Shown: positions 1 through 32,699 of the stretch, piece by piece | Numbering within the stretch: position 1 is the stretch's first letter | How the letters are laid out: each line of letters opens with the position of its first letter | Origin: Coriobacteriia bacterium | Lineage (GTDB): Bacteria > Actinomycetota > Coriobacteriia > Anaerosomatales > SLCP01 | Direction of reading: 5' to 3' | DNA: 32,699 nucleotides | NCBI GenBank assembly: GCA_019429145.1 | Contig: JAHYJI010000014.1 | Coordinates: 1-32,699, forward strand | The notes under the pieces: model-generated | Told to the model about the DNA's origin: nothing | Database searches by the model: none | What the model saw: the letters and a program-made list of their open reading frames with translations, nothing else | Made by a program: the position numbers and the translations under genes

Positions 1-553
1 CGTGCTTCTCGAGCCGGCGGTGCTCGGACTTGGGCATCGGGTCGATCTGGTGGTAGCGCTCGGACATCGCTACCACACCCAGAGGCACCGAGGCGATCAT
101 GGTCACCTGTCCGTCGGTGGCTCGGACGATCTCCATCGAACCACCCCCGAGGTCGATGACCGCGCAACGCCCCGGAACACCGACGCTCTCCGCGGCACTC
201 AGGAAGGCGAGCCGACCCTCCTCCTCGGCAGAGATGACCTCGATCCGGAGTCCCACCTCCGCCCGAACGCGGTCGACGAATTCCCGGGCATTGGCCGCCT
301 CTCTGACCGCAGCCGTGGCAACCGCGCGCACGTGGGACACACCGTGCTGCTCGGCGATGCTCATCATGCGGCGCAGCACGGCGACCGCATCGGTGATGGC
401 ATCGTCGGACAGCCGTCCGGTCGCGCCCATCCCGCGGCCGATGCGCGTGTAGGCCTTCTCGTCGTCGAGCGTCCGGCGCACCCCGCCCACCGGTGCCTCG
501 ACAACGCGCATGCGGATCGAGTTCGTGCCGATGTCGATCGCCGCGATCCTCAT
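1..553 (-). CDS. ppx: Ppx/GppA-family exopolyphosphatase/guanosine pentaphosphatase, 3' end outside window
   Basis: The first 184 residues are visible; the gene runs off the left edge without a stop. The N-terminus MRIAAIDIGTNSIRM is the phosphate-1 loop of the ASKHA fold. Further on are TAAVREAANA, ISAEEEGRLAF and the second nucleotide/phosphate loop VIDLGGGSMEI, all typical of Ppx/GppA enzymes, which hydrolyse the terminal phosphate of polyphosphate or pppGpp. The ATG at 553 overlaps the stop of the upstream CYTH gene (ATGA), so the two are translationally coupled. With CYTH and CHAD genes upstream, polyphosphate is the likelier substrate than pppGpp; that part is inference. The C-terminal portion, which would help separate Ppx from GppA, is missing here. 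Confidence 0.9.
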   Translation of the reverse strand, partial: MRIAAIDIGTNSIRMRVVEAPVGGVRRTLDDEKAYTRIGRGMGATGRLSDDAITDAVAVLRRMMSIAEQHGVSHVRAVATAAVREAANAREFVDRVRAEVGLRIEVISAEEEGRLAFLSAAESVGVPGRCAVIDLGGGSMEIVRATDGQVTMIASVPLGVVAMSERYHQIDPMPKSEHRRLEKH

Positions 554-1026
554 GCTCTCGCGCCCGGCGTCTCACCCGGCTGGCCGTGCACGGCCAGCGA
601 GGCGTTCTTGTACGAAGCGTCCTCGGTGACCTCGGGCCCGAACCACTCCGGTGGAACGAACGCGCGTGCCGCTGACACCGACGGGAACTCGACCTCGACC
701 GTGACGAGCCCGTCGAGGTCTCCCTCGAAGACATCGAGTGCAGCGTCCATGCCGCCAAGAGTGAACTCATGCCGTGTCTTCTCGACACGCCTGCCGAGTG
801 TCGCAGGCCAGAGTTCGTCGAACTGCTCGCGGGAGAGCGGGATCTCGTGCTCCTCACGCGAGAGCGAGCCCCGGGATTTCACGGTGAGCGAGTACACGCC
901 GTCCGCGTCGCGGACGCGCACCTCTCCGTCATCGCCGATGAGGAGATAGCCCTGCCTGAGGGCAGCGCTGGTGAAGACTATGGCCGGTGGACGTTGCTCC
1001 ACCAGGAACTTCCGTTCGATCTCCAC
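550..1026 (-). CDS. CYTH-domain protein (triphosphate tunnel metalloenzyme)
   Basis: This 158-residue protein begins with GTG and then EIERKFLV, the hallmark ExExK strand of the CYTH/triphosphate tunnel family. Later come the basic and acidic tunnel strands RVRDADG, SLTVKSRGS, EHEIPLS, KTRHEF and VEVEFPS. Members bind triphosphates and often hydrolyse inorganic triphosphate or thiamine triphosphate with a divalent metal; the exact substrate cannot be read here. GTG at 1026 is chosen because it gives the family N-terminus and has GGAGGAGC just upstream. It lies 42 bases after the CHAD gene and overlaps the Ppx start by 4 bases, so the three form one operon. In many proteins CYTH and CHAD are fused; here they are separate adjacent genes. 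Confidence 0.9.
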   Translation of the reverse strand: MEIERKFLVEQRPPAIVFTSAALRQGYLLIGDDGEVRVRDADGVYSLTVKSRGSLSREEHEIPLSREQFDELWPATLGRRVEKTRHEFTLGGMDAALDVFEGDLDGLVTVEVEFPSVSAARAFVPPEWFGPEVTEDASYKNASLAVHGQPGETPGARA

Positions 1027-1068
1027 GTCGCTCCTCCGGCAGTGCGTTGCTGTGGGCCTCCATACGTA

Positions 1069-2139
1069 TCATTCCCGCTCCGGGCGGGGCCGGTGGCCTC
1101 TCGTCTCCCGCGCGTCGGGCGCGACGGGATCGCCGGACGTCTCCTCGACGTACCCGACCACGAACCTCACGTCCGCGACCTCGGGAGGCTGCACGGAGTG
1201 CGTCTCCCCCTGGGTCTGCGACAGCGGCAGCAGCAGCGCGGCGAGAAGCCGCTCGGGGTCGTGCTCGGCAGCCAGCTTCGCGAAGTCGGTGAACGTCTCG
1301 TGTGCATGCGCCTCCAGGAGACTCGCCACGTGCGAGATGCCCTCTGCCGAGACACCCGCTCGCACGGCTGCTTCGGTCCGCTCCGGCAATCGGACCATAT
1401 CGAGGAAGACGTGGAGGTCATGGAGGTCTCCCAGCGTGTCCTGAAACGCGGTGAGTACCGCGTGCACGTCGTCGAACGCGTCCCCGTAGCACGGCGCGAA
1501 CGCCTCGACGGCATAGCGGAGCCGCTTGTAATCGATGCGCAGCGCGTGCTGGGAGGCGATGTTGTCCTCATCGAGGGCCGGCGGCTGCGCTTCGAAGACG
1601 GTGGCGGCACGGACCGCTACCTCAGCGTGTGCGAACTCGGCGAGCGTGCGGTCGGCTACTGCCGAGTCAGAGGGACTGTCGACAAGGGCTTTGAACGAGC
1701 GTCTGCTTTCTTCCAGATCGAGCTTACCGAGTACGGCGTTGAGCACTCCGAGCTCGTGCTCGCGCTGCCCCATCCGATAGCCCACCGCGAACGCGACGTA
1801 CCGGCGTCCCGCCTCGCCAAGCTGCGTGCCCAAGCGCGAGAAGGCGTCGATGAAGACGTCGGAATCGCGCACGGGACCCAGCGCGCGCGTGATCGCACGA
1901 ACGTTGCGGTACCACGCCCGGAACTCCTTCCGGGGATAGAGAGGCTCCAACAGACGCATGGCCTCACGGAGGCGGCGCGACGCAACGCGCATATCGTGGA
2001 CGGCATCCATGTCGGCCCCGCCGCGGGCCGCCGCCTCGAGGTCGAACAGCGGCTTGGCCTTCGAGCGCAGAAGCGCAGGCGCCGCCTCGGCAAGCGGCGT
2101 GTGCGCGTCGACCCCCTTCACGACGAAGCGCTTATCCAT
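1069..2139 (-). CDS. CHAD-domain protein, probable polyphosphate-binding
   Basis: This 356-residue helical protein contains the conserved histidine and basic patches of the CHAD domain: VHDMRVASRRLREAMRLL near residues 47-64, then LRIDYKRLRYAVE and FQDTLGDLHDL in the second half. CHAD domains are known to bind inorganic polyphosphate through these basic surfaces. No membrane segment or signal peptide is visible, so it should be cytosolic or granule-associated. The ATG at 2139 has GGAGG nine bases upstream. It is the first gene of the CHAD-CYTH-Ppx set. The 164 bases between it and the phosphonate operon (2140-2303) hold no terminator or promoter that I can defend. The C-terminal 40 residues are rich in charged residues and proline and are probably disordered. 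Confidence 0.88.
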   Translation of the reverse strand: MDKRFVVKGVDAHTPLAEAAPALLRSKAKPLFDLEAAARGGADMDAVHDMRVASRRLREAMRLLEPLYPRKEFRAWYRNVRAITRALGPVRDSDVFIDAFSRLGTQLGEAGRRYVAFAVGYRMGQREHELGVLNAVLGKLDLEESRRSFKALVDSPSDSAVADRTLAEFAHAEVAVRAATVFEAQPPALDEDNIASQHALRIDYKRLRYAVEAFAPCYGDAFDDVHAVLTAFQDTLGDLHDLHVFLDMVRLPERTEAAVRAGVSAEGISHVASLLEAHAHETFTDFAKLAAEHDPERLLAALLLPLSQTQGETHSVQPPEVADVRFVVGYVEETSGDPVAPDARETRGHRPRPERE

Positions 2140-2303
2140 GCGGTGCCGCCTCCGATACCCGTCCCGTTGGCGTCATTCCGGCCGCGTCATCCAGCGGTCC
2201 CGCAGCCCCTTCTCAGAACTCTACCCGAAGCGACGCGCCCACAGGCGTGAGGGGAGGCCGGCGGTATGCCCAGAATGGAGTCAGAGGCCCCGCACAGAGA
2301 CGG

Positions 2304-3431
2304 TCAGGCGATCGAGCGCAGGATCTCCCGGACCTGGTCGGGCGAGATGTCGACCGGGTTGTTGTCCATGCGGCCCGCGGTGAACGAGAGCTCGACCAGC
2401 ACCTCGATGTCGGACTCACCGATCCCGAACGCGCCGAGCCGCAGCGGCTGGATGCCGGCGGCAACGGCGTCGACCCACGCCGCAAGCCCTCCGTCCGGCT
2501 CGAAGACCGCGAGCAGCTCGCCGATCCCCGGCACCGCCGCGAGGTTGAGTGCCGCGACCGGCGCGAGCGTCATCGACGCCGCGAAGCCGTGCTCAACGCC
2601 GAAGCGCATCGTCATCGGATACGAGATCGAGTGGCAGGCCGTCGTGCGCGTGTTCGAGAACGCCACCCCGGCCAGGATCGAACCGAGGCACAGCCCGTCG
2701 CGCGCGGTGCGGTCCTGCGGATCGGCGAGTGCGGGGCCCAGGTGCGCGTGGATCTCGCGGACCGCCGAGAGCGCGAGGTTCTGCACGAGCGGCGTCGTCG
2801 AGCGCGCCCAGAAGGACTCCATGGCGTGCGAGAGCGCGTCGAGCGCGGTCGCGAGGATGAGACGCGAGGGCATGGTGAGCGTCGCCTCCATGCACACGAG
2901 TGCGCGCTTCGGGTAGAGGCGCTCGTCGTCGATCGAGTACTTGGCGCCGCCATCAGCATCCCAGATGGTCGCCCACTTGGTGACCTCCGAGCCGGTGCCG
3001 GCGGTGGTCGGGACCGCGACGATCTCGATCGGCTGCATCCGCGCCGCGTACGACCTCGTGGTGACGGCCTCGGTGATCTGCGGCACCGAGACCTCTGCGG
3101 CCTCGTCGAACAGCGCGCTGATCGCCTTGCCCATGTCGATAGCGCTGCCGCCTCCCACGCACACGATGCGCTCCGGGCGCTCGCCTCCGATGCGGTGCAG
3201 GGCCGAGGCGACGTGGGCCTGCGTCGGGTTGGCGTAGTCGCCGTCGAGCCAGACGAGCTTCGCTGCGTGGCCGAGCGCGGCGACCGCGTCGCCCAGCCCG
3301 AGCCGCTCGACCGTGCCCCGCGTGGCCACCAGCACCACCCGCTCGCCGGAAGCGGCCGCGGCGAGCTCCTCCCTGAGTCCGTCCAGGGAGCAGAACTCGA
3401 TCGAAACGGGGCAGAGCGGGTCGCGAGCCAT
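2304..3431 (-). CDS. Iron-type alcohol dehydrogenase, probable phosphonoacetaldehyde reductase
   Basis: This 375-residue protein belongs to the iron-containing (group III) alcohol dehydrogenase family. The nucleotide loop is GGGSAIDMGK, followed by PTTAGTGSE. The metal region is LDALSHAMESFWA, followed by the histidines of CHSISYPMT and FGVEHG. Its start (ATG 3431) overlaps the stop of the PEP mutase gene by one base, and it closes an operon with PEP mutase and phosphonopyruvate decarboxylase. The natural substrate is therefore phosphonoacetaldehyde, reduced to 2-hydroxyethylphosphonate, as in the PhpC/FomC-type reductases. The family assignment is firm; the substrate is inferred from context. 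No aminotransferase gene is present that would instead give 2-aminoethylphosphonate. Confidence 0.88.
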   Translation of the reverse strand: MARDPLCPVSIEFCSLDGLREELAAAASGERVVLVATRGTVERLGLGDAVAALGHAAKLVWLDGDYANPTQAHVASALHRIGGERPERIVCVGGGSAIDMGKAISALFDEAAEVSVPQITEAVTTRSYAARMQPIEIVAVPTTAGTGSEVTKWATIWDADGGAKYSIDDERLYPKRALVCMEATLTMPSRLILATALDALSHAMESFWARSTTPLVQNLALSAVREIHAHLGPALADPQDRTARDGLCLGSILAGVAFSNTRTTACHSISYPMTMRFGVEHGFAASMTLAPVAALNLAAVPGIGELLAVFEPDGGLAAWVDAVAAGIQPLRLGAFGIGESDIEVLVELSFTAGRMDNNPVDISPDQVREILRSIA

Positions 3432-4732
3432 CACTGGCTGACTTCGGGGATCAGAGTGAGGACGTCTTTGATCGGCATGCACAGCTCCTCGTCGGCCTCC
3501 TTGCACCTGCTGTTGGTCAGGATGCTCTCGGCCGTCGCCATCATGGCGGGAAACGCGGCGCGGATCAGGTGGTTCGCGTATATGACGACGTTGACGCCCC
3601 GCTCGCCGAACTCCGCCTCGGTGACGGCGTTGAACGTCGTCGGCACCACCACGATGGGCGTGTGCGGGTCCTCGGCGCGGAACTTCTCGCAGAACTCGAA
3701 GATCTCTGAGGGGTCCTTCTTGCGCGAGTGGATCATCACGCCGTCAGCGCCGGCGTTCACGTACGCGCGGGCGCGCATCAGCGCATCGTCCATGCCCTGG
3801 TCGAGGATGAGGCTCTCGATTCGCGCGACGATCATGAAGTCGGGTGTCTTGAGCACCGCCTTGCCCGCGGCGATCTTCTCCGAGAAGGCCTCGACTGTGT
3901 CCTGGCTCTGTCCGACGTCGCCGAAGAGCGAGTTGCGCTTCATGCCGGTCTTGTCCTCGATGATGATAGCCGAGACGCCGATGCGCTCGAGCGTGGACAC
4001 GAAGAACTGGAAGTGCTCTATGGGGCCGCCGCTGTCGCCGTCGAGGATGATCGGCTTGGTGGTGACCTCCAGGATCTCGTTGATCGTGTCGAGGCGCGAT
4101 GTGGTATCGACGAGCTCGGTGTCGGGCTTGCCCTTGGCGGTCGAGTCGCACAGGCTCGAGATCCACATCGCGTCGAACTGTGCGACGTCACCGTCCTTCT
4201 CGACCTTCGCGGTCTCGGCGATCAGCCCGGTCAGCCCGTTATGGGCCTCGATGACGTTGATCAGCTGTTTGAGCGAGAGTAGCTGGCGTAGGCGCGGCCG
4301 GCGCCGATCGGGAAGCGAGAGCACGCGGCGGGCGTTCTCCTCGAGTGCTTCCGCGGATTCGTTGATGGTGTAGGGGAACTCGACCAGCTCGCCGCCGTAG
4401 GTGGCGAGCGTCTCGATCACCCGCTGTCGGATGGGCGCCTGGAAACCGGTGCGCCAGTCGTCGCCGTGCACGACGATGTCGGGCTTGAGCTCGAGCAGGA
4501 TATTCTCGTAGTCCACCGAGTCCTGGCGCACCACGCGCGCCACACCCTTGATGTTCTCGATGATCTCGCAGCGCTCCTCGAACGGCACGAGCGGGAAGCG
4601 CTTGTACTCCGAGACGGCCTCGTCGGTGAGCACGCCCACCGTGACCTCACCCAGCGTGGCTGCGCGCGCGATGATCTTGATGTGACCGTTGTGGATCACA
4701 TCCGTGCTCATGCTGAGGAAGACCTGCTTCAT
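3431..4732 (-). CDS. aepX: Cytidylyltransferase-like / phosphoenolpyruvate mutase fusion
   Basis: This 433-residue protein has two domains. Residues 1 to about 135 are a HxGH nucleotidyltransferase fold of the TagD type, with HNGH at 14-17. Residues from about 155 on are PEP mutase of the isocitrate lyase superfamily: VIEAHNGLTG, then ILDGDSGG with paired metal-site aspartates, and the diagnostic gating loop IEDKTGMKRNSL. PEP mutase forms the C-P bond of phosphonopyruvate and needs an efficient decarboxylase, which is encoded two genes upstream. Oddly, the usual ISTT/ISST nucleotide motif after PYT is replaced by INESAEAL, so the N-terminal domain may not activate CTP normally. ATG 4732 has AGGAGAGG upstream. 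The gene follows the LicC-like gene by 10 bases and overlaps the dehydrogenase by one. Confidence 0.93.
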   Translation of the reverse strand: MKQVFLSMSTDVIHNGHIKIIARAATLGEVTVGVLTDEAVSEYKRFPLVPFEERCEIIENIKGVARVVRQDSVDYENILLELKPDIVVHGDDWRTGFQAPIRQRVIETLATYGGELVEFPYTINESAEALEENARRVLSLPDRRRPRLRQLLSLKQLINVIEAHNGLTGLIAETAKVEKDGDVAQFDAMWISSLCDSTAKGKPDTELVDTTSRLDTINEILEVTTKPIILDGDSGGPIEHFQFFVSTLERIGVSAIIIEDKTGMKRNSLFGDVGQSQDTVEAFSEKIAAGKAVLKTPDFMIVARIESLILDQGMDDALMRARAYVNAGADGVMIHSRKKDPSEIFEFCEKFRAEDPHTPIVVVPTTFNAVTEAEFGERGVNVVIYANHLIRAAFPAMMATAESILTNSRCKEADEELCMPIKDVLTLIPEVSQ

Positions 4733-4742
4733 GGCGCCTCTC

Positions 4743-5474
4743 CTATCTTCGTAGCAAGACGTCCGCGTGCTCGCGCACTCTTGCGAGGTCATCGGGGGTG
4801 TCGACCTCCGTGCAGATCGCCCCGTTCACGTCGTAGGGGCGAAGGTGGAGCGTATCGGTGATCTCGTTGAGCGCGTTCTCGGCGTAGACTCCGCGGACTC
4901 CCGCATCGCAGGAGGCGACGATGGCGTCCAGCCAGAGCTCCCAGTCCTTCGCGTCCAGGCGGTACAGCGGCTGACAGGCCACCGCGTCGTCGAAGAACTC
5001 CACGCCGATCCGGACCACCCGGCCGTCGCTGATGACGGCTTTGAAGTCCTTGTCCGGAAGTGCGAGGGACGCGTCGACGACGACCGCGCTGCCGCGCACC
5101 CCGAGGATACCGCGAAGCACTGCGACGTCAAAGACGAGGTCGCCATGGAGCAGCACGACATCCTCGCCGCGCAGCGCCTGCTCGGCGAGTGCGATCGAGT
5201 AGATGTAGTTGGTGGTCGCGTACTCGGGGTTGTTCACGAAGGTGAACTGCGCTGCAGGGTAGCGCCCGCGCGCGTACTCCTCGAGCGTCTGTGCGAACGG
5301 CCCCGTTGTCACGACGATGTCAATCACGCCCACATCGAGCAGCTTGGCGACCTGCAGGTCGAAGACGGTCATGCCGCGAGCGATCTCCACCAGGCACTTG
5401 GGGCGGTCGGCGGTGAGCTCGCCCATCCGCTTGCCGATTCCCGAGTTGAGGATCAGCCCCCTGATCGTCCTCAC
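4743..5474 (-). CDS. LicC/PntC-like nucleotidyltransferase (phosphonate or phosphocholine cytidylyltransferase type)
   Basis: This 243-residue protein has a GT-A-like nucleotidyltransferase fold. It starts VRTIRGLILNSGIGKRMGEL, a variant of the GxGxRM signature loop, followed by DRPKCLVEI with the catalytic lysine. LLHGDLVFD carries a metal-site aspartate, NYIYSI is typical of LicC relatives, and the EVDTPDDL near the C-terminus is typical of NTP transferases. Members such as LicC and PntC make CDP-choline or CMP-aminoethylphosphonate. Between phosphonopyruvate decarboxylase (GTGA overlap at 5471-5474) and PEP mutase, it most likely activates the phosphonate made by this operon with CTP. If the product is hydroxyethylphosphonate, this enzyme would make CMP-HEP; that is inference. 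Confidence 0.82.
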   Translation of the reverse strand: MRTIRGLILNSGIGKRMGELTADRPKCLVEIARGMTVFDLQVAKLLDVGVIDIVVTTGPFAQTLEEYARGRYPAAQFTFVNNPEYATTNYIYSIALAEQALRGEDVVLLHGDLVFDVAVLRGILGVRGSAVVVDASLALPDKDFKAVISDGRVVRIGVEFFDDAVACQPLYRLDAKDWELWLDAIVASCDAGVRGVYAENALNEITDTLHLRPYDVNGAICTEVDTPDDLARVREHADVLLRR

Positions 5475-6616
5475 CGGCCCCGGGCCTCCGCGACGTGCAC
5501 CATGAACGCGCGCTTGTTCTCCTCAGGCGTCGTGGTCGGCCTGCCGAGGTCGGGCCGGGCGCCGATGCTCGACTTCACCTCGACGAAGACCGGACCCCGC
5601 CCAGCGAGCTTGTCGATCTCGCCGAGCACCGCCGCCAGCTCGTCCGCGTCAGCGGCCGAGAAGACGTGCGGATAACCGAACGCACGGGCCATCGCGGGAA
5701 AGTCGATGGTCGTCCCCACGGTGGGCATGCCGCCGACCGACTCGTGCGCCTCATTGTTCACGACCACGTGCACAAGGTCGGCCGGTGCGCTGGCGCCGAG
5801 AACCGCAAGCGAGCCGGTGTGCATGACGACCGCGCCGTCGCCGTCGAGCACGAGTACGCGGCGACCGGGCGCGTCAAGTGCGATGCCGAGCGCGATCATC
5901 GACGAGTGACCCATCGAGCCGACGGTGAGGAAGTCGGCGCCGTGGCCCTGTCCCCGGGCCTCCCGCGCCTCGAAGAGCTCGCGCGAGAGCTTGCCGGTGG
6001 TCGAGACGATGATGTCGTCGGGCCGGGTCGCGTCGACGATCGTGTTGACGATCTGCTCGCGGGAGAGCGGGTGCGTGTTGGCATACTCGCCTGTCAGGCC
6101 GCCTGCAAGCGCGCCCTTCTCGACGACGAAGGCCGCCGAGCGGCCCGCGGCGAACAGGGCCGCGAACCGGTCGAAGGCCGCTGCAAGCTCCTCCTCCGTG
6201 GTCTCCTTGCCAAGCACCACCGTCTCGATGCCGAGCACGTCAAGCAGGGGCAGGGTGACCTCGCCCTGGAAGACGTGCTGCGGCTCGTCGTGGACCCCGG
6301 GTTGCCCCCGCCAGCCGATGACGAAGAGCACCGGGATGCCATAGACCGCGTCGTTGAGCAGCGAACAGATCGGGTTGACCGCATTGCCGATCCCGCTGTT
6401 CTGCAGGTAGACAAGGCCGGGGCGCCCGCTGGCAAGGTAGTGGCCCGCCGCGATTCCGACGGCCGCGCCCTCGTTGGCAGCGATCACGTGGCGACCCCCC
6501 GTCCCGTGGACGGCAAGCAGATGGTCGCAGAGAGCGCTCAGCTGCGAATCGGGCACGCCGGCGTAGTGATCGATGCCGATCCGCTCGGCATTTTCGAGGA
6601 AGGTGGTGATGTTAAT
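5471..6616 (-). CDS. aepY: Phosphonopyruvate decarboxylase, apparent ATT start
   Basis: This is a thiamine diphosphate enzyme, 381 residues if started at ATT 6616. GVPDSQLSALCD and ANEGAAVGIAAGHYLASG form the N-terminal PYR domain, with the ThDP-activating glutamate in ANEGA. VLDGDGAVVMHTG through VNNEAHESVGG is the GDG...NN cofactor motif. It decarboxylates phosphonopyruvate to phosphonoacetaldehyde and so pulls the unfavourable PEP mutase reaction forward. No ATG, GTG or TTG lies at the expected N-terminus. The reading frame is open up to an ATG at 6703, which would add 29 residues read out of frame from the transferase gene and lacks a ribosome-binding site. The ATT has GAGG eight bases upstream and overlaps the upstream TAA by one base, so ATT is preferred. 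Confidence 0.9.
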   Translation of the reverse strand: MNITTFLENAERIGIDHYAGVPDSQLSALCDHLLAVHGTGGRHVIAANEGAAVGIAAGHYLASGRPGLVYLQNSGIGNAVNPICSLLNDAVYGIPVLFVIGWRGQPGVHDEPQHVFQGEVTLPLLDVLGIETVVLGKETTEEELAAAFDRFAALFAAGRSAAFVVEKGALAGGLTGEYANTHPLSREQIVNTIVDATRPDDIIVSTTGKLSRELFEAREARGQGHGADFLTVGSMGHSSMIALGIALDAPGRRVLVLDGDGAVVMHTGSLAVLGASAPADLVHVVVNNEAHESVGGMPTVGTTIDFPAMARAFGYPHVFSAADADELAAVLGEIDKLAGRGPVFVEVKSSIGARPDLGRPTTTPEENKRAFMVHVAEARGR

Positions 6617-8792
6617 GGCTCTCGCCTCTTTCGTCTCCGGCCGCGAGCCCGCCGCCCGCGGAGTGCATCTCGATGTAGAACCGCTCCATAGCCGCACCGT
6701 CATGAAGGTCCGGGTCGAGCCCGTGAGCGCGGTGCACGCGCTCCACGTGTGCGGCGAGGCCCGCCGTGACCGACTCCAGCATGCTCCTTGCCACCGATCG
6801 TACCCGCTCGCTGTCCTCCGCGATCGTACCGGCCGATGAGGCGGCCAGATCGCGGACGCGGACGTCCAGCTGTTCGGCTACCTCTGTGGCGAGCGAATCG
6901 ACGGAGGTGCCGAACCCGGAGAGGCGTTCGACCTCAGTCAGCACGGACTCGTCCCCGGTGACCCCCTGTCGACGCTCGGCCGCGCGGATCTGCGTCACGA
7001 TGGGATGGCCGGCAAGGCCGGGCGCCACGAAGACCCGATCGAAGCGCCCGGCCACGAACTCTCCGGGCAGGCGCTTGGCCTCGTTGACGGTAGAAGCCGA
7101 GAGCCACATGATGCGCCGCCCCAACTCACACACCGACATCAGGTACGTCCACTCGCTCAGGCGGTCGGTGAAGGTGACCACCGCATCGTAGGGGGTGTCG
7201 CCGATCAGACGACGCTTCTCGATCTCGAACAGGGGGCGCATCCGCTCGATCTCGTCGGGAGCACACCGCTCCGCGGGAAGCTTGCGCCAGTGCTTCATCC
7301 GATACAGATACTCTCGCAGCGTGAGCGCCCGGAACCCGAACGAGTAGAACACGCGCGCACGGGGATCGAGCTTGCGCAGATGGCGCTCCCGCTCCGGAGT
7401 GACCCTGGCGCTGAGCAGGACTGTCAGGTCGTAGCGCGAGTAGTCGAGGTTGCGGGAGAAGTTGATGATGTCGAAGGTCTGCCGTGTGCGCCCGAACGTG
7501 CCGCCCGCCACGAGGATCCGCTGCTTTTCCGGGTCGAACGACCGGTAGGCGCTCTCGCTCGCCACTCCCTTGAAGATGATGTCGCAGACGCGCGCCGACG
7601 CCTGGCCGTCCGCCCCGGGACACAGCTCCTCGCGCATGGCCGCGTACGTCTGGGCGTAGCGCTCCTGCACGCTCTCGATGTCCAGTATCGCGCCTACGAC
7701 CTCGGACGCGGTGTGGCAGAGCGGTCCGGGCATCTCGTACATGTCGACGTACAGGCCACGGTCCGCCGTGTACTCCTCGAGGTCGTAGGCGAAGAAGATC
7801 ACCGGCCGGTCGAGAACCAGCAGGTCGATGAAGATCGACGAGTAGTCGGTGACGAGGATGTCGACCGCCGCGAGCAGCTCGTTCGTCTCCACCCAGTCGG
7901 GGACGAACTTGATGCCGTGAAGGTCGTCGCGCCCGACAAGGTGCCGGTAGGTGAGGTCGTGCACCTTCAGAACGAGTTCGTAGTCGTCAGGCAGCCGCCC
8001 GGCGAGCGCCTCGACGTTTGCCACCGCTTCATCGGTGGTGTCCAGATAGCCGCCGGTCTCCCCCCGCCACGTGGGCGCGTACAGGACGATCCTCTTCTCC
8101 GGATCGACCCCGCAGACCTCAGCAAGCAACTCGCGCATCTGCGCACGGTCGGCCTTGACCGTCAGGTCGAGGCGGGGGTAGCCCTCCTCGAGCACGACGC
8201 CGGGGAAGATGCCCTGCACGTCGTTGGAGCGCAGCATCACCTCGGAGGTGAAGCGATTGGGCATCACGAGGTAGTCTGCCTGGACGTAGTTGCGCGTGAT
8301 GTTCTTGAACTGGCCGATGGTCCCGCCCTGCTCCTTGCCCAGCGCCTTGAACGCCGTCGCGTGCCACGTCGTCACGTGGACCTGCCCGGGCCGCTTGGTG
8401 AAGTACGAGGGCCACGCCTTGTTGTTCACCACGTACTTCGCCGTGTAGAGCGCCTCGGCGTAGGCCCGGCTGTGGAACTTGACGAAGCGCACGTTGGGAT
8501 AGCGTGAGAGCTCCCGCCGGTAGCGGTTACGCCTGTCGTCGATCGCCCAGATGAAGGTGAAGTCCCGGTAGTACGGGTCGGCGATCATCTCCTTGAACAT
8601 CGCGTATGGCGTGTCCGCGATCTTCACGGCGCGATACGCCTCGAAGAGCACCGTCTTCTCCCTGATCGCGGGGTCGCGCCTGCGGACGCGCGCGTAACGG
8701 ACCGTGCCCCGGAAGCTCCGACGCAGGTACCGCGCCGCGAGACGCGCGATCCGCAGCAGCGCCCGATGGAGTGTCTGTGCGAGCGTCCTCAT
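6612..8792 (-). CDS. TagF/TagB-like polymer phosphotransferase, second tandem copy
   Basis: This 726-residue protein is homologous to CDP-glycerol:poly(glycerophosphate) glycerophosphotransferases. The GT-B-like catalytic part covers roughly residues 45-400, with TTWHATAFKALG (H144), VLYAPTWRGE, LKVHD (H278) and VTDYSSIFID (D316-S319). In the family the first motif is WHGT; here Gly is Ala. Residues from about 410 onward form a second Rossmann-like region containing VAGGTFGRTRQTFDIINF and YDAVVTFTDRLSEWTYL. It resembles the N-terminal half of a GT-B glycosyltransferase, but I cannot assign it. The N-terminus is strongly basic and could contact the membrane. The start overlaps the upstream paralogue (ATGA). 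It probably transfers a CMP/CDP-activated unit to a wall polymer; donor and acceptor are unknown. Confidence 0.83.
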   Translation of the reverse strand: MRTLAQTLHRALLRIARLAARYLRRSFRGTVRYARVRRRDPAIREKTVLFEAYRAVKIADTPYAMFKEMIADPYYRDFTFIWAIDDRRNRYRRELSRYPNVRFVKFHSRAYAEALYTAKYVVNNKAWPSYFTKRPGQVHVTTWHATAFKALGKEQGGTIGQFKNITRNYVQADYLVMPNRFTSEVMLRSNDVQGIFPGVVLEEGYPRLDLTVKADRAQMRELLAEVCGVDPEKRIVLYAPTWRGETGGYLDTTDEAVANVEALAGRLPDDYELVLKVHDLTYRHLVGRDDLHGIKFVPDWVETNELLAAVDILVTDYSSIFIDLLVLDRPVIFFAYDLEEYTADRGLYVDMYEMPGPLCHTASEVVGAILDIESVQERYAQTYAAMREELCPGADGQASARVCDIIFKGVASESAYRSFDPEKQRILVAGGTFGRTRQTFDIINFSRNLDYSRYDLTVLLSARVTPERERHLRKLDPRARVFYSFGFRALTLREYLYRMKHWRKLPAERCAPDEIERMRPLFEIEKRRLIGDTPYDAVVTFTDRLSEWTYLMSVCELGRRIMWLSASTVNEAKRLPGEFVAGRFDRVFVAPGLAGHPIVTQIRAAERRQGVTGDESVLTEVERLSGFGTSVDSLATEVAEQLDVRVRDLAASSAGTIAEDSERVRSVARSMLESVTAGLAAHVERVHRAHGLDPDLHDGAAMERFYIEMHSAGGGLAAGDERGESH
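6614..6628 (-). promoter_or_regulatory. Ribosome-binding site that decides the aepY start
   Basis: Read on the minus strand, GAAAGAGGCGAGAGCC precedes ATTAAC. GAGG lies eight bases before ATT, and the TAA of the upstream transferase gene shares one base with ATT. This supports coupled initiation at a rare ATT codon, unless the T is a sequence error. Confidence 0.5.
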
Positions 8793-10939
8793 GCGGAAGA
8801 GGCCTCCCGGGACGGCGCGTCTCCCGCATCGAGCCTCACCAGATGGACGAACGCCTGCCGTCTCGCCTCGAACTCCTCTGCCGGGTCGAGCGCCGCCGCC
8901 TCGCGGGCAAGCGCTCCGGACAGCTCTCCGATCGTGGCCGCAAGCCCCGGATGAGCGGCGAGGTGGACCGGCGCAAGACCGCCCGCCCTGAACTCGTAGA
9001 GCAAGTCACCGGGCTCGCAGTAGGGGTTGAGTCCGGCCGCGGTACACTCCGCGACGTGGTCGATGCCGGCGATGAGATGAGCAACGTCGTCGGCCAGGCT
9101 CGCCACCACGTCCTGTGCCCGCATCGGGAGAGGAGCCAGCACGAGCTTGCCGACGTGCTCTGCCGGCAGGGTCTCCCGGTAGTGGTCGTAGGCCGTCTGC
9201 GTCGTGCAGACGAGCTCGTCGAAGTGGGTCGCCATGAACTCGGGAGACGACTCGCTCCCGTCGGCATCGAAGGGCGGAGGCAGGAAGACGACCTTCTTCG
9301 TGAAGGGCGTGTGAGCGAAGATCTGCTGCCAGACCGAGCGCCGGCCGGAGAAGTCCACGGCCACGTCGAACGCAACGGTTCCGAGGATCTCTTCGCGCCA
9401 TGCTGCAGCGGCTTCAGGCGCGAGGTAGCGCGACCCCGGTTCGGCCACGGCGAGCTCACGGTTCACGAGCCTGCGGGGCCGGGTGTTCGTCCGGTAGAAG
9501 ACCTTGATCTCCGGGTGCAGCTTGCTCAGGTAGTACTCGTCGCGGCCTTTCGGGGCGCCGTCGACCAGCAGCGACACGTCGAGCGCGCCGAAGTCCAGCG
9601 ATGAGAGCGCCTGCTGGACGCCGAAGGTCTCCGGACCGAGACTCCCGGCATACGCGAGCATCCGGGTCTTGTCGGTGTCCTCAACGCGGTACGCGTACTG
9701 GAGCTGCTTGCTCCGGAAGACGATGTCCAGTACGCGCCTGGAGGCCGAGCCATCCTCGTTGTAGGAGTAGCGCTCGATGAGGCGCTCGTGCCGGTCGCGG
9801 TACTCGGCAGCCACGGCGTCGATGTTCGCGATCGCGGCGTTGACCTCCTCGGCCGTGTAGCACAGCGGCCCGGCCATCTCGGTCTCCATGTCGAAGTACA
9901 GCCCGCGCGTGCGCTCGTACTCGGCGCGGTCGAAGACGAAGTGGATGATGGGACGGCGCAGGATCGCGAAGTCGAAGAAGATCGATGAGTAGTCGGTGAT
10001 GAGGATGTCGATCCCGGCAAGGAGCTCGTTGGTCTCGAACCAGTCCGGCACGTTGGCCAGCTCGCTCAGCTGCGGGTGGCGCTGCGCGTACGCGTAGGTC
10101 TTGTCGTGCACCTTGAGCAGGATCTCGTGACCCTCGGGCAGCCCGGCCTGCAACCCGATGATGTTCTCGAGGATGACGTCGGAGATGTCGAGCGAGTCAC
10201 CGACCTCACCGCGCCACGTCGGGGCGTACAGGACGATCTTCTTGGTGGGATCGATGCCGAGGAGGTCGGCGAGGTAGCGCTTCATCTGTGCGGGATCGGT
10301 GTTCACCGTCAGATCGCTGCGCGGCTGTCCCGCGTCGACCACGACCCCCGGAAACAGCGAGCGCACGTCACAGGAGTCGAGCATCACGTCGGCGGTGAAG
10401 CGGTTGGGCATGACAAGGTAGTCGACCTGCAAGTAGTTGCGAGTGACGTTGTGGTACTGGCCCATCCGTCCGTACTGGTGCTTGCCGAGCGTCTTGAGGG
10501 TCGTACCGTGCCACGTGCTGATGTGGACCTGCTCGGGCCGCTTCACGAAGAAGTGGTGGAATGTCTTGTTGTTGACGAGGTACTTCGCTGTCGCCAGGTG
10601 CCGCAGATACCTGCGGCCATGCCGCTTGCAGATCTCGACGTTTCGACGGCCCTTGTGCTCGGCCAGGATCCGGTTGCCGGGATCGTCCTGCGCATTGAGG
10701 GTCCACACGAACCGGTAGTCGGCGAAGTCCGGGTCGTCGAGCATCGCCTTGAAGATCGCGTACGGGTTACACGACATCCGCGCGCCATGGTACGCCTCGA
10801 AGAGCACGGTCTTCTCGGCAACCGGCAGGCGGGAGCGGTACCGGGCATACCTCCTGGCGGTGCGGATGCTGCCGCGCGCCAGGTAGGCGCCTAGCTCCAG
10901 ATAGCGTTCGTAGGCGGCAGCTCTGAGTCGCGCCCTCAT
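8789..10939 (-). CDS. TagF/TagB-like polymer phosphotransferase, first gene of the phosphonate operon
   Basis: This 716-residue protein is a paralogue of the next gene and aligns with it almost without gaps through residue 330. It has the intact family motifs HISTWHGTTLKTLG (catalytic-type H144), VLYAPTWRGE, LLKVHD (H278) and LITDYSSIFFDF (D316-S319). Such enzymes use CDP-glycerol or a related cytidylate donor to build or prime teichoic-acid-like chains on the cytosolic membrane face. A second domain (about 410-700) with AYAGSLGPETFGVQQ and FDVAVDFSGRRSVWQQ resembles a glycosyltransferase half; its role is unknown. ATG 10939 has AAAGGAC upstream. As first gene of a six-gene overlapping operon with phosphonate synthesis, it may add CMP-phosphonate or a phosphonate-bearing unit. 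That is inference. Confidence 0.85.
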   Translation of the reverse strand: MRARLRAAAYERYLELGAYLARGSIRTARRYARYRSRLPVAEKTVLFEAYHGARMSCNPYAIFKAMLDDPDFADYRFVWTLNAQDDPGNRILAEHKGRRNVEICKRHGRRYLRHLATAKYLVNNKTFHHFFVKRPEQVHISTWHGTTLKTLGKHQYGRMGQYHNVTRNYLQVDYLVMPNRFTADVMLDSCDVRSLFPGVVVDAGQPRSDLTVNTDPAQMKRYLADLLGIDPTKKIVLYAPTWRGEVGDSLDISDVILENIIGLQAGLPEGHEILLKVHDKTYAYAQRHPQLSELANVPDWFETNELLAGIDILITDYSSIFFDFAILRRPIIHFVFDRAEYERTRGLYFDMETEMAGPLCYTAEEVNAAIANIDAVAAEYRDRHERLIERYSYNEDGSASRRVLDIVFRSKQLQYAYRVEDTDKTRMLAYAGSLGPETFGVQQALSSLDFGALDVSLLVDGAPKGRDEYYLSKLHPEIKVFYRTNTRPRRLVNRELAVAEPGSRYLAPEAAAAWREEILGTVAFDVAVDFSGRRSVWQQIFAHTPFTKKVVFLPPPFDADGSESSPEFMATHFDELVCTTQTAYDHYRETLPAEHVGKLVLAPLPMRAQDVVASLADDVAHLIAGIDHVAECTAAGLNPYCEPGDLLYEFRAGGLAPVHLAAHPGLAATIGELSGALAREAAALDPAEEFEARRQAFVHLVRLDAGDAPSREASSA

Positions 10940-11080
10940 CTTGTCCTTTCACGTACCGAGACGCCGTGAGCACGGCGCGTAGTTCAAACGGGTCGGGCCT
11001 GCCAGCCAGCGGATCGGGCACCGACCAGTCCAGCGGGCCATCGTCGATGATGTCGTCACCGAACGGCGGAAAGCAGCACA

Positions 11081-11143
11081 ATACTAGTATGTTACACCCC
11101 GCGTGCGCGAACCGGCTGCGTCCTGTAACACGTGTTGAACAGG
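11081..11143. promoter_or_regulatory. Two palindromes in the upstream region of the phosphonate operon
   Basis: The gap 10940-11160 between the first transferase gene and the tRNA terminator must hold the operon promoter. It contains a perfect 10-base palindrome ATACTAGTAT at 11081-11090 and a perfect AACACGTGTT at 11127-11136. The second is flanked by CCTGT (11122-11126) and ACAGG (11139-11143), slightly off-centre. They could be repressor operators. On the minus strand the AT-rich stretch around 11078-11095 could supply a -10 box, but I find no convincing -35. Confidence 0.3.
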
Positions 11144-11160
11144 ATTCGGCGGATCCGGAG

Positions 11161-11200
11161 AGACGAAAACAGGCCAGCTCCCGTTTCCGGTGCTGGCCTG
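11161..11200 (-). terminator. Rho-independent terminator of the initiator tRNA
   Basis: Read on the minus strand, CAGGCCAGC (11200-11192) pairs perfectly with GCTGGCCTG (11178-11170) around a 13-base loop and is followed by TTTTCGTCT. It lies 11 bases past the tRNA CCA end. Confidence 0.88.
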
Positions 11201-11211
11201 CGATGATTCTT

Positions 11212-11288
<77 letters not shown>

Positions 11289-11321
11289 GTATCCAATTGG
11301 CTCCCTCGGGAGCGAGCGATG

Positions 11322-11350
11322 ATGTTACCAGTACCCGCCGAGGGATGCAA
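11322..11350 (-). promoter_or_regulatory. Probable promoter of the initiator tRNA
   Basis: On the minus strand TTGCAT (11350-11345) and TAACAT (11327-11322) are separated by 17 bases and resemble a housekeeping -35/-10 pair. Transcription would begin near 11315, about 27 bases before the mature tRNA. Confidence 0.5.
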
Positions 11351-11406
11351 GCGCACTGCACCACCCGGTTCACGCGCTATGCTTTCCCCACCGGCAGGAG
11401 GCACTC

Positions 11407-12102
11407 ATGCTGCGCATCCGCGACGAACTGCGCCACCCCTGGGCGGTCCCGCTCGACGAGGCCGCCGCGATCCAGCGCCGCCTCGCTACTCTCGTCAGGC
11501 TCACGCCGCTGCCCGCTGAAGGGCCCGGCTCTCCGCAACTCGCCGCCGGGGTCGATGTCGGGTACTCGAAGGACGGCACTCGTGCCTGGGCGGTCGCGAT
11601 CGTGCTCGACCGCCGCTTCAGCGTCGTCGACTCCGCCGTCGTAGCGGGCATACCCGACCTCGCGTACAGCCGTGGCTACCTAGCCTTCCGCGAAGGCCGG
11701 CTCACCCTCGAGGCCCTCGAGTCGCTCTCTTCCATGCCGGATCTCATCTTCTGCGACGGCCACGGTGTCGTGCACGAGCGCGGCCTGGGGCTCGCGTCAC
11801 ACGTCGGGGTGCTGCTCGACCTCCCCGTCATCGGCGTCCCCAAGACCCCTTTTCATGCCATCGATCGCCTCCCCGAGCGCACGCGGGGCTCCTACTACGT
11901 ACTCACCAAGGAGTGGGGTGCTGCAGGAGCGTCGATCCGGCTGCGGGCGAATGCCAAGCCTGTCTACGTCTCGCCGGGCCATCTCGTCGACCTCGAATCT
12001 GCCATCGCCCTCTCACTCGCCTGGTCGACCGGCCGCCACCGGGTCCCCGAACCACTCCAGGCCGCCGATACCGCATCGAAGGTCGCGCGCAACACGAGCT
12101 GA
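11407..12102 (+). CDS. nfi: Endonuclease V (deoxyinosine 3' endonuclease)
   Basis: This 231-residue protein has the complete catalytic set of endonuclease V: AAGVDVGYS with D50, the YSRGYLAFRE wedge/metal segment with E96, and FCDGHGVVHERGLGLASHVG with D117. These correspond to the Asp-Glu-Asp metal site of characterised members. The enzyme nicks DNA near deoxyinosine left by adenine deamination; it is cytosolic and has no partner in this window. ATG 11407 is preceded by CAGGAGG at an ideal distance. It is a monocistronic-looking plus-strand gene, divergent from the tRNA, and ends 210 bases before the antiporter operon. The usual proline in the Y-x-P-G motif is replaced (YSRG), a mild variation. 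Confidence 0.94.
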   Translation: MLRIRDELRHPWAVPLDEAAAIQRRLATLVRLTPLPAEGPGSPQLAAGVDVGYSKDGTRAWAVAIVLDRRFSVVDSAVVAGIPDLAYSRGYLAFREGRLTLEALESLSSMPDLIFCDGHGVVHERGLGLASHVGVLLDLPVIGVPKTPFHAIDRLPERTRGSYYVLTKEWGAAGASIRLRANAKPVYVSPGHLVDLESAIALSLAWSTGRHRVPEPLQAADTASKVARNTS

Positions 12103-12172
12103 TCGGCACGCGCCACCGATCACCGGAGACCCGGTACCCGGGTATCTAAGGATTGCTCAGGTTTGGGAAATA

Positions 12173-12202
12173 TTGTGATTCCCCTCACAGGAACGGTAAT
12201 AC
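12173..12202 (+). promoter_or_regulatory. Possible promoter of the antiporter operon, with overlapping dyad
   Basis: TTGTGA (12173-12178) and TAATAC (12197-12202) are 18 bases apart, in the 210-base gap before the GGDEF-like gene. A small dyad, GGGAA (12165-12169) with TTCCC (12179-12183), overlaps the -35 box and could be an operator. Downstream, short hairpins such as GAGCGC/GCGCTC and CCCGT/ACGGG suggest a structured leader. I could not match it to a known riboswitch, including the c-di-GMP classes. Confidence 0.3.
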
Positions 12203-12312
12203 TCCCTGTAGGAGCGCTTCGTGCTGTGATGTAGCGCTCTTCGGGCGCCTGATGGAACGCCCGTACGCACGGGTGGTCGGGGACTCAGGCGCGCGCACGG
12301 GGGTGTGTCGCG

Positions 12313-13137
12313 ATGCCGGGAACGGAGCGGCGGCCGACCAGTCTTCACCTCGCCGCACTCGTGCTGGCGGGAATCACCGGCGTCTTCGCGACTGTCCTGA
12401 TCCTGATGACCGGGGAGCTGCTGACGCTCTGGCCGCTCTACGTCGTCCCCATCGTGATCGCGGCCCTGACCTACCACGTCGCTGGCGCCGTCGTCGTCTC
12501 GGCCATCTCGATCGCGCTCGTCGCGTTCGTCCTGTACGGGACGGGGCTCGATACCTCGGTGCTTCCCGAGCTCGCCATCGGCATGGCGGCGTTCACCATC
12601 TCCGGTATCGTCATCGGCGTCCAGGCGCACCGCTCGAGTCGCCACCGCTACCTGCTCGAGGAGACCTCGATCTTCGACCCGCTCACCGGCGTCTACAAGC
12701 GGGCACACCTGGAGCGCCGGCTCCGCGAGGAGATGCGCCGTGCCGAACGGCTCGATGCCCGGTGCTCCGTCGTGCTCGTGAAGGTGGAGTGCTTCGACGA
12801 CTTCAAGGAGCGCTTCGGGCACTACAAGGGCGAGATGCTGCTCGAGCACCTCGCCGATGTCGTGCGGGTGAGCGTCAGGGACCACGATGTGGTCGCGCGC
12901 CACGGGCCGGTCTCCTTCGGCGTCCTCCTCCCGTTCGCCGGCCCGGACGAGGCGCACAGCGTCGCCGAGCGGCTGGCGGCCATCGTCGAGGACACCGAGT
13001 TCGAGGGCGACGTGCTCGAGCCGGTGACCCGGTGTTCGGTGCGCTGCGCACGCGCGACGTACCCGGACGACGCCTGCGAACACCGGGGCCTTCTCGCCGC
13101 GGCCGAGCAGCGGCTCGAAGGGAGCGGCTCGTCGTGA
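12313..13137 (+). CDS. Membrane protein with degenerate GGDEF domain, likely c-di-GMP receptor
   Basis: This 274-residue protein has a hydrophobic N-terminus (about residues 10-115, several membrane helices), then a GGDEF-type domain beginning DPLTGVYKRAHLERRL. The active-site motif that should read GGDEF is GPVSF (198-202), and the conserved asparagine/aspartate of the upstream substrate segment is lost (FKERFGHYKGEM). It should not make c-di-GMP. The inhibitory-site motif RxxD is intact (RDHD, 189-192), exactly five residues before the degenerate motif as in PleD, so binding of c-di-GMP remains possible. Its stop overlaps the mrpE start (GTGA), making it the first gene of the antiporter operon and a candidate regulatory subunit. 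Function is inferred. Confidence 0.82.
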   Translation: MPGTERRPTSLHLAALVLAGITGVFATVLILMTGELLTLWPLYVVPIVIAALTYHVAGAVVVSAISIALVAFVLYGTGLDTSVLPELAIGMAAFTISGIVIGVQAHRSSRHRYLLEETSIFDPLTGVYKRAHLERRLREEMRRAERLDARCSVVLVKVECFDDFKERFGHYKGEMLLEHLADVVRVSVRDHDVVARHGPVSFGVLLPFAGPDEAHSVAERLAAIVEDTEFEGDVLEPVTRCSVRCARATYPDDACEHRGLLAAAEQRLEGSGSS

Positions 13138-13607
13138 AGACCGCACAGGCGTCCACCCTGCTCTTCGCCTTCTGGCTCGTGCTCACCGACTCGTTCGAGG
13201 TAGTCGACCTCGCGCTCGGCGTGGCCCTCTCGCTCGCGCTCGGCGCGTGGGCGACGCGCTTCCTCTGGCCGGCGGACGCTCCCACGCTCACCGCGCGGCA
13301 GGCCGCACGGTTCCTCCTCTACATCCCGCGGCTCTTCGCCTCGGTGATCATGGCCGCGCTGCAGGTCGCCGAGGTCGTGCTCGACCCGCGCATGCCCATC
13401 GACCCGGTCGTCATCAGCCACCGGACGTCGTTCACCCGCGACGTCTCGCGCGTTGCCTACGCCAACTCCATCACCCTCACGCCCGGCACGCTGGCGGTGG
13501 ATGTCGACGGGAACACCTTCCACGTCCACTGTCTCGCCGAGCGCTTCGCCACGGACATCGCCACCGGTGACCTCGAGCGTCGCATCCATCGCGTCTTCGA
13601 GGAGTGA
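13134..13607 (+). CDS. mrpE: Mrp-type Na+/H+ antiporter subunit E
   Basis: This 157-residue MnhE/MrpE-family membrane protein starts at GTG 13134 inside the stop of the GGDEF-like gene. It has hydrophobic segments near residues 5-45 and 60-80, then the typical soluble tail with SRVAYANSITLTPGTLAVDVDGNTFHVHCL split over two strands. MrpE is a small accessory subunit needed for assembly of the multisubunit antiporter. It is the first of the canonical E-F-G block and leaves a six-base gap to mrpF. Confidence 0.93.
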   Translation: MKTAQASTLLFAFWLVLTDSFEVVDLALGVALSLALGAWATRFLWPADAPTLTARQAARFLLYIPRLFASVIMAALQVAEVVLDPRMPIDPVVISHRTSFTRDVSRVAYANSITLTPGTLAVDVDGNTFHVHCLAERFATDIATGDLERRIHRVFEE

Positions 13608-13613
13608 GCATCG

Positions 13614-13889
13614 ATGGAAGCGTTCTTCTGGGGTGTCGGCATCTTCCTCCTGCTCAACGCATTCGTCTGTCTGTGGCGCGCACATGCCGGCCCTACGGTG
13701 ATGGACCGTATCCTCGCCGTGAATATCGTGGGAACCACCACGCTCGTCGTGCTGGTCGTGCTCGCGCTGGTGTTCGGCAGGAGCATGTTGCTCGATGTCG
13801 CGCTCGTCTACGGCCTGCTCAACTTCGTCATCACCATCACCGCCGGCCGCTTCCTCGAGACCGGACGCCTGTCGGGTGAGCGACCGTGA
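13614..13889 (+). CDS. mrpF: Mrp-type antiporter subunit F
   Basis: This 91-residue, nearly fully hydrophobic protein has three predicted helices. The family segment AHAGPTVMDRILAVNIVGTT follows the first helix and LLDVALVYGLLNFVITI the second. In the complex this small subunit sits in the membrane beside MrpE and MrpG. Its stop overlaps the next GTG start by four bases. Confidence 0.93.
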   Translation: MEAFFWGVGIFLLLNAFVCLWRAHAGPTVMDRILAVNIVGTTTLVVLVVLALVFGRSMLLDVALVYGLLNFVITITAGRFLETGRLSGERP

Positions 13890-14215
13890 TCTCTGCTGTC
13901 GACATCCGCAACGCGGTCACCGTCGTACTCGCTGCCGTGGGTGCGCTCTTCTTCCTGGTCGGGACGATCGGCCTGGTGCGCCTGCCCGACTTCTATGCTC
14001 GGACCCACGCGGCCACCAAGTGCGACACGGTCGGCGCGGGCTCGCTCCTGCTCGCGCTCGCCGTCTTCAACGGATTCGACGCCTCGACCCTGAAGATCAT
14101 CGCGCTCGCCGGCCTCGTGCTGCTCTCGAGTCCGACCATCGGGCATGCGCTCGCCCGCGCGGCTCACAGGACCGGTGTCGCTCCCTGGCAGGCACGCAAG
14201 GAGCGTGCGTCGTGA
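13886..14215 (+). CDS. mrpG: Mrp-type antiporter subunit G
   Basis: This 109-residue membrane protein has the MnhG signature GTIGLVRLPDFYARTHAATK followed by DTVGAGSLLLALAVF. It starts at GTG 13886, coupled to mrpF, and its stop overlaps the next GTG. Three membrane helices are expected. Together with E and F it forms the block found in Mrp antiporters and in Mrp-related hydrogenases. Confidence 0.93.
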   Translation: MISAVDIRNAVTVVLAAVGALFFLVGTIGLVRLPDFYARTHAATKCDTVGAGSLLLALAVFNGFDASTLKIIALAGLVLLSSPTIGHALARAAHRTGVAPWQARKERAS

Positions 14216-14454
14216 GCGTGGTCTTCGACATCATGCTGCTGGTCTTCCTCATCGTGACCGCACTGGCGGTGGCCCGCGCCAAGGACCTCCTTGGCGCAGC
14301 AATCCTCTTCTCCTCGTACAGCCTGATGATGTGCTTGCTCTGGCAGCACCGGGGAGCGCCCGACGTTGCGATGACCGAGGCCGCTGTCGGTGCGGGCATC
14401 ACGACCGTACTCTTCTTGGTCGCCATCGGACGGACGACGAGGCGAGAGAAGTGA
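14212..14454 (+). CDS. MbhD-like (DUF4040) subunit, the detached C-terminal part of MrpA
   Basis: This 80-residue protein has three helices. The conserved segment AKDLLGAAILFSSYSLMMCLLW leads into GAPDVAMTEAAVGAGITTVLFL, the MbhD/DUF4040 signature, which resembles part of NuoJ. In Bacillus-type Mrp systems this sequence lies in the C-terminal portion of MrpA. In Pyrococcus-type complexes it is a separate gene, as here. GTGA overlaps on both sides couple it to mrpG and to the MbhE-MrpB gene. Confidence 0.88.
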   Translation: MSVVFDIMLLVFLIVTALAVARAKDLLGAAILFSSYSLMMCLLWQHRGAPDVAMTEAAVGAGITTVLFLVAIGRTTRREK

Positions 14455-15194
14455 AGAAGGCATTCGTAGCAGCCCTGCTCATCGTGACAGCGATACCGCT
14501 ACTGATCGGCGTTGTCGCGCTGCCTCCCCACGGCGATCCCGACACGCCCGTACACACGCACATCTCCGCCCGCTATCTGGAGGAGGGCCGAGAGGAGGCC
14601 GGCGCCGACAATATCGTGACCGGCGTGCTGCTCAACTACCGCGGACTGGACACGGCCGGCGAGGTCACCGTCATCTTCACCGCGCTCATGGCCGGCCTCG
14701 CGGTGCTCATCTCCCACAAGAAGCAGCCAGAGGGCGATGCGACATATGATGCGGCTGAAGCCGCCGCCGAAGACGCGCCCGTCCGGGCACCCGTAAGTCC
14801 CGTGGTGAGCTTCGTCGTGCGCCTGCTCGCACCGTTCATCGCGCTGTTCGCTGTCTACGTGATCGTCAACGGACACGTGACCCCGGGAGGCGGGTTCCAG
14901 GGCGGCGCCATCCTCGGAGCGCTCTTCATCGCGCTCACCATCGTGCTCGGCCGAGAGCGGACCCGCACGCTCATGCCGCGGCTCGCGCAACCCTGGATGC
15001 AGGGAGCCGCACTGCTCACCTTCGTCGGCGTGGGCATCGTCGGAGGCGCGCTCACCGGCCACTTCCTCGGCTACCCAGCACAGGCGTCGCTACATCTGGC
15101 ACGCGAGCTGATGATGCTCGTGCTCGAAGCAGGGATCGGCCTGGGCGGCGCGGCGGTGTTTGCGACCCTCTTCCTCCAGATGGAGGCCGAGTGA
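14451..15194 (+). CDS. mrpB: MbhE-MrpB fusion subunit
   Basis: This 247-residue protein joins two usually separate parts. Residues 1 to about 95 match MbhE (the extreme C-terminus of MrpA): an N-terminal helix, then HISARYLEEG, GADNIVTGVLLNYRGLDT and a second helix. After a charged alanine-rich linker (about 95-115), residues 115-247 are MrpB/MnhB with the signature VNGHVTPGGGFQGGAILGA. GTG 14451 overlaps the MbhD-like stop, and the gene's own stop overlaps the start of mrpC. The fusion keeps the Mrp/Mbh gene order while merging two subunits. It could guide how these parts sit together in the complex. Confidence 0.9.
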   Translation: MKKAFVAALLIVTAIPLLIGVVALPPHGDPDTPVHTHISARYLEEGREEAGADNIVTGVLLNYRGLDTAGEVTVIFTALMAGLAVLISHKKQPEGDATYDAAEAAAEDAPVRAPVSPVVSFVVRLLAPFIALFAVYVIVNGHVTPGGGFQGGAILGALFIALTIVLGRERTRTLMPRLAQPWMQGAALLTFVGVGIVGGALTGHFLGYPAQASLHLARELMMLVLEAGIGLGGAAVFATLFLQMEAE

Positions 15195-15547
15195 TGCTCG
15201 AAGCGCTCTGGAACAACGTGGACTACATCGCTTCGGTGGTGCTCTTCTGCATCGGGCTCTACATCATCATCGCCAAGAACAACCTGATCAAGAAGTTCCT
15301 CGGCCTGAACATCATGGAGACGGCCGTCTTCTCCTTCATCATCGCCCTCGGCGTCATCGATGGAGGCGACGCTCCCATCATGGGCGCCGGAGCTCAGGCT
15401 CCCTTCTCCAGTCCCGTTCCGCAGGCGCTCGTGCTCACCGGCATCGTCGTAGCCGTCTCGACCACGGCACTCGCGCTCAGTCTCATCATCCGCATCTACC
15501 GCCAGTGCGGGACGATCGAAGCCGACGAGCTCAGGGAGATGGAGTAG
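15194..15547 (+). CDS. mrpC: Mrp-type antiporter subunit C (NuoK-like)
   Basis: This 117-residue MnhC/NuoK-family protein has three helices. NNLIKKFLGLNIMETAVFSF carries the NuoK-like membrane glutamate, and SSPVPQALVLTGIVVAVSTTALALSL is the MnhC signature. Two starts are possible: GTG 15191 and ATG 15194. ATG is chosen because GGAGG at 15182-15186 is seven bases upstream. The stop is immediately followed by the ATG of mrpD. Confidence 0.93.
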   Translation: MLEALWNNVDYIASVVLFCIGLYIIIAKNNLIKKFLGLNIMETAVFSFIIALGVIDGGDAPIMGAGAQAPFSSPVPQALVLTGIVVAVSTTALALSLIIRIYRQCGTIEADELREME

Positions 15548-17044
15548 ATGGCTGCCTGGCCACACTGGCTCCCGCTCGTGGTGTTCGCGCCTCTGCTGGG
15601 TGCGGTGCTCACGCCGATCGTTTCGCTGCGCAGCCGACACGTCGCTCCGTGGTGGGCGCTCGCAGTGATGTCGGTGACCTCGGTAGCCGCTCTGTTCCTG
15701 GTGCTGAGGGTCGCTTCGGAAGGCCCCTTCTCGTACCTGCCCGGCGGGTGGCAGCCTCCGTACGGTATCGAACTGCGCTTCGACGAGTTCAGCGCGGTGA
15801 TCAGCGTGATCTGCCTCATCGGGTGGCTCGCGGTCCTCTACTCGCTGCGATACATCGAGTGGCTCCGGGAGGTCCCCAAGGAGCGCATCCCCTACTACTA
15901 CGCCCTGCTTCTGCTCAACCTCGGCGGCATGATCGGGTTCGTCGTCACGGGCGACCTGTTCAACCTCTTCGTCTTCCTCGAGATCCTCTCGCTCTCGGCG
16001 TATGCGCTGGTGGCGTTCAGCGGGGAGCACATCGCGGAGATGGCGGCGTTCAAGTATCTGCTGATGGGTGCTATCTCCTCGCTACTCGTGCTGTTCTCCG
16101 TCGGGATCATCTTCGGTATCACCGGCAGCCTCAACATGGCCGACGTGGCAACGCGGATCGGTCAGCTCGACTCCGCGGCGCCGGCCGCACTCGCCCTTGC
16201 CATGCTGGCGATCGGGTTCATGGTCAAAGCCGCACTCTTTCCCGTGCACATCTGGCTACCCGACGCTCACGCCATCGCCCCGAGCCCGATCAGCGCGGTG
16301 CTTTCGGGCCTCGTGGTCAAGGTCGGGATCATCGGCCTGATCCGCGTGTACCAGATCTACTACACCTCGGGCGTCCTCGATCTCCACACCCTCAACCAGG
16401 TGCTCGTCTGGCTCGGAGCGATCTCGATCGTGATGGGGGCGTTCTTCGCGATCTTCCAGGACGACATCAAGCTCATGCTCGCCTACTCGACCATCTCCAA
16501 CGTTGGCTACATCGTGATGGGGCTGGGCCTGTCGACGAACTTCAGCGTGATCGGCGGCAGCGTGCACGTCTTCAACCATGCCCTCATCAAGGCCACCCTC
16601 TTCCTGGCGGCAGGGGCGCTGATCTACCGGACCGGCTACCGGACCCTCACCGACCTGCGCGGCATCGGGCGTTCGATGCCGCTCACCTGCATCGCCATCT
16701 CTATCGGCGCCATCTCGATCGTCGGCATCCCGCCGACAGCGGGGTTCCTGTGCAAGTGGTACATCGCGCTCGGCGCGTTCGAAGCGGACCAGCCGTTCTT
16801 CGGCTTCGCGCTGATCTTCGGAGCTCTGTTCATCTTCATCTACTACATCCGCATGGTGAATGCGTTCTACTTCCAGGCACCGGTCCACCCGGAGATCCTC
16901 GAGGTCACCGAGGCGCCGCTCTCGATGCTCGCTCCCACGCTGTTTCTCGCCTCGCTCTGCCTGATCATGGGGATCCTCGGCCGGATCCCACTTGCCTTTA
17001 TCGAGCCCGCAGCGGCCCGTCTGCTCGCACCGTTAGGAGGCTGA
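15548..17044 (+). CDS. mrpD: Mrp-type antiporter subunit D (NuoM/N-like)
   Basis: This 498-residue proton-conducting antiporter-like subunit keeps all landmark membrane residues. E145 lies in the TM5 segment FVFLEILSLSAYAL, K227 in TM7 (FMVKAALFPVHIWLPDAH) and K258 in TM8 (LVVKVG). FQDDIKLMLAYSTISNVGYI follows, and FLCKWYIALG carries a later lysine. MrpD forms one ion-translocating path in the complex. It begins directly after the mrpC stop and ends one base before the next gene. It is the best match in this operon to canonical MrpD because of its position right after C. Confidence 0.93.
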   Translation: MAAWPHWLPLVVFAPLLGAVLTPIVSLRSRHVAPWWALAVMSVTSVAALFLVLRVASEGPFSYLPGGWQPPYGIELRFDEFSAVISVICLIGWLAVLYSLRYIEWLREVPKERIPYYYALLLLNLGGMIGFVVTGDLFNLFVFLEILSLSAYALVAFSGEHIAEMAAFKYLLMGAISSLLVLFSVGIIFGITGSLNMADVATRIGQLDSAAPAALALAMLAIGFMVKAALFPVHIWLPDAHAIAPSPISAVLSGLVVKVGIIGLIRVYQIYYTSGVLDLHTLNQVLVWLGAISIVMGAFFAIFQDDIKLMLAYSTISNVGYIVMGLGLSTNFSVIGGSVHVFNHALIKATLFLAAGALIYRTGYRTLTDLRGIGRSMPLTCIAISIGAISIVGIPPTAGFLCKWYIALGAFEADQPFFGFALIFGALFIFIYYIRMVNAFYFQAPVHPEILEVTEAPLSMLAPTLFLASLCLIMGILGRIPLAFIEPAAARLLAPLGG

Positions 17045-17045
17045 G

Positions 17046-18521
17046 ATGGAAGTCACCGATATCCGGGTGATCCTGGCTCCGGCCATCTCGCTCCTCTGCG
17101 CCGCCCTGGTCTTTGTGGCCGGGTCGAACAAGCACTGGCGCCGTTTCTGGATGCTGTCTGCCGCAACCCTCAAGCTCGGCGTGGTCATGTCGATGCTGCC
17201 AGGCTCGCTGCAGGGCACCGTGTACACCTGGGACATGATCGACTTCACCCCCGGAATCGGACTGGCGTTCCGGGCCGACGCCCTGGGGATGTTCTTCGCG
17301 GCCGTCTCCTCGACCCTGTGGGTGATCACCACCATCTACGCGATCGGCTACATGACCGGTGACGAGCACCGGGTGCGCTTCTTCGGGTTCTTCGCGCTGT
17401 GCGTCTCGACGACCGTCGGCCTCGCCTTCGCGGAGAACCTGCTGACGTTCTTCCTCTTCTACGAGATGCTGACGATCTGCACCTACCCGCTGGTCATCCA
17501 CGACGAGACACCCGATGCGCTCAAGGCCGGGCGCAAGTACCTCACCTACACGCTCATCGGGGGCGCCTTCATCATGGTCGGCTCGGTCATCGTCTACGAC
17601 GCGACCGGTACGCTCAGTCTCGGCCATCCGGGCATCCTCTCGGCCGAGCTCGGGACGCGCACGCTGCTGCTGATCTTCGTCTCGCTCGTGGGCGGCTTCG
17701 CGGTCAAGGCCGCGGTCATGCCGCTTCACGGCTGGCTGCCGAGCGCGATGGTCGCGCCCACCCCGGTGAGCGCTCTGCTGCACGCCGTCGCCGTGGTCAA
17801 GGCGGGAGCGTTCGGCATCCTGCGCACCATCTACAACGTCTTCGGCGTCGATCTGCTGGAGGAGATCGGCTTCGCCGTCCCACTCATGTGGATAGCCGCC
17901 TTCACCATCCTCGCGGCCTCGCTCGTCGCCATCTTCCAGGACAACATCAAGCGCCGGCTCGCCTTCTCGACCATCAGCCAGCTCTCCTACATCGTGCTCG
18001 GCGCCGCGCTGCTCACCCCGTTCGCGGCCACAGCCGCCATCGTGCACATCGCCAACCAGGCTTTCGCCAAGATCACGATGTTCTTCGTGGCGGGCGCCAT
18101 CCAGCGCACCACGGGCAAGACCAACGTCCACGAGCTCGCGGGCATCGGCTACCGGATGCCCTGGACGATGGGGGCCTTCACCGTCGCTGCGCTGAGCTTC
18201 ATCGGCATGCCGCTCTTCGCCGGCTTCATCACAAAGTGGTACCTCTCGCTCGGTGCGCTGGAGTCCGGAGAGTACTGGGTGCTGGCCGTGATGATCGCGA
18301 GCGCGATGCTCAACGCCGCATACTTCCTGCCCATCGTCTACCTGGCCTTCTTCAAAGCGCCGCCGGGCACGAAGCTGCGGGTGGCCGAGGCGCGGCCGAC
18401 CCTGCTGATATCGACCCTGGTGGCCGCCGCGTACGTGATCGTGCTCGGTACGACCGCCGAGGTGCCCGGCATGCCGTTCTCGCTCGCTCAGGCAGCCGTG
18501 CACTTCGTGTTCGGGATGTGA
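17046..18521 (+). CDS. NuoL/M-type antiporter subunit, first additional copy
   Basis: This 491-residue antiporter-like membrane subunit has E140 (FYEMLTICTYPLVIHDETPD), K221 (FAVKAAVMPLHGWLPSAM) and K252 (VVKAG), plus FQDNIKRRLAFSTISQLSYI and FITKWYLSLG. The motif HGWLPSAMVAPTPVSALLHAVAVVKAG, split over two helices, is closer to NuoL or the N-terminal part of MrpA than to MrpD. It lacks the MrpA C-terminal domains, which are encoded as separate genes upstream. It follows mrpD by a single base. It probably serves as a second ion-translocating module. Confidence 0.88.
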   Translation: MEVTDIRVILAPAISLLCAALVFVAGSNKHWRRFWMLSAATLKLGVVMSMLPGSLQGTVYTWDMIDFTPGIGLAFRADALGMFFAAVSSTLWVITTIYAIGYMTGDEHRVRFFGFFALCVSTTVGLAFAENLLTFFLFYEMLTICTYPLVIHDETPDALKAGRKYLTYTLIGGAFIMVGSVIVYDATGTLSLGHPGILSAELGTRTLLLIFVSLVGGFAVKAAVMPLHGWLPSAMVAPTPVSALLHAVAVVKAGAFGILRTIYNVFGVDLLEEIGFAVPLMWIAAFTILAASLVAIFQDNIKRRLAFSTISQLSYIVLGAALLTPFAATAAIVHIANQAFAKITMFFVAGAIQRTTGKTNVHELAGIGYRMPWTMGAFTVAALSFIGMPLFAGFITKWYLSLGALESGEYWVLAVMIASAMLNAAYFLPIVYLAFFKAPPGTKLRVAEARPTLLISTLVAAAYVIVLGTTAEVPGMPFSLAQAAVHFVFGM

Positions 18522-18529
18522 GGGGTGAT
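18521..18529 (+). promoter_or_regulatory. Ribosome-binding site favouring ATG 18534
   Basis: AGGGGTGAT overlaps the stop of the preceding gene and closely matches the anti-Shine-Dalgarno complement, with suitable spacing to ATG 18534. The alternative GTG at 18525 lies inside this site and is less likely. Confidence 0.5.
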
Positions 18530-18533
18530 CGGG

Positions 18534-20030
18534 ATGACCGGGAGGCTCGTAACGTCGGTGATGCCCGTCGCAGCGGTGTTTCTGCCGCTGGCGGGGGTCG
18601 TCGCCGGTCTCGTGCTCGGACGCATCTCCGGGCGCGCCCGTGCGTGGGGCCTCGGGGCCATCTGTGCGGCTACCGCCGCGCTGACGATCGCGCTCATCCC
18701 GGGCGTCCTGGACGGATCGGTGTACGAGATCTACCTGCTGAGGCTCACCCCGGTCATCTGGATCCACCTGAGGGTCGATGCGATGGGAGCGCTCTTCGCC
18801 GCAACGGCCGCTCTGTTGTGGCTGCTCGCGCTCGTCTACTCGGTCGGATACATGGCCGACGGGCACCGGCTCGGCCGCTACTACGCGTTCTTCATGCTCT
18901 GCCTGAGCTGGACGCTCGGCGTGGCGTACGCCGGCAACCTGCTCACGTTCCTGATCTTCTACGAACTCTTCTCCATCCTGACCTACCCGCTTGTCGTTCA
19001 CGAGGAGACGCCGGAGGCGATGGCGGCGGGCACCAAGTACATCATCTACATCCTGATGGGCGGGAGCCTCGTGCTGCTCGGGGTGGTGTTCACCTTCTTC
19101 CTCGCCGGCGACCAGACGCTTACCGCGGGAGGCATCCTCAACGCGACGATGGACCGCACCTCGCTGCTCGTCATCTTCTGGTGCTTCATCGTCGGGTTCG
19201 GCGTGAAGGCCGCGCTCGTCCCTCTGCACGGGTGGGTCCCCGACGCTCATCCCGCGGCCCCCGCGCCCTTCTCGGCGGTGCTGTCCGGCGTGATGGTGGC
19301 GGCAGGGTCATTCGGCATCATGCGCGTCGTCTTCCAGGTGTTCGGCACGGAGCTGCTTGCCGAGCTGGGGGTGATGCCGGTATTGGCGGGTATCGCCGCC
19401 TTCACCGTGGTGTTCGCGGCCGTCCTCGCGGTCGGCCAGGACAACATCAAGCGCCGGCTCGCGTACTCGACGATCAGCCAGATGGGTTACGTCGCGCTCG
19501 GCGTGGGGCTGCTCGGTGCCGAAGCGACGATCGGGGCGCTCGTGCACATCACGAACCACGCGTTCATGAAGGGGACGCTCTTCCTCTGTGCCGGCCTGCT
19601 CATCAAGCGCGCCGGCATCCACAACGTGAGCGAGATGGCGGGGGCGGCCAAGCGCATGCCCGTGACGATGGCGGCGTTCGCGCTCGCCACCCTCGGGATG
19701 ATCGGCACACCGCCGCTGTCCGGATTCATCAGCAAGTGGTATCTGGGCCTGGGCATCCTCGACGCCGATCAGCCGCTCTACCTGGCCGTGTTGCTGGGCG
19801 GAGCGCTGCTCGCGGCGATCTACCTGCTGCCGATCGTCTACGCCGCCTACTTCAAGAAGCCACCCACCATCGCGGCGGAGGACACGGGTGAGGGCGCGGA
19901 GGCGCCCGCCTCGATGCTCGTGCCGACGGTGATCGCCTCGGCGCTCACGCTCGTGCTCGGACTCGCCGCAACCGTACCCGGATTCCCCTACTCGCTCGCA
20001 CGCATGGCCACCGAAGCGTTCTTCCGCTAG
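18534..20030 (+). CDS. NuoL/M-type antiporter subunit lacking the TM8 lysine, second additional copy
   Basis: This 498-residue protein is homologous to the preceding subunit. It keeps E144 (FYELFSILTYPLVVHEETPE), K225 (FGVKAALVPLHGWVPDAH), QDNIKRRLAYSTISQMGY and FISKWYLGLG. In TM8 the other three paralogues have Val-Lys or Ile-Lys followed by Val/Ala-Gly, but here the sequence is MVAAG: A256 stands where the lysine should be. In complex I relatives that lysine is part of the central proton path. The subunit may therefore carry a different ion, work more slowly or be structural. A start at GTG 18525 would add three residues. Confidence 0.87.
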   Translation: MTGRLVTSVMPVAAVFLPLAGVVAGLVLGRISGRARAWGLGAICAATAALTIALIPGVLDGSVYEIYLLRLTPVIWIHLRVDAMGALFAATAALLWLLALVYSVGYMADGHRLGRYYAFFMLCLSWTLGVAYAGNLLTFLIFYELFSILTYPLVVHEETPEAMAAGTKYIIYILMGGSLVLLGVVFTFFLAGDQTLTAGGILNATMDRTSLLVIFWCFIVGFGVKAALVPLHGWVPDAHPAAPAPFSAVLSGVMVAAGSFGIMRVVFQVFGTELLAELGVMPVLAGIAAFTVVFAAVLAVGQDNIKRRLAYSTISQMGYVALGVGLLGAEATIGALVHITNHAFMKGTLFLCAGLLIKRAGIHNVSEMAGAAKRMPVTMAAFALATLGMIGTPPLSGFISKWYLGLGILDADQPLYLAVLLGGALLAAIYLLPIVYAAYFKKPPTIAAEDTGEGAEAPASMLVPTVIASALTLVLGLAATVPGFPYSLARMATEAFFR

Positions 20031-20039
20031 GAGACCGAC

Positions 20040-22691
20040 GTGCACGAAGCCGCGGACATCGCCTACCACCCGCTGCCGGCACTGCTGGTGCTCTGGCCGC
20101 TGCTGTGCGCGCTCGCGGTGCGTCCTCTCGGCAAGTGGCGCGAGGACGTGCGCAACGGCTTCGTGCTCTTCGCGACCGGTGTGACCCTGCTCGGAGCGGC
20201 CGCGCTCATCCCGGTGCTCTCGGCCGAGCACAAGATCACAGCCGAGATCCCGGTGCTCATCGGCAAGCTGCACTTCGTGGTCGACCCCTTCGGGATGCTC
20301 TTCGCACTCTTCACGACGTTCGTGTGGTTCGCCGCGACGCTGCACGCCCTCGACTACATGCAGCACGAGACGAACCGCGACCGGTTCTACACGACGAGCC
20401 TCGTCGTGCTCGGCGCGATGCTCGGCGTCGTGCTCGCCGGAGACCTCATCACGCTCTACCTGTTCTTCGAGGTGCTCGGGCTGGTGGCGTTCCTCTTCGT
20501 CATCCATACCGAGACCGACGAGGCCAAACGCGCCTCGGTCAAGTACCTCTGGATGACGGTGCTCGGAGGATTCTCGCTCGTCGGCGGGATCTTCCTCACC
20601 TACGCGCTGGGGCACACCGGCGCGATCGGGCCGATCCCTCTCGAGGGAGGCACGGAGACCCTTCGTTGGGTCACGTTCGGACTCCTTGTGTTGGGGTTCG
20701 GTGTGAAAGCGGGCATGTTGCCCGTCCACGTGTGGCTCCCCGACGCCCACCCGGTCGCGCCGTCCCCGGCGAGCGCGCTGCTCTCCGGCGTGATGATCAA
20801 GGCCGGCGCGTACGGTATCTTCCGTACGGTCACCGCGCTCTTCCGCCCCGAGGTGGTCGAGGAGGTCTCCGAGGAGCTCTGGCACATGACGAGCGACTTC
20901 GGGCTCGTCGTGCTGTGGATCGGCATCGCGACGATGTCGATCGGTGTGACCCTCGCACTCGGCCAGCACAACGCCAAGCGCATGCTCGCCTACCACAGCG
21001 TGAGCCAGATGGGCTTCATCCTCGTGGGCATCGGTGCAGCGGGCTACCTCGGCTCGCACGGTGCGATGGGCGTGGCAGGCGGCCTGCTGCACGTCGTCAA
21101 CCACGCGCTGTTCAAAGGTGCGCTCTTCCTCGGGATCGGGGCGGTGGCGTTTCGGACCGGTGAGCTGAACATGTACAAGCTCGGCGGCTTGTGGCGCAAG
21201 ATGCCGTGGACCTTCGTCTTCATGCTCATCGCCGCGGCGGGCATCACCGGCGTGCCGTTGCTCAATGGATTCGTGAGCAAGTGCCTCATCCACCACGCAC
21301 TCGTCGAGGCCTACGAGGTACGCCATCTGATGTCGCTCGACATCGCCGAAAAGATCTACGTCCTGACGTGCGGCGGCACCGCGTGCTCGTTCATCAAGCT
21401 CATCGGCCTGGTGTTCCTCGGCAAGCCCAAGACCGAGTACGGGCCCGAGGTGCGCGAGGCGCCACCGAGGATGCTGACCGCGCTCGGCCTGCTCTCGGCT
21501 GCCATGCTCGTGATCGGCATCCGTCCCCACATCGTGCTCAGAGGCGTGTTCGCACCGGGGCTGCACGAGTGGGCGCTCCACTCCGACCTGCTCGAGTACT
21601 ACCTCGAGCACTACTTCCTGAGCCCGGCCGACCTGATGTCGGTGGTCGTGGCGTTCGCCATCGGCGCAACGGTCTTCGTCGTGGGCATGAGGTTCGGACT
21701 CTTCCACCTGCACGCGCCTAGGTGGTTCGGGGTCGACTACTGGTACGGCGTGCTCGCACGCACCTTCCTGCGGGTGTGCGAGTGGGTCGGTGGCTGGTAC
21801 GAGCGCTACCTCCGCTTCGCCTCCCGCAGCCTGCGCTCGATCCGGCTCGGCTACCGCTCGATGTACGCCCGCGTGGAGCGGGGCTGGCGACGCACGGTCA
21901 TCACCATCACGACGGGCGCACCGGGGCCGCGCAACCAGCACTTCATCCAGAACGCCTACATCGCTCTGGAGCGCGAGCGCCAGGCCACCGTCCGCTACGC
22001 CGTGACCCGCGCGCACGAGTGGCTCCGGGCGACGCCTGACACCGAGCCTGCGCGCAGCACCGCTACGGTCGACGCGGTGCGCGACATCGCCTCGTACATG
22101 GCGACCCGTCAGATGAACCAGCGCATGAACGTGCTGACAGACATGGTGAGGACCGGTGAGATCGAGGCGGCACGACACAGCTTCGACGACGTGCTCGCCG
22201 AGGTGCGCCTCTTCCGCGATGGTGTCGCGCACACCGCCATCGAGCTGGCCCAGCGCAGGATGACCGGCGAGGACGTCATCCGTGAGATCTCAGCCGAGGT
22301 GAACCGCATCTCGAGCGAGGAGCGGTTCGACCGCCGGCTGCGAGCCGCCACGGCACGCATACATCCCGCGATCCCGCGCGTGCAGAGCATCGGGGCATCC
22401 GCACGCGACGCGATGCCCACGCCCGCGCTCGTGACCGAGTGGCGGGTACGCGGTCTGGGACGGTTCGAACGAGCGTCCCGCTGGCTCGTCGAAATCGTCA
22501 GGCTCGTCGTCGAGGTCACGACCCAGGAGCGGTCGAACTGGATGCTCTCGGACCGCCTCGACCAGGAGACCATCATCGAGATGCGCCGCAACATCCAACG
22601 CTACGCACGCGACATGAGCTTCAACATGGCGATGATTCTCGTGGTGCTGGTGGTCTTCGTCCTGAGCATCGCCGCCGGCATCGAGCGGTAG
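20040..22691 (+). CDS. NuoL-type antiporter subunit with long C-terminal extension
   Basis: This 883-residue protein starts at GTG after TAGGAGACC. Residues 1 to about 555 are an antiporter-like core: E144 (FFEVLGLVAFLFVIHTETDE), K223 (FGVKAGMLPVHVWLPDAH), K254 (MIKAG), and GQHNAKRMLAYHSVSQMGF. WFGVDYWYGVLART follows, like the segment before the lateral helix in NuoL. Residues about 575-860 are highly charged and mostly helical, with many Arg and Glu, then one terminal membrane helix at about 862-880 (MAMILVVLVVFVLSIAAG). The order core, long polar helical part, last helix recalls the NuoL lateral helix plus TM16, but the polar part is far larger. I recognise no domain in it. It ends the operon. 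Confidence 0.87.
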   Translation: MHEAADIAYHPLPALLVLWPLLCALAVRPLGKWREDVRNGFVLFATGVTLLGAAALIPVLSAEHKITAEIPVLIGKLHFVVDPFGMLFALFTTFVWFAATLHALDYMQHETNRDRFYTTSLVVLGAMLGVVLAGDLITLYLFFEVLGLVAFLFVIHTETDEAKRASVKYLWMTVLGGFSLVGGIFLTYALGHTGAIGPIPLEGGTETLRWVTFGLLVLGFGVKAGMLPVHVWLPDAHPVAPSPASALLSGVMIKAGAYGIFRTVTALFRPEVVEEVSEELWHMTSDFGLVVLWIGIATMSIGVTLALGQHNAKRMLAYHSVSQMGFILVGIGAAGYLGSHGAMGVAGGLLHVVNHALFKGALFLGIGAVAFRTGELNMYKLGGLWRKMPWTFVFMLIAAAGITGVPLLNGFVSKCLIHHALVEAYEVRHLMSLDIAEKIYVLTCGGTACSFIKLIGLVFLGKPKTEYGPEVREAPPRMLTALGLLSAAMLVIGIRPHIVLRGVFAPGLHEWALHSDLLEYYLEHYFLSPADLMSVVVAFAIGATVFVVGMRFGLFHLHAPRWFGVDYWYGVLARTFLRVCEWVGGWYERYLRFASRSLRSIRLGYRSMYARVERGWRRTVITITTGAPGPRNQHFIQNAYIALERERQATVRYAVTRAHEWLRATPDTEPARSTATVDAVRDIASYMATRQMNQRMNVLTDMVRTGEIEAARHSFDDVLAEVRLFRDGVAHTAIELAQRRMTGEDVIREISAEVNRISSEERFDRRLRAATARIHPAIPRVQSIGASARDAMPTPALVTEWRVRGLGRFERASRWLVEIVRLVVEVTTQERSNWMLSDRLDQETIIEMRRNIQRYARDMSFNMAMILVVLVVFVLSIAAGIER

Positions 22692-22705
22692 AGGCTGCCC
22701 GGGCG

Positions 22706-22733
22706 TTGCATCCGACGTGCAGCGGAGTAGACT
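22706..22733 (+). promoter_or_regulatory. Possible promoter of the solute-binding protein gene
   Basis: TTGCAT (22706-22711) and TAGACT (22728-22733) are 16 bases apart in the 79-base gap after the antiporter operon. The start codon follows 38 bases later with GGAGGG upstream. The gene could also be read from the operon, as no terminator is visible. Confidence 0.42.
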
Positions 22734-22770
22734 TGTTCCGTCAACGTACCGTCGTGGAGGGACCCGCACC

Positions 22771-23766
22771 ATGAAACGAACCATCCGCCTGACACTCGTG
22801 CTCGCACTGGCCGCTGCGCTCGCCCTGGCCGGCTGCAGCTCCGATGAGCCGGCCGAGGCCCCGTCCGAGCAGCCGGGCGAGCCCGCCGTCACACCGGCGA
22901 AGATCACCATCGGCACCCTTGCCACACAGGACTCGCTGCCGCTGTGGGTGGCCGAGGAGAAGGAGTACTTCGCCGAGGCCGGGCTGCCCGAGGTGGAGAT
23001 AGTCACGTTCCAGAGCGCCCAGGAGTCACAGACCGCATTCGTCTCAGGTGCCGTAGACGCGCTCATGACCGACCTCATCGTGTCGGCGAACCTCCACGCG
23101 TCAGGCACGCCGGTGATCGTCCCGACCGTGATGCTGGGCGCGACCACTGCGCAGGGCCGCTTCGCAATCGTTGCGGCGCCCGGCTCCGACGTCACCTCCA
23201 TGACCGACCTGGCCGGCGTGCCGGTGGGCACCGCCTCGGCTACCATCACCGAGTACGTTCTGGACATGCTGATGGCCGAGGCCGGCGTCGCCGCGGCCGA
23301 CGTGGTCAAAGAAGAGGTCCAGAAGATGCCGATCCGCTTCCAGCTGCTCATGTCCGGCCAGCTCGCGGCGGCCTCGCTGCCCGAGCCGTTCGTCACACTC
23401 GCCGAGCTCGAGGGTGCCACGGTGGTGCCGGGCGGCGATGACACGAAGGCAGCCTCGAACATCTCCCAGAGCGTGCTCTGCGTGAACAAGGCCTTCGCCG
23501 ACACCGCCGAGGGAGACGCGGCCGTCGCGGCCCTCCTCGAAGCATGGAACGCCGCCGTCACCGACATCAACGCCGACCCGGACGCCTTCCGCACGACGCT
23601 CGTGAGCAAGGCCCGCCTGCCCGAACCCCTCGCCGAGACCTACAACGTGAGCGACTACCCGCTCGCAGCGCCTCCCGCCGCGACGGACGTGCAGAAGGTG
23701 CTCGACTGGATGGACGAGAAGGGCTACCTGCAGGCACCGGTCACGCCCGCCGACATACTTCCCTGA
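22771..23766 (+). CDS. Lipoprotein solute-binding protein, NMT1/SsuA-like, orphan
   Basis: This 331-residue protein starts with a lipoprotein signal peptide: MKRTIRL, a hydrophobic stretch and the lipobox LALAGC with C22. An acidic, proline-rich linker follows, then the fold of NMT1/SsuA-type periplasmic binding proteins, with ITIGTLATQDSLPLWVAEEKEYF at the start (split by two strands) and FVSGAVDALMTDLIVS. Relatives bind nitrate, sulfonates, thiamine precursors and other small ligands, so the ligand cannot be named. No permease or ATPase gene lies within the window. It would have to work with a transporter encoded elsewhere or as a sensor. It converges with menA, whose stop lies 22 bases away. 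Confidence 0.85.
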   Translation: MKRTIRLTLVLALAAALALAGCSSDEPAEAPSEQPGEPAVTPAKITIGTLATQDSLPLWVAEEKEYFAEAGLPEVEIVTFQSAQESQTAFVSGAVDALMTDLIVSANLHASGTPVIVPTVMLGATTAQGRFAIVAAPGSDVTSMTDLAGVPVGTASATITEYVLDMLMAEAGVAAADVVKEEVQKMPIRFQLLMSGQLAAASLPEPFVTLAELEGATVVPGGDDTKAASNISQSVLCVNKAFADTAEGDAAVAALLEAWNAAVTDINADPDAFRTTLVSKARLPEPLAETYNVSDYPLAAPPAATDVQKVLDWMDEKGYLQAPVTPADILP

Positions 23767-23788
23767 TCGCAAGCGCGCCAGCCGGACG

Positions 23789-24715
23789 CTACCCGATCAG
23801 CAGCCCCAGCGCGAGCAGTACGCCGAAGGCGAGCGAGAGCTGGCCCGTTGCGGCCAGCGCCCCGTTGAGCGGGCGCCCCTCCTGCGTGAAGACCACGCGT
23901 GTCGCCCGGTATGCGATCGGGAGCGACGCGACGACCGCGAGTGCCGCAAGCGGCAGCGTGCCCGCAACGACCGCGCCCACAACGACCGCGTACGCGAGCG
24001 CCACGAGCGCCAGGTACTCGACGCGGGTGGCGGGCGCACCGATGCGGACCGCGACGGTTCGCTTGCCCGCCGCCCGGTCCTGCTCGATGTCGCGCAGGTT
24101 GTTGACGACGATGATCGCGGTGATGAGGAAGCCCACCGGCAGCGACATGAGCCACACGAGCGGGGTGACCGCTCCGGTCTGCACCCAGTACGTACCGACG
24201 ACCGCCGTCACCCCGAAGAACAGGAAGACAAATACCTCGCCGAGCCCATGGTAGCCGAGCGGCCACGGCCCGCCGGTGTAGGCATACGCCGAGAGGATCG
24301 CAGCAGCACCGATCGCGAGCACGAGCGGCCCGCGGACGTACGCGAGGTACAGCCCGAGCGCGAAGGCGAGGGCGAAGACGACCTTCATCCCGCGTTTGAC
24401 CTGCGACCGCGTGAGCATCCCCGACTGCGTGACGCGCACCGGACCGAGCCGCTCGGCAGTGTCCGCGCCCCGTTCGTGGTCGTAGACGTCGTTCGCGAGA
24501 TTGCTGCCGATCTGCAGGAGGAGCGCGATCGCGAGCGCCGCGAGCGCCGGCCCGGGCGAGAATCCGCCGTCCGCCGCTGCAAGCGCGGTGCCCACGACGA
24601 CACTCGCCGCGGCTGCAGGGAGCGTCTTAGGCCGGGCGGCAAGCATCCAGGCCGCAGAGGGGCGGGGGCGTCCAGCTTGAGGCGTCTCGGGCATGTCGGG
24701 GCCGATCGGACTCAC
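23789..24715 (-). CDS. menA: 1,4-dihydroxy-2-naphthoate polyprenyltransferase (MenA-like UbiA family)
   Basis: This 308-residue integral membrane prenyltransferase starts at GTG 24715, overlapping the orr stop (GTGA), with GGGAGGGCGAGG upstream; an inner ATG at 24694 lacks such a site. WMLAARPKTLPAA is the MenA N-terminal signature. NLANDVYDHERGADT (from residue 72) is the first Asp-rich prenyl-diphosphate site, and NNLRDIEQDRAAGKRT the second. It attaches the isoprenoid tail to dihydroxynaphthoate to form demethylmenaquinone, implying a menaquinone-based respiratory step in this anaerobe. No other men genes are in the window, and its coupling to an ornithine racemase is unusual. Other UbiA substrates cannot be excluded. 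Confidence 0.88.
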   Translation of the reverse strand: MSPIGPDMPETPQAGRPRPSAAWMLAARPKTLPAAAASVVVGTALAAADGGFSPGPALAALAIALLLQIGSNLANDVYDHERGADTAERLGPVRVTQSGMLTRSQVKRGMKVVFALAFALGLYLAYVRGPLVLAIGAAAILSAYAYTGGPWPLGYHGLGEVFVFLFFGVTAVVGTYWVQTGAVTPLVWLMSLPVGFLITAIIVVNNLRDIEQDRAAGKRTVAVRIGAPATRVEYLALVALAYAVVVGAVVAGTLPLAALAVVASLPIAYRATRVVFTQEGRPLNGALAATGQLSLAFGVLLALGLLIG

Positions 24716-25788
24716 CCTCGCCCTCCCCCGACGAACACCTTGCCCACGTAGGGCGAGGTGAAGAGCGCCAACGTGGCCGCGTAGGTGGGCACGAACCCGA
24801 TGGACTGCCCGATCGCCGGCGGCTCCGGAAGATCGTCTACGTCGAGGAGCAGGTGGTCGCTCGACGCGCCGAGGACCTCGATGCGCCGGTCGAGCGGGCG
24901 CAGGCCGGTCGGAGGCGCGTCCTGGCGGCCGATGGCACAGATCGCCCGGCGCCGCTCGCCGCGGTCCTCGAATGCCGGCACGTTGCCAAACGCGTCCTGA
25001 GCGATCGTGCCGATCGGCATCGATGGCTTCACCTTGCACTCGATGACCGGCGCCTCGAGCGTGATCGCGTCGGTGTGCAGGCCGGGCAACGGGTCGCGCG
25101 TCACCGTGCTCACGCCGAGGATGATGCTCTCGCCGATGCGCAGGTTGTTCACGGATGGCGGCAGGTGGCCGGCGAGCGCGGAGTCGATAGAGCTCGACAT
25201 GCCACCGGAGACGAGCATCGGGTGGCCGATGCGCTCCTCCGCGACGTGCGCAAGCCGCGCGAGCTCGCCGAGGTTGTGCTCGTCGGGGACGACCCCGCCG
25301 TAGCACGTCAGGCTCGTGCCGATGCCGACGAGGTCGGTGTCCCCCAGTGCGGCAACCGCATCAAGGAAGTCCGGGAGCTCGGCCGGCAGCATGCCCTCGC
25401 GCAGGTCGCCGAGATCGACCATCGCGATGATTCCGTGGCGCACCCCGGCAGCGCGAGCGGCTGCAGCGAGCGCTTCGACCGAGACGATCTCGCTTGCGAG
25501 CGAGACATCGGCAAGCCGGACGGTGTCGGTGGCGAGCGCCGGCGGGGTGGCGCGCAGGAGCCAGAACGGCACGTCGATACCGGCTGCGTGCATCCGCTCG
25601 ATATTCTCGAGGCGCGAATCGCCGATGGCCGTCGCACCGCCGGCAAGCATGGCACGCGCAACCTCAGGCGCTCCGCAGGTCACCTTCGTGACCGCGACGA
25701 CATCGACGCCGGGCACGAACTCCCGCACGCGCCGGGTGTTCTCGGTGATCTTGCCCAGATCGACGGTGACGGTGGCTCGAGATGGCAT
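24712..25788 (-). CDS. orr: Ornithine racemase (alanine/ornithine racemase family, PLP)
   Basis: This 358-residue fold-type III PLP enzyme starts TVTVDLGKITENTRRV and carries the PLP-binding lysine K35 in VAVTKVTCG. ATAIGDSRLENIERM, VDLGDLREGMLP, IGTSLTCYGG, SGGMSSSI and NNLRIGESIILG are features of the YhfX/Orr branch rather than of alanine racemase Alr. It interconverts L- and D-ornithine; the D-form is the substrate of the ornithine aminomutase whose E subunit ends this window. ATG 25788 has AAGGAG five bases upstream. Alternative substrates such as alanine or lysine are possible, but the nearby mutase and reactivase genes favour ornithine. Confidence 0.85.
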   Translation of the reverse strand: MPSRATVTVDLGKITENTRRVREFVPGVDVVAVTKVTCGAPEVARAMLAGGATAIGDSRLENIERMHAAGIDVPFWLLRATPPALATDTVRLADVSLASEIVSVEALAAAARAAGVRHGIIAMVDLGDLREGMLPAELPDFLDAVAALGDTDLVGIGTSLTCYGGVVPDEHNLGELARLAHVAEERIGHPMLVSGGMSSSIDSALAGHLPPSVNNLRIGESIILGVSTVTRDPLPGLHTDAITLEAPVIECKVKPSMPIGTIAQDAFGNVPAFEDRGERRRAICAIGRQDAPPTGLRPLDRRIEVLGASSDHLLLDVDDLPEPPAIGQSIGFVPTYAATLALFTSPYVGKVFVGGGRG

Positions 25789-25797
25789 GCACGCTCC

Positions 25798-25826
25798 TTC
25801 ACAAGAAGGGGAATCCTCTCTAGTGT
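25798..25826 (+). promoter_or_regulatory. Possible promoter of the AOR gene in the orr/AOR divergent gap
   Basis: TTCACA (25798-25803) and TAGTGT (25821-25826) are 17 bases apart; AOR starts 40 bases later. On the opposite strand TACACT (25827-25822) could be the -10 box of orr, so the two promoters may overlap and be co-regulated. Confidence 0.3.
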
Positions 25827-25866
25827 ACCTGCGACGCGCCCGCATGGCGCAACGGGAGGAGGATCG

Positions 25867-27723
25867 ATGGACGGCAACTGGAACACCGCGCTCATCGTCG
25901 ACCTGGGCACGCGCACGATCGAACGCATGCCTGTCCCCGACGAGTGGTACAGCGCGTATATCGGAGGCGAGGGCACGGGAGTACGCCTCTTCGCCGACCT
26001 CGTCGACTTCGACAAGGACCCGCTCGACCCGTCTCAGCCCCTCATCTTCTCGGTCGGCCCGTTGACCGCGACCGCAGCCCCGTCCTCCGGCCGGACCGTC
26101 GTCATCTTCCGCTCGGTGGCAAGCGGGGGCCTCGGGCTCACCAACGTCGGTGGCAAGCTCGCGCCGCCCATCAAGAAGGCCGGCTACGACATGATCGCGT
26201 TCACCGGTCGGGCCGACGGGCCTGTCTACGTGGTCATCGACGACGAGGACGTTCGCATCCTCGACGCTGCCGACCTGTGGGGCAAGGGAGTGCGCGACAC
26301 CGAGGACGCACTCAAGGCCTCGCTGGAAGGCGACGGCTGGCAGATCGCATCCATCGGCCCGGCGGGTGAGAACGGCGTGGTGTACTCGTGCATCATCACC
26401 GACAAGGAGCGGGCGGCGGGCCGCAGCGGCGGAGGCGTCGCCATGGGTTCGAAGAACCTCAAAGCTGTCGTCGTGCGCGGCACCAAGCCGGTGCCGATCG
26501 CCGATCCCGACACGCTCAAGGCTGCGGCCAAGCACGCTCGCGAAGAGCTGCTCAGCGAGGAGTTCGTTCGCGACGAGCTCAAACCCTACGGCACCCCGAG
26601 CTTCTACGACGCGATCAGCGCACTCGGCCTGCTCCCGACGAAGAACTGGCAGCGCCAGACGTGGCCGGAGTCGATCGACAAGATCGGCCACCAGGCCTAC
26701 CACACCACGCTGAAGGTCAAGCCGTACGCGTGCTCGGGCTGCCCGATCGCGTGCGGACGCGAGACCACCATCATGGAGGGTCCCTACGCGGGCGAGAGCG
26801 GCGGTGGGCCGGAGTACGAGACGCTCGGTGCGTTCGGCGCGAAGTGCCTCGTCGACGACGTCAACGCTATCGCCAAGGCGAGCTACGTCTGCAACGACCT
26901 GGGCATGGACACGATCTCCGCGGGCCAGGTCATCGCGGTGGCAATGGAGTGGTGGGAGAAGGGCATCCTCACCGACAAGGATACCGACGGCATCGATCTG
27001 ACCTGGGGCAACGGCGAGATCTTCCCCGAGCTGCTACACAAGATCGCCTACCGTGACGGCTTCGGCGGCCTGCTCGCCGAGGGGGCCCGGGGCGCTGCAA
27101 AGGCGCTTGGGGGCAACGCCGAGGACTACGCCATGCACGTCAAGGGCCTCGAACTGGCCTCCTGCGGCGTGGCCGGCAGCAAGGGCGAGGCGGTCTCGCA
27201 CGCCGTCTCTCCCCGCGGTGCGGACCATCTGCGCCCGTACGCGTCGGTGGTCGACGCGTTCGCGTATCGCAACGAGGAGCTCGGTATCACCGAGGACGTC
27301 GACTTCCTCGACGACGGCAACAAGGCGTGGGTCAAGCCGTTCATGGAGCTCTCGATGGCCACGAACCAGATGGGCGTGTGCCTGTTCACGGTGATCACTC
27401 TCGCGGTGCAGCCGTCCACGTGGGCGCAGCTTCTGACCGCTGCGACCGGCGAGTCGTGGACGAAGGAGGACCTGCTTCGCTCCGCCGAGCGCGTGATCGT
27501 GCTCGAGCGGCTCGTCAACGCGCGGTTCGGCTTCACGCGTGCCGATGACTCGCTACCCAAGCGACTGCTCACCGAGCCGGCGGCCGACGGGCGTGGCGAG
27601 GGCCAGGTCGTCGACCTGGACAAGGCGCTCGACAGCTTCTACACCGCGATGGGGTGGGATCTGCAAAGCGGCCTACCCACCGACGAGACGCTCCAACGGC
27701 TCGGCATGTCCGGCGTCGTGTAA
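25867..27723 (+). CDS. aor: Tungsten-containing aldehyde:ferredoxin oxidoreductase
   Basis: This 618-residue protein is the usual AOR length. The N-terminal domain has YIGGEGTGVRLFADLVD, FSVGPLTATAAPSSGR and GGKLAPPIKKAGYD, which bind the bis-pyranopterin tungsten cofactor. The [4Fe-4S] ligands are C289, C292, C296 (CSGCPIAC) and C505 (NQMGVCLF), nearly the same positions as in the Pyrococcus furiosus enzyme. GPEYETLGAFG and DLGMDTISAG are further family segments. It oxidises aldehydes to acids and reduces ferredoxin, or runs in reverse. GGGAGGAGG precedes ATG 25867. In this amino-acid block it may detoxify or use aldehydes derived from 2-oxo acids. It is transcribed away from orr. The exact aldehyde cannot be read. 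Confidence 0.94.
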   Translation: MDGNWNTALIVDLGTRTIERMPVPDEWYSAYIGGEGTGVRLFADLVDFDKDPLDPSQPLIFSVGPLTATAAPSSGRTVVIFRSVASGGLGLTNVGGKLAPPIKKAGYDMIAFTGRADGPVYVVIDDEDVRILDAADLWGKGVRDTEDALKASLEGDGWQIASIGPAGENGVVYSCIITDKERAAGRSGGGVAMGSKNLKAVVVRGTKPVPIADPDTLKAAAKHAREELLSEEFVRDELKPYGTPSFYDAISALGLLPTKNWQRQTWPESIDKIGHQAYHTTLKVKPYACSGCPIACGRETTIMEGPYAGESGGGPEYETLGAFGAKCLVDDVNAIAKASYVCNDLGMDTISAGQVIAVAMEWWEKGILTDKDTDGIDLTWGNGEIFPELLHKIAYRDGFGGLLAEGARGAAKALGGNAEDYAMHVKGLELASCGVAGSKGEAVSHAVSPRGADHLRPYASVVDAFAYRNEELGITEDVDFLDDGNKAWVKPFMELSMATNQMGVCLFTVITLAVQPSTWAQLLTAATGESWTKEDLLRSAERVIVLERLVNARFGFTRADDSLPKRLLTEPAADGRGEGQVVDLDKALDSFYTAMGWDLQSGLPTDETLQRLGMSGVV

Positions 27724-27748
27724 GGACGCGACGGCACCGGCTCGGCCA

Positions 27749-27780
27749 CGAAGCGCTCGGCAGCGATGCCGGGCGCTTCG
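27749..27780. terminator. Long symmetrical hairpin between convergent aor and mutL-like genes
   Basis: CGAAGCGC-T-CGGC pairs with GCCG-G-GCGCTTCG around a six-base loop, 12 Watson-Crick pairs plus one T:G. It lies between two stop codons (27723 and 27782). It lacks a clear T-run on either strand, so it may stop transcription weakly or protect 3' ends in both directions. Confidence 0.6.
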
Positions 27781-27781
27781 C

Positions 27782-29128
27782 TCACACCCCCGCACTCCTG
27801 CGCATGAGCGCCACCACGGCTTCAGCCGGAAAGTGGGCGAGCAGCGCGCCGCAGCAGGCCAGGGTGTACTCGCGGTCCAGCACGCACAGCGCATCGGCGG
27901 GCGGGAGCAGGCGGTCGCCGCCCGCCGCAGTCGCCCTCGTCGCCTCGAGCGTCTCGACACCCCCCGGCAACCGTGTGAGCGCGCCGCCGGTGCCGATGAC
28001 GAGCCGGCATGCAGTCAGGTCGCGTCCGCGGGCCACCGTCTGGCGGCCGGTGGGGGTGTAGTGGTGCACCAGCCGCCCGGCATGCCGCTGCACCGCGGTG
28101 ACCGCCGCCGTCCGCGCGAGCGTGCGTGCGGCCTCGACAGCCTCCTCGCCCTCGGGAATCGCCGGTGGCAGCTGGTCGGGCACCTCCTCGGCGTCGAGAA
28201 GCGCCGCGACGTGCTGCGCGCTGACGAACGTCCCGAGGTCGCCTTCGACGGTGCGCTTGCTGTGCGGCTCGGGATCGGTGGCGATCGCCGCGATCTCCGG
28301 CGAGCCGTCGGTCACCGAGTGCACGTCGGTGGTCGCGCCGCCGACGTCGATCACCACCAGGTCGCCGACCGCCGCCGCAAGCGCCTCGGACGCCATGAGC
28401 ACCGCACCCGGCGTCGGCAGTATCCGCCCGTTCACGAACGACGCGATGCGCTCCATGCCCGGGGCGTGGGTGATGTGCTCCTCGAACGCGTCGTGGATGA
28501 CGTGGCGCGCAGGAACGATGTCGAGCTCGTCGACGTCGGGATAAACGTTGGCCGTCACGCTCACGCGGAAGCCGGCGGCCTTGAGCAGCGCGCGCACCTC
28601 GCCGGCGACCACAGAGTTGCCTCCGTAGACGACGATCGGGCGCGCGGCGATCGCGACGAGCCGCTCGGCGTTGTGCAGCACCGTCTCGGTGTCGCCGCCC
28701 TCAACACCGCCCGCGAGCAGGATCAGCCCGGGCCGTGCCTCCTCGATGCGAGCCAGGTCGTGGTCGCGCAGCTTGCCCGACGTCTGGTACTCGACCACGC
28801 CCCCGGCGCCGAGCGCAGCCTCCCGGGCAGCCATCGCCGTCATCTTGTGTGTCAGGCCGTGGACCGTCATGCGTAGCCCGCCAGCCGCCGAGGACGTGGC
28901 GAGCGTGAGCGCCGGCTCGAGCGGTCCGGTCACCGCCTCGAGGCGCTCGCGCGCGAGGTCGAGGCCGATGGTCACGTCTCCCTCGGCCACACTCGTAGGG
29001 GCGACCCCCTGGCCGAGCAAACGGGGATCGCTCTCCGGCCAACCGGTAAGCCCCCCGAACGCGCTCACAACGGTGGTCGTGGAGCCGATCTCGGCAACGA
29101 GGGCGTCCGCCCCGCGGGTATCAGGCAT
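27782..29128 (-). CDS. MutL/GlmL-type ATPase, cobalamin aminomutase reactivation factor
   Basis: This 448-residue ASKHA-fold protein is not the DNA-repair MutL. VAEIGSTTTVVSAF is the first phosphate loop, VIDVGGATTDVHSV the second and GTGGALTRLPGG the adenosine-site loop. SSAAGGLRMTVHGL and AGGVEGGDTETVLHNAE are typical of the GlmL/MutL family that accompanies glutamate mutase and ornithine aminomutase. The protein is thought to exchange damaged cobalamin using ATP. In Clostridium sticklandii a similar gene directly follows oraE; here a glycosyltransferase and a divergent flavoprotein lie between. ATG 29128 has AGGAG five bases upstream. It may be coupled to a 15-codon Arg-rich reading frame that overlaps its start. 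Confidence 0.88.
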   Translation of the reverse strand: MPDTRGADALVAEIGSTTTVVSAFGGLTGWPESDPRLLGQGVAPTSVAEGDVTIGLDLARERLEAVTGPLEPALTLATSSAAGGLRMTVHGLTHKMTAMAAREAALGAGGVVEYQTSGKLRDHDLARIEEARPGLILLAGGVEGGDTETVLHNAERLVAIAARPIVVYGGNSVVAGEVRALLKAAGFRVSVTANVYPDVDELDIVPARHVIHDAFEEHITHAPGMERIASFVNGRILPTPGAVLMASEALAAAVGDLVVIDVGGATTDVHSVTDGSPEIAAIATDPEPHSKRTVEGDLGTFVSAQHVAALLDAEEVPDQLPPAIPEGEEAVEAARTLARTAAVTAVQRHAGRLVHHYTPTGRQTVARGRDLTACRLVIGTGGALTRLPGGVETLEATRATAAGGDRLLPPADALCVLDREYTLACCGALLAHFPAEAVVALMRRSAGV

Positions 29129-29168
29129 TACGGCTCCTACGCTCGCGTTTCATACGAGTACGGTACAT
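29121..29168 (-). CDS. Possible 15-residue arginine-rich leader peptide before the mutL-like gene
   Basis: MYRTRMKRERRSRNA is encoded just before and across the start of the MutL-like gene. GGAGGAAC lies a few bases before its ATG, a stronger site than most genes here have. Six of the 15 codons are arginine, four of them CGT, an uncommon choice in such GC-rich DNA. The stop TGA at 29121-29123 lies inside the start of the downstream gene, so reading through the leader would bring ribosomes to that gene's ATG. It could sense arginine supply, the source of ornithine, but it may equally be chance. Confidence 0.3.
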   Translation of the reverse strand: MYRTRMKRERRSRNA

Positions 29169-29222
29169 CTGTTCCTCCGGCAAGTGAACCGACCCTGCGA
29201 GAAACGTGGAGCGCTCCGGTGT

Positions 29223-29334
29223 GTGCGGGCAGGGATGTGGGTAGAACCAGTAGTGCCGCACGTCATGCTGACGCGCAGCCAGGGCGAGCCGGGGCATCGC
29301 CCCGTCGTGGGGCGTGCCCCCCAAAGGGGGTTGC
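29223..29334 (+). promoter_or_regulatory. Structured leader with alternating hairpins before the GMC oxidoreductase gene
   Basis: GTGCGG (29223-29228) can close with CCGCAC (29256-29261), and CGTCA/TGACG forms a hairpin at 29261-29273. Then five segments alternate: GGGGC (29291-29295), GCCCC (29299-29303), GGGGC (29309-29313), GCCCCCC (29316-29322) and GGGGG (29326-29330). Each can pair with either neighbour. The last is the ribosome-binding site of the ATG at 29339. Pairs 1:2 and 3:4 leave it free; pairs 2:3 and 4:5 hide it. I do not recognise a known riboswitch class. Confidence 0.4.
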
Positions 29335-29338
29335 AGCC

Positions 29339-30649
29339 ATGAGCAGCGCACACAACGGCGGGCATCGTTACGACGCCATCGTCGTGGGTTCGGGGATGGG
29401 CGGATCGATCGTCGCCCGCGGGCTTGCACGGGCCGGACGCGATGTCCTGGTCCTCGAAGCAGGGATACCCGAGACGCATCTCGGCACCTTCGCAGACGCT
29501 GCCCGCATCTACGATGGCACCGAGGTCACACGCACCCCGAAGAAGTCCCGGGAGGGGACGATCCTCTGGCGCACTCTGATGGCCGGCGGGTCGACGGTGG
29601 TCTCGTGCGGAAACGCTGTCCGCTGCCTCGAGCGCGAACTCGGCCAGCTCGGGATCGATCTCTCCGACGAGATGTCGGCAATGGAGGACGAGATGGGCAC
29701 TCGCCCACTCGCCGAGGACAAGCTCTCCGACCTGGGACGCCACATCCGACAGGGAGCAGCCGATCTCGGTTTCACCTTCGACCTCATGCCGAAGATGGTC
29801 GACCCCGGCCTGTGCAACGGATGCGGCGGCTGCGTGCTCGGCTGCACACAGGGTGCGAAATGGACTGCCGAGCGCCCGCTTGCCGAGGCGGTGGCACACG
29901 GAGCTGAAGTGCTTTACGGAGTCGAGATCGACCGCGCCCTCAGAGACAACGGGCATGTGACCGGCGTGGCAGGCCACTCGTCCCGACACGGGTTCGAAGC
30001 GCGCGCCAGCACGGTGGTTCTCGCTGCCGGCGGGCTCGGCACCCCTCCCATACTCGTCGCCTCTGGTATCGAAGGAGCGGGATCGGGCCTCTTCATCGAC
30101 ATGCTCGTCAACGTCTACGGCCTTGCGGATGAGCGTCTGCGCACCGTCGAGCCCCAGATGTCACTCGTGGACACGGAGTTTCACGACGAGCACGGCTTCC
30201 TGCTCGCTCCGTACATCAACTACTCCCGGGGCGTGAGGATGCTCGAGTCGGGTGCCAAGGCGGCAACCCGCTCAGTCGCACACACGCTCGGGATGATGAT
30301 CAAGACGTCGGATGATCCGGTGGGCCGGATCGAGGCCGACGGTACGGTCTCCAAGCCGGTGACGCCGGCTGACCAGAGGCGCATCGACGACGGAGTCGGG
30401 GTGGCGACGGAGATCCTTGTCGCGGCCGGAGCCAGGCGCGACTCGATCATCGTCACTAAGCCGCAGGGTGCTCACCCCGGCGGCACGGCCGCTATCGGCA
30501 CCATTGTAGATACCGACCTTCAGACCGCGGTCGACGGCCTGTTCGTTGCGGACGCATCGGTGCTGCCCCGGGCACCCGCGATGCCACCGATGGTGACGAT
30601 CGGAGCACTGGCCCGCAGGCTCGGATCGATGCTCGCCTCGGCCGCGTAG
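29339..30649 (+). CDS. GMC-type FAD oxidoreductase with four-cysteine Fe-S motif
   Basis: This 436-residue flavoprotein begins with the FAD dinucleotide fold YDAIVVGSGMGGSIVARGLA and VLVLEAG. Its C-terminus has HPGGTAAIG and GLFVADASVLPRAPAMPPM, the GMC/choline-dehydrogenase signature with an active-site-region histidine. In between, C159, C162, C165 and C169 (CNGCGGCVLGC) form a CX2CX2CX3C pattern that should bind a [4Fe-4S] cluster, unusual for classical GMC oxidases and suited to electron transfer without oxygen. No signal peptide is seen. Substrate unknown: an alcohol, polyol or polyprenyl compound is possible. It is divergent from the mutL-like gene and convergent, by five bases, with a glycosyltransferase. 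Confidence 0.85.
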   Translation: MSSAHNGGHRYDAIVVGSGMGGSIVARGLARAGRDVLVLEAGIPETHLGTFADAARIYDGTEVTRTPKKSREGTILWRTLMAGGSTVVSCGNAVRCLERELGQLGIDLSDEMSAMEDEMGTRPLAEDKLSDLGRHIRQGAADLGFTFDLMPKMVDPGLCNGCGGCVLGCTQGAKWTAERPLAEAVAHGAEVLYGVEIDRALRDNGHVTGVAGHSSRHGFEARASTVVLAAGGLGTPPILVASGIEGAGSGLFIDMLVNVYGLADERLRTVEPQMSLVDTEFHDEHGFLLAPYINYSRGVRMLESGAKAATRSVAHTLGMMIKTSDDPVGRIEADGTVSKPVTPADQRRIDDGVGVATEILVAAGARRDSIIVTKPQGAHPGGTAAIGTIVDTDLQTAVDGLFVADASVLPRAPAMPPMVTIGALARRLGSMLASAA

Positions 30650-30654
30650 CACGC

Positions 30655-31866
30655 TCAGGCAGCGGTGGCGTCGAGTACGGCAGCGATGTGCCGGGCGGCA
30701 TTGCGCGCCCCGTCGACCGGGAAGGATGCGGGCTTCGGCGGACTCGCGTACAGCTCGTAGATCGCCTCGGCAAGTCTTTCGGGCGTCGTGTGCGCGAGCG
30801 ACATCCTGACCCCTGCACCATGCCGGGCAAGCCGCGCCGCCACAAACTCCTGCTCGAAGTGGCCCTCGATCGGGAAGTAGATGAAGGGTGTCCCGAGGGC
30901 GGCAAGCTCGGTGGTGGATGAAGCCCCGCACTGGCCCACCGCGACATCACAGCACGCATGGTGCTCGAAGAGTCTCGGCACGTATCCCCTGACCTCGACA
31001 CCGTCTGGAGCGCTCAGGGACTCTGTCGGAAGGCGGGGACCGCAGACCAGGACCATGTGCACGTCGGGCATGACCGATCGAAGCGGGAGGTACGCCTGTC
31101 CGCACAGCTCGAGCAGCTCCCGGCCTATCGCGGTGCCGCCGACCGAGCAGATAACCAACGGGCGCTCGTCGTAGCCGAGCCTGCGCCGCAAAGCCTGACG
31201 GTCGGCGTAGTGTTCGGGCCGGAAGTTCACACAGTGCCCGACCACGTCGTAGTTGGCCCGGGCGTGCTCCCGGCGGTTCGGCAACCGCCAGCCGAACGGA
31301 GCATCCGGAACGTCCTCGATCTCTCCGATGAAGATCTCGGAGTGCAGTCCGCGCGCGAACGCGTTCGCATCCCGAGACCAGACCACGTTCAGCAGGTAGG
31401 ACCTCATCCTGTTGAACGGACGGCCCGTCATCGACTCGGTCCCGACGAAGTCGAACAGCATGACGAACGGGACCGGAGGGTGCAGGAGACGCAGGTTGAG
31501 CGGGATGAAGACCTCCCACGTCTCGTCGCCGATCGCAACGTCGATGCGGTGGTCCTCGATTGCGCGCCTGAACAGCCGCGCGTTGTACGCCCATGCGGGC
31601 AGCGAGCGGTACACGTAGGTCACGAGATCGAGTTGACCGTCGTGAAGCGCTCGTTCTGCGACAGCGGTGCCGCCGCGCCAACGGGCAGCCTCGGGCAGTA
31701 CCCTTTCTCCCGCCTCGGCGAGAGCGTCCGACGCGGGGCGCCCGGTGAGCCAGAGCACGTCGACGTCGGGGCGCAGCGATCTGAGCTCGTTCGCGATCGC
31801 CAGGTCCTTGCTCACGTGCCCGAGGCCTAGCGCAGAACTGACGTACAGTACCCTCGGCCCGCCCAT
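30655..31866 (-). CDS. MurG-like GT-B glycosyltransferase
   Basis: This 403-residue GT-B protein begins GGPRVLYVSSALGLGHVSKDLAIANEL, here split between strand and glycine loop, in the style of MurG and UDP-hexosyltransferases. The C-terminal donor-site segment is DVAVGQCGASSTTELAALG followed by TPFIYFPIEGHFEQE. There is no signal peptide; such enzymes act at the cytosolic membrane face on lipid or small-molecule acceptors. ATG 31866 is chosen because upstream codons do not match the family. It lies 52 bases after oraE on the same strand and is probably co-transcribed with it, although no link between a glycosyltransferase and ornithine breakdown is known to me. Acceptor and sugar are unknown. 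Confidence 0.82.
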   Translation of the reverse strand: MGGPRVLYVSSALGLGHVSKDLAIANELRSLRPDVDVLWLTGRPASDALAEAGERVLPEAARWRGGTAVAERALHDGQLDLVTYVYRSLPAWAYNARLFRRAIEDHRIDVAIGDETWEVFIPLNLRLLHPPVPFVMLFDFVGTESMTGRPFNRMRSYLLNVVWSRDANAFARGLHSEIFIGEIEDVPDAPFGWRLPNRREHARANYDVVGHCVNFRPEHYADRQALRRRLGYDERPLVICSVGGTAIGRELLELCGQAYLPLRSVMPDVHMVLVCGPRLPTESLSAPDGVEVRGYVPRLFEHHACCDVAVGQCGASSTTELAALGTPFIYFPIEGHFEQEFVAARLARHGAGVRMSLAHTTPERLAEAIYELYASPPKPASFPVDGARNAARHIAAVLDATAA

Positions 31867-31918
31867 GACACCACCAGCCCACCGCCGGGTACGATGTTCA
31901 TACCCGCGAGGCCCTCCG

Positions 31919-32699
31919 CTACATCCCCCGCTCGCGCATCGATTCCACGATGAAGCTCGCAACGGCGATCCCCTTGGTCTTGCGGCCGAATCCGGCGTCC
32001 ATGCCCCAGGAGCGCGCGAGCTCGTCGGTCACCTGCGTCCCGCCGCTGATGAGCAGCAGCCGGTCACGTACGCCCTTCTCCTCGGCCAGGTCTGCGAGCT
32101 TCTGCATCATGAGTCGGTGGATCTCGCCGTGGGTGATGATCGTGGAGATGAGGACCGCCGATGCCGCATGCTCGATCGCTGCGTCGAGCACCTTCTCGAT
32201 CGGCACGCTCGTACCGAGATACTCGACGCCGAAACCCCACTTCTCCAGGCCGCCGTGCTTGATGTCGAGGATCTCGCGCATGCCCACCGAGTGCTCGTCG
32301 TTGCCAACGGTAGCCGCGACGACCTTCAGGCCCCGCTCGTGCACGAATTCGCGGATCTCCTCGTCGGAGAGCACCTCGGGCGGCTCGGGGATCACCAGAG
32401 TCGAAGGGTCGATGGCCACGTCGAGCCGGCCCTTCAGCTCGCACAGCGTTCCCTCGGCAGGGTGCATCACGCGCTTGTGGATGACCTCGCACTCGGCCAG
32501 GTTCATCGCCTTGCCGAGCTCGAGCGCAGCGGCTTCGGCCACGTCGGCCGCGGCGGGCAGGAACATCGTCACCACCACCACACCGTCGCCGGCCCACTCG
32601 ACCTCGGGCTTGATGAGCCCCCGCTCGCGCAACTCGGCGGTGGTGGCCAGGCGCTCGTTGACGTTGTCGGTCGGATCGAGCTCGTCGATGTAGGGGACT
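31919..32699 (-). CDS. oraE: D-ornithine 4,5-aminomutase E subunit, C-terminal part (5' end outside window)
   Basis: About 260 C-terminal residues are visible; the reading frame is open to the right edge. The segment GNDEHSVGMREILDIKHGG holds the DxHxxG cobalamin-binding histidine (codon 32291-32293) and, in DIKHGG, the lysine (codon 32258-32260) that in the characterised OraE forms the PLP Schiff base. YLGTSVPIEKVLDAA, LISTIITHGEIH and LISGGTQVTDELA complete the Rossmann-type B12 domain. With OraS it converts D-ornithine to 2,4-diaminopentanoate in the cytosol. The PLP/TIM-barrel half and the small S subunit should lie beyond the right edge. Lysine 5,6-aminomutase KamE is the alternative, but DIKHGG and the nearby racemase favour ornithine. 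Confidence 0.92.
   Translation of the reverse strand, partial: VPYIDELDPTDNVNERLATTAELRERGLIKPEVEWAGDGVVVVTMFLPAAADVAEAAALELGKAMNLAECEVIHKRVMHPAEGTLCELKGRLDVAIDPSTLVIPEPPEVLSDEEIREFVHERGLKVVAATVGNDEHSVGMREILDIKHGGLEKWGFGVEYLGTSVPIEKVLDAAIEHAASAVLISTIITHGEIHRLMMQKLADLAEEKGVRDRLLLISGGTQVTDELARSWGMDAGFGRKTKGIAVASFIVESMRERGM

Follow-up and report, generated by a model that had tools for sequence, protein, structure and literature searches.

We found that the Mrp-type antiporter operon in the window (the whole stretch of 32,699 nucleotides that was analyzed) opens with a gene for a membrane protein whose GGDEF domain has lost its catalytic residues and retains those of the c-di-GMP-binding I-site. 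The reading we favor, with somewhat better than even confidence, is that this protein is a dedicated membrane-bound c-di-GMP receptor subunit that modulates the cation/proton antiporter. We infer the binding of the ligand, the contact with the antiporter, and the direction of control, from c-di-GMP to transport, from sequence.

The operon consists of 11 genes in series, each separated from the next by −22 to +9 bases:

12313 to 13137, + strand: TM-GGDEF gene, 274 amino acids (open reading frame, Pfam GGDEF, AlphaFold model, PDB matches)
13134 to 13607, + strand: mrpE, antiporter subunit E (Pfam MNHE, 103 bits; 4-bp overlap with the GGDEF gene)
13614 to 13889, + strand: mrpF (Pfam MrpF_PhaF)
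13886 to 14215, + strand: mrpG (Pfam PhaG_MnhG_YufB)
14194 to 14454, + strand: MbhD-like subunit (Pfam MbhD)
14451 to 15194, + strand: MbhE/MnhB fusion subunit (Pfam MnhB and MbhE)
15191 to 15547, + strand: mrpC, NuoK-like (Pfam Oxidored_q2)
15548 to 17044, + strand: antiporter-like subunit 1, MrpD/NuoN type (Pfam Proton_antipo_M, 224 bits)
17046 to 18521, + strand: antiporter-like subunit 2 (Pfam Proton_antipo_M, 191 bits)
18525 to 20030, + strand: antiporter-like subunit 3 (Pfam Proton_antipo_M, 198 bits)
20040 to 22691, + strand: antiporter-like subunit 4, extended at its C-terminal end by a long soluble part and a last membrane helix (Pfam Proton_antipo_M, 189 bits; hydropathy)

The genes that mark an Mrp-type antiporter operon, mrpE, F, G, B, and C with MrpD/A-type subunits, are present together. 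An earlier note on this DNA, made from the letters alone, had placed the GGDEF gene at the head of an antiporter operon and overlapping mrpE. Both statements hold, as the gene is the first of the 11 and the overlap is 4 bp. The interval of 12313 to 13607 that it gave for the GGDEF protein does contain the gene but spans two genes, because the GGDEF stop overlaps the mrpE start and mrpE ends at 13607. Upstream of the operon, we found no c-di-GMP riboswitch in the window, only a tRNA, and a scan for sigma-70-like promoters and terminators near the GGDEF gene returned nothing.

Several other features of the region were observed. Four Proton_antipo_M subunits lie in tandem at 15548 to 22691; the usual Mrp system has two. 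Subunit 4 is 883 amino acids long, with about 300 soluble residues and the final membrane helix following the antiporter core. When the window (12313 to 15194) was compared with a locus from the same genus (L031, 6001 to 8876), identity was 80 to 84% over the GGDEF gene and mrpE and 95 to 99% from mrpF on. This jump suggests that the operon has recombined internally or that its first two genes evolve unusually fast. A pair of neighboring TarF-like genes of the CDP-glycerol glycerophosphotransferase type lies at 6612 to 10939 on the minus strand, beside a TPP-enzyme gene.

The N-terminal part of the GGDEF protein is a membrane region of four predicted helices (about residues 9 to 118), with hydrophobic segments by hydropathy at residues 13 to 31, 36 to 54, 56 to 74, and 83 to 101. 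The GGDEF domain itself occupies residues 120 to 269 and matches the Pfam profile at 77.6 bits, against a cutoff of 23.8. The AlphaFold model (22 sequences; pLDDT, 87.7) finds its best PDB matches among solved GGDEF domains of diguanylate cyclases. Thus, the GGDEF fold is intact, while the chemistry should be lost. The membrane domain (12313 to 12666) matches DUF4118, which we take to be the KdpD-type four-helix domain. The match is weak in the window protein (E, 0.023), reaches 3.7e-7 in the best relative, and is found in 17 of 22 family members at E values of up to 1. This likeness might point to a cation-sensing role like that of KdpD.

Five motifs or residues of the GGDEF domain carry the argument:

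12904 to 12918, + strand: GPVSF, residues 198 to 202, replacing GG(D/E)EF (11 to 16 changes within the family at positions 199 to 201)
12877 to 12888, + strand: RDHD, residues 189 to 192, the primary I-site RxxD, equivalent to PleD R359 and D362 (31/31 members, 0 changes on the tree)
12739 to 12741, + strand: R143, equivalent to PleD R313, the secondary I-site arginine (30/31 members, 1 change on the tree)
12970 to 12972, + strand: R220, equivalent to PleD R390, the third I-site residue (30/31 members, 1 change on the tree)
13000 to 13011, + strand: FEGD, residues 230 to 233, an invariant family motif (25/25 members; 9/9 head homologues with an active-type site)

When the window protein was aligned to PleD, we observed that its metal/GTP residues were also gone: D327 is replaced by K157, K332 by D162, N335 by K165, and E370 by V200. 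An active diguanylate cyclase would have GG(D/E)EF together with D327, N335, and E370, and the window protein has none of these. The open reading frame was confirmed, and the earlier note's expectation that GPVSF in place of GGDEF leaves no cyclase activity is borne out at these positions as well; the protein is almost certainly not a cyclase. Throughout the family, each catalytic position changed 6 to 16 times on the tree, and these positions are randomized across the 31 members.

The I-site has fared differently. Alignment to PleD agrees with the claim that RDHD sits at the exact I-site spacing, and the numbers given for R189 and D192 are both correct; five residues separate D192 from the GPVSF signature, as in PleD. 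In I-sites of the PleD type, c-di-GMP is contacted by R359, D362, and R390 and by R313 from the partner (PMC7288161). The window protein combines a GGDEF fold, a dead active site, RxxD, and the equivalents of R390 and R313, which are the sequence marks of a degenerate-GGDEF I-site receptor.

We then considered how strongly these residues are conserved. A survey of 61 genomes of the order gave 25 full-length homologues, and this family sample was enlarged to 31 distinct sequences; the I-site played no part in collecting them. The pattern used to scan contigs contained FEGD, and the FEGD count is limited to the 25 first-survey members and L123, which was found by HMM. Because the members share ancestry, raw sequence counts overstate their independence; counts of changes on a tree allow for kinship. 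Changes were counted on a 31-member tree with a total length of 18.6 substitutions per site, built without the columns under test. The median for the GGDEF domain was 10 changes per position, versus 0, 0, 1, and 1 at R189, D192, R143, and R220. Of the 151 domain positions, just 17 changed no more than once, and four positions picked at random would all belong to these 17 with a probability of about 1e-4. Even when sets of four were drawn from the 38 positions that match the I-site in conservation among active homologues, they equaled the conservation of the I-site in just 0.5% of draws. These change counts rule out the possibility that RxxD was retained by close ancestry alone. The earlier note had named loss of RxxD from orthologues beside mrp genes as the result that would speak against it; R189 and D192 are kept in 31/31. 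Our interpretation is that the I-site was probably held under strong selection while the GTP site decayed in the window's lineage.

A different ligand, such as GTP, ppGpp, or c-di-AMP, could occupy the domain in place of c-di-GMP. Some degenerate GGDEF domains are known to bind GTP or to hydrolyze ATP (PMC7288161), and PDB entry 9g85 is PleD with c-di-GMP plus ppGpp. However, the GTP site is randomized in this family and the c-di-GMP site is precisely what stays, which makes another nucleotide a very improbable ligand.

To set the I-site against GGDEF domains at large, we used 50 control domains, 10 from the window genome and 40 from nine relatives, the latter drawn from the lower-scoring part of the match list. 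Of the 30 controls whose active site is intact, 18 have RxxD, which makes its presence alone unremarkable, and 12 lack it, so the fold does not require it. Among the 20 controls with a degenerate active site, RxxD was found in 4, all of one GGDEF-EAL type from the same order. GGDEF domains that have lost catalysis thus usually lack RxxD as well, and the antiporter-linked family is an exception; invariance of the motif in a lineage that loses catalysis exceeds chance. The explanation that RxxD was retained simply since GGDEF domains tend to have it is ruled out by this control set.

The GGDEF-EAL type just mentioned (L223 to L226, also L234 to L237) has a degenerate site such as SGNSF and keeps RDxD. 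It was found in several genomes that have no mrp-linked GGDEF gene, and it is a second candidate I-site receptor. We rejected it as a relative of the window gene; it is a GGDEF-EAL protein and unrelated.

The linkage to mrpE that the earlier note had suggested checking is conserved among relatives. In 25/25 first-survey genomes, and in the extended loci as well, mrpE lies directly downstream of the GGDEF gene, frequently with the 4-bp overlap, and the order of the operon beyond it is identical. An MNHE gene is present in 34 of the 61 genomes, 27 of which have an MrpE of the window-like (cognate) type, as judged by similarity to the window MrpE; 25 of those 27 have the GGDEF gene. The GGDEF homologue is absent from all 27 genomes that lack MNHE. 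Among 300 genomes of the class, the family is confined to the window's order, and no plasmid-borne copies were found. Two genomes of one genus (G006 and G008) have the cognate mrpEFG without the GGDEF gene, which indicates that the antiporter can do without it.

Operon linkage falls short of proving contact with the antiporter. In one alternative, the dead GGDEF domain would be a dimerizing platform for assembly or structure of the Mrp complex that binds no nucleotide, with the I-site residues serving as interchain contacts. The conserved place in the operon, often with the overlap, fits such a subunit. So does the constraint beyond the I-site, as D122, E140, R146, and FEGD are also invariant in the family. 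However, GGDEF domains with intact sites and no RxxD are common, so the fold has no need of the motif, and a platform leaves unexplained why all four PleD ligand contacts were retained together. That two genomes keep the operon without the GGDEF gene also argues against a structural role. We consider this explanation unlikely, although it is the strongest of the alternatives to a c-di-GMP receptor.

We also retrieved mrpE relatives from other classes of the phylum and inspected the genes upstream of them. Nine loci from four families (f30, f56, f75, and f83) have a homologous TM-GGDEF gene upstream of mrpE (L126 to L129, L131, L133, L134, L136, and L140). These head homologues are mostly 37 to 42% identical over about 270 residues, membrane domain included, and their membrane domain gives alignment Z scores of 16 to 22. 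They share with the window protein the membrane domain, the place upstream of mrpE, RxxD, and FEGD, but they differ in that GGEEF and the metal/GTP residues, including D327 and N335, are complete. Thus, the head homologues are probably active enzymes. In L046/L134, which is one of these nine, an in-frame TGA falls within the membrane region (L046, 6283) of an otherwise intact gene; the TGA may reflect decay, a sequencing error, or recoding. Families f30 and f75 have second mrp operons with a tail homologue about 400 bases past the last antiporter gene (L174 to L178, where L178 shows the operon end only), and these tail homologues also carry GGEEF.

The complete catalytic site of the homologues in other classes implies that the ancestral member probably made c-di-GMP. 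This raises the possibility that information flows the other way: the helices would sense ions or the state of the antiporter, the pseudoenzyme would partner an active cyclase, and the antiporter would report to c-di-GMP. The resemblance of the membrane region to DUF4118, weak as it is in the window protein, is in keeping with this, as is PDB entry 8qj3, in which a GGDEF domain forms part of an ammonium transporter chain. However, the catalytic site is destroyed throughout the window's clade, which argues for a receiver role there, and the operon has no gene for a partner cyclase. Signaling from antiporter to c-di-GMP is therefore plausible for the active homologues and less so for the dead clade; for the window protein, we regard it as less probable than the structural platform.

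Phylogeny places the members with a dead site in one clade (SH-aLRT, 97 to 99). A protein from outside the class with a partly decayed signature, GGGQF (L048, on the same contig as L124/L160), is basal in this clade. In a tree of the GGDEF domain only, the dead clade was not placed beside the head cyclases. When the catalytic columns and two long branches were removed, a branch separated the dead clade and the TM-cyclases together from other GGDEF domains (SH-aLRT, 96), and on the same reduced tree a grouping of the dead clade with the head cyclases alone was not rejected (p-AU, 0.53). Since intact homologues head mrp operons elsewhere, the window protein can be described as an antiporter-linked diguanylate cyclase minus catalysis, with the ligand site kept. 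On the simplest reading, the antiporter operon once encoded a working cyclase, which in the window's lineage ceased to be catalytic but still has its product-binding site.

If the protein is a c-di-GMP receptor, its history and action might be as follows. The ancestor would have been a membrane diguanylate cyclase encoded at the head of the mrp operon. In its descendant, c-di-GMP, probably as an intercalated dimer, would bind R189, D192, and R220 of one GGDEF domain and R143 of the partner, clamping the two domains together on the cytoplasmic face. The clamped pair could then alter the state of the antiporter through its own membrane helices or through the neighboring MrpE. In Mrp complexes, MrpE forms the dimer interface and additionally bears a ferredoxin-fold domain on the cytoplasmic side (PMC7419157), and a GGDEF pair clamped beside it would therefore be a plausible switch. 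The effect of c-di-GMP may be activation or inhibition of transport, as both are compatible with this scheme.

The genome provides a setting for such a receptor. The host bin (2.07 Mb, 98.5% complete) encodes 12 GGDEF and 3 EAL domains for c-di-GMP turnover, and no PilZ receptor was detected in it. Without a detectable PilZ protein, a GGDEF receptor may be one of the main c-di-GMP outputs of this genome. More broadly, we give about even chances to the proposal that Mrp antiporters in a branch of the Actinomycetota-type phylum are fitted with a c-di-GMP control subunit, an active cyclase in some classes and a derived, dead receptor in the window's order, so that c-di-GMP would directly set Na+/H+ (or K+/H+) exchange. 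Cation balance is a role otherwise associated with c-di-AMP. The openly licensed literature searched contained nothing on MrpE together with c-di-GMP, and a report outside it may exist; one text that joins GGDEF, an Mrp antiporter, and c-di-GMP proved unrelated to the finding in the window.

Compared with antiporters of the Mrp, Mnh, and Mbh types, the window operon is alike in having E, F, G, MbhD, MnhB/MbhE, C, and antiporter-like subunits in one operon, and it differs in the GGDEF gene at its head and in four Proton_antipo_M subunits against the usual two. The closest parallels for the GGDEF protein are receptors of exopolysaccharide systems. PelD of Pseudomonas aeruginosa and Bacillus cereus is the degenerate GGDEF c-di-GMP receptor of the Pel machinery. 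Like the window protein, it is membrane anchored, with a dead GGDEF domain, RxxD plus a downstream arginine, and a gene in the operon of the complex it serves (PMC7112168). B. cereus PelD binds c-di-GMP with a Kd near 100 nM, and binding is abolished in alanine variants of the residues that correspond to R189, D192, and R220 (PMC7112168). Because these three residues have counterparts in the window protein, the likeness to receptor-type GGDEF proteins such as PelD drawn by the earlier note is sound in principle. However, the window protein is not a PelD. PelD has a GAF domain, placed between its membrane helices and GGDEF, and pel genes around it, whereas no Pfam match to GAF was found in the window protein, pel genes are absent, and its operon encodes an ion antiporter and no polysaccharide synthase; PelD_GGDEF (PF16963) stayed below threshold in the window family, with an E value of 0.09 in one of 22 members. 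YdaK of Bacillus subtilis/velezensis, the transmembrane degenerate GGDEF receptor of an exopolysaccharide operon (YdaK-N), resembles the window protein in its predicted membrane helices, degenerate GGDEF domain, primary and secondary I-sites, and operon with the presumed target (PMC9800504). The resemblance is one of architecture and operon context; the class of target differs, as the window operon has no polysaccharide-synthase genes.

Thus, PelD and YdaK already exemplify the principle of a degenerate GGDEF receptor that shares an operon with its target. What is new, in that it is absent from the openly licensed literature searched, is an antiporter as the class of target and a series from cyclase to receptor at one operon position. 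PelD and YdaK control polysaccharide export; an antiporter receptor, if true, would bring ion and energy homeostasis within the reach of c-di-GMP. With the active cyclase as the before and the dead receptor as the after at the same position, the conversion of an enzyme to a receptor could be studied directly.
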